Below, piece by piece: positions 1 through 64,000 of a stretch of 64,000 bases of DNA. This DNA comes from a virus. The notes beneath the pieces were generated by a model that was not told the DNA's origin, did not search any database, and was given only the letters and a program-made list of their open reading frames with translations. Location of the stretch: IMG/VR virus record IMGVR_UViG_3300042891_000377, positions 1-64,000 of that record; one strand, 5' to 3'. Positions within the stretch are counted from its first letter, which is position 1. Each line of letters opens with the position of its first letter. The translations under genes were made by a program, and so were the position numbers.

Positions 1-3000
1 GCTATGTTGATGCGGCTAATACAATACAGTCAAATGAAATCACCGCTATCAGTAATTCAGTTACAGGTGCAAATGCCGCTATAGTAACGGCTAACACAGC
101 ACTTAAAGGCTATGTTGATGCGGCCAATACAATACAGTCAAATGAAATCACCGCTATCAGTAATTCAGTTACAGGTGCAAATGCCGCTATAGTAACGGCT
201 AACACAGCACTTAAAGGCTATGTTGATGCGGCCAACACAATACAAACAAATCAAATTACCACAGTAAGTAGTTCAGTAACAGGTGCAAATGCCGCTATAG
301 TCACAGCCAATACCAACATGAAAGGTTATGTTGATGCACAAATCATTGGCGCAAGTGGATACGGTAATTCAAATGTGGCTACTTACTTACCAACATACTC
401 AGGCAACATCGCCGCCAACATTGTCAAGAATGGCAACACCTGGACATTTGGCACAGATGGTAATTTAACATTACCGCAAGGCGGTACTATTACCGAGGGT
501 GGCGGCATTAGTGGTGCTATAAAACTTACGCCCGCAGGTGGTGCTAACGCTAACCAAGCATTGTTAATTTACCCAACTGCAGCAGGGGACGGTGATCATG
601 TACACTTGACCACCGTCGGTGGTTCTACTGAACTGTACTTGGGCAATGACTTTCACTATGTCAAGTTGGTCAACGGCGGCAACATAGAACTACGAGCCGC
701 TACTGCAAATTTGTCCAGTCAGGCTGCTTGGAATTTTGACACCACTGGTAATATAGATACCATCCAGGCGTTGGGGATAAAGGTTCCTAATGGTGTGCCA
801 ACCGACGTTGCTGTTATCAACAGTACCACCGGCAGCTGGGAAATAAATCCTAGGTCCGACTTGGCCACAACAGGCGGGTCGGGCAGTGGATTGAGAGTAA
901 ATGTTACAGAGACTGGTGGATATGCCAGCACTATTGCTATTGCTACCGCTGGTACTGGATACAACAACGGTGATCTTATTACAGTCACAAGTGGCACATC
1001 CAATGCTACATTCACCATTGTTATTGGAGGTCGAAACACTTGGACCTTTGGCACAGGTGGTACTACACAATTTCCTAATAGCTTAATACTAGCACCAGTT
1101 AGTCAAAGTATCACTATGCAGAGTGATCAATATTCACAGTTGATGTGGCAAAACGCTAATGTAACCGTGGCCCCAAATATGGCTACTTACTCAAACTTCT
1201 ATGTAGCACAAAACAGTGCTACCTTGGATATTGGCTATCTTGACGGTAATAGTAGCCCACAATTCAAAGAGTGGCTCTGGAGTGTAGATGGTAATCTAAC
1301 ATTACCAAGTGGTGGATATATCCTTAACAGTGATAATTCAATCTACGGTGCCGGTAGCAGTTACAGCAACGTTGATGTAGCAAGTTATCTACCTACATAT
1401 TCAGGTAATATTGGCAACATAGACTTAGTAGCTAACTTAGGAGCAACCAGTGGCTCATTAGCAACACTAACAGCCAACGCTGGGGCACAAGCAGGATCAC
1501 TAGCAACAATTACGTCAGTGTTGACCAGTTCAAATGTAGCAATTGGAGAAAATGCTGCCTATACTGCGCAAGGGCAATATGCAGTTGCTATTGGTTTGTA
1601 TGCGGGTGGTGATACACAAGGAGAACGTGCGGTAGCTATAGGCTCCAATGCTGGTAAAACTGCGCAAGGTGCTTATGCAGTAGCTATTGGTAGACGTGCT
1701 GGAGAAACCAACCAAGGCAACAACTCTATTATTATCAATGCAACTACTGGGGTATTAAATCAAACCACAGCCAACACATTCACAGTGGCTCCGGTTAGAA
1801 ATGATGTGGCTAATATTAGTCAAATCATGTTTTACAACACCACTAGCAAAGAAGTTACCTACGGAAATATTATTAACATTGCGGGCAATGTCTCAGCTAA
1901 CTATTTTGTAGGTAATGGTGCCCTATTAACTGGTATTGTAGCCAGTGGCAGTAACTATAGTAATGCTAACGTAGCTAGTTACCTACCAACATATAGTGGT
2001 AATGTTGCTAACCTAACAGTTACTAATACGCTAACCCTTACTGCTACTAAAATAGCATTGGGTAGTGGCGCCGGGGCCTTCGGTGGTCAAGGAACTGATT
2101 CGATCGCAATTGGTCGTAGCACAGGTCAAAATATACAGGGCAATAGTGCTGTAGCTGTAGGAGGGTATGCTGGACAAAACAATCAAGGTGACGATGCAAC
2201 TGCTATTGGGCAGAACGCTGGATTCAATACACAAAGTCTACAAGCAGTAGCAGTTGGTAGTGGTGCAGGACAAACGTTTCAATCAATGGGTGGAGTAGCA
2301 GTTGGCTATGCCTCAGGACAAACATCACAAGGACTACGAGCTGTAGCAATTGGTTCTGTTGCTGGTAATGACCACCAAGGCCAACAGGCTATCGCAATAG
2401 GACACCAGGCGGGATATTCATACCAACCTGCTAATAGTATTGAGATCAATGCTTCGGGCACTCCGATCGATTATACTGATCTAACTGCTGGTTTATATAT
2501 TACATCAGTCAAAAATGACACAGCCAACGTCACAAACGTGATGTATTATAATACAACTTCAAAAGAAGTTACTTATGGAGCAGCAAGTGGCAGCTACAGC
2601 AACAGTAATGTAGCAAGTTACTTACCAACATACAGTGGTAATATTACAGCAGGTAATGTTATTGCTACACGCTTTATTGGTAATACTATTGGTACAACTG
2701 CTACATTTACTAGTAATATCACAACATCGGGTACTACTAGTTATTTTGTTGGTAATGCTGGCCCAGCAATTGCTGGCAGTACAGCATCAAGCGTTGGTTA
2801 TATGGGCTTACCACAAAGTGAAACCAGTACCAGTGCCACATTAGCCATTGGTGATGCTGGCAAACATATCTATGTAACAACAAACAGCCAAACAATAACC
2901 ATTCCAGCAGCTAGTTCAGTGGCTTACCCAATCGGAACTACTCTTACATTCATAGCAGGACCAAGTGCTACTACTGTTACTATTGCTATCACCTCAGACA

Positions 3001-3131
3001 CTATGTACTTGGCAGGTACAGGCACAACTGGTTCACGTACACTAGCCGCACATGGCATGGCCACAGCAGTTAAAGTCAGCGGACTAAGTTCAGCTGGTGT
3101 GTGGTACATTAACGGAAGCGGGTTAACATAA
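1..3131 (+). CDS. Large tail fibre / adhesin-like virion protein (5' partial)
   Basis: The frame is open from the first bases of the window, so the true start lies upstream; the ATG at 318 is internal. The protein opens with 36-residue tandem repeats, continues through beta-rich sequence and carries two blocks of YadA-head-type repeats (AVAIG-x-AG-x-x-x-QG pattern) encoded around 1530-1740 and 2090-2430. A module containing VASYLPTYSGN recurs, encoded near 370, 1375, 1975 and 2605. YadA-type head repeats are known from trimeric adhesins and from tail fibres of T4-like marine phages. I infer a receptor-binding or fibre role at the virion surface. The stop overlaps the next start by one base (TAATG), indicating co-translation with the LamG-like gene. 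Confidence 0.8.
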   Translation, partial: YVDAANTIQSNEITAISNSVTGANAAIVTANTALKGYVDAANTIQSNEITAISNSVTGANAAIVTANTALKGYVDAANTIQTNQITTVSSSVTGANAAIVTANTNMKGYVDAQIIGASGYGNSNVATYLPTYSGNIAANIVKNGNTWTFGTDGNLTLPQGGTITEGGGISGAIKLTPAGGANANQALLIYPTAAGDGDHVHLTTVGGSTELYLGNDFHYVKLVNGGNIELRAATANLSSQAAWNFDTTGNIDTIQALGIKVPNGVPTDVAVINSTTGSWEINPRSDLATTGGSGSGLRVNVTETGGYASTIAIATAGTGYNNGDLITVTSGTSNATFTIVIGGRNTWTFGTGGTTQFPNSLILAPVSQSITMQSDQYSQLMWQNANVTVAPNMATYSNFYVAQNSATLDIGYLDGNSSPQFKEWLWSVDGNLTLPSGGYILNSDNSIYGAGSSYSNVDVASYLPTYSGNIGNIDLVANLGATSGSLATLTANAGAQAGSLATITSVLTSSNVAIGENAAYTAQGQYAVAIGLYAGGDTQGERAVAIGSNAGKTAQGAYAVAIGRRAGETNQGNNSIIINATTGVLNQTTANTFTVAPVRNDVANISQIMFYNTTSKEVTYGNIINIAGNVSANYFVGNGALLTGIVASGSNYSNANVASYLPTYSGNVANLTVTNTLTLTATKIALGSGAGAFGGQGTDSIAIGRSTGQNIQGNSAVAVGGYAGQNNQGDDATAIGQNAGFNTQSLQAVAVGSGAGQTFQSMGGVAVGYASGQTSQGLRAVAIGSVAGNDHQGQQAIAIGHQAGYSYQPANSIEINASGTPIDYTDLTAGLYITSVKNDTANVTNVMYYNTTSKEVTYGAASGSYSNSNVASYLPTYSGNITAGNVIATRFIGNTIGTTATFTSNITTSGTTSYFVGNAGPAIAGSTASSVGYMGLPQSETSTSATLAIGDAGKHIYVTTNSQTITIPAASSVAYPIGTTLTFIAGPSATTVTIAITSDTMYLAGTGTTGSRTLAAHGMATAVKVSGLSSAGVWYINGSGLT
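3..326 (+). repeat. Three tandem 108-bp (36-aa) repeats in the fibre gene
   Basis: Units begin at 3, 111 and 219, each with TATGTTGATGC, and a fourth partial unit begins at 327. The first two copies are almost identical at the DNA level; the third has diverged. Each encodes YVDAANTIQ..., ...SVTGANAAIVTANT..., a heptad-like pattern suggesting a coiled stalk. More copies may lie upstream of the window. Confidence 0.95.
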
Positions 3132-3841
3132 TGGCTGGAGCAGTTGCAGGAGTATTAGCCAGCTATGGTGCGGCAGTGTCGCCTGTTTTTGCCAATCCTA
3201 CATTAACTTTTGGATCAGCTGTGACTACACAGGCCACAAGTCCTTTTACGGGAGGCGGCAACAGTTATAGATTTTCAAGCAGCGTTAACAGTTATATTAC
3301 TACCCCGGGCAGTGATAACTGGGCAGTAGGTACTGGAGATTTTACTGTAGAATGGTTTGGTAATCAAAGCAGTACAGCACAATTCCAGAGAATATTTTCT
3401 ACAGGTGATTATCCCAATATGAAAATTGGTGTTAGTATAGAATCTGCTACATTTTATTATTGGGCAAACAACTCTACTCGTTATAATTCCGCAGGCTCTA
3501 CTATAGTTAATACCTGGTATCATTGGGCAGTAGTTCGAAGCATCGGAACAACTTATGTTTACAGAAACGGTACTCTACGAGGCAGCTCGTTTGCCGATAC
3601 AAACAATATCACAGACAATACCACAACATTAGTCATTGGCAATACCAACACATTTGCTACTAACGCTGCATTTGTTGGCGATATAACAAACTTTAGATTT
3701 ATAAAAGGACTGGCCGTTTATACCGGCAATTTTACAACACCCACCAGTGCGTTAACTGCTACAGCTAATGCTAATCCATACGGTGGATCAAATACTGTCG
3801 CTATAGGCTCAGGATTTACTAAACTGCTGCTGGTTCCATAA
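3131..3841 (+). CDS. LamG/concanavalin-like jelly-roll virion protein
   Basis: A 236-residue protein. The central region (about residues 40-200) has the pattern of a laminin-G-like domain: FTVEWFG, an xxWYHWAVVR segment, a YRNG turn, LVIGN and a FRFIKGLAVYTGNF end typical of the LamG_3 type. Such domains bind glycans and often decorate phage fibres. Its ATG shares an A with the stop of the upstream fibre gene, so the two are probably made together. A fibre accessory or receptor-binding role is inference. Confidence 0.7.
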   Translation: MAGAVAGVLASYGAAVSPVFANPTLTFGSAVTTQATSPFTGGGNSYRFSSSVNSYITTPGSDNWAVGTGDFTVEWFGNQSSTAQFQRIFSTGDYPNMKIGVSIESATFYYWANNSTRYNSAGSTIVNTWYHWAVVRSIGTTYVYRNGTLRGSSFADTNNITDNTTTLVIGNTNTFATNAAFVGDITNFRFIKGLAVYTGNFTTPTSALTATANANPYGGSNTVAIGSGFTKLLLVP

Positions 3842-3877
3842 CTGTAAATATGCTAAAGACGATCTACGGAATATAAA

Positions 3878-4009
3878 ATGGCCATAACATTAAGCAAAAG
3901 TATTTCATTAACTGGCGGCATTAGTGCTACCTCTGGCTTCCTGTCAGAGGTAGGTGTTTATGATACAGCATTGGTCAAAGTTTGGCTTATAAAGGTTGAC
4001 CTAATGTAA
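3878..4009 (+). CDS. Small 43-aa hypothetical protein
   Basis: ATG at 3878 to TAA at 4009, starting MAITLSKSISLTGG. The N-terminus resembles openings of small phage structural proteins, but nothing diagnostic is present. It follows the fibre genes on the same strand and its 3' end contains the -35 box of the primase promoter. It could be a real small virion protein or a truncated remnant. Confidence 0.4.
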   Translation: MAITLSKSISLTGGISATSGFLSEVGVYDTALVKVWLIKVDLM

Positions 4010-4024
4010 GATTTAGTATATAAT
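3996..4024 (+). promoter_or_regulatory. Sigma70-type promoter for the primase gene
   Basis: TTGACC (3996-4001), 17-bp spacer, TATAAT (4019-4024). The ATG of the primase gene at 4031 falls where transcription should start, so the message would be leaderless. Confidence 0.75.
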
Positions 4025-4030
4025 AACTAT

Positions 4031-5062
4031 ATGCTGAATATTATCTCTGATTTTATTAAAAGTATCTTACCTGCTAAACGCAAAACAACTCCTAGCGGTT
4101 GGATTAGCTTTAATGCTCCGTGTTGCATACACAACGGTGACTCGGCAGATACTAGAGGCCGTGGTGGCTTAACTGCTAACGCAGATGGTAGTGTAAGCTA
4201 CCACTGTTTTAATTGTAACTTCAAAGCCAGCTATCAACCAGGCAGACACTTAACATTTAAGTTTCGTAAACTATTATCATGGATGGGTGCAGGTGATAGT
4301 GATGTTAAACGCTTAGTAATTGAAGCTATTCGTATCAAAGACCTAGTAGCACCGGAACAGGTAAAAGAATCTGAAGAAAAGATTGAGTTTAAAGTTCGTG
4401 AACTACCCAAAGATGCGCTAAGTTTCCAACAGCTACTTACACATCATATATTAGCTGACTTTAATAATGTTCCTACACTGCTAAATTCAGCAGTTGACTA
4501 CATCAAAGCTCGTAAGATTGATCATACCAAGTATGAGTTTTATTGGACTGACAGTACAGAACATAGCCTACATCAACGTGTGATTATTCCTATGATTTGG
4601 GAAGGTAATACTATTGGGTATACTAGTCGTGCGTTTACTGATGGAGTTAAACCCAAGTACTACAGTCACTATGAACCTAACTTTGTGTTTAACACCAACA
4701 ATCAAAAACGCGACAGTAAGTTTGTTATTGTATGCGAAGGACCGTTTGATGCTATGGCTATAGATGGTGTAGCAGTATTGGGTAATGAAGTTGCAGAACA
4801 ACAAGCAGACATTATTGACGCACTAGGCCGTGAGGTTATTGTTGTTGCTGATGCAGATAAGAGCGGTGCTAAACTTGTTGATGCGGCTATCAAATATGGT
4901 TGGAGTGTTAGCTTTCCCGTTTGGCAAGAAGACCAAGACTGTAAAGATATTAGTGACGCAGTAGTTAAGTACGGTAAATTGTTTGTGCTTAAAAGTATCA
5001 TTGATGCCAAAGAATCAAGCAAGTTAAAAATTGAATTACTACGCAAGAGATTGTATAATTAA
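4031..5062 (+). CDS. DNA primase, T4 gp61-like
   Basis: 343 residues, near T4 gp61 length. The N-terminal zinc-binding region has PCCIH near residue 30 and YHCFNCNF near residue 57. A TOPRIM-type core follows: VIVCEGPFDAMAIDG (catalytic Glu) near residue 235 and VIVVADADKSG (the acidic DxD) near 275. It makes RNA primers for lagging-strand synthesis with the hexameric helicase encoded downstream at 6245. There is no Shine-Dalgarno sequence: the ATG is six bases after a perfect TATAAT box. Start chosen because the sequence begins there and fits the family length. Confidence 0.9.
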   Translation: MLNIISDFIKSILPAKRKTTPSGWISFNAPCCIHNGDSADTRGRGGLTANADGSVSYHCFNCNFKASYQPGRHLTFKFRKLLSWMGAGDSDVKRLVIEAIRIKDLVAPEQVKESEEKIEFKVRELPKDALSFQQLLTHHILADFNNVPTLLNSAVDYIKARKIDHTKYEFYWTDSTEHSLHQRVIIPMIWEGNTIGYTSRAFTDGVKPKYYSHYEPNFVFNTNNQKRDSKFVIVCEGPFDAMAIDGVAVLGNEVAEQQADIIDALGREVIVVADADKSGAKLVDAAIKYGWSVSFPVWQEDQDCKDISDAVVKYGKLFVLKSIIDAKESSKLKIELLRKRLYN

Positions 5063-5094
5063 TACTATGCAGAGAATTTTATCGAGAGTAAACA

Positions 5095-6240
5095 ATGGCT
5101 AGACTAGATCATGTACAAACTTACTTAGACGAGTTGAAGATCCCATATTTTATTATCGGTGAAGAAATCTTAAAATTTATCAGTGCTAATAAAGAACAAA
5201 GTAATTGGGAATCGGCTATTACTCAGTTTTTTGATGGGTTATTTAAAATAGATTTTAATCAATCATTTAATCAACCAATAGTGATCTATTATAGAGAAGT
5301 CATTACCGAAGAAATATTAGAGCTACTACACAACTATATTAGAAATCAATGCAGCAACATTGAAAATATAGTATTTTTGACAGCGCAGGGTATCGGACTT
5401 AAACGATATTATACAAATTTTTGCCAGTTGCACTCCACAAAGGGGTTTAATGTTATTGAAATACCGTGGGTACTAGGGTATGAAGTATTCGTATCAGATG
5501 AGACAGCACATCTATACCAATTACCAAAAAAAGAAAGTATACAAAGTTTATTTTCATATTATGGTGGAACATATGAAGTAAACCCCCCGGAACGTACTAT
5601 TATGACATTATTTGCTAGTAGATATGCAGATATAGCACATATTGAGTCAATGGCTGACGCTGCAAAATGGCAAAACGTTGAAAATTATTTAGAATATCTG
5701 AGCTATTTTAGCGATGTTGACTCAATTAACAAATATCGATTAGATTATAATCAATCAGTAGATAACGAATCATATATAATACCAAAGTTGATTAAAACTG
5801 ACTCTCAGATTTATTTGGAAAAATTTAATAGACTAGGCCCACAGTGGCAAGTGGATAGTAAAAGTTTTTTCTCTTTAATTCGAGAAACTAGTTGTACGCA
5901 AAACTTTTACAATTTAAGTGAAAAAACTATGCGATGTTTCTTTCATGGTGTAGCATTATTACCAACACATGGTGCCCATATTATTGATGACTTACGAGAA
6001 ATGGGTTATGTCATTGATAGCAATTTTATAGACTATAGCTATTTAAAAGAAGACAACTTATTCTATAGACTGAAAGCACTAGGTGCACAACTAGATTCTA
6101 TAAAACAAAATTTAAATTTTGATGATTTATATGAGCGTTGGGTAGACAACTATGATCAATTCTCGTATAATTGTAACTATCTATTAAAGAATCATAAGCC
6201 GCAGGCAATATTGCATAGACTGGATAACTATTTTAAATAA
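5095..6240 (+). CDS. Glycosyltransferase-like phage protein (unassigned)
   Basis: A 381-residue protein between primase and helicase, five bases before the helicase start. I do not recognise a firm family. Its C-terminal half has SEKTMRCFFHGVALLP, then L-x-x-x-GY and IDYSYLKED, the same order as FFSEKIFNSMLYNHFFVYLG, LKSLGF and INESYDD in the minus-strand protein at 17644-18657. I infer that both are divergent members of one GT-B-like or fucosyltransferase-like group common in large phages. A replication role is not indicated; it may be inserted cargo within a replication operon. Confidence 0.5.
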   Translation: MARLDHVQTYLDELKIPYFIIGEEILKFISANKEQSNWESAITQFFDGLFKIDFNQSFNQPIVIYYREVITEEILELLHNYIRNQCSNIENIVFLTAQGIGLKRYYTNFCQLHSTKGFNVIEIPWVLGYEVFVSDETAHLYQLPKKESIQSLFSYYGGTYEVNPPERTIMTLFASRYADIAHIESMADAAKWQNVENYLEYLSYFSDVDSINKYRLDYNQSVDNESYIIPKLIKTDSQIYLEKFNRLGPQWQVDSKSFFSLIRETSCTQNFYNLSEKTMRCFFHGVALLPTHGAHIIDDLREMGYVIDSNFIDYSYLKEDNLFYRLKALGAQLDSIKQNLNFDDLYERWVDNYDQFSYNCNYLLKNHKPQAILHRLDNYFK

Positions 6241-6244
6241 AACT

Positions 6245-7651
6245 ATGAGCAAAGAATATTCAACAGACCTACAACAGTTATTTTTAGAAATGATGCTACA
6301 AGATCCGCAGAGTTACGTGCGGGTACAAAACATCTATAATCCCGAAAACTTTGATAGAAGTTTACGCGAAGCCGCTAAATTTATTAAACAGCACAGTGAC
6401 GAATATAGAACACTGCCTACTATTGATCAAGTACAGGCAGTGACTACAGTTGTGCTTAAACATGTACCTAACCTAACTGAAGATCACTACAATTGGTTTA
6501 TGACAGAGTTTGAGGGCTTTACTAAACGTAATGAACTTGAACGTGCAATTCTTGCGGCGGCTGATATGTTGGAAAAGGGCGAGTATGACCCAGTTGAAAA
6601 ACTAATTAAGGATGCTGTACAAATATCGCTTACTAAAGATATGGGTACAGAATACTTCGAAGATCCTAGAGCACGTATCGACAAATACTTTAACAGCGGT
6701 GGACAGGTAAGTACTGGTTGGCCACAAATGGATAAGATACTCTACGGTGGCTTTAGTCGAGGCGAACTTAACATCTTTGCTGGTGGATCTGGTTCGGGTA
6801 AATCGTTGGTTATGATGAACATTGCACTTAGCTGGTTACAAGCTGGACTTAGTGGTGTGTATGTAACATTAGAACTTAGTGAAGAACTATGCTCGTTGCG
6901 TACAGATGCTATGCTTACTGGCATGAGTACAAAAGACATTAGAAAAGACATTGAAACAACTGAACTTAAAGTTAAGATGGTGGGCAAAAAGTCTGGACAA
7001 TATCGTGTTAAAGGCTTCCCTGCACAGAGTAATGTAAACGACATACGTAGTTACTTAAAAGAAGTACAGATTCAAACTGGTATTAAAGTCGACTTTGTTA
7101 TGGTAGATTACTTAGATTTGGTAATGCCAGTATCTATTAAAGTTAATCCAAATGACCAGTTTATCAAAGACAAGTATGTAGCAGAAGAATTGCGCAACCT
7201 AGCCAAAGAGCTTAATGTGTTGTTGGTTACAGCATCGCAGTTAAATCGTAGTGCTGTAGAAGAAATTGAATTTGACCATAGTCATATTGCTGGTGGTATA
7301 TCTAAGATCAATACAGCAGATAACGTATTTGGTATCTTTACGTCACGTGCTATGAAAGAACGTGGTAGATATCAGTTACAATGTATGAAGTCGCGTAGTA
7401 GTACTGGTGTAGGGCACAAAGTAGATTTAACTTATAATATTGAAACTATGCGTATCACCGACGAGGGAGAAGAAACCACTGGTGATGGTAATGGTGCTAG
7501 TCGCAATATCAACAATGTTCTAAATAACATCAAATCGTCATCAACAGTTAATAGAGAAACTGGTGAAATTACTGATGCTCCGAAAATTAATGCAACAGTT
7601 GACAGTAGCAAACTTAAAAGTATGCTTGCTGGGCTTAAAAGAGAAGAATAA
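6245..7651 (+). CDS. Replicative DNA helicase, T4 gp41 / DnaB-like
   Basis: 468 residues, the usual gp41 length. An N-terminal helical domain precedes a RecA-type core. Walker A is AGGSGSGKS near residue 180, Walker B is VDFVMVDYLDL near 280, the Q/H-containing motif is VTASQLNRS near 325, and the C-terminal motif is FTSRAMKERGRYQLQCMKSRSS. It unwinds DNA at the fork and recruits the primase encoded at 4031. Its C-terminus is acidic and low in complexity. The next gene starts two bases after its stop, consistent with one transcript. Confidence 0.93.
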   Translation: MSKEYSTDLQQLFLEMMLQDPQSYVRVQNIYNPENFDRSLREAAKFIKQHSDEYRTLPTIDQVQAVTTVVLKHVPNLTEDHYNWFMTEFEGFTKRNELERAILAAADMLEKGEYDPVEKLIKDAVQISLTKDMGTEYFEDPRARIDKYFNSGGQVSTGWPQMDKILYGGFSRGELNIFAGGSGSGKSLVMMNIALSWLQAGLSGVYVTLELSEELCSLRTDAMLTGMSTKDIRKDIETTELKVKMVGKKSGQYRVKGFPAQSNVNDIRSYLKEVQIQTGIKVDFVMVDYLDLVMPVSIKVNPNDQFIKDKYVAEELRNLAKELNVLLVTASQLNRSAVEEIEFDHSHIAGGISKINTADNVFGIFTSRAMKERGRYQLQCMKSRSSTGVGHKVDLTYNIETMRITDEGEETTGDGNGASRNINNVLNNIKSSSTVNRETGEITDAPKINATVDSSKLKSMLAGLKREE

Positions 7652-7652
7652 T

Positions 7653-8246
7653 ATGTCACTGGACTTTGAGTTAATTGACAGTAGTACTACCTATTCGTTA
7701 ACACGATTAGTAAATAGAGTAACAACACCAAGTCCTGAGTTATTTCTCTTACAAGACTTTATTGACCCTAGATTACTAGATAAATTATATCAATTTATTA
7801 CCACGCAACCTAACTTATCCTGGCAGTTAGTCAACGGTCAGGAATACCGCACACGCAAAGAGATATGTTGGGAAGCCGACACAGTGATTGAAGAAGTACA
7901 TACGGTTTTTGAAAATCTAACAGATTATTTAAATCAAGAATTTAATAGAAATTTAAAATTTAATGGTATTAGTATTTGGCAGGATAGTCCGTCTTATATG
8001 TATGGTAGGCATAAAGATATTCCTATAATTAATCTTGCTATTCAAATTTATATGACTTCTGGATATAACGAACTGAATACTAAATTTTATTATAACGATC
8101 AAATATTAGAATCGGTATATCAAAAGAATTATGAATATTTAATAGATAATTCTAATTTTTTAGAACACGGAATTGACACTCCTGTGCCTAAAAAACATAT
8201 TAGATATTCGTTATATTGTTCGTGGGATAAATGCCCAAATGTCTAA
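7653..8246 (+). CDS. 2OG-Fe(II) oxygenase-like protein
   Basis: 197 residues from the ATG one base after the helicase stop; a longer frame reading back into the helicase gene is unlikely. The pattern YGRHKDIPIINLAIQIYM (HxD), EHGIDTPVP (second His) and HIRYSLYCSW (Arg on the last strand) matches the HxD...H...R facial triad of 2-oxoglutarate/Fe(II) dioxygenases of the prolyl-hydroxylase type. The substrate is unknown. The downstream radical SAM gene overlaps its end by 8 bases, so the two enzymes may act together. Confidence 0.6.
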   Translation: MSLDFELIDSSTTYSLTRLVNRVTTPSPELFLLQDFIDPRLLDKLYQFITTQPNLSWQLVNGQEYRTRKEICWEADTVIEEVHTVFENLTDYLNQEFNRNLKFNGISIWQDSPSYMYGRHKDIPIINLAIQIYMTSGYNELNTKFYYNDQILESVYQKNYEYLIDNSNFLEHGIDTPVPKKHIRYSLYCSWDKCPNV

Positions 8247-9309
8247 TAATTTTTGTAGATTTTTGTCTAATGGTTATTCAGTAAGACTGGGTCAAAATAG
8301 TAAGTTAGAAGTAACTCCGTGTTGTTGGTATAGTGGTGATAGTGTACCATTGGATCAAAATATTAAATCTAATACAGAAATAAAATTTAATTCAATATCA
8401 AATTGGACACCTGGATGTCAGGTATGTCAACAACAAGAATTAGCCGGCGCTAACAGTTTTAGACAATCTAGTTTTGATATAATTGCAGATATTGATAATA
8501 ATTTGCCGGTTGCATTAGATATTAATATTGATCTTACTTGTAATGCTGCGTGTATTACCTGCGGACCTCATGCTAGTTCTACTTGGTCTAAACAAATGAC
8601 CAATCAAAAAATGATTCACATCAACCCCGATCTAGATTACACAACTCAACTTGCCCAGTTGATTAATACCCTTGATCTAAGTAGTGTGCGAAGAATAAAA
8701 TTTTTTGGAGGAGAACCTCTATTAACTAATACTCATATTACTATTTTAAATAACATACCAGATCCTAGTAAAGTTGACATATGGTACACTACAAATGCTA
8801 GTATTATGCCAGATGCAACGGTATTAGACATATGGAGTAAATTTAATTTGGTATTTTTTGAAGCTAGTATTGACGGTATTGGCAATCAATTTAATTATAT
8901 ACGGTGGCCATTACCGTGGGAATTAATTGAAAAAAATCTATTACAACTTAGAGAAATATCACCAGCAAATACGTTATTTAGAATTAATCATACTTTAAAT
9001 CCTTTTAACATATATTACTATGATAGATTAGAAGAATGGACTAATAAACACTTTGCAACTAATCGTTTGGGCGATTTGACAGAGATTAATATACATCCTT
9101 GCTGGGGTGATTGGGCATTAAATCGAACTCCTATTGAATTACGAAAAGAAATTTATCAAAAATATAATAATCACGCAGTAAGTAAGTTACTTAGTGAACA
9201 GGGCAACGAACCAGTTGATTCAATTATTCAGTTTACACAAACATGGGATATCATAAGAAAAAATAATTGGAAAGAAATCTTTCCGGAAATAGTTAACTAT
9301 TTTATTTAA
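8239..9309 (+). CDS. Radical SAM protein (twitch/SPASM-like)
   Basis: 356 residues from ATG 8239; starts further upstream would overlap the oxygenase gene extensively. The 4Fe-4S motif is CNAACITC (CX3CX2C), followed by FFGGEPLL, the SAM-binding GGE motif. The N-terminal region carries TPCCW and CQVC cysteines, suggesting an auxiliary metal site. The same CC...CxxC plus RQSSFD architecture is found in the convergent gene at 9302-10318. The substrate (peptide, glycan or RNA) cannot be told from sequence. It overlaps the preceding oxygenase gene by 8 bp. Confidence 0.8.
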   Translation: MSNNFCRFLSNGYSVRLGQNSKLEVTPCCWYSGDSVPLDQNIKSNTEIKFNSISNWTPGCQVCQQQELAGANSFRQSSFDIIADIDNNLPVALDINIDLTCNAACITCGPHASSTWSKQMTNQKMIHINPDLDYTTQLAQLINTLDLSSVRRIKFFGGEPLLTNTHITILNNIPDPSKVDIWYTTNASIMPDATVLDIWSKFNLVFFEASIDGIGNQFNYIRWPLPWELIEKNLLQLREISPANTLFRINHTLNPFNIYYYDRLEEWTNKHFATNRLGDLTEINIHPCWGDWALNRTPIELRKEIYQKYNNHAVSKLLSEQGNEPVDSIIQFTQTWDIIRKNNWKEIFPEIVNYFI

Positions 9310-10318
9310 TAGCTGACATAAGTTTGGGTAGATACGTATTGATCGATATTCCCTTTAGTTGATCTTGTTTGTTTATTTCTATTAGAAATCTTTGAAATTT
9401 TTCATCGTCGTTGGAGCAGTGCTCTCTAAAAAAATCAGACGTATATTGGTTTTTAACACGAAGGGGCAACGAGTTAATAGAAAAATAGTCGGGGTCAGTA
9501 ACTAAATTATGATTATAATTAAGACCTTGATTAGTAAACCATTGAATTGTTTCATTGTGATATAAAATATTAAGATTACTAATTGTATAACTAACACTTA
9601 GTTTAAAATTTTGTGATCTATAAAAATCTAAATTATCCAGTAATTTATCCCATTTCAATGGATAGCGTATATATTCAAAAACAGGACCAACACCATCTAT
9701 ACTTAAATTAATATTTAAATTATTAAAGTTAGATAGTATTTTCTTTTGATGCGAGGTTAGATCAGTAGATCCATTAGTGGTAATAGATATAAAACAATTA
9801 GTTTTTTCAGCTGTAATCAATCGTTCTAATAGATCAAAGTTTTTCTTTTCAGTTAACGGTTCGCCGCCAACAAAATTTAACATAATAAAATCTTCTATAG
9901 GTAATTGATCTAAAATAGAATTATTAATCTGAATTAATTTTTTATTTTTTGTAAGTGTGCCCCAAGCAGTGCTAGCTTCTGGGCCACATGTAGCACAGGT
10001 ACTATTACACAAGTTGCTAGTATACAATTTTATAATTTGAGGAGAAAATTTACCTTGTTGGCAGTCTTCTTCAATAAATCTAATGTCTCGATTAGCATAA
10101 AAATCAAAAGAAGAATTTTTTAATTGTCTATCACTGATTTTACCTTGATCTTCCAATATCCAACATTTTTGACAGGCAGTGGCCCTTTGCTTATTAAGCA
10201 TAGTAGTTTGTACTTGCTGTAAATCTGTACCTGATGGTATCAGACAGCAAGGTGTTGTATATCCCGATTGATCATATTCAGCACCGTAAAATGGTAATAC
10301 ACAAAAGTAATTGTTCAT
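9302..10318 (-). CDS. Radical SAM protein, paralogue of the convergent neighbour
   Basis: 338 residues on the minus strand, overlapping the end of the plus-strand radical SAM gene by 8 bp. It has CNSTCATC (CX3CX2C) and LNFVGGEPLTE. The N-terminal TPCCL and CQKCW cysteines and a following NSSFDFYA match the organisation of the neighbour, so the two are paralogues. The ATG lies eight bases after a late-type TTAAATA word on the minus strand (10327-10334). It may modify a peptide or surface molecule; there is no direct evidence of the substrate. Confidence 0.8.
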   Translation of the reverse strand: MNNYFCVLPFYGAEYDQSGYTTPCCLIPSGTDLQQVQTTMLNKQRATACQKCWILEDQGKISDRQLKNSSFDFYANRDIRFIEEDCQQGKFSPQIIKLYTSNLCNSTCATCGPEASTAWGTLTKNKKLIQINNSILDQLPIEDFIMLNFVGGEPLTEKKNFDLLERLITAEKTNCFISITTNGSTDLTSHQKKILSNFNNLNINLSIDGVGPVFEYIRYPLKWDKLLDNLDFYRSQNFKLSVSYTISNLNILYHNETIQWFTNQGLNYNHNLVTDPDYFSINSLPLRVKNQYTSDFFREHCSNDDEKFQRFLIEINKQDQLKGISINTYLPKLMSAIK

Positions 10319-10326
10319 TGTAATAG

Positions 10327-10334
10327 TATTTAAC
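10327..10334 (-). promoter_or_regulatory. Late-type promoter word GTTAAATA
   Basis: Reads GTTAAATA on the minus strand, eight bases before the ATG of the radical SAM gene, so only about two untranslated bases are predicted. Confidence 0.4.
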
Positions 10335-10373
10335 GTGTGCTATACTATAAGAAATTATTTAATTTCTATTTGC

Positions 10374-10381
10374 AATAAATA
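10374..10381 (+). promoter_or_regulatory. T4-late-type promoter AATAAATA
   Basis: AATAAATA before the TTG-start gene at 10402; predicted +1 about 10387, leaving a short leader with GGAG at 10391. Confidence 0.5.
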
Positions 10382-10401
10382 CATTAAACTGGAGTAGAAC
10401 T

Positions 10402-10650
10402 TTGCAAAAGCGCACACGTAGTATTCTTACTGAACTCGATGAGCTATTACATCATAAGGATAAAGCAAATCTGATCGAAAGTAGAGCTAATAACATCATT
10501 AATGGTGCTATTAATCTCATTAATCACATCCGCGAAAACTATGATGCAGAGCAAGCTGGTGAATTAGAGCGACGTCTACTTAATGCAATCAAAGGGCAAG
10601 ACCCAGCAAAATTTAGCCGCGGTATCAGGAAATTAAAAGATGAAGATTAA
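10402..10650 (+). CDS. Small T4-like phage hypothetical protein
   Basis: 82 residues, starting at a TTG seven bases after GGAG (10391-10394). It is highly charged and predicted helical, starting MQKRTRSILTELDELL and containing RANNIINGAINLI. No catalytic motif is seen. It overlaps the next gene by 11 bp and follows a late-type AATAAATA word, so it is probably expressed with virion genes. Confidence 0.6.
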   Translation: MQKRTRSILTELDELLHHKDKANLIESRANNIINGAINLINHIRENYDAEQAGELERRLLNAIKGQDPAKFSRGIRKLKDED

Positions 10651-11464
10651 TGAAATATTGGTAGAAGGCCCGTTGGGAACACTTGGTGGAATTGCAGGTT
10701 CGGTTGCTAAGGGTATTGGCAAAGGGTTAGCTAATGCAGTTGCACCTGGCGCCGCTGATAAATTAAAAAATACTGCGTATTCTTATAATAATCGAGTAAA
10801 ATCAAGCACTGATGCTGAACTTGATGCCAACAAAGCCAATATAGCTACAGCGGCATCCGATGCCTCGGCTGCTAAAATGCAGGCAGCTAATGATGCGGCA
10901 AACTCAGCGCATGCCGCTGCAAAACGAGCAAGATTTATAGCTGTAATAAAACAACAAGCAGATCGTCAAGGATCTATATCAATGACAGATATAGGCAAGC
11001 AGATTCCAAAACAAGGTGAATATGCAGACCCAGCAAGACGTAGAGAAGCAATTAAAAATGTTGCACAAGAATTACAGCAACAAGGTGTAACAGTAACAGC
11101 AACTACTACGCCAGTTACAGCGGCGGCACCTACAGCACCTGCAACTGATGAACCGTACAGCATAGGCGGACAACAATTAGATCCTACTAAGCCCGGTGAT
11201 AAAGCAATTATTGATAAACTTAAAACTGCACAGGCAACTAAACCTAAAACTGCACCGGCAACTAACCCTAATCAACCTGCAGCAGGAAAATTTGACTGGG
11301 ATGAAGAAGTACATACTACAGATGCAAATACACCGGCGCCATCTGGATGGGTGAAGCTTAAAATTCCACCATCAATTCAACCCGGCAAAGAATCTCCGTA
11401 TCGCTTAGTACATCAGAAATATGCTCAAGATTGGATAGCTAACGGGTGGGTATTAGCGAAATGA
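10640..11464 (+). CDS. Ala-rich virion-like protein
   Basis: 274 residues beginning MKINEILVEGP, the MKxxEI-type opening shared by several proteins here (11461, 15199, 31420) and common in T4-like virion or prohead proteins. A Gly/Ala helical N-terminal region is followed by a long Ala-rich segment, a Thr/Ala/Pro linker near residues 150-165 and a small C-terminal domain ending in GWVLAK. The C-terminal GWVKLKIPPS...YRLVHQKYAQDWI pattern is a compact fold I cannot name. It overlaps the next start (ATGA). Confidence 0.5.
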   Translation: MKINEILVEGPLGTLGGIAGSVAKGIGKGLANAVAPGAADKLKNTAYSYNNRVKSSTDAELDANKANIATAASDASAAKMQAANDAANSAHAAAKRARFIAVIKQQADRQGSISMTDIGKQIPKQGEYADPARRREAIKNVAQELQQQGVTVTATTTPVTAAAPTAPATDEPYSIGGQQLDPTKPGDKAIIDKLKTAQATKPKTAPATNPNQPAAGKFDWDEEVHTTDANTPAPSGWVKLKIPPSIQPGKESPYRLVHQKYAQDWIANGWVLAK

Positions 11465-12717
11465 AGTTATTTGAAATTAAAAAACAAACACCGCAATGGT
11501 TACTTGCTGAAGCCGCAGGAGCAAAAGCAGTAAACCCGCACCTTGAACACTTAGAAGATTTAATCTTTAACAGTGGCTATGCAGGTGCGCTAGCGGCATT
11601 GGATTACGTAGAAAGTTTACGTGCTATGTTAGCCGAAGGCACAGGAATAACCACACAACTTACAGTTAAATGGGATGGTGCACCAGCAATTATCTGCGGT
11701 ATCGACCCTAGTGATAGTAAGTTTTTCATTGGTACTAAATCAGTATTTGCCAAAGGTGAACCTAAGCGTTGTAAAAATGCAGCAGACATTGCAAAATGGT
11801 ACAGCGCACAGCCAGAACTTGCGGCTAAATTAACAGCATCATTGAAATATCTTTCAAAACTTGGTATTGGTGGTGTAGTACAAGGCGACCTAATGTTTAC
11901 AGAAGGTGATGTAACTACAGTGTCTATTAACAACGAAGATTGTTATGTGTTTACTCCTAACACAATTACCTATGCTGTTCCAGTTAACAGCAACTTAGGA
12001 CAACGCATTGCTCGAGCTAAACTTGGTATTATATTTCATACTAGCTACGAAGGTGATTCATTGGAATCAATGACAGCAAACTATGGTGTAAACGTAAGTG
12101 GATTAACACCAACAGCAGACGTATGGTTTGATGACGCAACATATAAAGATTACACTGGCATTGCAAGTTTAACACCTAGCGAAAATGCCAGCATACAAAA
12201 ACAAATTGCTGCTACACAAGCAACAATAGAAAAGATTGGGCAAGCTCGTTTTGATATTATACTAAACAACAAGGACTTTGCTCGTAGCATCAAGCCATTT
12301 ATTAATCAAATGGTTAGACAAGGTGAACAAGTAGGCGAACCTATGCAGTTCTTACAAAGATTTGTTGATTACTATAACAGTGAGCTAATGAAAGACATTG
12401 AGAACTTATCTGGTGGCATTGCTGGACGTGCGGCACAGGCTCGATTGGTTAAGATTAAAGAAAAAGAACAATGGGTAGCAGACAATGCTAACAACCTATT
12501 GATCATACTTGCTACATACAAAAGAGTTATTGAACTTAAACATGCACTAATGCGTAAACTACAACAGGTAGATGGTATTGGTACATTCCAAAAGACCAAC
12601 GATGGTTATAAAGTAACTGCACCAGAAGGCTTTGTTGCTATAGGGCACGATGGCGGAGCAATTAAGTTAGTTGATAGACTTGAATTCACACGTACAAACG
12701 CATTAAGACGTGCTTAA
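11461..12717 (+). CDS. T4-like conserved protein with ligase-type KWDG motif
   Basis: 418 residues from the ATG that overlaps the previous stop (ATGA). HLEHLEDLIFNSGYAGA is followed by VKWDGAPAIICG, which matches motif I (KxDG) of covalent nucleotidyltransferases (ATP ligases, RNA ligases, capping enzymes). FIGTKSVFAKGEPK and GGVVQGDLMF sit where motifs III-IV would be, and FTPNTITYAVP follows. Related proteins of unknown function occur widely in T4-like phages. The ligase assignment is inference from motif order; the C-terminal half is helical. Confidence 0.6.
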   Translation: MKLFEIKKQTPQWLLAEAAGAKAVNPHLEHLEDLIFNSGYAGALAALDYVESLRAMLAEGTGITTQLTVKWDGAPAIICGIDPSDSKFFIGTKSVFAKGEPKRCKNAADIAKWYSAQPELAAKLTASLKYLSKLGIGGVVQGDLMFTEGDVTTVSINNEDCYVFTPNTITYAVPVNSNLGQRIARAKLGIIFHTSYEGDSLESMTANYGVNVSGLTPTADVWFDDATYKDYTGIASLTPSENASIQKQIAATQATIEKIGQARFDIILNNKDFARSIKPFINQMVRQGEQVGEPMQFLQRFVDYYNSELMKDIENLSGGIAGRAAQARLVKIKEKEQWVADNANNLLIILATYKRVIELKHALMRKLQQVDGIGTFQKTNDGYKVTAPEGFVAIGHDGGAIKLVDRLEFTRTNALRRA

Positions 12718-12753
12718 AAATACGAGCATTACAGTATAGAATTTTGCGTAGAT

Positions 12754-12761
12754 GATAAATA
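12754..12761 (+). promoter_or_regulatory. T4-late-type promoter GATAAATA
   Basis: GATAAATA upstream of the 12803 gene, which has its own ribosome-binding site AGGAGA at 12792-12797. Confidence 0.5.
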
Positions 12762-12802
12762 AAAGTATGCGCGAAAGCGTAAAATAAATTAGGAGAAATA
12801 AC

Positions 12803-13171
12803 ATGGCTACACCAGCAGCAGTAAATCCAGCATCAACAACATTAAACGTTGAACAAGTAGGTCGTAATATTAGCTTTTTCACAGTTGACTACATCGTTGC
12901 AGTTAACGGTTCAGCAGGTCCAAGTGGCGCACAACAAGCTGTTCTAAACACAATCCAAACTCTACATACAATCATAGCGATTGGACCATTGGCCGACAGC
13001 AACACACAACAAACTTTCGCTATCGAAGGTGACTTGTTTACTCCACAAAATGGTACAACATTACAAGCATCTATCCAAGCACTAGGTACAGTTGATTCGA
13101 TTGATTTATCAAACGCAACAGTTACAGCAACTAAACTTGCTATCTTAACAGCAGCAGCAGTTGCAGTTTAA
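12803..13171 (+). CDS. Small virion/decoration-like protein A
   Basis: 122 residues with a strong AGGAG site before the ATG and its own late-type promoter and terminator. Ala/Thr/Val rich, without charge clusters or signal peptide. VGRNISFFTVDYIVAV is echoed by VGQTLVTGRPLTFYTVSL in the next gene, and both end in an AAxVAxxT-type tail, so the two appear to be paralogues. Strong isolated expression signals suggest an abundant structural protein. Function is inferred. Confidence 0.55.
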   Translation: MATPAAVNPASTTLNVEQVGRNISFFTVDYIVAVNGSAGPSGAQQAVLNTIQTLHTIIAIGPLADSNTQQTFAIEGDLFTPQNGTTLQASIQALGTVDSIDLSNATVTATKLAILTAAAVAV

Positions 13172-13190
13172 TTAATACTTAAACAACAAA

Positions 13191-13214
13191 AAACACTCTT
13201 CGGAGTGTTTTTTT
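13191..13214 (+). terminator. Rho-independent terminator
   Basis: AAACACTC / GAGTGTTT stem with TTCG tetraloop followed by a T run. Confidence 0.9.
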
Positions 13215-13236
13215 GTGGCTTGTATTCTTAAATTAT

Positions 13237-13244
13237 GCTAAATA
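13237..13244 (+). promoter_or_regulatory. Late-type promoter GCTAAATA
   Basis: GCTAAATA upstream of the 13286 gene; the leader then carries TTAGGAGA before the ATG. Confidence 0.45.
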
Positions 13245-13285
13245 CTATTATACGCAACTAGCGTGAAAAAATTAGGAGAAATATC

Positions 13286-13603
13286 ATGGCAACAGCATTA
13301 ACAAGAGTAAACGGTGGCGCACTACCGATTGGCTCAGTAGGACAAACATTAGTAACTGGACGCCCGTTAACATTTTATACAGTATCGTTAACTAACGTTC
13401 ATGTTGGTTATTCAGCGGCAGACAGTGATTTTGAAAAATTAGTACTTGCAATCGAAACAGTAGGTTCAATTGAACTTTTAGGTACGCCAGGTGCAGGTGC
13501 CTTTCGTGTAGCTATTTCAGGTGCAAACAAAACAGCAGGTGAGTTAGAAACATTGTTAGCAGCGGCAGTAGCAACTACCACAGTGGCAACATACACATTC
13601 TAA
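13286..13603 (+). CDS. Small virion/decoration-like protein B
   Basis: 105 residues, flanked by its own late-type promoter, a good AGGAGA site and a terminator, like its neighbour at 12803. It shares the VGxTL..FYTVSL and AIETVGSIELLG segments with that neighbour and is Thr/Ala rich with no catalytic motif. The pair of single-gene late units suggests high-copy structural proteins such as capsid decoration; this is inference. Confidence 0.55.
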   Translation: MATALTRVNGGALPIGSVGQTLVTGRPLTFYTVSLTNVHVGYSAADSDFEKLVLAIETVGSIELLGTPGAGAFRVAISGANKTAGELETLLAAAVATTTVATYTF

Positions 13604-13620
13604 TATAATGTGTAAATTAA

Positions 13621-13649
13621 AAAGGGCAGTTTTTATACTGCCTTTTTTT
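13621..13649 (+). terminator. Rho-independent terminator
   Basis: GGCAGT / ACTGCC stem with a seven-T tail, just before the late promoter of the next gene. Confidence 0.85.
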
Positions 13650-13654
13650 ACGAC

Positions 13655-13662
13655 TATAAATA
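13655..13662 (+). promoter_or_regulatory. T4-late-type promoter TATAAATA with +1 at the start codon
   Basis: Perfect TATAAATA; five bases separate it from ATG 13668. T4 late +1 sits six bases past the last A, which is the A of the ATG. Confidence 0.65.
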
Positions 13663-13667
13663 TTGCT

Positions 13668-14090
13668 ATGGAAGCATTATATCAATATCGAGCATACACC
13701 TTAATAGATATAACCAAAACTAACGTACTAACACAGTCAGCAGAACAACAGAAACAACGCAATCAACAACGTAATTGGGAAACAATAAATCAGTTATTAA
13801 GTTTGCGAGCACAGTTAATGGAATTTACGTATCTGCCTATGATAGCCGCTGATGTTGCAGAGTATTCGTTTGGTATTAACTATACAGGCACACATAACAT
13901 TTGGTCGTTTGACTTTGCAGTTGAGCGAGAAGATGTCTATGCACTTAATCACGATAGGTATGGTACTCTTAAAGATGACTTTAAACTTGCTCCTGTTATA
14001 CTTGGACTAGACGAAACTGCTCAGCCGCCACTACCATTATTCTATGCCAGCGGTGTAGATAAAAACATCTATTTTAAAACACGCAGTTAA
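13668..14090 (+). CDS. T4-like phage conserved hypothetical protein
   Basis: 140 residues from ATG 13668; an in-frame ATG at 13608 lies upstream of a terminator and is rejected. It begins MEALYQYRAYTLIDITKTNV and contains RNQQRNWETINQLLSLRAQ, a pattern I associate with a conserved protein of T4-like marine phages of unknown role. No Shine-Dalgarno sequence is present: the ATG coincides with the predicted +1 of the TATAAATA promoter, so it should be translated as a leaderless message. Confidence 0.65.
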   Translation: MEALYQYRAYTLIDITKTNVLTQSAEQQKQRNQQRNWETINQLLSLRAQLMEFTYLPMIAADVAEYSFGINYTGTHNIWSFDFAVEREDVYALNHDRYGTLKDDFKLAPVILGLDETAQPPLPLFYASGVDKNIYFKTRS

Positions 14091-14105
14091 AAATACCACG
14101 TAAGA

Positions 14106-14113
14106 ACTAAATA
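14106..14113 (+). promoter_or_regulatory. Late-type promoter ACTAAATA
   Basis: ACTAAATA upstream of the 14140/14207 reading frames. Confidence 0.4.
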
Positions 14114-14139
14114 TTAGTTAGATGCAACACTAATCATCA

Positions 14140-14244
14140 TGGCACATATTAAGGCATACACTAGGCTCAACGAATACGCATCGCTACTATATAAAAGAGA
14201 GCGACGATGGCAAAACCTACAGAAATCGAGAAGCAAAATTTAGA
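14140..14244 (+). CDS. Possible 34-aa basic micro-ORF
   Basis: ATG 14140 to TAG 14244, starting MAHIKAYTRLNEYASLLYK and rich in Arg/Lys. It overlaps the following gene by 38 bp in another frame and has no clear ribosome-binding site. It may be leader sequence only. Confidence 0.25.
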
Positions 14245-14470
14245 AGCACATGTCGAACTATGCGCCGTAAGGTACGGTAGCTTGGAAACTAAATTAAACA
14301 ACTTGGAACAGCGCATGGATAAACTTGAGCTGCATCTGATTGATATTAAAAACAGTCTAACTGATAAAATATCAGGTGGTGATAAACAAACCATCAGTAT
14401 CTTTACCACTATGATGGGTGTTATACTAGCAGGTCTCCTTGGCTTCATCTCACACAGTCTTTTTAAATAA
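14207..14470 (+). CDS. Coiled-coil plus C-terminal membrane anchor protein
   Basis: 87 residues with AGAGAGCGACG before the ATG. A long amphipathic helix (residues 5-50, LETKLNNLEQRMDKLELHL) is followed by one hydrophobic segment (residues 63-83, ISIFTTMMGVILAGLLGFI). The architecture resembles XhlA-type phage hemolysin/holin-associated proteins. A membrane or lysis-accessory role is possible but unproven. Confidence 0.55.
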   Translation: MAKPTEIEKQNLEAHVELCAVRYGSLETKLNNLEQRMDKLELHLIDIKNSLTDKISGGDKQTISIFTTMMGVILAGLLGFISHSLFK

Positions 14471-14491
14471 AACTCCCCAATGTTATCCTGT

Positions 14492-14499
14492 AATAAATA
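14492..14499 (+). promoter_or_regulatory. T4-late-type promoter AATAAATA
   Basis: AATAAATA before the 14517 gene, whose leader contains TAGGAT. Confidence 0.45.
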
Positions 14500-14516
14500 C
14501 TTTATAGGATAACATC

Positions 14517-14726
14517 ATGAAAATTGTTGAACTTACAAACAAACTATTATTAACAATCACAAACGAAGAACATGAACTCTTAGAGCAGTTCACCGGCGAT
14601 AATACTATTGCTAAAAGTCAATTAGACGAACGCGAGCAACTAATCGCAAATCAACTCACAGTCAAAGATGTACTGTTACGAACAAATGAAGCCGGCAAAA
14701 TCTACTACAAAAAACGTATTGACTGA
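14517..14726 (+). CDS. Small phage hypothetical protein
   Basis: 69 residues starting MKIVELTNKLLLTIT, acidic and helical in the middle (NEEHELLEQF). The C-terminal half, LTVKDVLLRTNEAGKIYYK, resembles a short winged or beta-hairpin end seen in T4-like small proteins, but no function can be assigned. It overlaps the next reading frame and shares a late-type promoter with it. Confidence 0.55.
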   Translation: MKIVELTNKLLLTITNEEHELLEQFTGDNTIAKSQLDEREQLIANQLTVKDVLLRTNEAGKIYYKKRID

Positions 14727-15177
14727 GATCGACGTTGAAAAGATACGTAGGTTTACAGAAGCAGAGTTGGCCAAACATAGTCGAGGTCCACTGCCATTCT
14801 GCTATCAACTTGGCGCAGATACACTAATCGTTGGCAAGTATAAAATAACAAAAATAACAGACAAAAACTGGCGAATAACCAAAGATAATGAACAGGTATT
14901 TGACTTTTTTAATAGAAAAGACGCTATATTTTACTGCATTGCCTTACACAAGCACAAATACGAATTAGCACAAGAAGTAAGAATTAACGATAACCTAATT
15001 GGTGTACTTGAATTTGACGCCATACTATATAGATATCGCTATAAGCAAGCACAAGAGAAGAACGACGAATGGAATATTGCATTATATTCCAATAAATATA
15101 CTGAAACCATGCTTAGAATTGAAGAATCAAAGAAACAATTGAAGAAGTCTATTGTTTTGATAAATAATATTAAATAA
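14719..15177 (+). CDS. T4-like conserved hypothetical protein
   Basis: About 152 residues if the TTG at 14719 is used (8-bp overlap with the preceding gene); ATGs at 14668 and 14686 in the same frame would give larger overlaps. It contains RGPLPFCYQLGADTLIVGKYKI and FNRKDAIFYCIALH, which I recognise as a conserved pattern of a T4-like phage protein of unknown function. The C-terminus is a long charged helix. Neighbours are virion or prohead-like genes. Confidence 0.6.
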   Translation: MTEIDVEKIRRFTEAELAKHSRGPLPFCYQLGADTLIVGKYKITKITDKNWRITKDNEQVFDFFNRKDAIFYCIALHKHKYELAQEVRINDNLIGVLEFDAILYRYRYKQAQEKNDEWNIALYSNKYTETMLRIEESKKQLKKSIVLINNIK

Positions 15178-15198
15178 TTGCATTAGGAAGAATTAACC

Positions 15199-15876
15199 AT
15201 GAAACTATCAGAAATGTCTCAGACATCTGCAAAAAAAATTAACAAAGTACTAGAAAGCCGTTTTGGCTTTGCTATTAACTATGACAATTTGTCTATTGCT
15301 AAAGCACAACGCTTAGGTGAAACAATATCATTAAACTTAAACAAAATCCGTCATAGTGCGGATTTTCATCGTGCAGAAACAAATCCACGTTACATGGAAT
15401 TGTTAACTGTGCAAGAAGGCTTAAACACTTGGCTTACTGAGCAACATCAACAACTAAACGAAGGTGAAGTTGGTAATGCAGAAGTATTGTTAGCTGCTAA
15501 AGATATGGTTGACAGTGTTCAAGATACTATTGAGAAAGTTGGTAAAATGCAAAATGAACAACTTCCACAATTGCTTGACAGTATCCGTGACCAAATTGGT
15601 TCAGAGCAAGCTGATGCATTTAAAAACGCAGTTGGTGCAACATTAGATCAACTAATGCAAAATTTACAATCTGCACGTGAAGGTGTTGACACTGGTGTGC
15701 GTGTATTGTCGGGTGAAGCAGTTGATCAACCAATGGCTATGCCAGGCGACGATTTGGGTGCTGAATTACCTCCACCACCAGAAAGCGACTTTGATGCAGA
15801 AGAACCAGCTGATGGATTTGCGGCTACTGATGCTGCTGTTGGCGGAACTGAAACATTGGGTAGAGAATTGCGTTAA
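15199..15876 (+). CDS. Virion/prohead-like protein
   Basis: 225 residues with AGGAAG before the ATG. It begins MKLSEMSQTSAKKINKVLESR and has a helical body with a conserved HRAETNPRYMELLTVQEGL segment. The C-terminal tail is acidic and proline-rich (ELPPPPESDFDAEEP), typical of scaffold or prohead core proteins. A morphogenesis role is inferred from composition and position. Its stop overlaps the next start (TAATG). Confidence 0.5.
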   Translation: MKLSEMSQTSAKKINKVLESRFGFAINYDNLSIAKAQRLGETISLNLNKIRHSADFHRAETNPRYMELLTVQEGLNTWLTEQHQQLNEGEVGNAEVLLAAKDMVDSVQDTIEKVGKMQNEQLPQLLDSIRDQIGSEQADAFKNAVGATLDQLMQNLQSAREGVDTGVRVLSGEAVDQPMAMPGDDLGAELPPPPESDFDAEEPADGFAATDAAVGGTETLGRELR

Positions 15877-16268
15877 TGCGTTTATGCGAATTTGCCAGTG
15901 ATACCAATACTCCAGAGTTTAACCTAGTTACTGCTCTGGAGTTATTACGTCACCGTTCAGCAGATAAATCAGCTCCGGCAAAAATTAGTACACAGAGTCT
16001 TATTAATCTAGTATTAAACACAGATCGCACATTTAGCTATGATGCACTAGTTGATGCAAACGAAAACAATCCAGCAGTAAAAAATCTTATTAAAAGTTTC
16101 AATCAAGATCAAGTTATCCTTGCTCCATTAACAGGTAACGACGATAGCGATGCTACAACAACTAACACCGATGGTGTAGATCAAAATACATTCCAAGCAC
16201 CAGTAGATGATGTTAGTGACATGGCAAAACGTGCCGCTAAACATCGTGGCGCACCTGTAGCACAATAA
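15876..16268 (+). CDS. Small virion-like protein coupled to the prohead-like gene
   Basis: 130 residues, start overlapping the preceding stop. A folded N-terminal half (FNLVTALELLRHRSADK, STQSLINLVLNT) is followed by a low-complexity Asp/Thr linker and a basic end (MAKRAAKHRGAPVAQ). No known domain. Tight coupling implies the two proteins function together in particle assembly. Confidence 0.5.
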   Translation: MRLCEFASDTNTPEFNLVTALELLRHRSADKSAPAKISTQSLINLVLNTDRTFSYDALVDANENNPAVKNLIKSFNQDQVILAPLTGNDDSDATTTNTDGVDQNTFQAPVDDVSDMAKRAAKHRGAPVAQ

Positions 16269-16290
16269 CTAAAACACATTGTCCTTACTA

Positions 16291-16298
16291 TATAAATA
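16291..16298 (+). promoter_or_regulatory. T4-late-type promoter TATAAATA
   Basis: Perfect TATAAATA upstream of the Fe-S cluster operon; predicted +1 about 16304. Confidence 0.6.
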
Positions 16299-16324
16299 GT
16301 ATAGTATATTAGCCACCTAAAGTT

Positions 16325-16438
16325 ATGGGACATATATATAATTTACACTTTATTCCTGTTAAAGAAAATTCTAGTAAAGGAACAAAATGTTTAATTACAA
16401 AGGAAATGTTGTATGAGCTATTCAAAAATGGTACTTGA
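16325..16438 (+). CDS. Possible 37-aa micro-ORF before iscU
   Basis: ATG 16325 to TGA 16438, starting MGHIYNLHFIPVKENS, overlapping the iscU start in another frame. It could be a small leader peptide that controls access to the iscU start, or chance. Confidence 0.25.
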   Translation: MGHIYNLHFIPVKENSSKGTKCLITKEMLYELFKNGT

Positions 16439-16529
16439 CCATTATGAAAATCCAAGAAATGTGGGATCTTTAGACAAGGAGAATGCGCAAGTTGGGACCG
16501 GAATCGTCGGTGCCCCAGCTTGCGGATGA
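16413..16529 (+). CDS. iscU: IscU Fe-S scaffold, N-terminal part (interrupted)
   Basis: Residues 1-38 match IscU closely: DHYENPRNVGS and VGAPACG, which ends with the first cluster-binding cysteine. IscU continues GDVMKLQ, but here GGA is followed at once by TGA. The missing continuation lies 8 bases further on: GGA, TGACA, then GGT GAC GTC ATG AAG. So an 8-bp insertion splits an otherwise intact gene. Both halves are well conserved, which argues against long decay. Possible explanations are ribosome hopping from GGA to GGT (which restores the exact IscU sequence), stop-start coupling at ATGA, or an assembly or mutational indel. Confidence 0.75.
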   Translation: MSYSKMVLDHYENPRNVGSLDKENAQVGTGIVGAPACG

Positions 16530-16795
16530 CAGGTGACGTCATGAAGTTACAAATTCAAGTCGAAGACGGTATTATAATAGATGCAAAGTTTAAAACATAT
16601 GGCTGTGGTAGTGCAATTGCTAGTTCTAGTCTAGTAACTGAACTGCTTAAAGGTATGACAATAGACGAAGCATTTACAATTAAAAATTCAGCAATAGCAG
16701 AAGAACTTGCATTGCCGCCAGTTAAAATACATTGTAGTGTCTTGGCAGAAGATGCAATTAAAGCTGCAATAAACGATTACAGGAGTAAGCAATAG
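16526..16795 (+). CDS. iscU: IscU Fe-S scaffold, C-terminal part
   Basis: From the ATG that overlaps the stop of the N-terminal part (ATGA), 89 residues: DVMKLQIQVEDG, FKTYGCGSAIASSSLVTE (second cluster cysteine) and LPPVKIHCSVLAEDAIKAA (third). Together with PACG of the first part, all three cluster cysteines of IscU are present. The conserved LPPVK motif bound by HscA in IscU proteins is intact. Its stop overlaps the GTG of the DUF1289 gene, so the operon reads on. It would assemble Fe-S clusters on host machinery if a functional product is made. Confidence 0.8.
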   Translation: MTGDVMKLQIQVEDGIIIDAKFKTYGCGSAIASSSLVTELLKGMTIDEAFTIKNSAIAEELALPPVKIHCSVLAEDAIKAAINDYRSKQ

Positions 16796-16947
16796 TGGAA
16801 GATATTGAAAGCCCGTGTATTGGTGTTTGTCATTTAGATAATGACGTATGTCGTGGCTGTGGTAGAACAACCGACGAAGTAGTCGAATGGTACAATTATA
16901 CTAACGAACAAAAACAAGCAGTGCTAGATAGGATATTCAATGATTAG
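16795..16947 (+). CDS. DUF1289-type small cysteine protein
   Basis: 50 residues starting at GTG 16795, which shares its G with the iscU stop. The pattern SPCIGVCHLDNDVCRGCGRT, then EVVEWYNYTNEQKQAVLDRI, is the full DUF1289 signature with four cysteines (CxxxC...CxxC). These small proteins are widespread in proteobacteria and suspected to bind metal or an Fe-S cluster. Position between iscU and iscA supports a role in cluster handling. It overlaps iscA by 8 bp. Confidence 0.8.
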   Translation: MEDIESPCIGVCHLDNDVCRGCGRTTDEVVEWYNYTNEQKQAVLDRIFND

Positions 16948-17263
16948 TCTGACTGAGTTAGCCGCAGAGAAAATTAAGAAAAGCATTACTGCACGTGGTA
17001 CAAATACACTAGGTATTAAAATTGGTGTTAAAACTGCTGGTTGTAGTGGCATGAGCTATGTACTTGAATTTGTTGATCAGCTTACGGCAGATGCTATTGA
17101 ATATAAGTGTCACGATGTTAGTATTTTTACCACACCAAAAGATCTAGTCTATGTAGATGGGTTGAAAATGGATTGGCGTCGTGAAGGACTCAATGAAGGT
17201 TTTGAATTTATTAATCCTAATGCCACTGGTGAATGTGGATGTGGAGAGAGTTTTACGGTATGA
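16940..17263 (+). CDS. iscA: A-type Fe-S carrier, IscA-like
   Basis: 107 residues, the normal IscA length. The three cluster cysteines are visible: TAGCSGMSYVLEF and, near the end, GECGCGESF. A-type carriers receive a cluster from IscU and pass it to target enzymes. Within this phage, candidate clients include three radical SAM proteins. The gene overlaps DUF1289 upstream and the next gene downstream (ATGA), forming a tightly coupled operon. Confidence 0.9.
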   Translation: MISLTELAAEKIKKSITARGTNTLGIKIGVKTAGCSGMSYVLEFVDQLTADAIEYKCHDVSIFTTPKDLVYVDGLKMDWRREGLNEGFEFINPNATGECGCGESFTV

Positions 17264-17616
17264 AATTTCCAGTAATTGAAATCGTTGATCGTTACACTAT
17301 CGCTGTAGTTAAACATAGAAAAACTAACGGTGCTAATCAAGAAGAATTAAATTTTTATCTAGAGCAGATGAAAACAGTTAATATTAATCCTATGCATGTT
17401 TTGGTTTTAGAATTAATCGAACATCATGCGTATGTTTGGTCATTGGAAGATGACTTTAAAAAGAATCGAATCGATGGCCTACCATTGGAAGAAATTGGCC
17501 GTATAGCAATAACAGTTCGAGATCAAGGATACAAGCGTACAGAACTTAAAAACGCATTAGCAGAACTAGCCGGTGATACAGTTAAGGAAATTAAACAAGA
17601 TCATAGCAGTGAATAG
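17260..17616 (+). CDS. T4-like conserved hypothetical protein
   Basis: 118 residues from the ATG overlapping the iscA stop. It begins MKFPVIEIVDRYTIAVVKH and has GANQEELNFYLEQM, a pattern recurring in marine T4-like phages. HHAYVWSLEDDFKK and EEIGRIAITVRD follow. Function is unknown; predicted mostly helical. Translational coupling suggests expression with the Fe-S genes. Confidence 0.6.
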   Translation: MKFPVIEIVDRYTIAVVKHRKTNGANQEELNFYLEQMKTVNINPMHVLVLELIEHHAYVWSLEDDFKKNRIDGLPLEEIGRIAITVRDQGYKRTELKNALAELAGDTVKEIKQDHSSE

Positions 17617-17643
17617 TTTGACCTTTGAAATTTAATTATATAA

Positions 17644-18657
17644 CTAATTCTTAATTGATATAGCCCGTTGCATAGCCAACACAATAATACTATTGATATC
17701 TGTTGCTAGTACTAAATTTTTATTGTGATTAATAATATCTATATTTTCTGCATATAACTTCTCTATTTCGTTAATTGGTTTTGCTACAAATTCGTTAATA
17801 GCATCAGTAACAGCATATAATCTTTCTGCATTATTTTCTATATCATCATAACTTTCATTAATGATATGGCCCCATGTTTTAAATCCCAACGATTTTAAAT
17901 GTTTTAAACTATGGGCTGGTCCTAAATATACAAAAAAATGATTGTACAACATACTATTAAATATCTTTTCTGAAAAAAATAGTTCTGGTCCGGTATAGAA
18001 TGTTTCTGTGATTATAGAAAGATACGCATCCGAAACAATGTTTTTTGGTATAGTTGTGTATTCTACACTATTGTCAAATCCCTGTATCGGTAATAAATGA
18101 TCTATAGATGCCACAGCAGACTGTATTAGCTGTAAATTGTCTATATTATATAATTCGTTTGTATAATGTTTGTCTATGCATTTGTAAGCAATATATCCTT
18201 GATCACTAAATTTATTTTTAAATAATGATTGTAAAATATATCTCCTACTCAGATAATCCTTGGTACTAGCAAAGAAGAATTTTTTATTTTTATTAATAGT
18301 AAGGGGCATGCTTTCTACAGATAATTTACTCAGATATTGAAAAAAATCAATCTGCTGATAAGGAAATTTTAAAAATTCTGGACTAATTGTATATATTGCG
18401 CTATTGAACAAAATCATAGGATTTTTAATACTTTGATACCATTCATTTAACACATTGAATCTGACATCATTGATATTAATTTTATGACCAATTCCCCATA
18501 ACACAATGAGACTGTGCTCATCTTTAATATTTAGATTTTTTATAAAATCGGGTAAGTTGTTGGTAGTAAAGTCGTAAATGTAATTCCAAGAAAAATTTAT
18601 TTGATCTGGAATATCCAGATAAACATTATAATGATTTGCAGTATTGAATAAACTCAT
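17644..18657 (-). CDS. Glycosyltransferase-like protein (exostosin/GT10-like end)
   Basis: 337 residues on the minus strand. The C-terminal half, YLSIITETFY, FFSEKIFNSMLYNHFFVYLG, LKSLGFKTW and INESYDDIEN, matches the nucleotide-sugar-binding half of fucosyltransferase/exostosin-like enzymes common in large phages, where SEK-IF-K and the following FVxxG are typical. It would transfer a sugar to LPS, a virion protein or DNA. A divergent relative lies at 5095. The ATG is exactly five bases after a minus-strand TTAAATA late word, predicting a leaderless message. Confidence 0.6.
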   Translation of the reverse strand: MSLFNTANHYNVYLDIPDQINFSWNYIYDFTTNNLPDFIKNLNIKDEHSLIVLWGIGHKININDVRFNVLNEWYQSIKNPMILFNSAIYTISPEFLKFPYQQIDFFQYLSKLSVESMPLTINKNKKFFFASTKDYLSRRYILQSLFKNKFSDQGYIAYKCIDKHYTNELYNIDNLQLIQSAVASIDHLLPIQGFDNSVEYTTIPKNIVSDAYLSIITETFYTGPELFFSEKIFNSMLYNHFFVYLGPAHSLKHLKSLGFKTWGHIINESYDDIENNAERLYAVTDAINEFVAKPINEIEKLYAENIDIINHNKNLVLATDINSIIVLAMQRAISIKN

Positions 18658-18662
18658 ACATA

Positions 18663-18670
18663 TATTTAAT
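18663..18670 (-). promoter_or_regulatory. Late-type promoter ATTAAATA, +1 at the start codon
   Basis: Minus-strand ATTAAATA followed by five bases and the ATG of the glycosyltransferase-like gene. Confidence 0.5.
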
Positions 18671-18679
18671 CTAAATTAT

Positions 18680-18708
18680 TTGACCTTTTGCAATTAACCT
18701 TATATACT
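18680..18708 (+). promoter_or_regulatory. Sigma70-type promoter for the PD-(D/E)XK nuclease gene
   Basis: TTGACC (18680-18685), 17-bp spacer, TATACT (18703-18708), six bases, ATG 18715. Leaderless message predicted. Confidence 0.7.
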
Positions 18709-18714
18709 AATAGT

Positions 18715-19398
18715 ATGCTTATACAAAAATACGACTATACACCCATCAATCGCCAGAGCGTGGATGGAAAAAGACTTTACAGTTTGCCAGATGGCAGTAA
18801 GGTTCCTTCAGTAACAACAATACTTGATGCAACTAAACCTGCCGAAGCTAAGTTAGCTTTAGAAAACTGGCGTAAGTCTGTGGGCGAACAACGAGCTCGA
18901 GAGATAACTACAGAAGCCGCTAGCCGTGGAACACGTATGCACAAATGGTTAGAAGACTATGTGCAAAACAATCGTGAGATGGGCGAACCCGGCACTAATC
19001 CCTACAGTATTCAAAGTCATAAGATGGCACAAAAGATTGTGGAAGAAGGATTAGTACACGTAGATGAAGTTTGGGGTATCGAAGTGCCGTTATATGTAGC
19101 TGGACTGTATGCTGGTACAACAGACGCTTGTGGTGTACACAAAGGCAAACCGGCTATTTTAGACTACAAACAGACTAATAAACCTAAGAAAACTGAATGG
19201 ATTCAGGACTATTTCCTCCAATTATGTGCCTACGGACTAGCACATAACGAAACTCACGGAACAGACATTCGACAGGGCGTTATTCTAATGTGCAGTCAAG
19301 ACTTCCAATACCAAACTTGGACAGTTGAGGGTGCCGAATGGGATTTGTGGACTGAACGTTGGTTGAAAAGAGTGGAGCAGTATTATAATCTCAGCTAA
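18715..19398 (+). CDS. PD-(D/E)XK nuclease-fold protein
   Basis: 227 residues from ATG 18715, the predicted +1. PSVTTILDATKP and RGTRMHKWLEDY are typical of the RecB/Cas4-like N-terminal helices. The nuclease core is AGTTDACGVHKGKPAILDYKQ (Asp, then D-x-K), followed by a Gln helix DYFLQLCAYGLAH. This order matches phage exonucleases of the PD-(D/E)XK superfamily. A role in recombination or host DNA degradation is likely; the early-type promoter fits. Polarity and substrate are not determinable. Confidence 0.75.
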   Translation: MLIQKYDYTPINRQSVDGKRLYSLPDGSKVPSVTTILDATKPAEAKLALENWRKSVGEQRAREITTEAASRGTRMHKWLEDYVQNNREMGEPGTNPYSIQSHKMAQKIVEEGLVHVDEVWGIEVPLYVAGLYAGTTDACGVHKGKPAILDYKQTNKPKKTEWIQDYFLQLCAYGLAHNETHGTDIRQGVILMCSQDFQYQTWTVEGAEWDLWTERWLKRVEQYYNLS

Positions 19399-19424
19399 AT
19401 ATAAAATATAGATAGGATATTAAT

Positions 19425-19994
19425 ATGGCTGTAACCCAAATTTCCAAAATACAAATCCGCAGAGGACTGCAAGAGAATTTACCACAACTTAGTTCAGCCG
19501 AAATGGGTTGGTCAATCGACGAACAGCGTTTGTTTATTGGTAATGGTACATTAGCTGAAGGTGCTCCGATGACCGGAGTAACTGAGATACTTACTGCTCA
19601 AAGTATGTATAGTGAATTAGCCTTGATTGAATCACTAGAAGGTAATGTTGCTAATATGACAGCAAATATTACTACTATACAATCTGATATTGCTAGTCTA
19701 CAGGCAAATTCAGAAATGTTTACTCAAACATTAACTGATAATACTAGTAATGCAAATATCGGCAGTGTCACAACAACTACAATATTAGAATATATTATCA
19801 TTCGCGGAAGTGATACTAGATTTGGTTGGTTGAAAGGCGGATATTTAAATGGTACACCACTGTTAGATGACGAATATACCGAATCTGCTGATGTTGGAGT
19901 AACATTTGGCTTTACTGGTAATATATTTCAATATACTACTACAAATACCGGCACCGATGCAACGTTTAAATATTATGTAAAACAATTTATTTAA
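19425..19994 (+). CDS. Tail fibre / tropism-determinant-like protein
   Basis: 189 residues. The N-terminus, ISKIQIRRGLQENLPQLSSAEMGW followed by DEQRLFIGNGT, matches the small N-terminal module of phage tail fibre and Mtd-like proteins. A coiled stretch (ALIESLEGNVANMTANITTI) and a beta-rich C-terminal domain follow. Likely a virion surface component. The same RRG...LFIGNGT idea recurs at 31703 (RRNFEDGNTRIGQLDRIW...FYIGDGT). Confidence 0.7.
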   Translation: MAVTQISKIQIRRGLQENLPQLSSAEMGWSIDEQRLFIGNGTLAEGAPMTGVTEILTAQSMYSELALIESLEGNVANMTANITTIQSDIASLQANSEMFTQTLTDNTSNANIGSVTTTTILEYIIIRGSDTRFGWLKGGYLNGTPLLDDEYTESADVGVTFGFTGNIFQYTTTNTGTDATFKYYVKQFI

Positions 19995-20014
19995 TAAAAG
20001 GTAGTTTTACGATC

Positions 20015-20043
20015 TTGTAATAATGTGTAATATAGTATATACT
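20015..20043 (+). promoter_or_regulatory. Candidate sigma70-type promoter for nrdA
   Basis: TTGTAA (20015-20020), 17-bp spacer, TATACT (20038-20043). Weak -35. Confidence 0.4.
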
Positions 20044-20054
20044 AATATTAGGTA

Positions 20055-20062
20055 TATAAATA
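20055..20062 (+). promoter_or_regulatory. T4-late-type promoter TATAAATA
   Basis: Perfect TATAAATA in the 154-bp gap before nrdA; leader of about 80 bases ends with AAGAGG. Confidence 0.5.
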
Positions 20063-20148
20063 TCTTACCGTAGTTGGTAAAATAGTAAATACAACACAAC
20101 AATCAACAATACAAATTTAGAGCAGTACTAAATTAAGAGGTTATCAAA

Positions 20149-22473
20149 TTGAGCATCATTCAAGTAATAAAACGTAGTGGCAGTCGCGCACCGTTAGCAG
20201 TAGATAAATGGCAAGCCCAGATTGCAAAAGTATGTGCTGGAATTGCAGACGTAAGTCAATCGATGATTGAAATCAAAGCACAACCGCATTTTTATGATGG
20301 CATTAGCACACGAGAAATTGACGAAATTACACTTCGTGCTATTGTTGATCTTATCGACATTGAACACAATCCGGATATAGGGCACACAAACTATCAATAC
20401 GTAGCAGGTAAGCAACGCCTAAGTATGTTGCGTAAAGATGTCTACGGCGACTACGAAGTTCCTCGTCTATACGAAATTGTCAAAAAGAATGTAGCAACGG
20501 GCCTGTATACTAATGAACTACTTGAATGGTACTCAGAAGAAGAATGGGACAAAATGGATTCGTTTGTTGACCATACTAAAGATGAAACCTATTCATATGC
20601 GGCTATCGAACAGCTAATTGAAAAATATCTAGTACGCAATCGTGCTACTAAACAGATTTACGAAACTCCGCAGATACGTTATATAGTTGCGGCAGCAACA
20701 GTATTCCATAAAGAAGAACCTAACAGCGCACGTATGCGTTTTATCAAAGAATACTATAATTGCGCTAGTGACAGTTTGTTTACCCTAGCAACGCCTGTTC
20801 TCGCCGGCCTAGGCACACCAACTAAACAATTTAGTTCATGTGTATTGATTAAAGCAGATGATGACCTAGATAGTATTTTTGCATCGGGCGAAATGATGGC
20901 CAAGTATGCTAGTAAACGTGCTGGCATTGGTTTAGAAATTGGTCGCTTACGTAGTCTAGGTTCACCTATCCGTGGCGGCGAAATACAACATACTGGTATG
21001 ATTCCATTCTTGAAGAAATGGTTTGGCGATTTACGTTCATGTTCACAAGGTGGTATACGAAATGCGAGTGCTACAGTCTTTTATCCAATTTGGCATCACC
21101 AGTTTGATGATCTTATTGTGCTTAAAAACAATCAGGGTACAGAAGAAACAAGAGTTAGACACATGGACTACGGTGTTGTCCTGTCAGCTTTCTTTTGGAG
21201 ACGATTTAAAAACAAAGAACAAATAACATTCTTTGATCCTAACGAAGTACCTGACTTATACGAAGCCTTCTACAAAGATACCGCTCTATTTGAAGAGCTC
21301 TATGTCAAGTATGAACGTCGTAAAGATTTACGTAAGAAAACAATGTCAGCTGAAGAAGTATTCAAAGGCGGCATCTTAAAAGAACGTACAGATACAGGTC
21401 GTATCTATCTAGTGTTTATTGATAACGTTATGAAGCAAGGACCATTTGATCCAGAATATCATACCATCTATCAAAGTAATCTGTGTTGCGAGATTTTACT
21501 ACCCACTAAGCCATTCAAACGCTTAGATGATCCAACTGGTCGCATTGCCCTGTGTACACTTGGTAGTATAAATTGGGGTGCTTTCCGCAATCCAGAAGAT
21601 ATGCGTCGTGCTTGCCGTATCTTACAACGTAGCTTATGTAACATCTTAGACTATCAAGATTTCTTAAGCATACAAAGCCAGTTGTCAAACGATGAACTAC
21701 AACCCCTGGGCATTGGTATTACTAATTTGGCCTACTGGCATGCTAAACGTAGCCTACAGTACGGTGACAGCGATGCCTTACAAGAAGTTAAAAGTTGGAT
21801 GGAACATCAGGCTTTCTACTTAACAGAAGCCACAGTTGAACTAGCTCGAGAGCGCGGTCCATGTTTAGATTCAGCAAAAACACGTTACGGTCAAGGACAG
21901 TTTCCGTGGGAGAATCGTGCCGCTGGTGTTAATGAACTTGCCGACTTTACTCCTACCCGTGAACTTGATTGGGAACAGTTACGCAGTGACATGAGATCAT
22001 ATGGTGTGCGTAATGCTACTTTAATGGCTATTGCTCCTGTGGAGTCAAGTAGTGTTGTTATTAATTCAACTAATGGTATTGAAATGCCTATGAGTTTGAT
22101 TTCAGTTAAAGAATCTAAAGCAGGCAGTTTTACACAGGTTGTACCGGAATATCACAAGTTAAAGAATAAATATCAACTCATGTGGGAACAAAAGGACTGT
22201 GATGGTTACTTAAAAACTGCGGCAGTATTAGCGGCTTACGTAGACCAAAGTATCAGTACTAACACATTCTACAATCCGGCACACTTTGCGGATCGTAAAG
22301 TTCCAACTACGCTGATTGCTAAAAACTTAATGCAGGCACAGCTATGGGGATTGAAAACATTCTACTATAGTTTAATTAACAAACAAGGCAGTAAGATGGC
22401 AGCAGAAGTAGCGCCAACAATGGCACCAATAAATTATGACACTGAAGAGGACTGCGAAAGCTGCAAATTATAA
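20149..22473 (+). CDS. nrdA: Class I ribonucleotide reductase, large subunit
   Basis: 774 residues from TTG 20149, preceded by AAGAGG. The N-terminal ATP-cone (VIKRSGSRAPLAVDKWQAQI) is followed by the barrel: FSSCVL with the active-site cysteine, SKRAGIGLEIGRLRSLG, NQGTEETRVRHMD, NLCCEILLPT with the partner cysteine, and a C-terminal EEDCESCKL tail carrying the redox-shuttle CxxC. It reduces NDPs to dNDPs for phage replication. nrdB follows directly and a glutaredoxin next, a complete dNTP-supply set. Confidence 0.95.
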   Translation: MSIIQVIKRSGSRAPLAVDKWQAQIAKVCAGIADVSQSMIEIKAQPHFYDGISTREIDEITLRAIVDLIDIEHNPDIGHTNYQYVAGKQRLSMLRKDVYGDYEVPRLYEIVKKNVATGLYTNELLEWYSEEEWDKMDSFVDHTKDETYSYAAIEQLIEKYLVRNRATKQIYETPQIRYIVAAATVFHKEEPNSARMRFIKEYYNCASDSLFTLATPVLAGLGTPTKQFSSCVLIKADDDLDSIFASGEMMAKYASKRAGIGLEIGRLRSLGSPIRGGEIQHTGMIPFLKKWFGDLRSCSQGGIRNASATVFYPIWHHQFDDLIVLKNNQGTEETRVRHMDYGVVLSAFFWRRFKNKEQITFFDPNEVPDLYEAFYKDTALFEELYVKYERRKDLRKKTMSAEEVFKGGILKERTDTGRIYLVFIDNVMKQGPFDPEYHTIYQSNLCCEILLPTKPFKRLDDPTGRIALCTLGSINWGAFRNPEDMRRACRILQRSLCNILDYQDFLSIQSQLSNDELQPLGIGITNLAYWHAKRSLQYGDSDALQEVKSWMEHQAFYLTEATVELARERGPCLDSAKTRYGQGQFPWENRAAGVNELADFTPTRELDWEQLRSDMRSYGVRNATLMAIAPVESSSVVINSTNGIEMPMSLISVKESKAGSFTQVVPEYHKLKNKYQLMWEQKDCDGYLKTAAVLAAYVDQSISTNTFYNPAHFADRKVPTTLIAKNLMQAQLWGLKTFYYSLINKQGSKMAAEVAPTMAPINYDTEEDCESCKL

Positions 22474-23574
22474 ATGAGTAAAGCACAATATAACCTAAGT
22501 ACTAAAACAAACTACTTAAATCGTAAGATGTTCCTTGACCCTGCGGGACCTGTAACAGTACAACGTTTTGAAGAAGTTAAGTATAATAAGATTGCAGACT
22601 ACGAAGCTACCGCACGTGGGTTCTTTTGGCAACCAGAAGAAGTTAGTTTGAGCAAAGATGCCAGCGACTTTAAGGGTGCTAGTGATGCAGTTAAGCATAT
22701 CTTTACTAGTAATTTGCTACGCCAAACAGCTTTAGATAGTTTACAGGGTCGTGCACCTAATCAGGTATTTGGCCCAGTGGTCAGTTTACCAGAATTAGAA
22801 GCACTTATCAGTAACTGGAGTTTCTTTGAAACTAACATTCACAGTAAGAGTTACAGCCATATTATTCGTAACATCTATAATGTACCTAAAGATGTATTCA
22901 ATACTATACATGACACTGAAGAGATTGTAGGTATGGCCAGTACTATTGGCAACTACTATGATAAGTTACATGTAATTAACTGTCGCAAAGAGATGGGCGA
23001 AGATGTTAGCGAAACAGAACACATCAAAGCCATATGGTTAGCTCTACATGCTAGTTACGGCCTAGAAGCATTCCGCTTTATGGTATCATTTGCTACTAGT
23101 CTAGCAATGGTGGAAAATCGTATCTTTATTGGTAACGGTAATATTATTAGTTTAATCTTACAAGACGAACTACTACACAAAGAATGGACTGCGTTTTTAA
23201 TCAATCAAGTGATTAAAGAAGATCCACGTTTTGCTGCAATTAAAGCAGAGTGTGAAGAAGAAGTATATCAAATGTACTTGGACGTTATCCGCGAAGAGAA
23301 GGCTTGGGCTGATTATTTGTTCAAAATGGGCCCAGTTATTGGCTTAAACGCTAATATTTTGAAGGATTTTATCGATTATACAGCCGTAGATGCACTAAAA
23401 CAAATTGGTATACGTTACACTAGCCCTGCGCCTAAATCAACTCCTATTCCTTGGTTTAACAAGCACAGTGATACTAGCAAGAAACAAACAGCACTTCAAG
23501 AGTCAGAATCAACTAACTACGTAATTGGCGTAATGAGTGATGAGATGAACTACGACGATTTACCAACACTATAA
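22474..23574 (+). CDS. nrdB: Class I ribonucleotide reductase, small subunit
   Basis: 366 residues, start immediately after the nrdA stop. The helical ferritin-like core has ISNWSFFETNIHSKSYSHIIRN, containing the predicted Glu, His and radical Tyr, then EEIVGMASTIGNYYDKL, an LQDELLHKEW metal-ligand motif and a C-terminal tail that docks NrdA. E. coli R2 has E-T-I-H at the first ligand pair; here it is E-T-N-I-H, one residue longer. If real, this changes the spacing of metal ligands. The product would supply the radical to NrdA. Confidence 0.93.
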   Translation: MSKAQYNLSTKTNYLNRKMFLDPAGPVTVQRFEEVKYNKIADYEATARGFFWQPEEVSLSKDASDFKGASDAVKHIFTSNLLRQTALDSLQGRAPNQVFGPVVSLPELEALISNWSFFETNIHSKSYSHIIRNIYNVPKDVFNTIHDTEEIVGMASTIGNYYDKLHVINCRKEMGEDVSETEHIKAIWLALHASYGLEAFRFMVSFATSLAMVENRIFIGNGNIISLILQDELLHKEWTAFLINQVIKEDPRFAAIKAECEEEVYQMYLDVIREEKAWADYLFKMGPVIGLNANILKDFIDYTAVDALKQIGIRYTSPAPKSTPIPWFNKHSDTSKKQTALQESESTNYVIGVMSDEMNYDDLPTL

Positions 23575-23588
23575 TAAAAGGAGCCAAT

Positions 23589-23852
23589 ATGTTAACTGTG
23601 TATTCAAAAGATTCCTGCCCATTCTGCGAGCAGGCAAAGAATTTATTAACAATGAAAAAGATTGCGTTTGAAGTAATTAAAATCGATGAGGATTTAGACG
23701 CACGCGAGTTTATTATGAGTGAAGGTCATCGTACAGTACCGCAGATTTATCGTGACGGTAAACTGTTTGTATCAGGTGGCTATCAAGGCTTACAAAAATT
23801 AACCAACGAACAACTAAACGAAATGTTAGGGGAAACAAGTGCTAGTAACTAA
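23589..23852 (+). CDS. Glutaredoxin
   Basis: 87 residues with AAAGGAG before the ATG. The active site is CPFC at residues 10-13 (SKDSCPFCEQAK), with TVPQIYRDG (cis-Pro) and SGGYQGLQKL for glutathione binding. Placed directly after nrdB, it should reduce the NrdA C-terminal disulfide. Length and motif are those of a class I monothiol/dithiol glutaredoxin of the GrxC/NrdC type. The next gene overlaps by 14 bp. Confidence 0.93.
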   Translation: MLTVYSKDSCPFCEQAKNLLTMKKIAFEVIKIDEDLDAREFIMSEGHRTVPQIYRDGKLFVSGGYQGLQKLTNEQLNEMLGETSASN

Positions 23853-24150
23853 TAAGTACGACAAGGATACACTAGTATCATTTAAATTAGTAAATGGTGA
23901 TGAAGTTATTGCCAAAGTGTTAGAAGAAACTGCTGATGAATTCATTGTATCTAAACCAATGATTGTAGTGCCAAGTCCACAGGGCATTGGCTTGATGCAG
24001 AGCCTATTTACATCTGAGTTAAATAAGAGTATACACATTGATAGACGTCACGTCATGCTACACGCACAAACTAGCGGGGCATTAGTAAATCACTATATAC
24101 AAACAACAACGGGTATTGAGCCAGCTGGTGCTGGTGGTATTATAACTTAG
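23839..24150 (+). CDS. Small beta-barrel (SH3/Sm-like) T4-like protein
   Basis: 103 residues from GTG 23839 overlapping the glutaredoxin end, preceded by TTAGGGGAA. DTLVSFKLVNGDEVIAKVLEET is a strand-turn-strand pattern like an Sm or SH3 barrel, and PMIVVPSPQGIGLMQSLF follows. Related proteins are common in T4-like phages without known function. It may bind nucleic acid; this is a weak inference. Confidence 0.55.
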   Translation: MLVTNKYDKDTLVSFKLVNGDEVIAKVLEETADEFIVSKPMIVVPSPQGIGLMQSLFTSELNKSIHIDRRHVMLHAQTSGALVNHYIQTTTGIEPAGAGGIIT

Positions 24151-24158
24151 GATCGAGC

Positions 24159-25586
24159 ATGGCAGAACATGATATTAGTTTAGTAACTGCAAAGGCCGGC
24201 AGTGTTATAGCAGAGAACATGAAAGTTTCTCTAGCTACTGCCGCTGGAGCACTTACTCCTAGTACTATTACTGCTATGGTTGGAATAGCCAAAAGCGAGG
24301 CGTTAACTCTTGCACCAACTGTGACTGGTGCCATGGCTAATATGGACAGTCAAATTACTGCATTAATAGCAGCTAATACTGCTCCTAGTTTGGCGCTGGC
24401 AGCAAGAATTACATCAGCAAAAGCAAATCTAACAGCATTACAATCTCAGATTCTACCTCCAGGAAATCATGCGGCATTTGGTCAAATCTTAAATCAAGCG
24501 CAGGGACACATTGCCGATTCGCAAGAGTTAAAAAAAGCAACTGATTTTATATCAAATACATCATTTAGTGATTTTGGCACAGGCATCACCAACATGAGCT
24601 CTATGGCCACACAGGGGTTAGATGGAGCACTTGGTAATTTGGGCAATGCCGCTAAGGCATTTGAAGCCGCTGGGCCAGCATTTGATTTAAAGGATATGTC
24701 AAAGTTTGGTACATCAGCTGGACTTATTGATAAATTAAACAGTGTAAAATTAGGCAACGCTAGTGGAATAAATGGCGCAATTGCTGGCGCTGGGTTAGAT
24801 TTAAGTATGCCCGAACACAAAGCGCAGGTTGATAAAATTATGGGTTCTATCACAGATCCTAAAGTTATATCCACTGTTACTGAACAGTTAGGCATTAGTC
24901 CAGGCGGGTCAATTGCTAGTCTTAAAGACCTAACTGATTTAAGTAAACTAGCACCTTCTGGTTCTGGATTAACTGCGGCTAATTTACCCGATATGAGTGC
25001 AATGGCCAGCAAGTTTAGCGATATGGGTGCAAAATTTACAAGTCCAGCCGCCGCGGCAAGTATGTTAAATGGAATCGAAATACCATCTATTCCTAACTTA
25101 GAAGCGGCCGCCCCCTCACTAAGTGGATTAATGAGCGGTATGTCAACAGATATAGGAAATATGACAGGCACTGCATCGGGCTTATCTGCTCTTAACGGAG
25201 CAAATGGATTACCTAATATATCAGATTTTACTCATGCTGTGAGTGGTGGTCCTGAATTAGCGGCAATTAATGCCGCAGGTGCTATTACTGATGAACATAT
25301 TACAGCACTTGAAGATTCGCTGGCTAAATCACAAGGACTTATGACATCAGCAGGAATTGATCTAGCTGTACCACCAATGCCAAGTCTAGGTAGTGCAATG
25401 AGCTTTGCAACAAATCTACACAAAATTGGCGCTGACACATCTGGCTCTGGTATCACTGATGCGCTTAAAAACATGGCCAACACCGCAAGTGCTAGTGGTG
25501 ATGCTATTGTAGCAAGTTTGGCAGAAGGTAAAAATAAAGCCTTAATGATGGCCCAGGGTATTTCCCCACTAAAATTTGGCAGTTAG
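24159..25586 (+). CDS. Ala/Ser/Gly-rich virion protein, baseplate-hub or tape-measure-like
   Basis: 475 residues, low in charge and rich in Ala, Ser, Gly and Leu, with GNHAAFGQILNQAQGHIADS and KKATDFISNTSFSDFGTGI. A long series of helical segments alternates with Ser/Gly turns. Composition and length resemble tail hub or tail-length proteins of T4-like phages, but no sequence-specific motif proves it. The minus-strand open frame over the same DNA is a compositional shadow. Confidence 0.5.
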   Translation: MAEHDISLVTAKAGSVIAENMKVSLATAAGALTPSTITAMVGIAKSEALTLAPTVTGAMANMDSQITALIAANTAPSLALAARITSAKANLTALQSQILPPGNHAAFGQILNQAQGHIADSQELKKATDFISNTSFSDFGTGITNMSSMATQGLDGALGNLGNAAKAFEAAGPAFDLKDMSKFGTSAGLIDKLNSVKLGNASGINGAIAGAGLDLSMPEHKAQVDKIMGSITDPKVISTVTEQLGISPGGSIASLKDLTDLSKLAPSGSGLTAANLPDMSAMASKFSDMGAKFTSPAAAASMLNGIEIPSIPNLEAAAPSLSGLMSGMSTDIGNMTGTASGLSALNGANGLPNISDFTHAVSGGPELAAINAAGAITDEHITALEDSLAKSQGLMTSAGIDLAVPPMPSLGSAMSFATNLHKIGADTSGSGITDALKNMANTASASGDAIVASLAEGKNKALMMAQGISPLKFGS

Positions 25587-25588
25587 CA

Positions 25589-26281
25589 ATGATACTAAAT
25601 CCTATTGTTGAGTATGCAAGTATTTCAAAATGGGTAGCCGGACTGATTAACAAAAGCATTACTCCACACAACTTTGTCAGGCAACTTGGCAAACATCTTA
25701 ATAAACATCATTCAATTAAAGTTGATTACTATCGCGGAGACGATAGTATACTTTCACCGGGAGATTTTACAATTGGCGCAGAGTACGATCCATCCTTAGA
25801 TGAAGAGAGACGAAAGCAATTCAAACTAACACTTATAATTAATCAACCTAAAAAATCACCGTGGCTCATTACAGGCAAGATAGCGGACGATATCACACTC
25901 GAATTAGTTGAAGCATTAGTGCATGAATATAGACATCAACATCAATATAGAAGTCGTCGCTTTATGATGAATAGGGGATATGTTAACAAGCATAGTAATA
26001 ATACAACAAATGATCAAGAATATCTAGGCATGCCTGATGAGATAGATGCCTATGCCGCAAATATTGCTGCTAGATTTTATATTTTAAAATACAAGTTAAA
26101 TACAATTGAACCGATAGTAAGTTTGGATTTAGATCATTACCGTCGAACATTTGGAAATAATCATTTAGTAATGCGCAAATTATTAAAAAAGATTGCGCAA
26201 AATATATCTTATCTTAAGGCACACGACAATGGCAAAATCCGAAAAAGAAGTAAGTGTAGAGTCCGTAGACGACCACGTTAA
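25589..26281 (+). CDS. Putative zinc metallopeptidase-like protein
   Basis: 230 residues, start three bases after the previous stop. The centre has LVEALVHEYRHQHQYRSRRF, a HExxH zinc-binding helix (HEYRH), and about 45 residues later GMPDEIDAYAANIAARF, where the Glu or Asp could be the third ligand. This is the layout of SprT- or gluzincin-like phage proteins. The C-terminus is very basic (GKIRKRSKCRVRRR). The role could be virion maturation or simply structural. Confidence 0.5.
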   Translation: MILNPIVEYASISKWVAGLINKSITPHNFVRQLGKHLNKHHSIKVDYYRGDDSILSPGDFTIGAEYDPSLDEERRKQFKLTLIINQPKKSPWLITGKIADDITLELVEALVHEYRHQHQYRSRRFMMNRGYVNKHSNNTTNDQEYLGMPDEIDAYAANIAARFYILKYKLNTIEPIVSLDLDHYRRTFGNNHLVMRKLLKKIAQNISYLKAHDNGKIRKRSKCRVRRRPR

Positions 26282-26450
26282 TATGGCAGAAGATGCTGAT
26301 GTTTACGTGTTTGCAGTTAAAGCAGATGGTACTGCTAAGTTTGTAATGATACCAGAGTCTGATATTGGTGCAGTGCATTCAAACATTAAACTGATATTTG
26401 AAATACTTGGTATGGATGCAGATGTGTTAGAAACGCATACGTTACAATAA
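26229..26450 (+). CDS. Small T4-like hypothetical protein
   Basis: 73 residues if ATG 26229 is used (53-bp overlap); ATG 26283, just after the previous stop, is an alternative giving 55 residues. Core sequence DVYVFAVKADGTAKFVMIPESDIGAVHSNI looks like a two-strand, one-helix fold found in T4-like phages. No function known. It converges on the minus-strand small gene at 26442 with a 9-bp overlap. Confidence 0.5.
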   Translation: MAKSEKEVSVESVDDHVNMAEDADVYVFAVKADGTAKFVMIPESDIGAVHSNIKLIFEILGMDADVLETHTLQ

Positions 26451-26687
26451 GTAGTCACTGTATCTAAGAAGAAACATTGTTTGTAATTGATCATCCCAAA
26501 AGTCTAAACGAATGGTATTAGCATGTTCCCAATCATCTTGATTATAATCTCTATGCTCACGCACAGTGAATCCTAACGTAGTACGTAATCGCCAACTGAT
26601 TAGTACAGTAGCCTGACCATAATCCTCTATAATTTTATTTCTAAGATTATTCCAATTTTTATGCGATAGTGTAAGTGTTTTGGTCAT
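26442..26687 (-). CDS. Tiny 'FxLRW-tail' family protein 1
   Basis: 81 residues. The C-terminus IRLDFWDDQLQTMFLLRYSDY matches the xF-x-D-x-x-x-x-x-MF-x-LRW ending of five other small proteins in this window. The start is ATG 26687, inside the stop of the upstream gene (ATGA) and five bases after GAGG. A GTG two codons upstream is less likely. Function unknown; family members are early-type, very small and clustered. Confidence 0.6.
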   Translation of the reverse strand: MTKTLTLSHKNWNNLRNKIIEDYGQATVLISWRLRTTLGFTVREHRDYNQDDWEHANTIRLDFWDDQLQTMFLLRYSDYLL

Positions 26688-26920
26688 GCCCACCTCAATA
26701 CAAATAAAGTTAATTGTTCGTCAGTTTCAAATTCTAAAGTCATACCCTGTTGGTGTAACCTACCTCTAGGTAAGTTATCATCCATCCATGTGTAGATTTC
26801 TGGTTCATGCTTTAGCCAATAACTGATGTCGGCAATAACAAGATAGTGCCATGGCATTTCATCATCAAACGGACCTGAGGCTATAAACTTGCGACCATTT
26901 GCTCCATCTAATATACTCAC
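26684..26920 (-). CDS. Tiny 'FxLRW-tail' family protein 2
   Basis: 78 residues from GTG 26920, five bases after a GAGG that lies in the C-terminal codons of the upstream gene; GTG 26926 is an alternative. It ends LEFETDEQLTLFVLRWA. The codons for LRWA (TTG AGG TGG GCA) supply the GAGG ribosome-binding site of the next gene downstream. Contains PWHYLVIADISYWLKHEPE. No known function. Confidence 0.6.
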   Translation of the reverse strand: MSILDGANGRKFIASGPFDDEMPWHYLVIADISYWLKHEPEIYTWMDDNLPRGRLHQQGMTLEFETDEQLTLFVLRWA

Positions 26921-27102
26921 ATCCACCTCATTATAAACATTGACGCATCTTTTTCTGTGTCAAAGTATATGTCATAATAGCTGACATCCGGGCTCAGACC
27001 AATCCTACAATGATAAGCATCTTCAAATTGAGTCTGATTAATATCGCCGACATCTTGTAAAGCAAGTGCGGCATTATGTACAGCATTGACTGGTATCAGC
27101 AT
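26917..27102 (-). CDS. Tiny 'FxLRW-tail' family protein 3
   Basis: 61 residues from ATG 27102; a TTG four codons earlier is possible. It ends YDIYFDTEKDASMFIMRWM, matching the family tail. The ATG lies just after the stop of the upstream member. Sequence MLIPVNAVHNAALALQDVG begins like the next member (MIIPIRHLSYGN), supporting this start. Confidence 0.55.
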   Translation of the reverse strand: MLIPVNAVHNAALALQDVGDINQTQFEDAYHCRIGLSPDVSYYDIYFDTEKDASMFIMRWM

Positions 27103-27103
27103 G

Positions 27104-27304
27104 CTATCCGCCAAACTTTAATATAAACATTGTAGCCCACTGCTCATCTTCTATTTCTATAGTTCTATCATTGTTATAATATCGCCAACCTAACCCGCCT
27201 GATTGATTGTGCAGAACATACTTACGTGGACCAACATTATTCTCTAACCATGTAACCCGGTCTTGAATATTTCCGTAACTTAAATGTCTGATGGGAATAA
27301 TCAT
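27104..27304 (-). CDS. Tiny 'FxLRW-tail' family protein 4
   Basis: 66 residues, start overlapping the methyltransferase stop (ATGA). It ends RTIEIEDEQWATMFILKFGG, a diverged form of the MF-x-LRW tail. Contains NVGPRKYVLHNQSGGLGWRYYN. Probably co-translated with the methyltransferase gene. Function unknown. Confidence 0.55.
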   Translation of the reverse strand: MIIPIRHLSYGNIQDRVTWLENNVGPRKYVLHNQSGGLGWRYYNNDRTIEIEDEQWATMFILKFGG

Positions 27305-28455
27305 TTGGTAAAAACGTAGACGCCTTCGAACTTTTCACGCCCTGCTACTTTATCATTACCAACACCTGGTCGTGTGTTTAACATCATTTTGATAGTTTGT
27401 TTATATTTGAAGCCTAACTTCTCAGCAGTTTCAATCCAACGCTCGCATACTTTAAATTCTGTTTTACCACCTATTTTATAGTCGGCAATATTTGTAGCAA
27501 ACACACCATCACTGTTTAATCCCTTGTGTATGTTCTGCATAGTAGGTACTACATAGCCCTCAAACCATTCATCTAACGTATTAAACTGATTCATGCACTG
27601 TGTGGGTTCGTCACTGTACTTCTCTAAGTTAAAGTATGGTGGACTACTAAAGGCTAGATCTACGTCCTCCGGTTGGTACACTTCGCTGACATTCTTATGC
27701 AACTGGCCTCGACGTCCTATACTATCATAGATACAGTCGTTTAGGTAGTGCAGGTATTCAATTGTTTCTGTATTAGGATCTACAGCAGTGTAGTTATAGC
27801 TCATGTTACTACCACTGATACCCAATAGCCTGCCGCCATATCCAGCACTGTAGTCATAGACGTTACCCCATAAGACAGGACAAAGATACTCAACAATAGC
27901 ACGAGCATTCTGCGGCTTAAAGTTTTGAATATTTTCTCCTGTGACTAATTCTAGTGCCCGTCTAAGAGCAGTAGGACTCGCAAGATTATCGCCAGTCCTA
28001 AACTCAAAACATATCCTAATAGCTCGACGAAGCTTAGTGTCATCTAAAAATCTATCCTTTAAACTGTTACTACCGCGTCCTTTGGGTTCAGCAGTCATCA
28101 TATTAGGAAAGCAAAAACGATTGATACTCTGTCCTTGATTGTTACCTAGACCAATAGTTGCTTGCCCATTCAATCCTTCAACTTCGTTGTAACCGGCATT
28201 CTTTAATGTACGTATAGCAGTGTACAGACCCTGTTCTGTGTAGTAGTTAATAGGCACAATGTTAACGGAGCGATAGATGTTGTAGACTTCTTCGATGACC
28301 TGCTCAGGTGCTTGCTCATATCGTTGTTTGGTGTATTCTGCCAACTGGTCCGCTACTGCTTCGTAGCAGGTAAACACATCTAACCCTTGTAATAGAGCGT
28401 GTGTATGGTAATTGTCTGTACCCCAGGTACTATGTAAGTTTGCTATTCCTATCAT
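27301..28455 (-). CDS. DNA methyltransferase (N6-A or N4-C type)
   Basis: 384 residues from ATG 28455, which overlaps the upstream stop and has GAGG eight bases before it. Motif I appears as VYDYSAGYGGRLLGIS (SAM-binding glycine loop), an acidic YTAVDPNTETIEYL follows, and motif IV is LAFSSPPYFNLEKYSD (SPPY). I-before-IV order and SPPY indicate an amino-methyltransferase acting on adenine N6 or cytosine N4. It may protect phage DNA from restriction. No restriction enzyme partner lies nearby. Family members occur in T4-like marine phages. Confidence 0.75.
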   Translation of the reverse strand: MIGIANLHSTWGTDNYHTHALLQGLDVFTCYEAVADQLAEYTKQRYEQAPEQVIEEVYNIYRSVNIVPINYYTEQGLYTAIRTLKNAGYNEVEGLNGQATIGLGNNQGQSINRFCFPNMMTAEPKGRGSNSLKDRFLDDTKLRRAIRICFEFRTGDNLASPTALRRALELVTGENIQNFKPQNARAIVEYLCPVLWGNVYDYSAGYGGRLLGISGSNMSYNYTAVDPNTETIEYLHYLNDCIYDSIGRRGQLHKNVSEVYQPEDVDLAFSSPPYFNLEKYSDEPTQCMNQFNTLDEWFEGYVVPTMQNIHKGLNSDGVFATNIADYKIGGKTEFKVCERWIETAEKLGFKYKQTIKMMLNTRPGVGNDKVAGREKFEGVYVFTK

Positions 28456-28664
28456 CGTGCCCACCTCAATGAAAACATTAATGCATGTGCAGGATCACGA
28501 AAGTTAAATTCAATATGATTCCATCTGCCGTTTACATACCACTCACGCAATTCGGTAGGTAATTTAAATGTTTCAACACACCATTTGTATTCTTCTGTTT
28601 GGGTCATGTTATAGTCCACTGGTAGCATATTTAAGTTTAGTTGAACTCGTGTATATTTGTACAT
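28452..28664 (-). CDS. Tiny 'FxLRW-tail' family protein 5
   Basis: 70 residues from ATG 28664, sharing a base with the upstream stop. It ends EFNFRDPAHALMFSLRWAR. The codons of SLRWAR provide the GAGGTG ribosome-binding site and the ATG of the methyltransferase. The rest (MYKYTRVQLNLNMLP, WCVETFKLPTELREWYVNG) is charged. Function unknown. Confidence 0.6.
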   Translation of the reverse strand: MYKYTRVQLNLNMLPVDYNMTQTEEYKWCVETFKLPTELREWYVNGRWNHIEFNFRDPAHALMFSLRWAR

Positions 28665-28891
28665 TATTCGTGTTTTAGATAAAAGTAAGTTATGTATTCT
28701 TCTGCTTCTTGTCTTCGACGCAGGTCCCAATGCCAGGTATCGTAGCTCATTCGGCGCACACCACGACGATTATCAAGTTCGTGTACCATATCATTAATAG
28801 TAGCACTCCAATTCAGAGCATTTTCAACAGTGTCAGTATGTTCAACACTCATTACTAAATGCCCACCATCTTGATCTAATAGGATTTTCAT
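28664..28891 (-). CDS. Small early protein, head of the minus-strand operon
   Basis: 75 residues, ATG 28891 six bases after a perfect TATAAT, so leaderless expression is predicted. Sequence MKILLDQDGGHLVMSVEH and a WHWDLRRRQEAEEYITYFYLKHE end suggest a distant member of the tail family. It heads a chain of overlapping genes reading to 26442. No function known. Confidence 0.6.
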   Translation of the reverse strand: MKILLDQDGGHLVMSVEHTDTVENALNWSATINDMVHELDNRRGVRRMSYDTWHWDLRRRQEAEEYITYFYLKHE

Positions 28892-28897
28892 ACTGTT

Positions 28898-28926
28898 ATT
28901 ATATACTCAGTTAATGAAAAAGTCAA
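28898..28926 (-). promoter_or_regulatory. Sigma70-type promoter, minus strand
   Basis: On the minus strand: TTGACT (28926-28921), 17-bp spacer, TATAAT (28903-28898), six bases, ATG 28891. It is divergent from the plus-strand promoter at 28940. Confidence 0.8.
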
Positions 28927-28939
28927 TGGAATATTTTGG

Positions 28940-28968
28940 TTGACTTTTTGGTAAAATGGCTGTATAAT
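28940..28968 (+). promoter_or_regulatory. Strong early-type sigma70 promoter (repeat family)
   Basis: TTGACT (28940-28945), 17-bp spacer, TATAAT (28963-28968). The spacer contains TTTTGGTAAAATGGCTG, nearly the same as at 29393, 63373 and 63727. Confidence 0.85.
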
Positions 28969-29000
28969 AGCACTTATACACTAAAGCAATGGAGCACACA

Positions 29001-29396
29001 ATGACATACACATTTGATGAAAACTTAGTTAGCGACCTGCACAAAGATGCACGTGGTTCACGCCCAGATGAATACTTTTGGGAAGAATGGACCAACATTG
29101 ATGCTGCTGGCAAACAGTCGATTTGGGAACGTTTATTGGGTGAACTTGATGTTGCTATCGTTGAAGAACAAACCCGTGAACAATTAGCAATTGCTAGTTT
29201 TGAAAAACACGTTGCTTCGTTGGGATCAATCAGCAACTCACGTAAACAATCTATTAGATGGATTGTTGAAGGGTTGGCTCTTACGGATTCAGATAAAATG
29301 TATGGTGGTGATTATATCTGCTACAAGTTAGGTCTACCATACAGTTATGCTAAAGAATTTGATGAAGTATTGCAGGAATTAGCACTTTTTAGTTGA
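29001..29396 (+). CDS. Early-type hypothetical protein
   Basis: 131 residues from ATG 29001, placed six bases after GGAG; the ATG at 28989 contains that GGAG and is less likely. Sequence MTYTFDENLVSDLHKDA, DEYFWEEWTNIDAAGKQSIW and SRKQSIRWIVEGLAL. Acidic, with no catalytic motif. Its promoter belongs to a repeated set of strong sigma70 elements, so it is probably expressed immediately after infection. Confidence 0.6.
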   Translation: MTYTFDENLVSDLHKDARGSRPDEYFWEEWTNIDAAGKQSIWERLLGELDVAIVEEQTREQLAIASFEKHVASLGSISNSRKQSIRWIVEGLALTDSDKMYGGDYICYKLGLPYSYAKEFDEVLQELALFS

Positions 29397-29421
29397 CTTT
29401 TTGGTAAATTGACTGTATAAT
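29393..29421 (+). promoter_or_regulatory. Strong early-type sigma70 promoter (repeat family)
   Basis: TTGACT (29393-29398), 17-bp spacer, TATAAT (29416-29421), followed by a leader ending ACACAGGAGCAATAA shared with 63750-63788. Confidence 0.85.
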
Positions 29422-29454
29422 GCTATACATACACTAACAACACAGGAGCAATAA

Positions 29455-29727
29455 ATGAACGCTAAACAAATTACTACTGCTTTAATTCAAGGTACTTTTA
29501 CCAACGAAGAATTAGCCAGCATTATTGATGCTGTTAAGTATGCTCGTTTGAACTTAGGCAAAGCAACTAAACGTAGCTTGTCTGTTGGTGACAAAGTTCG
29601 TTTTGCTAGCTCACGTAGCGGCCAAACAATTACAGGTACAGTGCGCAAACTTGCTATTAAAAATATTGTTGTAGATACTCCGCTAGGCGCATATCGTGTA
29701 CCAGCTAGTATGTTGGAGGCAGTATAA
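29455..29727 (+). CDS. Small SH3-like T4-type protein
   Basis: 90 residues with AGGAG before the ATG. A helical N-terminus (TNEELASIIDAVKYAR) is followed by a compact beta domain: SVGDKVRFASSRSGQTITGTVRKL, IVVDTPLGAYRVPASMLE. The GDKV...G-T-V...VPASML pattern occurs in marine T4-like phages and suggests an SH3/KOW-type barrel. Possible nucleic acid or protein binding. Its stop overlaps the next start (TAATG). Confidence 0.6.
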   Translation: MNAKQITTALIQGTFTNEELASIIDAVKYARLNLGKATKRSLSVGDKVRFASSRSGQTITGTVRKLAIKNIVVDTPLGAYRVPASMLEAV

Positions 29728-29927
29728 TGAACATTGACGATATGATTATTACTAATAATATCAGTCAGGCAATCTTTGATGCTGATATCGCAATTCAAGG
29801 TGAGGACACTGCTATTACCAACTGCATCAATTGGCTGGAAGAGTTTGAGTTTAATAATGTTGAATTAGAAATGATGTCACAGGCTATTTTAGTAATTTTA
29901 CGCGAACGCGATAACAAGGAGCAATAA
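29727..29927 (+). CDS. Small acidic early-type protein
   Basis: 66 residues coupled to the upstream gene by a one-base overlap. Very acidic and helical: INWLEEFEFNNVELEMM, AILVILRERDNKEQ. No cysteine, no signal peptide. Possibly an inhibitor-type early protein, but nothing specific is visible. Confidence 0.5.
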   Translation: MNIDDMIITNNISQAIFDADIAIQGEDTAITNCINWLEEFEFNNVELEMMSQAILVILRERDNKEQ

Positions 29928-29928
29928 A

Positions 29929-30102
29929 ATGGCAGGCAAAGCAACTTCGGTATACCTAACAGTATCAGTTAAAGAAACACACAAGACAGCATTCCATAAA
30001 CAATTCTTTAATATGACTGGGTTAAATCAATACGTTGCTACTGACGAATTTAAAGAAAAGTATCCTACTACTGAATTTTACATTACCAAAGAAACATATT
30101 GA
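29929..30102 (+). CDS. Small early-type hypothetical protein (57 aa)
   Basis: ATG 29929 follows AAGGAGCAATAAA by normal spacing; stop TGA ends at 30102. Sequence begins MAGKATSVYLTVSVKETHK and ends EFYITKETY. Basic N-terminus, aromatic C-terminus. Tightly spaced after the 29727 gene. Its 3' end contains the -35 box of the next promoter. Confidence 0.55.
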   Translation: MAGKATSVYLTVSVKETHKTAFHKQFFNMTGLNQYVATDEFKEKYPTTEFYITKETY

Positions 30103-30127
30103 CTTACAACAAAAAGGACTGTATACT
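30099..30127 (+). promoter_or_regulatory. Sigma70-type promoter-like element
   Basis: TTGACT (30099-30104), 17-bp spacer, TATACT (30122-30127). It abuts ATG 30128, so a transcript from it would start inside the gene; ATGs at 30146 and 30158 could then be used. Confidence 0.45.
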
Positions 30128-30367
30128 ATGTTAAACACTAACACAATGGAACAAGCAATGGTTAATACACTTTATTCGATGCAAAATGCTTTTGTAAAAC
30201 GCAAGTTTGACCCAACTAAGAAAGCAGACTTGGCAGTTTACAAACAGTTTATCACAACTGGCTCATGGGGTGATGCTCCTTGTCCGTTTGAACTCGAATG
30301 GCCTGCGCTGAATATTCCTAGTATGATTGAGCGTAAGATTTCGGAATACACTGTGCGCAATATTTAA
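30128..30367 (+). CDS. Small early-type hypothetical protein
   Basis: 79 residues from ATG 30128 with AAGGA nine bases before; alternatives ATG 30146 and 30158. Sequence contains MVNTLYSMQNAFVKRKFDP and WGDAPCPFELEWPALNIPSM. No domain recognised. It closes the early-type cluster and is followed by a terminator. Confidence 0.5.
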   Translation: MLNTNTMEQAMVNTLYSMQNAFVKRKFDPTKKADLAVYKQFITTGSWGDAPCPFELEWPALNIPSMIERKISEYTVRNI

Positions 30368-30385
30368 ACCTAGTATCGACTAACC

Positions 30386-30410
30386 AAAGGCTCTTCGGAG
30401 CCTTTTATTT
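30386..30410 (+). terminator. Rho-independent terminator
   Basis: AAAGGCTC / GAGCCTTT stem with TTCG loop and a T-rich tail. Confidence 0.85.
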
Positions 30411-30414
30411 TGGC

Positions 30415-30422
30415 TATAAATA
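30415..30422 (+). promoter_or_regulatory. T4-late-type promoter TATAAATA
   Basis: Perfect TATAAATA just after the terminator, heading the structural gene block 30441-33888. Confidence 0.65.
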
Positions 30423-30440
30423 TTATATTAGGAACCAATA

Positions 30441-30719
30441 ATGGCGTCATACTCACTAACTGCTACCAACACAAGTCAACAGAGCCCTGTACTTAAGAAG
30501 GGAGTTATTATATTGTATTCATCGGTATCAATTTATTTTGTAGTAGGTGAAAATCCTGTAGTTGATCCTAACAAGTGCGCACTGCTACGTGCCGGCGAGA
30601 GTAGAGAACTGCGTTTTCCTGTTAAGTGTAGTCGTATTGCTGTGCAGGCAGTCAGCACACCCGGAGCAGTAACTATAACTGAACAAGCTGGCGGAGTAAA
30701 AGCTAGCTGTACAGCATAA
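30441..30719 (+). CDS. Small structural-like protein
   Basis: 92 residues, beta-rich and Ser/Val rich: SVSIYFVVGENPVV, ALLRAGESRELRFPVKCSRIAVQ. Resembles small head or neck decoration folds in T4-like phages but without a diagnostic motif. It is first in a late-promoter unit, with TTAGGA before the ATG. Confidence 0.5.
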   Translation: MASYSLTATNTSQQSPVLKKGVIILYSSVSIYFVVGENPVVDPNKCALLRAGESRELRFPVKCSRIAVQAVSTPGAVTITEQAGGVKASCTA

Positions 30720-30724
30720 GATTA

Positions 30725-30732
30725 ACTAAATA
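30725..30732 (+). promoter_or_regulatory. Late-type promoter ACTAAATA
   Basis: ACTAAATA ahead of the 30750 gene; AAGAGA follows as ribosome-binding site. Confidence 0.4.
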
Positions 30733-30749
30733 CACTAAAGAGAATAGTT

Positions 30750-31406
30750 ATGTCAGCAAACGGAATATCAACTTTACTAACCAAAGAACTACGCCAGAAG
30801 GCTAAATTAGATTTGGCAGCAACTGATCGTGCTGCCGACGGCAATCCTCGTGCTACTTACGATCTAACCTTATTGCCAACACAATATAACGGGAATGTTA
30901 TTATTGATAATCCCAATGCAGGTGGGTTAGTTACTGGTCGTCCTTGGATTGAAACAGTGTCGACATTTACATTCTACGAAGCATTTGGCACTACTACAAC
31001 AATATCAACTACAAAATTTGTTAGTGGTAATAAAATTTACGCAGAATCATCAACCTATGATGTTCCAAGTTATCAAAACGCTCGCATAGTTGTTAACGAC
31101 ATTCAAGTTGCTAACACTGCGCTACGTGGTCATACATTAGTAGTATTAGATTCATATGGCGATGTTGTCGCAGGACCTACCCAATATGATACCTGGGACC
31201 TAGCTGGTGCACCGGGTGCTCGTGCTGCTCTTGCCAGTGCATTAAGTTCAGTAGCCAGCGGCCGCATTGCGGTGTTAGTATCGTACGATGCAACAGGACT
31301 AGATGCCGGCATACGTTCAGCGATTAATACCGGTTACGGATCTACTAACAGTAATACTTGGGTATCTACTAGAGCTAGCCATATCTTTATTGGTGAGAAG
31401 GTTTAG
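30750..31406 (+). CDS. Virion-like protein with ILEI/FAM3-like domain
   Basis: 218 residues. The C-terminal half (about residues 110-218), IVVNDIQVAN, RGHTLVVLDSYGDVV, YDTWD, SVASGRIAVLVSYDATG and SHIFIGEKV, follows the pattern of the ILEI/FAM3 (PANDER-like) domain: LVVLD-x-x-G-x-V, FDTW, GRIV-x-V-x-DD and a terminal FIG-x-K. Such domains occur in animal cytokine-like proteins and some bacterial and phage surface proteins, where they may bind glycans. The N-terminal half is a short linker. The assignment is by eye. Confidence 0.55.
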   Translation: MSANGISTLLTKELRQKAKLDLAATDRAADGNPRATYDLTLLPTQYNGNVIIDNPNAGGLVTGRPWIETVSTFTFYEAFGTTTTISTTKFVSGNKIYAESSTYDVPSYQNARIVVNDIQVANTALRGHTLVVLDSYGDVVAGPTQYDTWDLAGAPGARAALASALSSVASGRIAVLVSYDATGLDAGIRSAINTGYGSTNSNTWVSTRASHIFIGEKV

Positions 31407-31413
31407 GTAAATA
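31406..31413 (+). promoter_or_regulatory. Late-type promoter word GGTAAATA
   Basis: GGTAAATA ending six bases before ATG 31420; a near-leaderless message is predicted. Confidence 0.35.
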
Positions 31414-31419
31414 CATATT

Positions 31420-31692
31420 ATGAAGATAGCAGAATTATTCAAACACATGATTGACTTGTTGGCGCAAGAAGAAGCTCAAGGCGACCAATCACAGGAAAAT
31501 GGTTCCGATGATACTGGAATGATGGTACCTCCATTACAGCAAAAAATAGAACTGCACAAAAAAGCACACGGTTTGGATAATGTCTATGATCAATCCAATG
31601 ACGGCACACCCGATGAGCTTACTATTATCAAACGTAACGCAGGTATAGCGTCAATTACTACTCCAGACGAAGACGAACCGTTTGAAGGATAA
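31420..31692 (+). CDS. Small MKxxEL-type virion-like protein
   Basis: 90 residues, MKIAELFKHMIDLLAQEE opening followed by an acidic low-complexity region and LQQKIELHKKAHGL. Like other MKxxEI/L proteins here it may be a prohead or virion component. No ribosome-binding site is apparent. Confidence 0.45.
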   Translation: MKIAELFKHMIDLLAQEEAQGDQSQENGSDDTGMMVPPLQQKIELHKKAHGLDNVYDQSNDGTPDELTIIKRNAGIASITTPDEDEPFEG

Positions 31693-31702
31693 GGAGTAAT
31701 CC

Positions 31703-32143
31703 GTGTCCTTTACCCAAGATTTATTTACCCAAAGACGAAATTTTGAAGATGGCAATACCCGTATAGGTCAACTTGACCGTATTTGGTATGACGAACATCG
31801 TAATGCCTTTTACATCGGTGATGGAACAACACCAGGTGGTAGATTAATTGGCGGAGGCGGTGGTGCTGGTCTTGGATACAATACCAAACTAATCACCACA
31901 GCTAGTTATACAGTTATACAAGATGACTATTACGTTGGCGTCAACTATGCTGGTACCTGTACTATTACTCTACCGGTAAGCACCAATGGTGATAAAGTTG
32001 TAATTAAAGATGAAAGTGGATTAGCCAGTGTAAATCATATTATACTTGCTGGCAATGTTGACAATGATCTGGGTGGTGCTGTCCTAGCTATGGACAATGG
32101 AGCCATCCATATGATATACCGTGATGGGTGGAGAATAATCTAA
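31703..32143 (+). CDS. Tail fibre accessory-like protein
   Basis: 146 residues from GTG 31703 with AAGGAG before it. The N-terminus QRRNFEDGNTRIGQLDRIWYDE and AFYIGDGTTPGG is the fibre N-terminal module; a beta-rich C-terminal domain has YTVIQDDYYVGVNYAGTCTI and VVIKDESG. This resembles short tail-fibre or trimerisation modules of T4-like phages. It is coupled to the next gene by an overlapping stop-start. Confidence 0.6.
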   Translation: MSFTQDLFTQRRNFEDGNTRIGQLDRIWYDEHRNAFYIGDGTTPGGRLIGGGGGAGLGYNTKLITTASYTVIQDDYYVGVNYAGTCTITLPVSTNGDKVVIKDESGLASVNHIILAGNVDNDLGGAVLAMDNGAIHMIYRDGWRII

Positions 32144-33888
32144 TGACATATTTGTTTTCGAGTAATGTAGAAGTAAGCAACGATATTGGCAATCCGTTGC
32201 CTATTACAGTAACCAACACCAACGGTAACATAGTAAGTTTGGCAAATCCATTTCCAGTAACCTTGGGTAGCAATAGTATACAGATTATTGGTAATGTATC
32301 AATACCAACTACAGTAAACGTAGCATCAAGTCCGGACGATCCGGTACATACACATATTACAGAAATTGGTACCAGTGGCAATCTATTAGCATTAGGCATT
32401 AATTATATGCCCATCGGCGGTAACGTCGGCATAATAGGCAATGTAACTGTTCTACAAGGTACTAATCCGTGGACTGTGAATGGTAGTGTTGGAATTACCA
32501 GCATTGGTAATATTGATATAGGTAATACTAGTTTGCCTGTCAGGATCCAAGGTAACGTAAATGTAAATCCAATTTCAGTTACAGGTATAACGTCAAACGT
32601 AAACGTCAATCCACTTTCTGCCACAGTGTCGGGTAACATCGGTATACTAAACACCAATGGTAATATAGTAAGTAACACTAATCCATTCCCAGTAACTGGC
32701 AATTTAACTGCTACTATAACCGGAACTAGTACAGTAACACTAGGCACAGGATCAACAGATGCCTTTGGCAGACTGCGTACTAGCCAACCGTACACATTGT
32801 TTGACAGTAGAGCAAGATACTACGATCATAATGACTTCAGTAACGTTAATGTCACTGGCGGAACAGTAGTTTATGACACCAACAGTTCCACGTTTCGATT
32901 GAATGTAACTGCCGCCAATGGTTCTAGCGTTATAAGAGAAACAAAACGAGTGTTTCCTTATCAACCAGGTAAGAGTCTGTTAGTGTTAGCAACTTTCTGT
33001 ATGAACACACCTAAAACTAATCTACGTCAGCGTGTGGGCTATTTTACTACCAATAACGGTGTATACTTTGAAAACGACGGAACCTACAACTATCTGGTAA
33101 TAAGAAGTTATAGTAGTGGTGCGTTGGTTGAGGATAGAGTAAGACAAGATGCATGGGACAATCCATTTGCCGCATTAAATGTAGACAGAACACAGATTTT
33201 TTGGATAGATGTAGAATGGTTAGGTGTAGGATCTGTTCGTTGCGGATTTGTTATTAATGGTGCTTACGTGCTGTGTCATACGTTTCATCATGCTAACATT
33301 ATAGGCAATACTACTACATATATGACTACTGCAACATTGCCTGTACGGTATGAGATAACAAATACAGCAGCCACTGCTGGCACGAGTATGATGCGTCAAA
33401 TCTGTTCTACAGTTATCAGTGAAGGAGGATACAATGCCTTTACCTACAGCGAAACCGCAGGACGAGGTACTTCAGTATTAAGATTAGCAACAGCAGGAAC
33501 ATATTATCCCGTAGTCAGTATTAGATTGGCTAGTACAAGATTAGATGCTATTGTGTTGCCGAGACAGGTTGATGTTCTTAGTCCCACTGTAAACTACTAT
33601 CGTTGGAAGTTGGTGCTAAATCCTACCCTAACTGGTGCTACCTGGGCCGGAACTAGTACTTCGGGAACTATCGAATACGACACAGCTGCTACTGCTATAT
33701 CAGGCGGCACGGAACTACAGGCTGGCTATGTCAGCAGTAGAGAATTATCAGAGTTAGGAGCAGATGCTTTTGCCTTCCAATTAGGCAGAACACTAGCAGG
33801 AGTTAGCGATATAGTCACACTGGCCATGGCAGCAACATCAAACAACGCAGACGTGCTAGCGCAAATAGGCTGGCAAGAGATTACATAA
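32143..33888 (+). CDS. Large tail fibre / adhesin-like protein
   Basis: 581 residues from the ATG overlapping the previous stop. The N-terminal third has repeated GN-x-x-PITV / NPFPVTG beta modules (residues 12-200). It then has FGRLRTSQPYTLFDSRARY, which opens a large C-terminal domain seen in phage structural proteins, with KSLLVLATFCMNTP, FWIDVEWLGVGSVRCGF and a final ELSELGADAFAFQLG. Likely a receptor-contact or capsid-fibre protein on the virion. Confidence 0.65.
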   Translation: MTYLFSSNVEVSNDIGNPLPITVTNTNGNIVSLANPFPVTLGSNSIQIIGNVSIPTTVNVASSPDDPVHTHITEIGTSGNLLALGINYMPIGGNVGIIGNVTVLQGTNPWTVNGSVGITSIGNIDIGNTSLPVRIQGNVNVNPISVTGITSNVNVNPLSATVSGNIGILNTNGNIVSNTNPFPVTGNLTATITGTSTVTLGTGSTDAFGRLRTSQPYTLFDSRARYYDHNDFSNVNVTGGTVVYDTNSSTFRLNVTAANGSSVIRETKRVFPYQPGKSLLVLATFCMNTPKTNLRQRVGYFTTNNGVYFENDGTYNYLVIRSYSSGALVEDRVRQDAWDNPFAALNVDRTQIFWIDVEWLGVGSVRCGFVINGAYVLCHTFHHANIIGNTTTYMTTATLPVRYEITNTAATAGTSMMRQICSTVISEGGYNAFTYSETAGRGTSVLRLATAGTYYPVVSIRLASTRLDAIVLPRQVDVLSPTVNYYRWKLVLNPTLTGATWAGTSTSGTIEYDTAATAISGGTELQAGYVSSRELSELGADAFAFQLGRTLAGVSDIVTLAMAATSNNADVLAQIGWQEIT

Positions 33889-33915
33889 GATAATATCAAC
33901 ACTTAACCAAAACTC

Positions 33916-33944
33916 TTGACTATTATAAACTACCATGTTAAACT
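33916..33944 (+). promoter_or_regulatory. Sigma70-type promoter for the membrane protein gene
   Basis: TTGACT (33916-33921), 17-bp spacer, TAAACT (33939-33944). Confidence 0.5.
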
Positions 33945-33958
33945 ATCAGTTACAACTC

Positions 33959-33966
33959 AATAAATA
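33959..33966 (+). promoter_or_regulatory. T4-late-type promoter AATAAATA
   Basis: AATAAATA, seven bases before ATG 33974; near-leaderless late message predicted. Confidence 0.5.
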
Positions 33967-33973
33967 ATTAACT

Positions 33974-35596
33974 ATGTTATTTGGATTATTCATCTTAGCG
34001 GTGGCTTTAAGTATTTCAGCCGTGGCCGCATACTATTCCATAGCTGGATTAACAGCTATATTTGCCGCGGCTGTAGTGCCTATTATCATTATGGGTGCTG
34101 TACTAGAAGTAGGTAAAATTGCCGCTACTGTATGGCTACACAAGTTTTGGCATCGTGCTAACATACAGTTTAAACTTTATCTTGTTCCTGCCATTTTAGT
34201 GCTGATGCTGATTACCAGCATGGGTATCTTTGGTTTCTTATCTAAGGCACACATGGATCAAAACATTACGGTGGGCGATAGTGCCGCTCAAGTGCAGATC
34301 TTAGATGAAAAGATTAAAACAGAACAGGATAATATCAGCGTAAACAAACGAGCCCTACAACAAATGGATGCGCAAGTAGACCAAATGTTGGGTCGCACCA
34401 CAGATGACCGGGGTGCTAATCGTGCTGTGCAAATACGCAAGAATCAAGCTCGAGAACGTAAATCATTACAAGCAGATATCACTGCCGCACAAAAGAATAT
34501 ATCAGCACTGCAAGCAGAACGTGCTCCACTGGCTGCGCAGAATCGTAAAATTGAAGCAGAAGTAGGACCTATCAAGTACATAGCCGCACTGATCTACGGT
34601 GATAATCCTAACGCAGACTTACTAGAACGTGCTGTCCGTTGGGTTATTATCTTACTGGTATTTGTATTTGACCCATTGGCACTTATATTAATCTTAGCCG
34701 CAGAGCAAACTCTTATGTGGGCTAGAGAGGACAAGCGTAAGAAAGAAGATGAATACGAACTAGATGATGGCCCGTTAACTGACGAAGAAATTAGCACAAT
34801 AACTGCCACCGCTGACGTAGAAGACGTTGAAATGACTGAGAAGTTGTTTGACACCGAAGAAGAATTCTTTGCCCATGGTAAGGAAATAGCTCGAGAACTT
34901 GATGCTCAAGAAGATCGTTTACCTGATAACTATGCTAGTACACAAGCATATTTGCATACTCCATGGGTGTGGCCTGAACGTACTACAAATGAAGGACTAG
35001 TACCTAAACAACCTATAGTTGAAGATCCTTTAGATATTCCTATACCAGAAGGTGAAGAAATGTGGGCTCAAGAGGCTATTGACACTGACACTAGTAAACA
35101 GGACCTAGACAACGCTATTAGTTTAATTGCAGAAATGCAGTCTAAATTAGATGTACTACAAGCAGAGCACGATGCTAAACACGAAGAATTGGCGCAGATT
35201 AAATCAGTTGATCCAGTTACCCTAACAGACCATTTGGGCAATCCAATTGCCACATATTATCCACCAGTTCAACAGCAGGTAGTAGTACCAGATTTAAGTA
35301 TCAATGCTGAACTTGATGGTAATAGTGTAAGTGCTGGATTTGGTACAACCTTTCCAAAAAATCCAACCAAAGGTGATTTGTACCTAAGAGTTGATTATTT
35401 GCCTAGCAAACTATACAAATGGAATGATATCAAATGGATTGAAGTAGATAAAACTACTACAGATGTATATTCATATGATGTAGAATACATTAAACACCTA
35501 ACTAATAAAATAGCATCTGGCGAGTATGATGTAGATCTGCTTACACCGGCAGAGCAAGAACAAATTCAACAGTATATTAAAAATAACCCTCAATAA
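33974..35596 (+). CDS. Multi-pass membrane protein with coiled coil
   Basis: 540 residues. Three hydrophobic segments lie at the N-terminus (about residues 3-25, 27-50, 68-90). A long charged coiled coil follows (about 105-200, KIKTEQDNISVNKRALQQ), then another membrane segment (about 220-245, VIILLVFVFDPLALILILA) and a long acidic cytoplasmic tail with KGDLYLRVDYLPSKLYKWNDIKW near residue 460. The membrane-coil-membrane core is shared with a conserved protein of T4-like marine phages. Role unknown; an inner-membrane effector or virion protein is possible. Confidence 0.6.
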   Translation: MLFGLFILAVALSISAVAAYYSIAGLTAIFAAAVVPIIIMGAVLEVGKIAATVWLHKFWHRANIQFKLYLVPAILVLMLITSMGIFGFLSKAHMDQNITVGDSAAQVQILDEKIKTEQDNISVNKRALQQMDAQVDQMLGRTTDDRGANRAVQIRKNQARERKSLQADITAAQKNISALQAERAPLAAQNRKIEAEVGPIKYIAALIYGDNPNADLLERAVRWVIILLVFVFDPLALILILAAEQTLMWAREDKRKKEDEYELDDGPLTDEEISTITATADVEDVEMTEKLFDTEEEFFAHGKEIARELDAQEDRLPDNYASTQAYLHTPWVWPERTTNEGLVPKQPIVEDPLDIPIPEGEEMWAQEAIDTDTSKQDLDNAISLIAEMQSKLDVLQAEHDAKHEELAQIKSVDPVTLTDHLGNPIATYYPPVQQQVVVPDLSINAELDGNSVSAGFGTTFPKNPTKGDLYLRVDYLPSKLYKWNDIKWIEVDKTTTDVYSYDVEYIKHLTNKIASGEYDVDLLTPAEQEQIQQYIKNNPQ

Positions 35597-35603
35597 CAAC
35601 GCA

Positions 35604-35611
35604 TATAAATA
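35604..35611 (+). promoter_or_regulatory. T4-late-type promoter TATAAATA
   Basis: Perfect TATAAATA before the bS21 gene. Confidence 0.6.
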
Positions 35612-35637
35612 CATTTCAATAAGGAAGATAGTAATCA

Positions 35638-35874
35638 ATGGCACAACACGATTCAATGGTAAGAGGTAATACAGTTTACGTTAAAAATGATAACGTAGAA
35701 CAGGCAATGCGCAAATTCAAAAAGAACATACAGGACAGTGGACTAATATTAGATCTACGTGCCCGTGAGTCTTATGAAAAACCAACACTTAAACGCAAAC
35801 GCAAAGCGGCTGCGGCTAAACAACGTTGGAAAAAGAAATTATCCAGTCAAATGCTCCCAGCAAAACTATACTAG
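35638..35874 (+). CDS. rpsU: Ribosomal protein bS21 homologue
   Basis: 78 residues, close to the bS21 length. NVEQAMRKFKKNIQDSG, LDLRARESYEKPTLKRKRK and AAAKQRWKKKL match bS21 (A-x-R-x-FK...E-x-YEKP-x-x-x-RKRK). bS21 sits near the anti-Shine-Dalgarno end of 16S rRNA and is the ribosomal protein most often found in phages. A phage copy could bias initiation toward phage messages, notable here because several genes appear leaderless. AAGGAA precedes the ATG. Confidence 0.88.
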   Translation: MAQHDSMVRGNTVYVKNDNVEQAMRKFKKNIQDSGLILDLRARESYEKPTLKRKRKAAAAKQRWKKKLSSQMLPAKLY

Positions 35875-35883
35875 TAATATCCG

Positions 35884-37395
35884 ATGAATGTTTTAATTTT
35901 TGCTGACAATAGATTTCAAGCAAAACGATTAGGCATACTTCGCGCACCTGGCGCACACCGAATAGCAACACATCTACGTGAACAAGATATTAATACAGAA
36001 GTAATTGATTTCTATCTTGATTGGACCCAGGACGAAATTAAACAAATAATTGATTTAACAGTAAACAATCAAACACTGTTTGTTGGTTTTAGCTGTTCAT
36101 TGATGTTTGATGGTGTTAGTGAATTTGCCTACATTAGAGATTATATTCGTTCTCGTTATCCCTCAGTTGCAATTGTAATTGGTGGATATGGTACAACACA
36201 AAAAGGTTTTGACAATGCAGACTACTATCTTGAAGGATACAGTGAGTATGCGGTAACTGCATTAGTTAATCATCTCAAAGATTCAACAAATGAATTAAAA
36301 TTTAATGTTGATGACGCTGGTAGAAAAATAATCTACACAAAAGATTTATATCCAGTAAACAAACTAACCTCACTAAGAATAAACTACACACCGTCCGACT
36401 TTATACAAGGTGCAGAAACCCTGTCACTTGAAACTGCCCGTGGTTGTATTTTTAAATGTAAGTTTTGTTCATTTCAACTGCTGGGTAAAAAGAAAGTTGA
36501 CTATCTCAGAGACCCCGACGAAATACGCGATGAATTAATTCACAACTATGAACAGTACGGTACAACAAAATACATTGTAACTGAAGATACATTCAACGAC
36601 TCTAGTGATAAAGTTGACATGCTGTATAATATTACACAGTCACTACCATTTAAATTAAAACTTATGGGCTATATGCGAGCAGATTTGCTGGCCGCCCGAC
36701 CACAAGACATTCCAAAATTAATGGCATCTGGATTTGATAGTATGCACTTTGGCATCGAAACATTCAATGATCGAGCAGGGCAAGCCATTGGCAAAGGTAT
36801 GTCTGCTGTTAAATTAAAAGAAACATTAGTTAAGTTAAAGAAAGATTACCCACAATTATATGTGAATGGTACATTTATTGTAGGGTTACCTGGAGAATCA
36901 GAATCAGACATTAGGGAAACAGCACAATGGCTCATTGATTCTAAAGCAATTGATTTTTGGACATTCAATCCATTAATGATTCCAAAAAAGAACAAGTTAA
37001 TATATAGTTCAGAGTTTACTGATAATTATTTGATGTACGGTTACACTAAACTAAACGACGCTGAAGTTGACTTGGGTATGCAAACTAATCCAACCTTGTT
37101 GTATGGTTCTAAATTATTACCCTATATGGTATTATGGAAAAATAATTACTTTGATTACTTTGATGCTGCAATATTATCAAATAATATTAATCAGGCAGCT
37201 AACGCATTTAAGAAAGTAGATGCATGGACAACATTTGCTATTGCTGGCTTAGGGCATAATCTTGATCAGGTACAGCAATACAGTTATAATGGTGATAATC
37301 CGCTTGATCAAGAGTTAATTAACCAGCAGACCACTGATTTTATCAACAATTATAAAATTAATAAATTAAACTGGTTGACAACTAATGTAGTATAG
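35884..37395 (+). CDS. B12-binding-type radical SAM protein
   Basis: 503 residues. The N-terminal Rossmann-like region (LFVGFSCSLMF, AIVIGGYGTT) resembles a cobalamin-binding domain without an obvious DxHxxG. The radical SAM core begins SLETARGCIFKCKFCSF (CX3CX2C), with FGIETFNDRAGQAIGKGM and FIVGLPGESESDI typical of methylthiotransferase/BchE-like enzymes. Its target is unknown. Distinct from the paired radical SAM proteins at 8239 and 9302. dnaK follows with its own promoter. Confidence 0.78.
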   Translation: MNVLIFADNRFQAKRLGILRAPGAHRIATHLREQDINTEVIDFYLDWTQDEIKQIIDLTVNNQTLFVGFSCSLMFDGVSEFAYIRDYIRSRYPSVAIVIGGYGTTQKGFDNADYYLEGYSEYAVTALVNHLKDSTNELKFNVDDAGRKIIYTKDLYPVNKLTSLRINYTPSDFIQGAETLSLETARGCIFKCKFCSFQLLGKKKVDYLRDPDEIRDELIHNYEQYGTTKYIVTEDTFNDSSDKVDMLYNITQSLPFKLKLMGYMRADLLAARPQDIPKLMASGFDSMHFGIETFNDRAGQAIGKGMSAVKLKETLVKLKKDYPQLYVNGTFIVGLPGESESDIRETAQWLIDSKAIDFWTFNPLMIPKKNKLIYSSEFTDNYLMYGYTKLNDAEVDLGMQTNPTLLYGSKLLPYMVLWKNNYFDYFDAAILSNNINQAANAFKKVDAWTTFAIAGLGHNLDQVQQYSYNGDNPLDQELINQQTTDFINNYKINKLNWLTTNVV

Positions 37396-37403
37396 TGTAT
37401 TAT
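37375..37403 (+). promoter_or_regulatory. Sigma70-type promoter of dnaK
   Basis: Consensus TTGACA (37375-37380), 17-bp spacer, TATTAT (37398-37403). A late word GATAAATA (37404-37411) follows directly. Confidence 0.75.
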
Positions 37404-37408
37404 GATAA

Positions 37409-37445
37409 ATAGTTATGTAGATGCCTAATTAGGGTCTACAACTAT
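37409..37445 (+). other. 5'-end hairpin of the dnaK leader
   Basis: ATAGT / ACTAT and TGTAGA / TCTACA arms around CCTAATTAGG. It starts at the predicted +1 of the sigma70 promoter and may protect the mRNA 5' end or respond to temperature. Confidence 0.55.
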
Positions 37446-37471
37446 TACTTGCTTTTTATAAGGAGAAAACA

Positions 37472-39388
37472 ATGAGCAAAAATACAATCATAGGCATTGA
37501 CTTAGGCACCACTAATTCTTGTGTGGCCATTCTTGAAAATAACAAATCACGTGTAATTGAAAATAACGAAGGTGCTCGTACTACACCAAGTATCGTTGCT
37601 TATGGCGATGAAATTATTGTAGGTGCTAGTGCTAAACGTCAAGCAGTTACAAATCCAAAAAACACAATTTACGCCAGCAAACGACTTATTGGTCGCAAGT
37701 TTGACGAATCAGCAGTACAAAAAGACATTGACCTAATGCCCTACAAGATCGTTAAAAACGAAAATGGTGATGCTTGGGTAGAAGTAAATGGCAATAAATT
37801 AGCACCTCCACAAATTTCAGCAGAAGTATTGCGCAAAATGAAATTGACAGCAGAGGACTATTTAGGTTATGAAGTAACTCAAGCAGTTATTACAGTACCT
37901 GCTTATTTCAACGACAGCCAACGTCAAGCAACTAAAGATGCAGGCCGTATTGCAGGACTAGAAGTATTGCGTATTATCAATGAACCAACTGCGGCGGCAT
38001 TGGCATTTGGTTGTGATAAGGGCGATAAAAAAGACCGTAAGATTGCTGTGTACGACCTAGGTGGAGGTACATTTGATATTAGTATTATCGAAATCAGTGA
38101 TATCGACGGCGAAAAACAATTTGAAGTATTGTCAACTAACGGTGATACATTCCTTGGTGGTGAAGACTTTGACCAACGTGTAATGGAATACTTGGTTGAT
38201 GAGTTTAAGAAAGAGTCCGGCATTGACTTAAAACAAGATATGCTTGCTCTACAACGTCTTAAAGAATCAGCTGAAAAAGCTAAAATTGAATTGTCAAGTT
38301 CAACACAAACAGACGTAAACTTACCTTACATCACTGCTGATGCTACTGGTCCTAAACACTTGTCAGTTAAACTAACACGTGCTAAGTTTGAAAGTTTAGT
38401 TGAAGATTTAATTAAACGTTCAATTGACCCATGTAAAATTGCAGTTAAAGACTCTGGTATTGCAGTCGGCGACATCGATGATGTTATCCTAGTCGGCGGT
38501 CAAACACGTATGCCTAAAGTACAAGAAGCTGTTGAAGCATTCTTCGGTAAGGCTCCGCGTAAAGACGTTAACCCAGACGAAGCTGTGGCAGTTGGTGCGG
38601 CTATCCAGGGTGCAGTATTAGGTGGTGACAAAACTGATGTATTATTACTTGACGTAACTCCGCTATCATTGGGTATTGAAACAATGGGTGGTATTATGAC
38701 CAAGCTGATTAAGAAAAATACAACCATCCCAACTAAAGCAAGCCAAGTGTTCTCTACAGCAGAGGACAATCAACCAGCGGTTACTGTTATGGTAGCACAG
38801 GGTGAGCGTGAGTTTGTTAAGGACAATAAAGTACTTGGGCAGTTTAATTTGGAAGGTATTGAACCACAACGTCGTGGTCAGCCACAAATTGAAATTACTC
38901 TTGACATTGATGCTAATGGTATCTTAAAAGTAAGTGCTAAAGATAAAGCAACTGGCAAAGAAAACAAGATTACTATCAAAGCTAACTCAGGTCTAACTGA
39001 AGAAGAAATTGATGCAATGGTACGTGATGCAGAAGTTAATGCTGATGCGGATAAAAAATTGCGTGAATTAGTTGATGCACGTAATCAAGCTGAAGCACAG
39101 GTTCATGATGTTAAGAAAACTGTAGAAGAAGCCGGTGACTCGGTAACTGCTGAACAACATACTGCAATCAATGATGCTATTGCCGCTGTAGAAGAAGCCA
39201 TTAAAGGTGATGATGTAGAAGCAATTACTACAGCAATGACTAAACTAGCAGAACCAATGGCACCAATCTACCAAGCTAAACAAGCACACGAGTCAGCAAC
39301 AGTTGAACCTGGTCAGCAAACAGCAACAGATGCACAAGATGGTGTTGTAGATGCTGAATTCACAGAAGTTAACAAGGAGAGTAAATAA
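37472..39388 (+). CDS. dnaK: Chaperone DnaK (Hsp70)
   Basis: 638 residues, full length. [14 protein letters not shown] (ATP phosphate 1), [14 protein letters not shown] (phosphate 2), [12 protein letters not shown] (adenosine), the linker [14 protein letters not shown], the substrate-binding beta domain, the helical lid and a C-terminal VVDAEFTEV tail are all present. It folds nascent and stressed proteins with DnaJ and GrpE. Neither partner is in the window, so host co-chaperones are presumably used. It also partners HscB-like systems only as HscA, so a link to iscU is not implied. An intact dnaK is unusual phage cargo. Hsp20 and clpS follow. Confidence 0.96.
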
Positions 39389-39825
39389 TGAAACAAGTTT
39401 ACACAACCCTTGATATTCCAAGCCTTTACAAATTTGCTATTGGCTTTGATGATTTGTTTGCACAACTGCAACACTTAGAGCAACGTGGTAAGGACAGTGG
39501 CTACCCACCGTTTAATCTAATTAAACTAAATGAAACTAACTACGCTATTGAATTAGCTGTAGCTGGTTTTCAAGAAAGTGAATTAGAAGTAGAAGTTGAA
39601 GATGGTGATTTAGTTATTCGAGGTACCAATCGTGTAGTAGAAGAAGATGCCGGAGAATACATTCATCGTGGCATTGCGGCCCGTGACTTTGTCAAACGCA
39701 TTAAGCTAGCAGAAGGTGTAGAAGTCAACTCAGCACACGTCAAGAATGGTATCCTTACTGTTAAATTAGAACAATTTATACCTGAGCCAGTTAAACAAAA
39801 GGTTGCAATTTCCTTCGAAAAGTAG
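39388..39825 (+). CDS. Small heat shock protein Hsp20/IbpA-like
   Basis: 145 residues, start overlapping the dnaK stop. The N-terminus (SLYKFAIGFDDLFAQL) is IbpA-like. The alpha-crystallin domain has YAIELAVAGFQESELEVEVEDG, GEYIHRGIAARDFVKRIKL and NGILTVKLEQFIPE. It binds unfolding proteins and hands them to DnaK. Translational coupling to dnaK suggests they work as a pair. Host-like origin is likely. Confidence 0.9.
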   Translation: MKQVYTTLDIPSLYKFAIGFDDLFAQLQHLEQRGKDSGYPPFNLIKLNETNYAIELAVAGFQESELEVEVEDGDLVIRGTNRVVEEDAGEYIHRGIAARDFVKRIKLAEGVEVNSAHVKNGILTVKLEQFIPEPVKQKVAISFEK

Positions 39826-39890
39826 TAATATAATAATAAGGGTGGAGGAAACTCCACCCATCATTAACAAAACAAATAAAGAGAGCAGAT

Positions 39891-40199
39891 ATGGCCAAGG
39901 CAATTGCAAAAGTTAAAACAACTCCAAACTTATCAGTCAAAGAACCCAGTATGTACAAGGTCATTTATATCAATGACAATGTAACGACTATGGAATTTGT
40001 TATTGAAAGTTTGCGTGTGGTATTTGATATTGCCGTTGATACAGCAATTGAAATTACACAGACCATTCACGAAGAAGGTAGTGCAACAGTTATCGTATTA
40101 CCATATGAAATGGCAGAACAAAAAGGTGTTGAAGCAACACAACTTGCTAGAGCAAATGGCTTCCCACTTGTAATCAAACTTGAACCTGACACAAAATGA
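39891..40199 (+). CDS. clpS: ClpS adaptor protein
   Basis: 102 residues. MYKVIYINDNVTTMEFVIESL and the helix ending in IHEEGSATVIVLPYEMAEQK are the ClpS fold; the acidic and hydrophobic N-degron pocket positions (ND, M, H) are recognisable. ClpS delivers N-degron substrates to ClpAP and blocks other substrates. With DnaK and Hsp20 upstream, it would redirect host proteolysis during infection (inference). AGAGAGC precedes the ATG. Confidence 0.88.
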   Translation: MAKAIAKVKTTPNLSVKEPSMYKVIYINDNVTTMEFVIESLRVVFDIAVDTAIEITQTIHEEGSATVIVLPYEMAEQKGVEATQLARANGFPLVIKLEPDTK

Positions 40200-40681
40200 T
40201 CTTTAATAAAATTAAAGAACTCAAGCAAGAAGGTAAGAAAATCGGTATAACTTTTAGTACGTTTGACATGCTACATGCTGGCCATATAGCTATGTTAAGC
40301 GAAGCTAAAAATCATTGTGATTACCTAATTTGTGGCCTACAAACAGATCCAACTATTGATCGTCCTGATACTAAGAATAAACCTATTCAAAGTATTGTAG
40401 AACGACAAATACAATTAGCCGCGTGTCGCTATGTAGATGAAGTGGTTATCTATCAAACAGAACAAGACCTAATTGACCTGTTGCTAATCTTACCATTGGA
40501 TGTGCGTGTCTTAGGTGTTGAATATGAACACGAAGAGTTTACAGGGCGAGAGGAATGTATGATGCGTAACATTGAATTGGTGTTTAATGGACGTGATCAC
40601 AGTTTCTCTAGTTCAAGTTTGCGTAAACGTGTAGCACATGCCGAAACAATTAAACTATTAAAGGATGGGCATAATGGGTAA
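40196..40681 (+). CDS. Cytidylyltransferase-like nucleotidyltransferase
   Basis: 161 residues, start overlapping the clpS stop (ATGA). FSTFDMLHAGHIAMLSEAK carries the HxGH signature and SFSSSSLRKRV resembles the ISSTxxR motif. VLGVEYEHEEFTG lies in between. This is the fold of glycerol-3-phosphate cytidylyltransferase and ADP-heptose synthase. It would activate a sugar or alcohol phosphate, possibly for surface glycan. Homologues occur in T4-like phages. Confidence 0.8.
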   Translation: MIFNKIKELKQEGKKIGITFSTFDMLHAGHIAMLSEAKNHCDYLICGLQTDPTIDRPDTKNKPIQSIVERQIQLAACRYVDEVVIYQTEQDLIDLLLILPLDVRVLGVEYEHEEFTGREECMMRNIELVFNGRDHSFSSSSLRKRVAHAETIKLLKDGHNG

Positions 40682-40856
40682 TATTAAAGTTGGTTTATTA
40701 ATGATCATTGCATGGCTTGCATTAGTATGGGCAGTGTATGGTTCAAGCGTAGAACATATCACTATGAAATATGATTGTGCTATTGCAGAAATTAGCCCAG
40801 ATGTTCCACAAACTGTTAAAGAACAATGTAGGAAACTACAGGAAGGTAAGAAATAA
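40674..40856 (+). CDS. Single-pass small membrane protein
   Basis: 60 residues from ATG 40674 (AAGG about nine bases upstream); ATG 40665 is an alternative. One hydrophobic segment (residues 5-25, VGLLMIIAWLALVWAVYG) is followed by a small domain with two cysteines (YDCAIAEI, EQCRKLQ). Its stop overlaps the exonuclease start. Function unknown. Confidence 0.55.
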   Translation: MGNIKVGLLMIIAWLALVWAVYGSSVEHITMKYDCAIAEISPDVPQTVKEQCRKLQEGKK

Positions 40857-41389
40857 TGGATGTAATGTTAGACTTAGAAACACTAAGCACACGACCAGAA
40901 GCAACTATCTTAACATTTGGCGCTATTAAATTTAGCCCATACAATCAAGAGCCCATGACAGATGGTATCTACTATCGTATTAACGTTGATGAACAAATTG
41001 AGTTAGGCAGTCATGTAGACGAAAATACTATTGCATGGTGGGGCAAACAAGCAGATGATGTACGTGAAGAAGCACTTAGCCCAGAGAACCGTATTAGTCT
41101 TGAAGAGTTCACACAAAACTTAAATCGTTTCCTAGTAGGTGCTGACAATATTTGGGCACAGGGTCCGGTGTTTGATATTGTTATTTTAGAAAACTTATAT
41201 AGACGATTGGGCAAACCTTGTCCATGGCAGTTCTGGCAGATCCGTGATAGCCGTACTTTGCTTAGTAGTCTTGGTGACCCACGTGATAAAAACAAAGCAG
41301 GCCTGCACAACGCATTGGAAGATGCGGTTTCACAAGCACAGGCAGTACAAATTGTGTTTAATAAGTATAATATAATTAAACAACAATAG
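40856..41389 (+). CDS. dexA: 3'-5' DEDD exonuclease, T4 DexA-like
   Basis: 177 residues. MLDLETLS supplies the DxE of motif I; WAQGPVFDIVILENLYR is motif II; HNALEDAVSQAQAV is motif III (H-x4-D). This is the arrangement of T4 DexA, a 3'-5' exonuclease acting on single-stranded DNA. It contributes to host DNA breakdown or repair. The start overlaps the preceding stop. Confidence 0.85.
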   Translation: MDVMLDLETLSTRPEATILTFGAIKFSPYNQEPMTDGIYYRINVDEQIELGSHVDENTIAWWGKQADDVREEALSPENRISLEEFTQNLNRFLVGADNIWAQGPVFDIVILENLYRRLGKPCPWQFWQIRDSRTLLSSLGDPRDKNKAGLHNALEDAVSQAQAVQIVFNKYNIIKQQ

Positions 41390-41396
41390 AGAAATA

Positions 41397-42227
41397 ATGA
41401 ATATAGTCACTAAACTTAGTTCGGACACTAAAGTAAAAATTTTACAAGCGTTGGTGTATGTAATTTTACTAATTACGTTAATTACCGCGTGGAGTACTAG
41501 TTTATTCTTAGTTGGATTGGGGCTAGGGTGGTTCCTATGGTTAGCAGGTGTACACGGAAGCCTACACAAATATTCAAGTCATAGATGTTTTGATGCTAAA
41601 AATAAACTAGCTGAACATTTTATTTTGTTAATGGGAACACTTTGTAGTTTAGGTAGTAATATTAGTTGGGCTGCTACACATCGTAAACATCATCAACATT
41701 CGGACCAAGAAGGTGATCCTCACAGCATACACACTGGCACGGGCAGTTTTTGGCGAGCAGTAAAGATATACTTTTATTATTTTCCAACATACTTAATTAA
41801 TCCTCGTACAATTAAAGATCTAACAGTTGACCCGCTACATAAATTATATCACCAGCACTATTATAAAATTGTTCTTGCTTATGTATTAATACTAGCCGCC
41901 ATAGATCCAATATATGTAGGATATTTTTGGGCACTGCCTGTGTTTTATGTCTACACTGGAATCAGTTATATTACAGTAATGGCACACAACATTACTCTGC
42001 ACAAATTTATTGGTTATAAGAATTTTAAAACTACTGATCAAACATTTAACTGGCATCTAGCTAGTATTTTATTACCTGGTGAAGGTAATCATAATAATCA
42101 TCATGCTTTACCAGGTGCAGCTAAAAATGCCTTAAAGAAAGGTGATATTGATTTGGGTTACTGGTATTTAAAAATAGTAGGCAAAGTATCTACTAATCAA
42201 GATTATTATCAAAAGTTTGTTACCTAA
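41397..42227 (+). CDS. Fatty acid desaturase 1 (acyl-CoA Delta9 type)
   Basis: 276 residues, multi-pass membrane protein. Three histidine boxes are present: HGSLHKYSSHR, HRKHHQHSDQEGDPH and GEGNHNNHHALPG. These bind the di-iron centre of membrane acyl desaturases (stearoyl-CoA/OLE1/DesC type). It would introduce a cis double bond into host acyl chains and change membrane fluidity. The next desaturase overlaps its stop. Two such genes in one phage are unusual. Confidence 0.88.
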   Translation: MNIVTKLSSDTKVKILQALVYVILLITLITAWSTSLFLVGLGLGWFLWLAGVHGSLHKYSSHRCFDAKNKLAEHFILLMGTLCSLGSNISWAATHRKHHQHSDQEGDPHSIHTGTGSFWRAVKIYFYYFPTYLINPRTIKDLTVDPLHKLYHQHYYKIVLAYVLILAAIDPIYVGYFWALPVFYVYTGISYITVMAHNITLHKFIGYKNFKTTDQTFNWHLASILLPGEGNHNNHHALPGAAKNALKKGDIDLGYWYLKIVGKVSTNQDYYQKFVT

Positions 42228-42973
42228 TGACAAATTATAATAAAATTAAATTGGCTCAGGGGGTATCGGTATTAGCCACAATACTAACCTTGACATTTGA
42301 ATTTGATTTAACATTGTTACTGTTGGGATTAGCGGTCAGTTGGGTATTCTATTGTATAGGATTATCAATTTGTCTACATAAATTATCTAGTCATCGAACT
42401 TTTGAACCTAAAAACGCTGTAATTAAATACATTTTGTTATGGTTTGGTACAGTAGTAACTATGGGTAGTACTATTAATTTTGCCGCTGGGCATAGACAGC
42501 ATCACAGAATGAGTGATACTCCTGATGATCCTTACTGTTTAACCGGTACATTATGGCATAAAGTTAAACTATTCTTTTATTGGTTCCCAGCATATAAGAT
42601 AAGTCCGTTAATTATTAAAGACCTATTACGTGACAAGGATCATGTTCGCTTTAATAACAACTATTGGAAGATACTGTTACTTTATCCTATTATCTTATTA
42701 GCAATCGACCCTGTGTGGTTTGGATACTTTTATGCATTGCCTGTTACTTACGTATTGTTGGGCATGGGCTATGTAACAGTTATTGCGCATTTACGTTTAG
42801 GTAACAGACCCTACGACACTAACGATAATAGTTGGGATAGTAAACTATTTGCTCTATTGCTAGCAGGTGAAGGATATCATAATACTCATCATGCTTATCC
42901 AGGATGGAGCACCTTTGGCCCATTGGATGTTGCAGGGCACGTAATAGAATTAATAAGGAAGAAAGATGTCTAA
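42227..42973 (+). CDS. Fatty acid desaturase 2 (acyl-CoA Delta9 type)
   Basis: 248 residues, overlapping the stop of desaturase 1 by one base. The histidine boxes are CLHKLSSHR, HRQHHRMSDTPDDPY and GEGYHNTHHAYPG, with membrane segments between. Same fold as its neighbour but clearly diverged, so an old duplication or two separate acquisitions. The two may differ in substrate or bond position. The following acyltransferase overlaps by 8 bp. Confidence 0.88.
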   Translation: MTNYNKIKLAQGVSVLATILTLTFEFDLTLLLLGLAVSWVFYCIGLSICLHKLSSHRTFEPKNAVIKYILLWFGTVVTMGSTINFAAGHRQHHRMSDTPDDPYCLTGTLWHKVKLFFYWFPAYKISPLIIKDLLRDKDHVRFNNNYWKILLLYPIILLAIDPVWFGYFYALPVTYVLLGMGYVTVIAHLRLGNRPYDTNDNSWDSKLFALLLAGEGYHNTHHAYPGWSTFGPLDVAGHVIELIRKKDV

Positions 42974-43673
42974 ACAACCATTGGTACTAATAGGATCTAG
43001 AGCCTTAATGGATTTTTATACAGACACCTGCGAAGTATTAGGTATCGAACTATTAGGCTTCTTGGATCAATACTATTGGGGCAATACAGAAAGTATTAGT
43101 GGAGTCCCCTGCATTGGTAGTGAATTAGACCTTATCGACAATCCTAAGAAATATGCCGATGCTAAGTTTATGATTGCCAATACCTGGGACGGAAACAGTC
43201 GTTTTGAAAATTTAGAACACGACGGCTATCATTTAAGACAGCAACGTTTAGCATTTGTTAAACAGTTAGACTTACCGTGTTATACTCTAATTGATCCCAG
43301 AGCAATTGTTGCTAAAAATAATCAAATTGGACAAGGCACATACATTGGTCCATTAGCTAATATTAGATCTAGGAACGTTATTGGCGAGCACGTGTTTATA
43401 CACGATAATGCTATCATGGCGCACGATGTACATGTGGGTGAAAATAGTATATTAGGTGTTGCTAGTGTTATTATGGGCGGAGTGCGTGTAGGCGAAAATG
43501 TATACGTGGGTTCAGGTGCATTATTAGTTAACGGAAAAAGTACTAAACAACCATACATTACAGTGGGAAATGACTGTAAGATACACGCTGGTGCATTGGT
43601 GCAAAAAGATATGGAAGCTGGTACAACTGCTACATTTGTAGGCAAGTACCTAAGAAGAACAGACCTAAGTTAA
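42966..43673 (+). CDS. NeuD-like sugar O-acyltransferase (hexapeptide repeat)
   Basis: 235 residues. The N-terminal Rossmann-like half has LVLIGSRALMDFYTDTCE and LLGFLDQYYWG. The C-terminal left-handed beta-helix has hexapeptides IGQGTYIGPLANIRS, IGEHVFIHDNAI, VGENSILGVASVI and VGENVYVGSGALL. This matches NeuD/PglD-type acetyltransferases acting on surface sugars. Downstream of two desaturases, it suggests envelope modification (inference). Confidence 0.8.
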   Translation: MSKQPLVLIGSRALMDFYTDTCEVLGIELLGFLDQYYWGNTESISGVPCIGSELDLIDNPKKYADAKFMIANTWDGNSRFENLEHDGYHLRQQRLAFVKQLDLPCYTLIDPRAIVAKNNQIGQGTYIGPLANIRSRNVIGEHVFIHDNAIMAHDVHVGENSILGVASVIMGGVRVGENVYVGSGALLVNGKSTKQPYITVGNDCKIHAGALVQKDMEAGTTATFVGKYLRRTDLS

Positions 43674-43682
43674 GGAACGAAA

Positions 43683-44003
43683 ATGGAAATTATATTTGGT
43701 AGAGAAAATGCAGAAAAACTGCGTGAAAAATATACTGTGTTAGATTTAGAAACAGTTGAAAAAGATGGAGTTGAATTAGAAGTATTCTGCTTAATACCAG
43801 CTGATAAAATTAGTCTTGGTGATTTGCCTACACTAGAGCAGTATACTAATCTACATGCGGAATTTCTTGAAGGATATAAGAATAAACACTACGACTACTG
43901 CCGTCAGTGCATCACTTACCTAATGGGTAAGTTTTCCGGTGAAGTTGACACGTTTTATGAAGAAATACTGCGTAGAATCGATGAAATAGACCCTCCAAAG
44001 TAA
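43683..44003 (+). CDS. T4-like conserved hypothetical protein
   Basis: 106 residues starting MEIIFGRENAEKLREKYTVLDLETV and ending HYDYCRQCITYLMGKFSGEVDTFYEEILRR. This pattern recurs in T4-like marine phages; the role is unknown. AAGGAAC precedes the ATG. It is followed by a hairpin and the curli-like operon. Confidence 0.6.
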   Translation: MEIIFGRENAEKLREKYTVLDLETVEKDGVELEVFCLIPADKISLGDLPTLEQYTNLHAEFLEGYKNKHYDYCRQCITYLMGKFSGEVDTFYEEILRRIDEIDPPK

Positions 44004-44025
44004 TACTATAAGTTAATTATAATAG

Positions 44026-44057
44026 AGCCCCTGTTAAATAATACTAACGGGGGCTTT
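44026..44057 (+). terminator. GC-rich hairpin before csgF (terminator or 5' hairpin)
   Basis: AGCCCCTGTTA / TAACGGGGGCT (one G.T pair) with an 8-base loop and a short TTT tail. A TATAAT lies at 44018-44023 without a -35 box, and csgF ATG is four bases after the hairpin. Confidence 0.6.
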
Positions 44058-44060
44058 CTC

Positions 44061-44558
44061 ATGATTAGGACACCTATCTGCAATCTTTTAATGGTCGCCA
44101 TGCTAATTGCCGGCGCCAATATCGTGCAGGCTGGGGAAATGGTCCATACCTTTAACAGTCCGGCATTCCACGGACAAGGATTTGGTATACATGCCCTTAC
44201 AATTAAGCAATTAGAAGATCAAGCCAAAGACAAGCGCGAATCTGCCGCAGAAGCTATACAGGCTAAAGCAGAATCTGCTGCACTTAATACTCCGCAGGCA
44301 CGCTTTATTGCTAATCTGGAATCGAGAATTTATAGTCAGTTGGCTAAACAACTAACTGATAGTATGTTTGGGGAAGGTGCTACTTGTACTACAGCAGGCA
44401 TAGTATGTGGTAATATTCCAAACTTAGGTGGTAACAGTATCCAGTGGAGTCTTGGAGCAGGTAGTGATAATGGTTTGATTATTATCACCATACAAGATTT
44501 AAGTAATGTTGACAATGTAACAACTATGAAAGTACCGGCGGGCTCATTTTATTTTTAA
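44061..44558 (+). CDS. csgF: Curli assembly factor CsgF-like
   Basis: 165 residues. An N-terminal signal peptide ends at IVQAGEM. The mature start, MVHTFNSPAFHGQGFGIHA, matches the CsgF segment (TF-x-NP-x-F-GG) that plugs into the CsgG channel. A helix (LESRIYSQLAKQLTDSMF) and a small beta domain follow. In bacteria CsgF links the CsgG pore to curlin nucleation. CsgF and CsgG homologues are known in some marine T4-like phages. csgG follows by nine bases. No Shine-Dalgarno sequence is evident. Confidence 0.8.
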   Translation: MIRTPICNLLMVAMLIAGANIVQAGEMVHTFNSPAFHGQGFGIHALTIKQLEDQAKDKRESAAEAIQAKAESAALNTPQARFIANLESRIYSQLAKQLTDSMFGEGATCTTAGIVCGNIPNLGGNSIQWSLGAGSDNGLIIITIQDLSNVDNVTTMKVPAGSFYF

Positions 44559-44567
44559 GGATGATAA

Positions 44568-45434
44568 ATGAATAAAACACTTATATCCTTATTAATAGCC
44601 GCGCTGTTAACAGGATGCGCTACAGGTAGTGTTATTAAAGAAAAAATAACAGGTGAGCAATTTGACAAGCCTGAGATAGTACGTGAAACATATTTTACTA
44701 AACCAGAGAATAAGGTATTACCTCCAAGTGGTGGGCCTATTCCTATAGCAGTATATAGTTTTCAGGATAAAACTGGACAGCGTAAGAATATACCTAACGT
44801 GGCTAGTTTTAGTACTGCGGTAACACAGGGTGCAGAAGCATATCTAATTGGTGCTCTACAAGACGTAGGCGACCAACGTTGGTTTACTGTGTTAGAGCGT
44901 GTGGGCTTAGATAACTTGATTAAAGAGCGTCAAATGATTCGTCAAATGCGTGAACAATATCAAGGACGTGACGCTAAGGCATTACCACCAATGATGTTTG
45001 CTGGTGTTATTGTAGAAGGAAGTGTAACAGGTTATGATAGTAATCTGCTTACAGGAGGTAGTGGTATGCGCATACTAGGTATCGGAGCACAAACGCAATA
45101 CCAAAGTGATACAGTTACAATTACTCTAAGAACAGTAAGCGTTAATACAGGTGAAGTATTAACAACTGTAACAGTTACTAAAACAGTGTTAAGCTACATG
45201 GACAAACTTGGTATACTAAAGTTTGTTGAAGAAGGCACAAAAGCCGTTGAAGCTGAAACTGGTATGAGTATCAATGAAAGTGTCAATAAAGCAACTAGCC
45301 TAGCAGTTAAGGCTGCTGTAATTGCTACTATTCGAGAAGGAGTGCGTAAAGGGCACTGGGCATTTAAGGAAGAGCCTAAGCCTGTAGTACAAACAGATGG
45401 TGTAAAATACCCTTTGTTAGAAACAAAAAAATAA
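44568..45434 (+). CDS. csgG: Curli secretion channel CsgG
   Basis: 288 residues, with a lipoprotein signal peptide and lipobox LLTGC (Cys at about residue 17). FQDKTGQRKN, TQGAEAYLIGALQDVGDQRWF, VLERVGLDNLIKERQMIRQ, VEGSVTGYDSN and VSVNTGEVLTTVTVTKTVLSY are characteristic of CsgG. It would form the nonameric outer-membrane pore, with CsgF at its mouth. AAGGATGAT precedes the ATG. Its likely cargo is encoded immediately downstream. Confidence 0.93.
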   Translation: MNKTLISLLIAALLTGCATGSVIKEKITGEQFDKPEIVRETYFTKPENKVLPPSGGPIPIAVYSFQDKTGQRKNIPNVASFSTAVTQGAEAYLIGALQDVGDQRWFTVLERVGLDNLIKERQMIRQMREQYQGRDAKALPPMMFAGVIVEGSVTGYDSNLLTGGSGMRILGIGAQTQYQSDTVTITLRTVSVNTGEVLTTVTVTKTVLSYMDKLGILKFVEEGTKAVEAETGMSINESVNKATSLAVKAAVIATIREGVRKGHWAFKEEPKPVVQTDGVKYPLLETKK

Positions 45435-45467
45435 TAATAGGATTTTAAAAATCCAAGGAGCAACACG

Positions 45468-46253
45468 ATGAAATATAATTTAAAAGCAACGGTAAGTATG
45501 ATGTTTTTAGCATTGTCAACATCGGTAATGGCCGCAGGCCCAACAGGTCCTAACCGTGTTTACATTGAACAATTGGGTAACACCAATAATGTTACAATTG
45601 AACAAGTTGGCGGCACTAACGATGTTGGTGGTACCGCTGGTAGTGTAGCAGTTGACGCAACAGGTCTAAGTACATTAACAGTAACAGCACCTAGTACAAG
45701 TAACTATGCTACAATTAACGGCAGTAATAACGGTGTAACTATAACGCAAACTGGTGACGATAATCAATCACAGTACAACATTAAAGGTGGCAATAACAGC
45801 TTTACAAGTACTCTAACTGGTGATGGTAATCAAAGTAAACTTACTATTGGTAATAGCACCACTAATGGTATGCGTAATACTGTTACTGAAACTGTTACAG
45901 GTAGTACTAATATGTTGATTACTAATATTGTTGGTAGTGACAACGCATTATCAACTACTATCACTGGTAGCAGTAACCAACTGACTACTGATGTAACTAC
46001 TAGTAATGCTGATATTACCAACACTATTAGTGGTAGTAACAATATATTTAATATACAACAACGAGATGCTGCAGGCAGTGCTGGCCATAGTTTAATCACA
46101 TCAACTACAGGTGATTATAACAGTATTACTACACAGCAACAAGGTACAAATGATACTACATTGAATATTAGTACAACTGGTGATCATAACACTATTACTA
46201 TACGTTCAAGTAGCAGTGCTATAGTAAGCCCAGTATCAGCAATAGTGAGATAG
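45468..46253 (+). CDS. Curlin-repeat (CsgA/CsgB-like) secreted protein
   Basis: 261 residues. The signal peptide ends SVMAAG. The mature part consists of curlin-type repeats: VYIEQLGNTNNVTIEQVGGTND, VTITQTGDDNQ, STLTGDGNQ, ITGSSNQ, QQQGTNDT, SLITSTTGDYN (Q-x-G-x-x-N units). Curlin repeats build amyloid beta-solenoids. It is low in cysteine and charge. Following csgF-csgG with AAGGAG before the ATG, it is the obvious substrate of the pore. Phage-encoded curlin would be a rare feature. Confidence 0.82.
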   Translation: MKYNLKATVSMMFLALSTSVMAAGPTGPNRVYIEQLGNTNNVTIEQVGGTNDVGGTAGSVAVDATGLSTLTVTAPSTSNYATINGSNNGVTITQTGDDNQSQYNIKGGNNSFTSTLTGDGNQSKLTIGNSTTNGMRNTVTETVTGSTNMLITNIVGSDNALSTTITGSSNQLTTDVTTSNADITNTISGSNNIFNIQQRDAAGSAGHSLITSTTGDYNSITTQQQGTNDTTLNISTTGDHNTITIRSSSSAIVSPVSAIVR

Positions 46254-46256
46254 TCA

Positions 46257-47348
46257 ATGAAACTATTGCTTGCTTTAGCGTGCTTAGTAGCAACTACTAA
46301 CGCATGGGCAGGCATTGGAACTGTAAGCGATACTAAAGGTACCGCTTGTTCAATAGAGCGTGCTAAACAGACCCTGCCTGGCAACAAAGGTGCGACCATA
46401 GAAAGTATGGATACCTATGTTACAGGCGGCTGTGTTAGCAATATCACATTTAAAGATGACACCAAAGTAAAAATAACAGAAAACAGTCGACTAATGATAG
46501 ACGACTTTGTTTACGATCCTAAAAAATCCGACGCAGGTAAACTAGCTCTTAAAGTAGGTATGGGCACAGTACGTTATGCCTCTGGACAAATTGCTAAAAA
46601 CAATCCACAAAAGGTAGATATTAAAACACCCACAGCTAGTATTGCTGTTCGCGGTACAGACTTTAACATGACTGTAGACGAAGCAGGACAGAGTTTAGTT
46701 ATTCTTGTGCCTAGCTGTAAAGATGGTGAAAAGATTAAAGAATACGAGCTAGAAGAAAACTTATGTAAAGTGGGCAAGATCGAAGTCAGCACACTGGCTG
46801 GTGTAGTTACCTTAGACAAAGCATTTGAAGGTACGTATGTAACCAGTGCTAACATGATGCCTAGTCCTCCAGCTATTATTAACACAATTGAAAGTAAGAT
46901 TGGTAACAGTCTTATTATCACTCGCCCACCCGAAATTGTCAAAGCTAGTAAAGAAGCAGGTAAAAGCAAACGTGATCTAGAACAAGAAGAACTAGAAGCT
47001 ATTCAAGCAAGTCAACTTGCTCAACGTATAGCTAAAGAAGGTGAAGCTAAAGCTGTAGTGTTGCCTTATAGCTTTGACAGTGGTAAATCAGGATGTAATC
47101 CGGCAATCAATGTCTGCGTTAAATGGGAAAATCCGGATGGTGAAAGCATACAGGCCAAAGGTCGAGGTATAGCGTTTCGTCAAAGTGAAGATCACTATGC
47201 AGAAGTTAAAACACAGGGCTACGAAAGTAATACGTCAATTGAAATAATTCACGATGATAATATTGCCTCAGCTACAATTGGTTCGGGCGATCCAGGTGGC
47301 AATGTAGTGCGTATCAAACAGAATTCTGGAGTGTTAAGACGACAATGA
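46257..47348 (+). CDS. Secreted FecR-domain protein
   Basis: 363 residues, three bases after the curlin gene. Signal peptide ends TNAWAGIG. FecR-domain pattern: GTVSDTKGTACSIERAKQTLP, DTYVTGGCVSNITFKDDTKVKI, ENSRLMIDDFVYDP, VGMGTVRYASGQIAK, VDIKTPTASIAVRGTDF. The C-terminal half has cysteines (SGCNPAINVCVKW) and a small beta domain. FecR domains act outside the cytoplasm as scaffolds or stabilisers. Here it probably belongs to the curli-like system rather than iron sensing. Confidence 0.8.
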   Translation: MKLLLALACLVATTNAWAGIGTVSDTKGTACSIERAKQTLPGNKGATIESMDTYVTGGCVSNITFKDDTKVKITENSRLMIDDFVYDPKKSDAGKLALKVGMGTVRYASGQIAKNNPQKVDIKTPTASIAVRGTDFNMTVDEAGQSLVILVPSCKDGEKIKEYELEENLCKVGKIEVSTLAGVVTLDKAFEGTYVTSANMMPSPPAIINTIESKIGNSLIITRPPEIVKASKEAGKSKRDLEQEELEAIQASQLAQRIAKEGEAKAVVLPYSFDSGKSGCNPAINVCVKWENPDGESIQAKGRGIAFRQSEDHYAEVKTQGYESNTSIEIIHDDNIASATIGSGDPGGNVVRIKQNSGVLRRQ

Positions 47349-48472
47349 AACGGCTCCTTGTAATCTTATTATTAGTTTGCTCCAATACCTGGGCCGCAGG
47401 ACTTGCTGGACTTAATTATCAGAACTATGCCGCAGGTGGTGCTATGCCATCATATACGCAAGATGCTAATGGAAACATCACTAATCGCACACTACTATCA
47501 ACTGGAACTGTGAATACGGTGGGATTAACTACTAGTAGTGGAGCAGGCTTGCCTACTCGCAGTGATGGATTTATAGTTCGTTTCTATGGTTACATCAATA
47601 TAGAAACAGCAGGTACATATTACTTTGGCGGGCAAGCAGACGACGGTATCCGTATTAAGATTAATAACATATCTGTGGTTAATAGTTGGATAGAATCTGG
47701 CGGCGCATTTAGAGAAGGCAGCATTACTTTGTCAGCAGGAGTTGTTCCGGTAGAAGTAATGTATTACGAGAACGGCGGTGGACAAATGGTTAACTTCCAA
47801 TGGTTTATGAACGGCTATTGGCAGATTGTACCTACAGCGTCGATAGCTACAGATACTACCTATTGGGCGCCTGCGGCTCCTGTACTATGTTGCGGCGGCA
47901 GTTCGTCAAGTTTTAATGCTAGTCCATCTAATGTAACAAAAGTACAGTCATACGCCACAAGGAATACCAATGACAGTCAGGTGTACATAGACCAAATTGG
48001 TAATGATAACGAGATCACAGTTAACCAAACAGGTACTAAAAATAACTACACAGAATACAATAGTAGTGGTAGTTTCAATACCGTTAATATCTCACAAACT
48101 GGTAATAGTTCAACAACAGCAAACTACGTAGAACTAAATGTCAACGGTGATAGTAATATAGTAAATCTAACGCAGCAGAGTACAGGTGGTGCCAAGGGTA
48201 TCTACGCTACAGTTAACGATGACAATAATAATGTAACAGTCTTACAGAAAGACGGTGGTAATGCTTACTTAAACTTAAACCTAAGTGGCGGTAATAAAAC
48301 TGTAGACATAACGCAACAAGGCAGTGCTGCACACATGGCTGACATTACTCTAACTGGAGCAGGTGCTAGAAGTTTAAACTTAAATCAGCAAGGTAGCACA
48401 CAACAGTTTTACAGTATTAATAGTAGTTGCGCTAGTGCCTGTCAGGCAATAACAGTAATACAAGGACAATAA
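47345..48472 (+). CDS. PA14-like plus curlin-repeat secreted protein
   Basis: 375 residues, start overlapping the fecR stop (ATGA). Signal peptide ends NTWAAG. A PA14-type carbohydrate-binding domain covers about residues 20-170 (GFIVRFYGYINIETAGTYYFG, ADDGIRIKINN, VPVEVMYYENGGG). A Cys-Ser linker follows, then curlin-type repeats (VYIDQIGNDNEITVNQTG, VNISQTGN, VDITQQG, LNLNQQG) and a C-terminal CASAC. This looks like a glycan-binding tip joined to an amyloid-type stem. Confidence 0.8.
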   Translation: MKRLLVILLLVCSNTWAAGLAGLNYQNYAAGGAMPSYTQDANGNITNRTLLSTGTVNTVGLTTSSGAGLPTRSDGFIVRFYGYINIETAGTYYFGGQADDGIRIKINNISVVNSWIESGGAFREGSITLSAGVVPVEVMYYENGGGQMVNFQWFMNGYWQIVPTASIATDTTYWAPAAPVLCCGGSSSSFNASPSNVTKVQSYATRNTNDSQVYIDQIGNDNEITVNQTGTKNNYTEYNSSGSFNTVNISQTGNSSTTANYVELNVNGDSNIVNLTQQSTGGAKGIYATVNDDNNNVTVLQKDGGNAYLNLNLSGGNKTVDITQQGSAAHMADITLTGAGARSLNLNQQGSTQQFYSINSSCASACQAITVIQGQ

Positions 48473-48505
48473 CAGCAGAATCAGTGCTGTAACGTTATTA
48501 ATAAC

Positions 48506-48523
48506 TGTTGTATTTTTACAACA
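48506..48523 (+). terminator. Candidate hairpin ending the curli-like operon
   Basis: Perfect TGTTGTA / TACAACA with a TTTT loop; AT-rich without a long T tail, so termination is uncertain. Confidence 0.35.
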
Positions 48524-48547
48524 TTGTTATCAAAAAACAACAAAAGG

Positions 48548-48576
48548 TTGACTCTCCATTATAAATACTGTACACT
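48548..48576 (+). promoter_or_regulatory. Sigma70-type promoter of the porin gene
   Basis: TTGACT (48548-48553), 17-bp spacer, TACACT (48571-48576). Confidence 0.7.
48560..48567 (+). promoter_or_regulatory. T4-late-type promoter TATAAATA
   Basis: Perfect TATAAATA inside the spacer of the sigma70 promoter. Confidence 0.5.
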
Positions 48577-48582
48577 GATAGT

Positions 48583-48600
48583 ATAACATATTAGTGTTAT
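48583..48600 (+). other. 5'-end hairpin of the porin leader
   Basis: ATAACA / TGTTAT arms with a six-base loop, beginning at the predicted +1 of the sigma70 promoter. Confidence 0.5.
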
Positions 48601-48623
48601 CCAATAAAAGGAGAAGTATCGTA

Positions 48624-49835
48624 ATGAAGAAATTATTATTAGCAACATTATTAGCAAGTATGTATTCAACTGCGAACGCTGGCATTCAAATTCCAGCTGG
48701 TGATTGGACTCTAGACATCGGCGGCGTTGTAAACGCTTACTACACAAACACACGCGGCACAGGTGATGCTGTAGTTGGTGGCGCCGGTGGCCCTAATACC
48801 AATGGTCAACGCAATGAATCAAATATTACAACTGGTCTATTACCAAACGTATTATCAGTTTCTGGTAAATCACGTCAAAATGATTTAGACATTGGTTTCA
48901 CTATTGCAATCAATCCAGGCGCTTCAACAACAGCAGCTGGTGATCAAGGCGCTAACCAAGAAAATCGTCAAGCATTTTTGACTATCGGTGATAAATCATG
49001 GGGTAGTGTAAAACTAGGTAAAGACCTAGGTATTTTCGCTAGTGATGCTATCTTAAACGACATGACATTGTTAGGTGTTGGTTCTGGTGCTGGCGCACTA
49101 GCTGGTAACACAACTACATTGGGTCGTATTGGTACTGGTTATATGTACGCTGACTGGAAATCACAAATTGCTTACACATCACCAAACTTTAATGGATTTC
49201 AATTCACAGCAGGTGTAACACAAGCATGGAATGCTCAAACAGCTGACTTAAATGCAGCAACAGCAGGTGTACAAGCTGCTTCAGCAACTTCAACAGGCCG
49301 TGGTGGTGCACAACCAGCTTTCGAAGGTAAAGTATCTTACTCATTAGCAGGTCCCATTGCTGCTAAAGTTTGGTCAAGTGCCATTACACAAAAAGTTGAA
49401 GGTGTTACTGGTGCCAGTGCCGATGACCGTGCTTATGCTTGGGACGTTGGTACAAACTTAACAGCTGGTCCATACGGTTTAACTGCTTATTACTTTGATG
49501 GTAAAGGTATTGGCCGTACACTTCAATTAGCTGATGGTTTTGATACTACTGGTCGTCGTCGTGATTCAAACGGTGGTTATGTACAAGGTACATACACATT
49601 GCCAACAGCAACTAAACTTGGCGTAAGCTGGGGTCAAAGTAAACTAGATCGTAACAGTGGTGAAACAGCAACCGCATTAGTTTCGAAAAACGAAATGTGG
49701 ACACTTGGTGCTTACCACCCACTTACTAAATCAGTTAACCTAGTAGCTGAATACTCAGACGTTAAGTCAGAAGCACAAAACGGTGCTGAAGGCAAATCAC
49801 GCTCAGTATCGGCAGGTGCTATCTTATTCTTCTAA
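48624..49835 (+). CDS. Outer-membrane general porin
   Basis: 403 residues from ATG 48624 with AAGGAG upstream; an in-frame ATG at 48594 precedes that site. Signal peptide ends TANAG. Beta-barrel features: GDWTLDIGGVVNAYYTNTR, SWGSVKLGKDLGIF, YMYADWKSQIAYTSP, ending SVSAGAILFF with C-terminal Phe for BAM recognition. Full length, like betaproteobacterial porins. Codon choice looks host-like. A phage porin may keep nutrients entering or change receptor exposure. Confidence 0.85.
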   Translation: MKKLLLATLLASMYSTANAGIQIPAGDWTLDIGGVVNAYYTNTRGTGDAVVGGAGGPNTNGQRNESNITTGLLPNVLSVSGKSRQNDLDIGFTIAINPGASTTAAGDQGANQENRQAFLTIGDKSWGSVKLGKDLGIFASDAILNDMTLLGVGSGAGALAGNTTTLGRIGTGYMYADWKSQIAYTSPNFNGFQFTAGVTQAWNAQTADLNAATAGVQAASATSTGRGGAQPAFEGKVSYSLAGPIAAKVWSSAITQKVEGVTGASADDRAYAWDVGTNLTAGPYGLTAYYFDGKGIGRTLQLADGFDTTGRRRDSNGGYVQGTYTLPTATKLGVSWGQSKLDRNSGETATALVSKNEMWTLGAYHPLTKSVNLVAEYSDVKSEAQNGAEGKSRSVSAGAILFF

Positions 49836-49859
49836 GATTAACTTCTTAGTCTAATAATT

Positions 49860-49886
49860 AAAAAGCCCACTCCGGTGGGCTTTTTT
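49860..49886 (+). terminator. Rho-independent terminator
   Basis: AAAAGCCCAC / GTGGGCTTTT stem with a TCCG loop and T tail. Confidence 0.92.
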
Positions 49887-49912
49887 ACGGAGATAACATC
49901 ATTTGGTTAAAA

Positions 49913-49929
49913 ATGTAACAAATTGTAAA
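49913..49929 (+). promoter_or_regulatory. Tandem TGTAAC-type repeat upstream of xoxF
   Basis: ATGTAAC and TTGTAAA with a 10-bp period, just before the -35 box. A second pair is at 49990-50007. Possible regulator site. Confidence 0.4.
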
Positions 49930-49937
49930 AATATTGC

Positions 49938-49966
49938 TTGACAGGTGGCCGGTTATCATATACACT
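49938..49966 (+). promoter_or_regulatory. Sigma70-type promoter of xoxF
   Basis: Consensus TTGACA (49938-49943), 17-bp spacer, TACACT (49961-49966). The spacer is GC-rich. Confidence 0.75.
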
Positions 49967-49989
49967 AGTAAACATATAGCAAATCACAT

Positions 49990-50007
49990 TTGTAACAAGA
50001 TGTAACA
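49990..50007 (+). promoter_or_regulatory. Second tandem TGTAACA repeat upstream of xoxF
   Basis: TGTAACAAGATGTAACAA: direct repeat with a 10-bp period between the two xoxF promoters. Confidence 0.4.
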
Positions 50008-50012
50008 AACTA

Positions 50013-50020
50013 TATAAATA
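50013..50020 (+). promoter_or_regulatory. T4-late-type promoter TATAAATA of xoxF
   Basis: Perfect TATAAATA; predicted +1 is 50026, the first base of an inverted repeat. Confidence 0.65.
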
Positions 50021-50025
50021 AAGTT

Positions 50026-50047
50026 GTTATTAAGGGTCCTTAGTAAC
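50026..50047 (+). other. 5'-end hairpin of the xoxF late message
   Basis: GTTATTAAGG / CCTTAGTAAC arms (one mismatch) with a two-base centre. It starts exactly at the predicted late +1. The half-site TAGTAAC recurs upstream of pqqA. Confidence 0.6.
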
Positions 50048-50117
50048 ATTTTCAAAACTTGTGGTCCGCGGCATACAGCAACCGGCACGTTTTTATTTAA
50101 ACACAAGGGAGATGTAA

Positions 50118-51983
50118 ATGAAGTTAAAATCAATTAAAGTAGCATTAAGTTTAGTTTTAGCATTACCAGCAGTAGCTTTCGCAGCAGCTGACCAAGAAAA
50201 AGCAATGAAAGACGCTAACAACTGGGTTGGCCCACGTGGTCAATACGACAACCAAGGTTACAGTGCATTAGCACAAGTTAACAAAGGTAACGTTAAAGGC
50301 CTTAAAGCTGCTTGGACATTCGCTACCGGTGTAAACCGTGGCCACGAAGGTTCACCAGTAGTTGTTGGTAACATGATGTACGTTCACACAGCGTTCCCAA
50401 ACAACGTTTACGCTCTTGACTTAAACGACAATCAAAAAATCGTTTGGTCTTACTTCCCAAAACAAGATCCATCAGTACAAGCTGTATTGTGCTGCGATAA
50501 CGTTTCACGTGGTCTTGGTTACGGCGACGGTAAAATCTACCTACAACAAAACGATGGTAACTTGGTTGCTTTAGACGCTAAAACTGGTGCTAAAGTATGG
50601 TCAACTTTAATCAACGATCCAAAAGTCGGTGCTACTAACACTAATGCTCCACACGTGATCAAAGATAAAGTACTGACAGGTTGTTCAGGTGCTGAATTTG
50701 GTGTTCGTTGCTTTATCGCAGCTTACAACTTAAAAGACGGTTCATTAGCATGGAAAGCATACTCAACAGGCCCTGATGCTGAAATGTTAATCGGCGAAGG
50801 CTTCAACAAAGATACACCTGAGTACAGCGCACTATCAGTTTACCAAGACGTAAACGGTGGTAACAAATTAGGTGGTTCTTTCAACACTATCCCTAATGAC
50901 AAATTAGTAATTGGTCAAAAAGAGTTAGGCACACGTACATGGTTGAAACCACAAGCAGTTAAAGATGGTTGGCAACATGGTGGTGGCTCTGTATGGGGCT
51001 GGTGGCCGTATGATGCTCGTACAAACTTGGTTTACTACGGAACAGGTAACCCATCAGTTTGGAACCCAGATGTACGTCCAGGCGACAACAAATGGTCTAT
51101 GACTGTTTTCGCTCGTGACTTAGACACTGGCGTTGCAAAATGGGGTATGCAAATGACTCCACACGATGAGTGGGATTACGATGGTATTAACGAAGTAATC
51201 TTGTTCGACAAAGGTGGTAAAACATACGCATGGCACCATGACCGTAACGGTTTTGCTTACACTTGGAATGCTGGTAACGGTAAATTAGTTGCTGCAGAAA
51301 AAGTACACCCATTCGTTAACTGGGCAACTGGTGTTGATTTGAAAACAGGCGTGCCTAACAAATTGGCTACTGCTTCAACTCACCAAGATTACAATGCAAA
51401 AGGCGTTTGTCCAGCTGCTTTGGGTACTAAAGACCAACAACCAGCTGCGTACTCACCAAAAACTGGTTTAATTTACACTCCATTGAACCACGTATGTATG
51501 ACATACGAGCCAGTTGAGTCTAAATACGTTGCAGGTCAACCATGGGTTGGTGCTACATTGACCATGTTCCCAGGTCCAGACGGTGTAATGGGTGGTTTCG
51601 GTGCTTACGATCCAATGACAAACAAAAAAGTTTGGTACAACAAAGAGAAATTCTCTGCTTGGGGTGGTGCTTTAACAACTGCTTCAAACTTAGTATTCTT
51701 CGGTACTTTAGATCGTTGGTTTAAAGCTGTAGATGCATCATCAGGTAAAGAACTATGGAAATTCCAAGTTGGTTCTGGCGTGATTGGTAATGCATTCACA
51801 TACGGTCACAAAGGTAAACAACACGTTGGCGTGCTATCAGGTATCGGTGGCTGGGCTGGTGTGGCGATGAACCTTGGTATGACTAACCCAACAGACGCTT
51901 TAGGTGCTGCTGGTGGTTATGCTGAATTAACAAAATACAACGCGGCTCCTGGCGGCGGTGCATTAACAGTATTCAGTCTTTAA
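50118..51983 (+). CDS. xoxF: Lanthanide-dependent methanol dehydrogenase XoxF
   Basis: 621 residues. Signal peptide ends VAFAAAD, so it is periplasmic. An eight-bladed PQQ propeller is indicated by repeated W-motif segments. The vicinal disulfide C125-C126 (VLCCDNVSRG) that stacks on PQQ is present. The active site PHDEWDYDGINE gives catalytic Asp353 and an extra Asp355, the residue that marks the lanthanide (Xox) rather than the calcium (Mxa) type. It oxidises methanol to formaldehyde and passes electrons to a cytochrome c. AAGGGAGATG precedes the ATG. The gene is intact and bounded by its own promoters and terminator. It is strong evidence for a methylotroph host. Confidence 0.96.
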   Translation: MKLKSIKVALSLVLALPAVAFAAADQEKAMKDANNWVGPRGQYDNQGYSALAQVNKGNVKGLKAAWTFATGVNRGHEGSPVVVGNMMYVHTAFPNNVYALDLNDNQKIVWSYFPKQDPSVQAVLCCDNVSRGLGYGDGKIYLQQNDGNLVALDAKTGAKVWSTLINDPKVGATNTNAPHVIKDKVLTGCSGAEFGVRCFIAAYNLKDGSLAWKAYSTGPDAEMLIGEGFNKDTPEYSALSVYQDVNGGNKLGGSFNTIPNDKLVIGQKELGTRTWLKPQAVKDGWQHGGGSVWGWWPYDARTNLVYYGTGNPSVWNPDVRPGDNKWSMTVFARDLDTGVAKWGMQMTPHDEWDYDGINEVILFDKGGKTYAWHHDRNGFAYTWNAGNGKLVAAEKVHPFVNWATGVDLKTGVPNKLATASTHQDYNAKGVCPAALGTKDQQPAAYSPKTGLIYTPLNHVCMTYEPVESKYVAGQPWVGATLTMFPGPDGVMGGFGAYDPMTNKKVWYNKEKFSAWGGALTTASNLVFFGTLDRWFKAVDASSGKELWKFQVGSGVIGNAFTYGHKGKQHVGVLSGIGGWAGVAMNLGMTNPTDALGAAGGYAELTKYNAAPGGGALTVFSL

Positions 51984-51997
51984 TCTGTAGTTAACCT

Positions 51998-52024
51998 AAA
52001 AAGCCCACTTCGGTGGGCTTTTTT
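51998..52024 (+). terminator. Rho-independent terminator after xoxF
   Basis: AAAAGCCCAC / GTGGGCTTTT stem with a TTCG loop and T tail, nearly the same as the porin terminator at 49860. Confidence 0.92.
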
Positions 52025-52032
52025 ACCTCTGC

Positions 52033-52040
52033 AATAAATA
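52033..52040 (+). promoter_or_regulatory. T4-late-type promoter AATAAATA, +1 at a start codon
   Basis: AATAAATA, five bases, ATG 52046. Leaderless micro-ORF predicted. Confidence 0.5.
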
Positions 52041-52045
52041 CTTTT

Positions 52046-52144
52046 ATGTATACTTGGCGCGAAACGTTTATCTTTATTGAAATCATTCTATTCTTCACAC
52101 TCGTGTTTTCTATCCCCTACATAGAACAACTAATCCAACCGTAA
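52046..52144 (+). CDS. 32-aa single-pass membrane micro-protein
   Basis: Sequence MYTWRETFIFIEIILFFTLV followed by FSIPYIEQLIQP: one hydrophobic helix. The ATG coincides with the predicted late +1. It lies between xoxF and plcP. Too short to assign; late expression and the membrane segment fit a small membrane effector. Confidence 0.45.
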   Translation: MYTWRETFIFIEIILFFTLVFSIPYIEQLIQP

Positions 52145-52160
52145 CAAAAATTTAATCTGT

Positions 52161-52178
52161 TTGTAACACTACTGTAAT
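52161..52178 (+). promoter_or_regulatory. Pho-box-like PhoB site
   Basis: TTGTAACACTACTGTAAT: two 7-base half-sites (TTGTAAC, CTGTAAT) with a 4-base spacer and 11-bp period, the layout of the PhoB box. It lies 23 bases before plcP of the plcP-pstS-oprP operon. Confidence 0.65.
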
Positions 52179-52187
52179 CTTTGTGTG

Positions 52188-52195
52188 TTTAAATA
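52188..52195 (+). promoter_or_regulatory. Late-type word TTTAAATA, +1 at the plcP start
   Basis: TTTAAATA, five bases, ATG 52201. It sits about one helical turn downstream of the Pho-box-like site, so it might equally be the -10 region of a PhoB-activated promoter. Confidence 0.4.
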
Positions 52196-52200
52196 TACAT

Positions 52201-52950
52201 ATGACCACAAGATATAAGACCATTTGTATATCCGACTTTCACCTTGGCACTAAAGATGCTAAGGCTGATCTATTAAACAATTTCCTTAAAAATCACACCT
52301 GCGAAAATTTATTTTTAGTTGGTGATATTATTGACGGTTGGAAGATACAGCAGAACAAGTGGAAGTGGCATCAAAGCCATACTAATGTTATTCGTCGTAT
52401 ATTAGGTTATAGCAAGCGAGGTTGTAATGTAACCTATGTAACTGGCAATCATGACGAGTTTCTTCGCCCGTTGGTAAGTCATGGATTCAATCTCGGCAAT
52501 ATTCGTATGGTAAATCAAGCAGAATATCGCAGTATAGATGGCGAGTTGTTTCTAATTACCCACGGCGACTTATTTGACGGTATTACTAGATTAGCACCGT
52601 GGTTAGGATTTTTAGGTGATAAAGCATATGATGTAGCTTTATGGTTTAATAACTATTTTAACTTTGCTCGTAGAAAATTAGGATTTGGTTATTGGAGTTT
52701 AAGCAAGTTTTTAAAAGCTCGCGTTAAGAAAGCAATGGGTTTTGTATTTAAGTTTGAACTTAACATGTTACAGTATGCTCAAAAACAAGGGTATGATGGT
52801 GTTATCTGCGGACATATACACACACCCGAAATTAAACACATCAACGGCATGATTTATATGAACGACGGTGATTGGGTTGAAAGTTGTAGTGCCCTAGTAG
52901 AAGATTATGAAGGACGCTGGGATATTATATATTGGAATGAAATTAAATAG
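52201..52950 (+). CDS. plcP: PlcP-type metallophosphoesterase (phospholipid remodelling phospholipase C)
   Basis: 249 residues from ATG 52201. Metallophosphoesterase motifs: ISDFHLGTKDA (DxH), LVGDIIDGWKI (GD), VTGNHDEF (GNHD), ITHGDLFDG and VICGHIHTPEI (GHxH). YWSLSKFLKARVKKAMGFV and YMNDGDWVESCSALVEDYEG match the PlcP branch of LpxH-like proteins, which cleaves phospholipid headgroups under phosphate starvation in marine and soil bacteria. The alternative is LpxH-type UDP-diacylglucosamine hydrolase. The Pho-box-like site and pstS/oprP neighbours strongly favour PlcP. Confidence 0.82.
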   Translation: MTTRYKTICISDFHLGTKDAKADLLNNFLKNHTCENLFLVGDIIDGWKIQQNKWKWHQSHTNVIRRILGYSKRGCNVTYVTGNHDEFLRPLVSHGFNLGNIRMVNQAEYRSIDGELFLITHGDLFDGITRLAPWLGFLGDKAYDVALWFNNYFNFARRKLGFGYWSLSKFLKARVKKAMGFVFKFELNMLQYAQKQGYDGVICGHIHTPEIKHINGMIYMNDGDWVESCSALVEDYEGRWDIIYWNEIK

Positions 52951-52962
52951 GAGAGAATGTAA

Positions 52963-53964
52963 ATGACGATTCAACAGATTAAAACGATAATGTATTATGT
53001 AGTAATAGCATTTGCTGTATCAATGGCTGGATTAAAACAAGTTCAGGCAGCAGACAAAATGGTCAAAATAGACGGCAGTTCGACAGTCTATCCAATATCA
53101 GAAGCAGTAGCAGAAGAATTTCAAAAGAAAACAGGGGTTAAGGTAACAGTAGGTGAAAGTGGTACAGGTGGCGGCTTTAAAAAGTTCTGTCGCAGTGAAA
53201 CTGACATCAGCGATGCTAGTCGTCCTATTTCACAAAAAGAGATGGATGCTTGTAAAGAAGCAGGTGTACAGTACATCGAATTGCCCGTTGCCTACGATGC
53301 TCTAACTGTAGTAGTAAACAGCAAAAATGGCTGGGTTAAATCATTTACAGTTGAAGAATTGAAAAAAATATGGGCACCGGGTAGTTCAGTTAAAAACTGG
53401 AATCAAGTAAATCCAGCTTATCCAAATCAACCACTACAATTATTTGGCCCAGGTACAGCAAGTGGTACATTTGACTACTTCACCGAAGCTATCAATGGTA
53501 AGGCAAAATCCAGTCGCAGCGACTACACACCAAGTGAAGATGACAATGTTCTAGTAACTGGTGTAGCAGGTAATTCGGGGGCACTAGCTTACTTTGGTTA
53601 TGCTTATTACGAAGAAAACAAAGATAAATTACGTGCCATTCCTATCATTGCTAAGGGCTCAACAACGCCAGTATTACCAAGTCCAGAAGCAGTTATGAAT
53701 GGTACCTATCAACCATTAAGCCGCCCACTGTTTATCTATGTAAATGCAACAGCGGCTGCGTTTAGACCAGAAGTAAAAGCATTTGTAAATTTCTATTTAG
53801 AAAATGCACCTAAGTTAGTAAAAGAAGTAAAGTATGTTCCATTACCAGCAGACGACTATGCGGCAGTAACAGAGCATTTCAAAGCACTAAAACCAGGTAC
53901 AGGGTTTAACGGTACTCCAGAAGTAGGCATTAAAATTAAAGACTTAATTAAACGAATCAAATAA
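52963..53964 (+). CDS. pstS: Periplasmic phosphate-binding protein PstS
   Basis: 333 residues with AGGAGA upstream. The signal peptide ends [27 protein letters not shown] and [26 protein letters not shown] are the phosphate-binding loops; [17 protein letters not shown] and [16 protein letters not shown] complete the site. It captures phosphate for the host PstCAB transporter, which is not encoded here. PstS is a known auxiliary gene of T4-like cyanophages under PhoB control; plcP upstream and the porin downstream form one operon. Confidence 0.95.
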
Positions 53965-53973
53965 GGAAACATT

Positions 53974-55383
53974 ATGACATTAAAAAATATTATCACAGGT
54001 TTATTCATAGCATCAGCATTAATTGCTACACCAGTATATGCAGACAGCACTAACGACATCGTGAATGCGTTGGTGATGAAAGGCGTGTTAACCGAAGAAG
54101 AAGGTGCCTTAATTAACAAAGGTCGTACTGGAGAAACAAGCGCAGTTAAAAAAGAAAAAGATACCACTGTACATGCGGCTAGCAAAATGAATATACGTGG
54201 CTACTTACAGATACGAAATACTACTATGCTCAGTGGTGACGAAGGAGTTAACCTTTGGTCAGATCGATCTGTAGGTGACAAAAATTCACTCGCTGACCAA
54301 GACAAAAACTTCCTAATTCGTCGTGCTCGTATTATTATATCAGGTTCGGCAGGTGATCGTTTAGATTACTATATTCAACCCGACTTTGCTAGTACAGCAG
54401 GTACCACAGGTAACGTTGCGCAACTACGTGATGCTTATGGTGACGTGAATCTAACCAAAGATAAAGTGCACCGTGTGCGTGTGGGTCAAAGTAAAGTACC
54501 ATATGGATTTGAAAACTTACAATCTTCACAAAATCGTTTAGCACTTGATCGTGCCGACGCATTTAACAGCGCAGTACGTGATGAGCGTGATTTAGGTGCG
54601 TTCTACTACTACACACCAGATAATGTACAAAAGTTGTTTAAAGAAATACAAGACAGTGGTTTAAAACATTCAGGTAACTACGGTATGTTTGGCGTTGGTA
54701 TATATAACGGCCAGGGTGCTAACCAACAAGATCGTAACGATAATTATCATACAGTAGCACGTTTTACTTACCCTTGGAAAACAGAAAGCGGACAAATATA
54801 CGAAGCTGGTATACAAGGTTATACAGGCAAGTATGTAAGAACAGGCAGTGCGTATAGAAGAAACATGGGCAACAACGTTTACGCAACTAAAACACCGACA
54901 TTAGAACCGGGCAACACAACTGGATTTAAAGACGAACGTATGGGTGTAAGTTTTATGATGTACCCACAACCGTTTGGTATACAAGGTGAGTGGAACTGGG
55001 GTAAAACTCCTGGCTTAGATACTGCTGCTAGTACTGATGGTATTATCAAAGAAACTAACTTGAACGGTGGTTACATTCAAACTATGTATAAAATTGATAA
55101 CTTTAAAGTATTAGATACCAATGGTACACTAATTCCATTTGTTAGATGGCAATACTTTGATGGTGCGTCAAAAGCAGAAACTAACTCACCAATGAACAAG
55201 GTTAACGATTGGGAGATGGGTGCTGAATGGCAAATCGCGCCAGAGGTTGAACTTGTGGCTTACTATCATATGATGAATCGTAGCAACCTAGTAACAGGAG
55301 CATCGGCTACTACACTAGTAAAGCAGGACTATGCTAACTTTAAAGCAGATGCCCTGCGTGTTCAACTACAGTATAACTTTTAG
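53974..55383 (+). CDS. Phosphate-selective porin OprO/OprP-like
   Basis: 469 residues, nine bases after pstS with AAGGAA before the ATG. Signal peptide ends VYADST. NDIVNALVMKGVLTEEEGA is the N-terminal helix of the OprP family; the barrel has FLIRRARIIISG, DYYIQPDFASTAG, LRDAYGDVNL, RVGQSKVPYGFENLQSS and an aromatic end QLQYNF. It would carry phosphate or polyphosphate across the outer membrane to PstS. The trio covers membrane lipid, outer membrane and periplasm. Confidence 0.85.
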   Translation: MTLKNIITGLFIASALIATPVYADSTNDIVNALVMKGVLTEEEGALINKGRTGETSAVKKEKDTTVHAASKMNIRGYLQIRNTTMLSGDEGVNLWSDRSVGDKNSLADQDKNFLIRRARIIISGSAGDRLDYYIQPDFASTAGTTGNVAQLRDAYGDVNLTKDKVHRVRVGQSKVPYGFENLQSSQNRLALDRADAFNSAVRDERDLGAFYYYTPDNVQKLFKEIQDSGLKHSGNYGMFGVGIYNGQGANQQDRNDNYHTVARFTYPWKTESGQIYEAGIQGYTGKYVRTGSAYRRNMGNNVYATKTPTLEPGNTTGFKDERMGVSFMMYPQPFGIQGEWNWGKTPGLDTAASTDGIIKETNLNGGYIQTMYKIDNFKVLDTNGTLIPFVRWQYFDGASKAETNSPMNKVNDWEMGAEWQIAPEVELVAYYHMMNRSNLVTGASATTLVKQDYANFKADALRVQLQYNF

Positions 55384-55391
55384 GAAACATT

Positions 55392-55481
55392 ATGTTTGAA
55401 CTTTTTATAGATGCTGTAAAAGATATTAGCGGTATATTGGCGATAATGGCGGCTATTGGTATATGGTCATTTTTACTATAG
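55392..55481 (+). CDS. 29-aa single-pass membrane micro-protein
   Basis: ATG 55392 after TAGGAA, nine bases behind the porin stop. Sequence MFELFIDAVKDISGILAIMA then AIGIWSFLL: one amphipathic or membrane helix. It may be a real small membrane protein of the phosphate operon. Confidence 0.45.
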   Translation: MFELFIDAVKDISGILAIMAAIGIWSFLL

Positions 55482-55540
55482 ATTGCAAGAAAATTACTGG
55501 TCTTTAATGATTTTACGTATGTTATTTAGGTCAAAACGGT

Positions 55541-55567
55541 GTTACTATATGTATAAGTACTAGTAAC
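55541..55567 (+). other. Inverted repeat upstream of pqqA
   Basis: GTTACTA / TAGTAAC arms, 13-base centre containing GTA / TAC. The right arm and the following CAAAAC..TTGTGGT are shared with the xoxF leader (50041-50065). Could be an operator or mRNA hairpin. Confidence 0.5.
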
Positions 55568-55614
55568 AACAAAACATGTTGTGGTACTTTTAATAATTTA
55601 CTAGGAGAAATACT

Positions 55615-55686
55615 ATGTGGACTAAACCAGCAGCCACTGAAATGCGTTTCGGTTTTGAAGTAACTCTTTACGTAATGAACCGTTAA
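55615..55686 (+). CDS. pqqA: PQQ precursor peptide PqqA
   Basis: 23 residues, the canonical PqqA length, with AGGAG eight bases before the ATG. It begins MWTKPAATEMR and continues FGFEVTLY, with Glu15 and Tyr19 in the E-x3-Y spacing that PqqE cross-links to make pyrroloquinoline quinone. The MW-x-KP start and R-x-G-x-EVT-x-Y core are family hallmarks. PQQ is the cofactor of XoxF, encoded 3.6 kb upstream. No pqqB-E is in the window, so host enzymes must process the peptide. Followed by a terminator. Confidence 0.93.
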   Translation: MWTKPAATEMRFGFEVTLYVMNR

Positions 55687-55708
55687 TTTTAAGGTCCATA
55701 ACGTAAAC

Positions 55709-55732
55709 AAAGCCTCTTAGGAGGCTTTTTTA
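55709..55732 (+). terminator. Rho-independent terminator after pqqA
   Basis: AAAGCCTC / GAGGCTTT stem with a TTAG loop and T tail. It overlaps the end of the minus-strand HNH gene. Confidence 0.9.
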
Positions 55733-56181
55733 TTGGCCCGTGTTTCTGCCAAGGATGCTCTAATTTTTGCTCGTGTTTCTTCACTAACGACATGCCCTTT
55801 ACGACTTGCGGCCCAATTAGCCATATGTTCTTCAGACTTCTTTTTGCCCTTCATTGCTTCAGAACGTTTTTTATTGGCTTCTTCTAACTTACCACTTGCT
55901 CGTTGTCTTTCTGTTCTAAGTTTACAACTTTCTCTGAGTTTTGCTTTAGATTCCTCAGACATGGGTTTCTTGCTGCCTTTACTCCTTGCCATAAACATTG
56001 CCTCATCTTGTCCCATTTGCCCAGACAATGCTTGCCAAGCACAATAGTCTTGCCAATTGCCGTGTTGTTCGTACAGCAAGCGATGCGCTTCTGCGTGAGC
56101 TTCTACGGTAAGTTCTATTAGGTTACTAGGATCGTCGGTGCCGCCTAGGTATTGAGGTAAGATGTGATGTATATGTTTCAT
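55717..56181 (-). CDS. HNH homing endonuclease with NUMOD-like repeats
   Basis: 154 residues from the minus-strand ATG at 56181. The N-terminus KHIHHILPQYLGGTDDPSNL followed by IELTVEAHAEAHRLLYE is the HNH zinc/metal nuclease core of T4-like phage homing enzymes. The C-terminus has NUMOD3-type DNA-binding repeats (SEESKAKLRES, SEEHMANWAASRKGH, SEETRAKIRAS). Such freestanding enzymes spread by cutting phages that lack them and dragging flanking DNA along. It sits directly behind pqqA in the opposite direction. Confidence 0.85.
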   Translation of the reverse strand: MKHIHHILPQYLGGTDDPSNLIELTVEAHAEAHRLLYEQHGNWQDYCAWQALSGQMGQDEAMFMARSKGSKKPMSEESKAKLRESCKLRTERQRASGKLEEANKKRSEAMKGKKKSEEHMANWAASRKGHVVSEETRAKIRASLAETRANKKAS

Positions 56182-56250
56182 ACAGTTATTTATTATTGTT
56201 ACTTCATAACCTATAAACAAAACTTATTGCGACCATTTAAAAATACAATT

Positions 56251-56278
56251 AAAAAAACCTATTAATCAGGCTTTTTTT
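56251..56278. terminator. Possible bidirectional AT-rich hairpin
   Basis: AAAAAA-ACCT / AGGC-TTTTTT around ATTAATC. Weak, but it has T runs on both strands. Confidence 0.35.
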
Positions 56279-56335
56279 ATTAAAAATTTTAATATATAAT
56301 ATATGTACATTAACAATTTAATCAAGGGGAAGTAA

Positions 56336-56902
56336 ATGAGTTTAATCGGAAAACAAGTAGAAGCATTTAAAGCACAAGCATACCGTCAAGGTCAGTTTGT
56401 AGAAGTATCAGAGCAAGATTTAAAAGGTCGTTGGAGTATAGTATTCTTTTACCCAGCAGACTTTACATTCGTCTGCCCAACAGAATTAGCAGACTTACAA
56501 GACGTATACGCTAGTGACTTTAAAGCAATGGGGGTAGAAGTATACAGCGTAAGCACAGACACACACTTTGTACACAAAGCATGGGCAGATGCTACAGACA
56601 CAATCCGTAACATCACCTACACAATGATTGGCGATGCTAACCATCAGTTAGCTCGACAATTTGGTGTGCTAATTGAAAGCGAAGGACTAGCTGATCGCGG
56701 TACGTTTGTTATTGATCCAGATGGTGTTGTACAGATCATTGAGATCAATCCAGGGGGTGTTGGCCGTGACGCAAAAGAACTATTGCGTAAAGTTAAAGCG
56801 GCAAAATACACTAGAGAGCATCCGGGTGAAGTATGCCCGGCTAAATGGCAAGAAGGAAGTGCTACCTTAGCACCAAGTTTGGATTTAGTAGGTAAACTAT
56901 AA
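56336..56902 (+). CDS. ahpC: Peroxiredoxin AhpC (typical 2-Cys)
   Basis: 188 residues with AAGGGGAAG upstream. [17 protein letters not shown] contains the peroxidatic Cys47, and [11 protein letters not shown] the resolving Cys, followed by the C-terminal helix. Full AhpC length. It reduces peroxides using host AhpF or a thioredoxin system; no AhpF is encoded here. It would protect the Fe-S and radical enzymes carried by this phage from oxidative stress (inference). Followed by its own terminator. Confidence 0.94.
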
Positions 56903-56907
56903 AAACA

Positions 56908-56933
56908 AAAAGCCCCAATTAAGGGGCTTTTTT
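56908..56933. terminator. Bidirectional Rho-independent terminator
   Basis: AAAAGCCCC / GGGGCTTTT stem with an AATTAA loop, between the convergent ahpC and cytochrome c genes. Confidence 0.9.
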
Positions 56934-56934
56934 A

Positions 56935-57231
56935 TCACTGAGTTAACACCCATTTAACTAGCGTTTTAATATCCTCGTCTTTGATCTGTGGACTCATTGG
57001 CGGCATTGGGATAGGACCCCATACTCCACTACCACCTGCTTTAACCTTTGCTACTAGTTTAGCCTCTACATCTTGACCTTTGTATTTCTTAGCAACGTCT
57101 TTATACGCTGGACCTAAGATCTTATGATCAACTGCGTGACAAGCTAAACACCCACTTTTCTGTGCCAATGCTTGGTTAGCATTTGCTGTGATGCAACTAC
57201 CTAATAATAATACTGCTAAAATAGTTTTCAT
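56935..57231 (-). CDS. Class I cytochrome c (c551/c552 type)
   Basis: 98 residues on the minus strand with AAAGG before the ATG. Signal peptide ends TANAN. Heme site SGCLACHAV (CxxCH, Cys28-Cys31-His32), then LGPAYKDVAKKYKG, and the Met ligand in WGPIPMPPM. This is the compact soluble cytochrome of the c551/c5 type, an electron carrier to terminal oxidase. It is not the larger XoxG/cL type. In this context it may accept electrons from the XoxF pathway in the periplasm (inference). Confidence 0.92.
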   Translation of the reverse strand: MKTILAVLLLGSCITANANQALAQKSGCLACHAVDHKILGPAYKDVAKKYKGQDVEAKLVAKVKAGGSGVWGPIPMPPMSPQIKDEDIKTLVKWVLTQ

Positions 57232-57330
57232 TTTAGACCTTTCATAAAAGTTAACTTACAATGTATTTAACGCCGATAAACTATATCTATTTATTTTTGG
57301 TAGAATTTTGATTGACGAAAATTCCAAAAG

Positions 57331-57338
57331 AGTAAATA
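57331..57338 (+). promoter_or_regulatory. Late-type word AGTAAATA before the cyclase
   Basis: AGTAAATA eight bases before ATG 57347; TTGACG lies at 57312. Confidence 0.3.
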
Positions 57339-57346
57339 ATAGTACT

Positions 57347-59371
57347 ATGATGAAAAATAAACTTAAAAAACTCCTAGTCAGTCCGTGGACTGCGTTAATT
57401 ACATTAGCTGTTATTGTAGTAGTAATCCTACAAGGACCTACATTCGTAGAGTCGGTTAGACTTAGATACTTTGACACACTGATTAGTGGCAAGGCTCCTA
57501 CAGAAAATAATATCTATACTGTAAACATAGATGAAGCAACATTAGACAAGTATGGGCAATGGCCATTTAAGCGTGACAAGTACGCAGACCTAATTGATGA
57601 CCTGTACAAACATGGCGCTGGCCTAGTTGTTTGGACTGTTATGATGCCAGAAGCAGACCGTCAAGGTGGCGATGCGGCCTTGGCATTAGAGTTAGAGGAC
57701 CATCCAGTTATCCTTACTAACATGCCCAGTGAAAAGTCTAAGAACATCCCACGTAAACCAGGCAGTGCTGTTATTGGTGACGAGTACAGCGACACAATTA
57801 TCACCTATCCGGGTATCATTGCTAACATTCCAGAACTAGAACGTAATGCCGCTGGTGTTGGTATTGCTAACACATTCCCAGAGGTAGATGGTGTTAATCG
57901 TCGACTACCATTGTTCGTTGGTTATGACAATAACGTATATCCAAGTATTCCGTTAGAAGTATTACGTGTTATATCGCAAGACTCAACATTCCAAGTTAAA
58001 CTAAATGAATTTGGTGTTGAGAAAATGCGCATACCAAGTTTCCGTCCTATCAGCACAGATAGCTTAGGTCGTATCTGGGTAGACTGGAGTCAAAAGTCAA
58101 CACAGGTATCAGCAGTCAACTTGCCTACAGACTTTGGTGGTGCTGTGGTTATTGTAGGCCTAAGTGCCGCAGGTTTAGCTAACCCAGTGCCAACTAGTAT
58201 CGGTAGCGTATGGCCACAAGATATGCAGGCCGCTGTTATTGGTACGTTAGCTAACAACGTAAACATTGAACGTCCATTCTGGGCAGACAATGCTGAACTG
58301 TTGGCTCTTATTGTTATCTCACTTATTATTTTAATCTTGAGCCGTTGGGTATATGTTGGCCTAGGAGTTGGCGTTGTATTGCTTGCGGCAATTACACCTG
58401 CAACAATGTATGCGTTTGCGCACTATAACTTCTTGTTTGATGCCATTGTGCCCACAGCAGGCGGTGTACTGGTTATGCTACACGCTTATGGTGTTAAGTT
58501 TATTAGCGAGTTCTTACAGAAACAACAGATCAAGAAACAATTTGGTAGCTACGTTAACCCTACTATTGTTGAACGCTTACAAAAGAATCCAGAGCTGATT
58601 AAACTAGGCGGCGAACGTAAAGAACTTTCAATTGTTATGACTGACCTACGTGGCTTCACAACACTTGGCGAATCGTTTGGTGATGATGTAGAAGGACTTA
58701 CACAGATCATGAATGACTACATGACAGCATTGAGTATTCCTGTGCTAAAGAATGATGGTACTTTAATTAAGTTTATCGGTGATGCTAGTTTACACGTACA
58801 CGGTGCTCCGTTGGATGATGCTAATCACGCTAAGACTGCGGTGCGTACTGCACTCGAAATGATCAAAGCCATTGAAGACTTTAACGTAGAACTTGTTGCT
58901 AGTGGCCGGCCACCGGTTGGTATGGGTGCTGGTGTTAACACAGGTGAAACCTTAATTGGTAACATTGGTGCTAAGAGCAAGTTTGGTTATGACGTTCTAG
59001 GTGACAGTGTAAGTACTGCGGCACGTTTAGAAGGACAAACTAAGTCATATGGTGTGTTACTAATCATCGGTCCTAAGACTGCTGAATACTGTAAAGATGA
59101 CTTCCCTGTAGTATGGTTAGACAACATTGCCGTTAAAGGTAAAACTATTGGCTTAGATATCTACACAGTTGGTCGTACTAATCTTTATATGCACGAGGAG
59201 TATCGTAAAGAATATACTCGTGGTAATTGGGGCAAGGCTATTGTATGGGCTAAAAAATTAGTCAACAACGATGATGTTGATATTAAACATTACTATGAAC
59301 TAATGATTGAACGTATGGAACAGGGTGTTCCTGCAAACTGGGATGGCACTTATCACGCCACTTCAAAATAA
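57347..59371 (+). CDS. CHASE2-sensor class III nucleotide cyclase
   Basis: 674 residues from ATG 57347 (ATG 57350 equally possible). A membrane segment (about residues 10-28) is followed by a periplasmic CHASE2 domain (about 30-310, RYFDTLISGKAPT, NIYTVNIDEATLDKYGQWPF), three membrane helices (about 320-395) and a class III cyclase domain (about 420-590). Metal-binding Asp residues lie in IVMTDLRGFT and KFIGDAS; FGYDVLGDSVSTAARLEGQ carries the catalytic Arg, but the usual Asn four residues before it is Ser. The product is probably cAMP. Phage-encoded signalling of this size is unusual. Confidence 0.85.
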   Translation: MMKNKLKKLLVSPWTALITLAVIVVVILQGPTFVESVRLRYFDTLISGKAPTENNIYTVNIDEATLDKYGQWPFKRDKYADLIDDLYKHGAGLVVWTVMMPEADRQGGDAALALELEDHPVILTNMPSEKSKNIPRKPGSAVIGDEYSDTIITYPGIIANIPELERNAAGVGIANTFPEVDGVNRRLPLFVGYDNNVYPSIPLEVLRVISQDSTFQVKLNEFGVEKMRIPSFRPISTDSLGRIWVDWSQKSTQVSAVNLPTDFGGAVVIVGLSAAGLANPVPTSIGSVWPQDMQAAVIGTLANNVNIERPFWADNAELLALIVISLIILILSRWVYVGLGVGVVLLAAITPATMYAFAHYNFLFDAIVPTAGGVLVMLHAYGVKFISEFLQKQQIKKQFGSYVNPTIVERLQKNPELIKLGGERKELSIVMTDLRGFTTLGESFGDDVEGLTQIMNDYMTALSIPVLKNDGTLIKFIGDASLHVHGAPLDDANHAKTAVRTALEMIKAIEDFNVELVASGRPPVGMGAGVNTGETLIGNIGAKSKFGYDVLGDSVSTAARLEGQTKSYGVLLIIGPKTAEYCKDDFPVVWLDNIAVKGKTIGLDIYTVGRTNLYMHEEYRKEYTRGNWGKAIVWAKKLVNNDDVDIKHYYELMIERMEQGVPANWDGTYHATSK

Positions 59372-59382
59372 AGGATTAGATT

Positions 59383-60108
59383 GTGTATCTAATAAACAAT
59401 CAACCTGTAATTGATCTGTCAGAATATGTTAATATGCAGAAGTTGTTTGATCAAAAATCACAGTTCGATTATGCTGTGGTTAAGAGTTCACCGCTGGTTA
59501 CTCCCGCTCGTTATTATCGCACACAATTCTTAGACCAACAACATCTTGGAATTTCAGATGTAATAGAAACATATAATAATTCAGATGAATTTGATTTCCT
59601 TCAAGACCTTAGAGATCACGGTCAATTGGCTAGTTGGTTAAGATACAATCAAAATCTTATATACGGACAACAAAGTGTTCCTATAATCTACCCAACAAAT
59701 TGGCTTACTAAACATATTGCAGATGAAACAGTCAAAACAGAAAACGTAAAATATTTTAAATTTTTATTTGATTGGTTAGCTGATGAACAAATATTTACTG
59801 AGTACGGTCGTGTAGTAGTATTTTTAAATGAGCCGGGAGTTTCAACACCAATTCATCAAGACTCTTCCGATGCATCACGAAAAGATGAATTCATTTGGTT
59901 AAGTCTCGGCGATAGGAAAAAGTTTTTTGTATACGATGAAAAAAATAAAGTTAAGCATTATTTAACAAGTGCTATCGGCACGTTTGATGCTACTAATTAT
60001 CATGGCGCTGATGCGGGGGAATTTGCATCGTGGAGTATGCGTATAGATGGTACATTCTCAGATTCATTTTTAATAAAAACTAATTTATATAAACATTTTA
60101 GGAATTAA
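59383..60108 (+). CDS. Cupin/JmjC-like 2OG-Fe(II) oxygenase
   Basis: 241 residues from GTG 59383 with AAAGGAT upstream. The metal triad is visible: GVSTPIHQDSSDAS (HxD) and DATNYHGADAG (second His), with SWSMRIDG providing an Arg for the 2-oxoglutarate carboxylate; VVVFLNEPG and WLSLGDRKKFFVYD are the barrel strands. JmjC-like enzymes hydroxylate proteins, including ribosomal ones, but the target is not known. It ends two bases before the peptidase gene. Confidence 0.65.
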   Translation: MYLINNQPVIDLSEYVNMQKLFDQKSQFDYAVVKSSPLVTPARYYRTQFLDQQHLGISDVIETYNNSDEFDFLQDLRDHGQLASWLRYNQNLIYGQQSVPIIYPTNWLTKHIADETVKTENVKYFKFLFDWLADEQIFTEYGRVVVFLNEPGVSTPIHQDSSDASRKDEFIWLSLGDRKKFFVYDEKNKVKHYLTSAIGTFDATNYHGADAGEFASWSMRIDGTFSDSFLIKTNLYKHFRN

Positions 60109-60109
60109 T

Positions 60110-60895
60110 ATGAAATATTTTATAGTATTAATACTGTTTCTATCAACGTCAGCTATAGCAAAACCTATTACTGCTAAAAGTTTTTTAGTGGCAGATAACA
60201 CAGGCGAAGTTATATTAGAAAAGAATGCCGACCGTGTACAGCCCATTGCTAGCATTACTAAACTAATGACAGTAATGGTAGTGCTAGACGCCCACCAAAA
60301 CTTAGATGAAATGATCACATTGGATCGCAGATTAGTTGGCAAGTATCACACTCGATTGCCTCGCAGTGTTAAACAACTTACTCGTGGTGAATTGATTGAT
60401 CTTGCTATTGTTAAGAGTGATAACCTTGCCGCATATACATTAGGCGCAAATTATCCGGGCGGTTTAACACGATGTATTGCTGAGATGAATCACATTGCGT
60501 TTGTACTAGGTATGTCAAATACCACATTTGCTGACCCAACAGGACTAGACGCAGACAACGTCAGTAACGCTCGTGACTTAGGCAAATTAGTTTTAGCCGC
60601 AAAAGAATATACGGAGATTACCGAAGCAAGTGGTAAACCTAATGTAAGTATCAAAGTTAAACGTCGTTGGTGGCAGTTTGGTAACACTAATCCAATGGTT
60701 AGAAATAGCAATGATGTACGAGTGAGTAAAACAGGTTATATAAATGAAAGTGGTGGTTGTGTGGTTATGCTACTTGATACTGAATTAGGACAACGTGTGA
60801 TTGTATTGTTGGGTAGTAAAAATACTCGTACACGTTTCCCAGAAGCACAAAAAATCGCTGTAACAGTTAGTAACAGCGATATTAATGTTGATTAG
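60110..60895 (+). CDS. pbpG: S11 peptidase, PBP7/D-Ala-D-Ala endopeptidase-like
   Basis: 261 residues. Signal peptide ends TSAIAK. The penicillin-binding motifs are SxxK in IASITKLMTV (Ser48, Lys51), SxN in VKSDNLAAY, and KTG in VSKTGYINESGG. Short length without the C-terminal domain of DacA matches PbpG (PBP7), which cleaves peptidoglycan cross-links in the periplasm. In a phage it may remodel the wall during release or superinfection, alongside the minus-strand lipase cassette that converges on it (4-bp overlap). Confidence 0.88.
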   Translation: MKYFIVLILFLSTSAIAKPITAKSFLVADNTGEVILEKNADRVQPIASITKLMTVMVVLDAHQNLDEMITLDRRLVGKYHTRLPRSVKQLTRGELIDLAIVKSDNLAAYTLGANYPGGLTRCIAEMNHIAFVLGMSNTTFADPTGLDADNVSNARDLGKLVLAAKEYTEITEASGKPNVSIKVKRRWWQFGNTNPMVRNSNDVRVSKTGYINESGGCVVMLLDTELGQRVIVLLGSKNTRTRFPEAQKIAVTVSNSDINVD

Positions 60896-61215
60896 TCACT
60901 GCCACCACTAGCGGCTTTATCGTCTTCTGATTTCTTATCAACATTGTTGATAGCTTTCTCAGCTTCTACACGTTCAAATTCAATTGTCTTACCGCGTAAA
61001 TGTAATACTGTGTTTACTTTTTGATTCAAACGTATCAAATCGTTGTCTAACATACGTATACGATCAATTAAGGCAATAAGCACAGTATTTGCGTCTGAAA
61101 TGACTGGTTTTACCTCTTTTGTAGCCCATTCCCACACGTATTTGATGATGAATCCCATACCCACTGCCATAACAATGGGAAAGCCATATTTGTTTACTAA
61201 ATCTACTACATCCAT
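60892..61215 (-). CDS. Holin-like N-anchored coiled-coil protein B
   Basis: 107 residues. An N-terminal membrane segment (KYGFPIVMAVGMGFIIKYVW, residues 9-28) is followed by an amphipathic helix with ALIDRIRMLDNDLIRLNQKVNTVLHLR and a charged Ser/Asp-rich tail. It shares GFP-x-x-MA, AL-x-x-R and D-x-IR-x-x-x-x-V with the gene at 62694, so the two are paralogues at the ends of one operon. Could be a pore or spanin-like lysis component. Confidence 0.6.
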   Translation of the reverse strand: MDVVDLVNKYGFPIVMAVGMGFIIKYVWEWATKEVKPVISDANTVLIALIDRIRMLDNDLIRLNQKVNTVLHLRGKTIEFERVEAEKAINNVDKKSEDDKAASGGSD

Positions 61216-61766
61216 AACATTATTCCTTGTGTTAGTAATACAATGCCTACAGCCGCTAGGCCAAAGCTACCCCAGAACATTAGCATACTAGCAGCAAGGA
61301 TACTAGCTGATAATAGAACAATGCTTAACTGGAACGCAGTGCTGGCATAACCAATCCACGGTAGTTGTGTTTTATAGTGATCACGATCTGCTTCTAACTG
61401 TTTAGCCTGTTTAAATAACTCTGGCTTACCTTCTGCGCCTTGATCATATGATAGAGCTTTTAGGTGATGATGTTCTGCTAGCTTTTTATCACCACGAGCA
61501 TTAGCTTCTTGCCCAGCTAGTTCATAGCTAGTTTGTTTAATACTTTTAGCTTGGTAGAATACCCATAGGTCATTGGCCTGTATGGTATTGTTCATTACTT
61601 TGCTGTTCAGACTACCTTGGAACCACATGGTAAATGCCAGTAAGGCTGCAAAGACATTAATTACTAATCCTGCTTTGCTTTTGATCATACTATCAGCGGT
61701 TTCTTTCTCGCCACCTTTCTCTTCGTTTTTGCGTATCATTTTGATTACTGTATCGTGTAATGCCAT
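61206..61766 (-). CDS. DUF4337-type membrane protein
   Basis: 186 residues from the ATG overlapping the lipase stop. A membrane helix near residue 35 (GLVINVFAALLAFTMWFQG), a charged middle with NDLWVFYQAKSIKQTSYELA, and two C-terminal membrane helices (about 130-180). The WxxYQAKSIKQ pattern is characteristic of DUF4337 proteins, whose function is unknown. Position between a lipase and holin-like gene suggests a membrane role. Confidence 0.65.
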   Translation of the reverse strand: MALHDTVIKMIRKNEEKGGEKETADSMIKSKAGLVINVFAALLAFTMWFQGSLNSKVMNNTIQANDLWVFYQAKSIKQTSYELAGQEANARGDKKLAEHHHLKALSYDQGAEGKPELFKQAKQLEADRDHYKTQLPWIGYASTAFQLSIVLLSASILAASMLMFWGSFGLAAVGIVLLTQGIMLWM

Positions 61767-62542
61767 TATCCATTGTCTCCGTTTTTCCAACGCTCTAATA
61801 TAGCCGCATAGCGTGTAATGCTGTGATTAGTAAAGAAGTTAATTTCTCGACGTTTAAGTCCTACTACAAATCCGCGCCATACGTCTTTAGTTACCTGCCA
61901 TGCTGTTGGAGCACGTAAATGACCATAGTGATTCATATAGTACATACCACCAAAGTGTTTGTATGGCCAGGGCGGAACACGTGCTACAATATCAGCATTG
62001 TTGACGAATCGGAAATGTAGTACACCTGTTGCTTCAATTTTCTTAATGTAATTTTTAGTGCCTACTTTTGGACTACCATAGGTAAACAAAGCCTGTGGAC
62101 TAGGACAGTCTTCTGAATACTGTAGACGGTACGCAACCAATGTGGCCATTGCGGCTCCTAGACTGTGTCCAGTACACCATACTGTACGTGTCTTACCATG
62201 ATCGTCGGCTAGGTCTTTTAGTTTAGGCCAAATGTTATCTACACTTTCTTTAAATCCACGATGGATCCATTTTACACCCGAGTCGCTTTTTACTGGACGA
62301 GCTTTTAGGTCACTGGCAATATCAGCAAACTCTGTAGGCTGTGTACCACGGCAGGCAATAATCAGATCAGTTTTGTTTTCTAACCAGTACGCTTGACTAC
62401 CTTTGATATCTATTAAGGTTGATTTAAACCCAAGTTCTTTAAATGCCGCTTTACCTTCCTTTTCATCCAAGTAAGCAAGTTCGCTAATTTTAGCAAATAG
62501 CCAGGCTTGTTCCGGAAACGCTCGCATGTTTATTGCAGACAT
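61766..62542 (-). CDS. Class 3 lipase
   Basis: 258 residues, no signal peptide. CRGTQPTEFADIASDL (oxyanion region), VWCTGHSLGAAMATLVAYRL (nucleophile elbow GHSLG), FVNNADIVARVPP (catalytic Asp) and TNHSITRYAAIL (catalytic His) form the lipase-3 triad. It would hydrolyse membrane lipids from the cytoplasmic side, or via a pore made by its small membrane neighbours. Class 3 lipases next to small membrane proteins occur in other T4-like phages. It overlaps the 54-aa gene upstream by 13 bp. Confidence 0.85.
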   Translation of the reverse strand: MSAINMRAFPEQAWLFAKISELAYLDEKEGKAAFKELGFKSTLIDIKGSQAYWLENKTDLIIACRGTQPTEFADIASDLKARPVKSDSGVKWIHRGFKESVDNIWPKLKDLADDHGKTRTVWCTGHSLGAAMATLVAYRLQYSEDCPSPQALFTYGSPKVGTKNYIKKIEATGVLHFRFVNNADIVARVPPWPYKHFGGMYYMNHYGHLRAPTAWQVTKDVWRGFVVGLKRREINFFTNHSITRYAAILERWKNGDNG

Positions 62543-62694
62543 AATACTACTCCTATAAGAATTCCAAAAAATACACCAACGGCAAAGGCTTTGAACATAT
62601 CTATGTCATCCCATACTGCTTGTTTCTTAAGCCATGCTTTTGTATGTGCTGGTAAGCTGTTGTGCCATCGTTCTAATTTAGTAGGTTCAAACAT
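62530..62694 (-). CDS. 54-aa single-pass membrane protein
   Basis: ATG at 62694, sharing a base with the stop of the upstream holin-like gene; stop at 62530 inside the lipase gene. It begins MFEPTKLERWHNSLPAHTK and ends in one hydrophobic helix, AFAVGVFFGILIGVVLCLQ. Coupled on both sides, it is part of the lipase cassette. Possible holin or antiholin. Confidence 0.65.
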   Translation of the reverse strand: MFEPTKLERWHNSLPAHTKAWLKKQAVWDDIDMFKAFAVGVFFGILIGVVLCLQ

Positions 62695-62975
62695 TAATCT
62701 CTCCGAGCGTCGTGTTTGCCATCTGCGCGACTAATACGGTCTACATCTGGACGTAGGCCTAGTGCGTTAGATACTACTGTATCGATACGTATAACGTCAT
62801 GGTTCATTGTTTTAACACGATTGTCTAATGCTGTGATGATACCGGCCATGCCTTTGATACTGCCAAGCACGCCTTGTAATAGTAATTTAATTGTAAGGTA
62901 AACAAAGTACCCGCCGGCTAATGCCATTGCAACGGGGAAGCCTAAATCGCCAATTAGTTTGAAAATATCGCCCAT
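62694..62975 (-). CDS. Holin-like N-anchored coiled-coil protein A
   Basis: 93 residues with AAGGAGTAG before the ATG; it heads the minus-strand cassette. A membrane segment (LGFPVAMALAGGYFVYLTIKLLL, split about residues 11-33) is followed by an amphipathic helix IITALDNRVKTMNHDVIRI and a basic end (DGKHDARRD). Paralogue of the gene at 60892. I recognise the pattern from T4-like marine phages. A lysis-timing function is plausible but unproven. Confidence 0.6.
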   Translation of the reverse strand: MGDIFKLIGDLGFPVAMALAGGYFVYLTIKLLLQGVLGSIKGMAGIITALDNRVKTMNHDVIRIDTVVSNALGLRPDVDRISRADGKHDARRD

Positions 62976-63026
62976 TAACTACTCCTTGAATTTTGTTATT
63001 ATTATACTAGTATTTATAGATTTTGG

Positions 63027-63055
63027 TTGACTTTTTGATTAGATGACTGTATAAT
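63027..63055 (+). promoter_or_regulatory. Strong early-type sigma70 promoter (repeat family)
   Basis: TTGACT (63027-63032), 17-bp spacer, TATAAT (63050-63055); ATG 63065 is nine bases on, so a leader of about three bases. Confidence 0.8.
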
Positions 63056-63064
63056 CATAAAACT

Positions 63065-63364
63065 ATGAGAATAACTAAACTAAATGGTCGATTCAACGCT
63101 AACAAAAAATGGGGTTATACTTATTCTATAACCTTTAATGGCTTTGATTGGAAAAGATTCTACGCATTTAAAGCACAGGCCAAGGCAATGTTTGGTGATA
63201 GCATTGAGATGAAAAAGTCTTTTTTATGGCGAGAAGATACTGTTTTGTTGCGTTCAGCTCCTTGGGCGTTCCATTATGGCAAATCATCAAAGCCTATGAT
63301 GATATACTTTCGCGACAAGACTGACATGGAACAGTGTGTGATGATGTTTGCTTTGACATCTTAA
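63065..63364 (+). CDS. Early-type protein of the 'FxLRW-tail' family (distant)
   Basis: 99 residues. MRITKLNGRFNANKKWGYTY, FAFHYGK-like aromatic centre and an ending MMIYFRDKTDMEQCVMMFALTS that follows the F-x-D...MF-x-L pattern of the small proteins at 26442-28664. No Shine-Dalgarno sequence: the ATG is only a few bases from the predicted +1. Function unknown. Confidence 0.6.
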   Translation: MRITKLNGRFNANKKWGYTYSITFNGFDWKRFYAFKAQAKAMFGDSIEMKKSFLWREDTVLLRSAPWAFHYGKSSKPMMIYFRDKTDMEQCVMMFALTS

Positions 63365-63372
63365 TATTTTGG

Positions 63373-63401
63373 TTGACTTTTGAGTAAGTAGGCTGTATAA
63401 T
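63373..63401 (+). promoter_or_regulatory. Strong early-type sigma70 promoter (repeat family)
   Basis: TTGACT (63373-63378), 17-bp spacer, TATAAT (63396-63401), leader CTAACAACACGGAGCAATAA as at 29393. Confidence 0.85.
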
Positions 63402-63433
63402 GCTATACATAAACTAACAACACGGAGCAATAA

Positions 63434-63718
63434 ATGGCATACGTAGTCTACAACAAAGAAACAACTAAAACAATACGAGCTAAAGCATATGGTAAAGAGT
63501 ATTATGCCACAGAAGCTGCCGCTAAAGCGTTCTTAACACGTATGACCAAAATGGGCTATCGTAAAGAAGACTTTGCCGTAGCAGAAATCAGTGACTTCCG
63601 TGCTAACATTGAAAAGTATGAAACAGTTACTAACTTAATGTCAGGTAAACCTGTTCGCCAAAGCGTGAATACTCCATTGAGTTGTGATGTTAGCTCAGAA
63701 ACATATTGGAGTATGTAA
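63434..63718 (+). CDS. Small early-type protein
   Basis: 94 residues, CGGAGC before the ATG. MAYVVYNKETTKTIRAKAYGK and YYATEAAAKAFLTRMTKMGYRKEDFAVAEI suggest a compact alpha-beta fold, with a Ser/Thr-rich C-terminus. No catalytic motif. Its promoter is one of the repeated early set. Confidence 0.6.
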   Translation: MAYVVYNKETTKTIRAKAYGKEYYATEAAAKAFLTRMTKMGYRKEDFAVAEISDFRANIEKYETVTNLMSGKPVRQSVNTPLSCDVSSETYWSM

Positions 63719-63726
63719 GATTTTGG

Positions 63727-63755
63727 TTGACTTTTTGGTTAAATGACTGTATAAT
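63727..63755 (+). promoter_or_regulatory. Strong early-type sigma70 promoter (repeat family)
   Basis: TTGACT (63727-63732), 17-bp spacer, TATAAT (63750-63755), followed by the shared CTAACAACACAGGAGCAATAA leader. Confidence 0.85.
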
Positions 63756-63788
63756 GTTACACATACACTAACAACACAGGAGCAATAA

Positions 63789-64000
63789 ATGGACTTTCAA
63801 GCTATTCACAATGAAGCACAAACAGCAGCAACTAACGCTCAAAATGCATTTCTTAAAACATACGGCGAAATGGCCTACTGTGGTTTTGCCTGGGTTAATG
63901 TTTATGTAGATCGTACTAACTCAACAGAAGCTAAGGGTTTACTTGGTGTTGGCTTTAAGAAAGACTACCGTCCTAAATGTTTAAACTTGTGGAGCCCAGG
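63789..64000 (+). CDS. Early-type T4-like hypothetical protein (3' partial)
   Basis: Open from ATG 63789 to the window end, 70 residues visible, with AGGAGC before the ATG. Begins MDFQAIHNEAQTAATNAQNA and continues YGEMAYCGFAWVNVYVDRT, a pattern seen in T4-like marine phages. The rest lies outside the window. Function unknown. Confidence 0.65.
   Translation, partial: MDFQAIHNEAQTAATNAQNAFLKTYGEMAYCGFAWVNVYVDRTNSTEAKGLLGVGFKKDYRPKCLNLWSP

Follow-up and report, generated by a model that had tools for sequence, protein, structure and literature searches.

The window analysed here (the whole stretch of DNA, 64,000 nt, taken from a linear viral record of 104,171 bp) carries an intact gene for a lanthanide-type PQQ methanol dehydrogenase (xoxF) of host origin and, downstream, a free-standing gene for the PQQ precursor peptide (pqqA). 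The explanation preferred is that a large Methylophilaceae phage tops up XoxF apo-enzyme and PqqA and thereby sustains methanol oxidation, translation being gated by a leader RNA; it is considered probable, with appreciable room for doubt. From its sequence, the phage xoxF can be regarded as an auxiliary metabolic gene: it came from a host, is established in phage genomes and is subject to selection. The pairing of enzyme and PqqA in a phage was already published in 2020: Coutinho et al. (PMC7678222) described methanol dehydrogenase and PqqA in T4-like Methylophilaceae viruses and proposed the same functional idea. Their Lake Baikal viruses VP_139 and VP_266 are of this T4-like kind and have methanol dehydrogenase, VP_266 also PqqA, but the enzyme was not named XoxF or lanthanide-type, and the leader was not discussed. 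Added here are at least four entries of xoxF into phages, the widespread free-standing pqqA and the conserved viral leader RNA; the open-access literature searched gave no account of the leader, nor one that treats PqqA as a gene general to methylophages.

The record contains genes for a DnaB-type helicase, primase, ribonucleotide reductase, and virion structural and baseplate-like proteins, together with many host-like genes; its T4-like assignment is by gene content. The following features of the window are referred to below:

49860–49886 (+), left cassette edge, a terminator-like hairpin that follows the porin gene upstream and matches the hairpin behind xoxF at 26 of 27 bases
50013–50020 (+), TATAAATA, weakly supported likeness to a T4 late promoter
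50026–50047 (+), upstream hairpin of the leader (GTTATTAAGG/CCTTAGTAAC), from predicted leader folds
50058–50063 (+), CUUGUG, 5' arm of the proposed RBS-hiding helix; its GUG is the first three bases of the core
50061–50088 (+), conserved leader core GUGGUCCGCGG-[loop]-CAACCGGCAC, common to viral xoxF and marine-phage pqqA
50102–50111 (+), CACAAGGGAG, with the 3' arm CACAAG overlapping the xoxF Shine–Dalgarno (SD) sequence
50118–51983 (+), xoxF, lanthanide-type PQQ methanol dehydrogenase, 621 aa, full length
51998–52024 (+), terminator-like hairpin after xoxF; right cassette edge
55615–55686 (+), pqqA, free-standing PQQ precursor peptide, 23 aa, canonical PqqA
55709–55731 (+), terminator-like hairpin after pqqA
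56336–56902 (+), ahpC-type peroxiredoxin; relatives near pqqA/xoxF in several other phages (identity 32–97%)
56935–57231 (−), c551/c552-type cytochrome c, 98 aa, CLACH haem site

XoxF requires a lanthanide and acts on methanol. The xoxF product has a signal-peptide-like N-terminus, belongs to the methanol/ethanol-type PQQ alcohol dehydrogenase family (TIGR03075, 613.5 bits, cut-off 480; PF01011) and aligns over its full length with the solved XoxF structures 6oc5 and 6dam. The catalytic Asp and the extra Asp two residues on are present (DEWDYDG, from residue 350), as are the CC pair (from residue 124) and the ligand residues Glu (GAEFGVR, from 191) and Asn (GTGNPS, from 308); Ca-type chains in the same structure comparison have Ala at the second Asp position. 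No inactivating change was seen in the comparison with solved XoxF and Ca-type chains, and the claim of the first-pass annotation that the window holds an intact lanthanide-type xoxF is thus borne out by the full length, the extra Asp, the CC pair, the Glu and the Asn. GenBank phage records gave no XoxF, only Gcd-like matches of ca. 26% in Acinetobacter phage bins.

The best host match to the window XoxF is that of a Methylotenera oryzisoli MAG (94% protein identity). IQ-TREE quick tree (89 proteins): the window XoxF groups with viral L003 (99, starred) and then with the Methylotenera MAG (SH-aLRT 97, starred), so that it lies nested within Methylophilaceae; the remaining viral XoxF stand among freshwater Methylopumilus/Methylotenera-like, KB13-like and HTCC2181-like OM43 hosts. 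Five changes of the viral label are needed on this tree, four of them forced by starred branches, which indicates at least four entries of xoxF into phages, with different host clades as sources. Pairs that involve viral copies gave dN/dS of 0.03–0.19, indicative of purifying selection. In sequence, active-site residues and clade the phage XoxF is like that of Methylophilaceae hosts; the phage gene differs in having no xoxJ/xoxG beside it and a different leader.

That xoxF was picked up as cargo by accident, or was joined to the phage sequence from host DNA in assembly, might be suspected from the 94% identity to the Methylotenera MAG and from the close relatives that have no xoxF, and is judged very improbable. 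Against it, the same type of xoxF was found with phage flanks on contigs from other metagenomes (L003, 99.6% over 456 aa; L092, 100% over the 45 aa covered), where it lies beside pqqA and phage genes in differing local arrangements; the gene was captured repeatedly, its viral copies have a virus-specific leader, and two phage copies are separated by dS of ca. 0.10 with dN/dS of 0.03. The first-pass annotation had held that its reading would fail if xoxF fell outside the host clade with inactivating changes or if the segment were a phage–host chimera: the gene is not outside the host clade and carries no such change, and the separate assemblies with phage flanks oppose a chimera.

The extent of the captured cassette can be read from relatives. 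In L102 and L103 the match stops at window position 49887 and restarts at 52146, the intervening stretch in these relatives being shorter than 300 bases, and the xoxF cassette is thus missing there; no xoxF match was found in the 94–219 kb records of the close relatives, which at this locus keep pqqA, ahpC and the cytochrome. The near-identical terminators at both edges suggest that the cassette may have entered by recombination at terminators. In another record (G017; L442, 7944–10784) the gene directly 3' of the phage xoxF codes for the alpha subunit of formate dehydrogenase (TIGR01591, 885 bits, cut-off 666); by its family assignment it represents a second methanol-dissimilation step on the same phage as xoxF.

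A complete PqqA had been claimed 3.6 kb downstream of xoxF, and it was found at 55615–55686: TIGR02107, 38.4 bits (cut-off 20); aggag Shine–Dalgarno sequence in front; the conserved Glu-x3-Tyr pair, which is joined by PqqE, present as EVTLY. Among the eight viral contigs first found with related xoxF, six have pqqA on the examined stretch, and the linkage of the two genes across phages can be taken to exceed chance. PqqA was found in at least 120 viral contigs (degenerate DNA pattern); no relatives of host pqqB–E were found in the examined viral loci (the pqqB query being a fragment). The viral peptide is near-identical to the 23-aa PqqA of Methylophilaceae, in which orphan pqqA genes are multi-copy, and copies are free-standing in both; the viral gene differs in being virus-borne with no pqqB–E found alongside. 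The host genomes G001–G007 gave 2–11 scattered pqqA matches each, in agreement with published copy numbers: 3–12 pqqA with typically one pqqBCDE (PMC4109929). For Methylovorus, PqqA availability has been described as rate-determining (PMC11317620).

tblastn of GenBank phages gave PqqA in nine isolate records (Venkman, P19250A, MEP301, MEP401, MEP402 and four Melnitz), the number of isolated methylophages being uncertain, with further methylophage names in the taxonomy that are absent among the PqqA matches. A Pseudomonas-type PqqA query recovered the same records, two Acinetobacter phage metagenome bins included. pqqA was unlabelled in all five isolate regions inspected: Venkman, P19250A, MEP301 and MEP402 have no annotation at the site, and the Melnitz gene is covered by an opposite-strand hypothetical protein. 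Methylopumilus phage P19250A, said in PMC7678222 to carry none of these genes, has an unannotated pqqA at 28085–28153 (−) of KX815270.1; searches of three methylophage isolate papers for PqqA gave no mention of it. A small gene beside pqqA in the window (55717–56181, −) is weakly similar to IscB in the C-terminal portion of the latter (22.8 bits, well short of the cut-off) and occurs in some relatives only.

The c551-type cytochrome of the earlier claim was confirmed on the minus strand by its CLACH haem site and by its nearest solved chains, cytochromes c551/c552. It is unlike the cytochromes beside host xoxF and is not a XoxG/cytochrome cL; relatives of host xoxJ/xoxG were not found in the viral loci examined. 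The same phage group has this cytochrome both with and without xoxF. It may help electron flow to the terminal oxidase and is no evidence for a XoxF-specific carrier. Co-acquisition of the three genes as one module is not supported, the relatives without the xoxF cassette having kept pqqA, ahpC and the cytochrome; of the proposed supply of enzyme, cofactor precursor and electron carrier, the lanthanide-type XoxF and its linkage to PqqA are supported, and the cytochrome as carrier for XoxF is not. A more distant XoxF with leader (record G598; L439, 4210–7553) is flanked by two c-type cytochromes, one of them weakly like a methanol-metabolism cytochrome; a weak DoxX-like protein is also nearby.

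The leader consists of the upstream hairpin, GUGGUCCGCGG, a variable hairpin/loop, (A)CAACCGGCAC and then the Shine–Dalgarno sequence. In IMG/VR, pattern scans placed the core before viral xoxF in 12 contigs, one of them the window, with 9 distinct leaders, and before pqqA in 31 marine phage contigs, with 16 distinct leaders, the peptides after the marine cores being above the Pfam and NCBIfam PqqA cut-offs in the examples tested; in four further contigs (L353, L366, L443, L424) the core precedes a gene for a secreted, autotransporter-like protein after a phage curli cassette, and neither PqqA nor PQQ alcohol dehydrogenase was found in these records. The scans cover close variants of the core only, and the counts from one degenerate-pattern scan are lower bounds; most further degenerate-pattern matches were GC-rich coding sequence and were set aside. 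A covariance model of the core (R1, 36 positions) matched the window leader at 50058–50092 (45.7 bits) and gave one core copy per viral record. The leader L002, which MAFFT had misplaced in the first core alignment, was left out of R1 and used as a test; it scored 22.2 bits (E 0.0055).

Viral xoxF genes from separate captures have this leader in common and host copies are without it; host-derived regulation was rejected for the same absence of the core from host xoxF leaders. The core was found in none of 187 Methylophilaceae genomes (exact pattern) and in none of 399 Pseudomonadota genomes (R1); large bacterial genome sets were searched with stricter filters, with viral records as positive controls. 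One bacterial candidate (1 of the 399 genomes in the order) was discarded as lying inside an 892-aa coding gene. The leader matched no Rfam family at gathering score, and neither Rfam nor the open-access literature searched yielded a PQQ riboswitch. In the marine phages L297, L302, L440 and L441 leader and pqqA have an alkane monooxygenase of AlkB-like type as their neighbour (PDB 8sbb, E 9.5e-30); no PQQ alcohol dehydrogenase was found in the records searched. A T4 late promoter at 50013 was also considered; TATAAATA fits, yet the window shows no enrichment of this motif.

The start of the core is predicted to pair with the SD region in 7 of the 9 xoxF leaders. Six have CUUGUG/CACAAG and L002 has UUUAGAG/CUCUAAA, a compensatory change of both sides; when arms are swapped between the two classes, the pairing is lost. 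Sequestration by the same arm in L008 and L277 was tried and does not fit. Most conserved core pairs are invariant and so offer no covariation by which the predicted core fold could be judged, and the window leader folds no better than shuffles (z −0.63). The closing pairs of the core (GUG/CAC) would compete with the SD-hiding helix (CUUGUG/CACAAG), and the leader looks like a translational switch, which is the reading proposed. Translational SD-sequestering riboswitches likewise have a conserved 5' leader core with closing pairs that compete with an SD-hiding helix (predicted here); the phage leader differs from the known ones in having no Rfam family and no known ligand, in its occurrence so far in viral contigs only and in one kind of client gene with no evident PQQ link.

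As to what such a switch would respond to, PQQ would be the most economical link between xoxF and pqqA, and a new virus-specific riboswitch class for PQQ (or PQQ plus lanthanide), by which XoxF would be switched on and PqqA elsewhere controlled, is conceivable but rather unlikely. The class of leaders before secreted proteins makes an operator for a phage protein at least as likely as PQQ sensing. Such a translational operator would bind a phage or host RNA-binding protein and set expression timing, with XoxF and PqqA merely among its clients and no metabolite sensed; it has a substantial chance, somewhat short of even, of being correct. It would agree with a core seen in viral contigs and in none of the bacterial genomes sampled, and with a third client that is a secreted autotransporter-like protein of no evident PQQ link, in records that have neither PqqA nor PQQ alcohol dehydrogenase. 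It is harder to reconcile with the single core copy per viral record and with two of the three kinds of client gene being PQQ-linked and otherwise unrelated (xoxF, pqqA); more client genes would also be expected, though the scans reach no further than near variants of the core. A non-PQQ signal relevant to the same genes (lanthanide ion, methanol or formaldehyde) is improbable: a lanthanide is required by XoxF and methanol is its substrate, and the AlkB-like monooxygenase adjoining pqqA in marine leader phages would make alcohols common to both settings, but pqqA is tied to PQQ and not to any alcohol or metal.

Under the preferred explanation, that of a phage topping up XoxF and PqqA, the captured Methylotenera xoxF would be a self-contained cassette (leader, gene and terminator) accompanied by the free-standing pqqA, and the virus-specific structured leader would gate translation of the phage xoxF. 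During infection the phage would replenish what is consumed, namely XoxF apo-enzyme and PqqA. The sequence itself shows intact genes of host origin, repeated capture, purifying selection, a conserved leader and a possible SD pairing in seven of nine xoxF leaders; expression of the genes, activity of the enzyme, a benefit to the phage and the signal to which the leader would answer are inferred. PqqA would be consumed one-for-one per PQQ whereas PqqB–E turn over, so that the peptide would be the economical gene to carry. The catalytic PqqB–E, XoxG/XoxJ, the lanthanide and the respiratory chain would come from the host; since xoxJ and xoxG were not found in the viral loci, activity of the phage XoxF would depend on it.

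A viral RNA placed on both a PQQ enzyme and a PQQ precursor makes the question of a PQQ riboswitch testable with an RNA of ca. 100 nt. The nine isolate records suggest that it is the consumable PqqA, and not PQQ enzymes, that phages of methanol oxidisers commonly bring; phage pqqA is easily missed because it has only 23 codons, and viral contributions to methanol oxidation are probably undercounted.

Other genes of the window: 44061–48472, a curli cassette (CsgF, CsgG, curlin-repeat proteins, a FecR-like protein and a PA14/curlin protein); 52963–55383, a PstS-type phosphate-binding protein that adjoins a phosphate-selective porin O/P; 57308–59371, a protein with CHASE2 and adenylate cyclase, conserved within this phage group.
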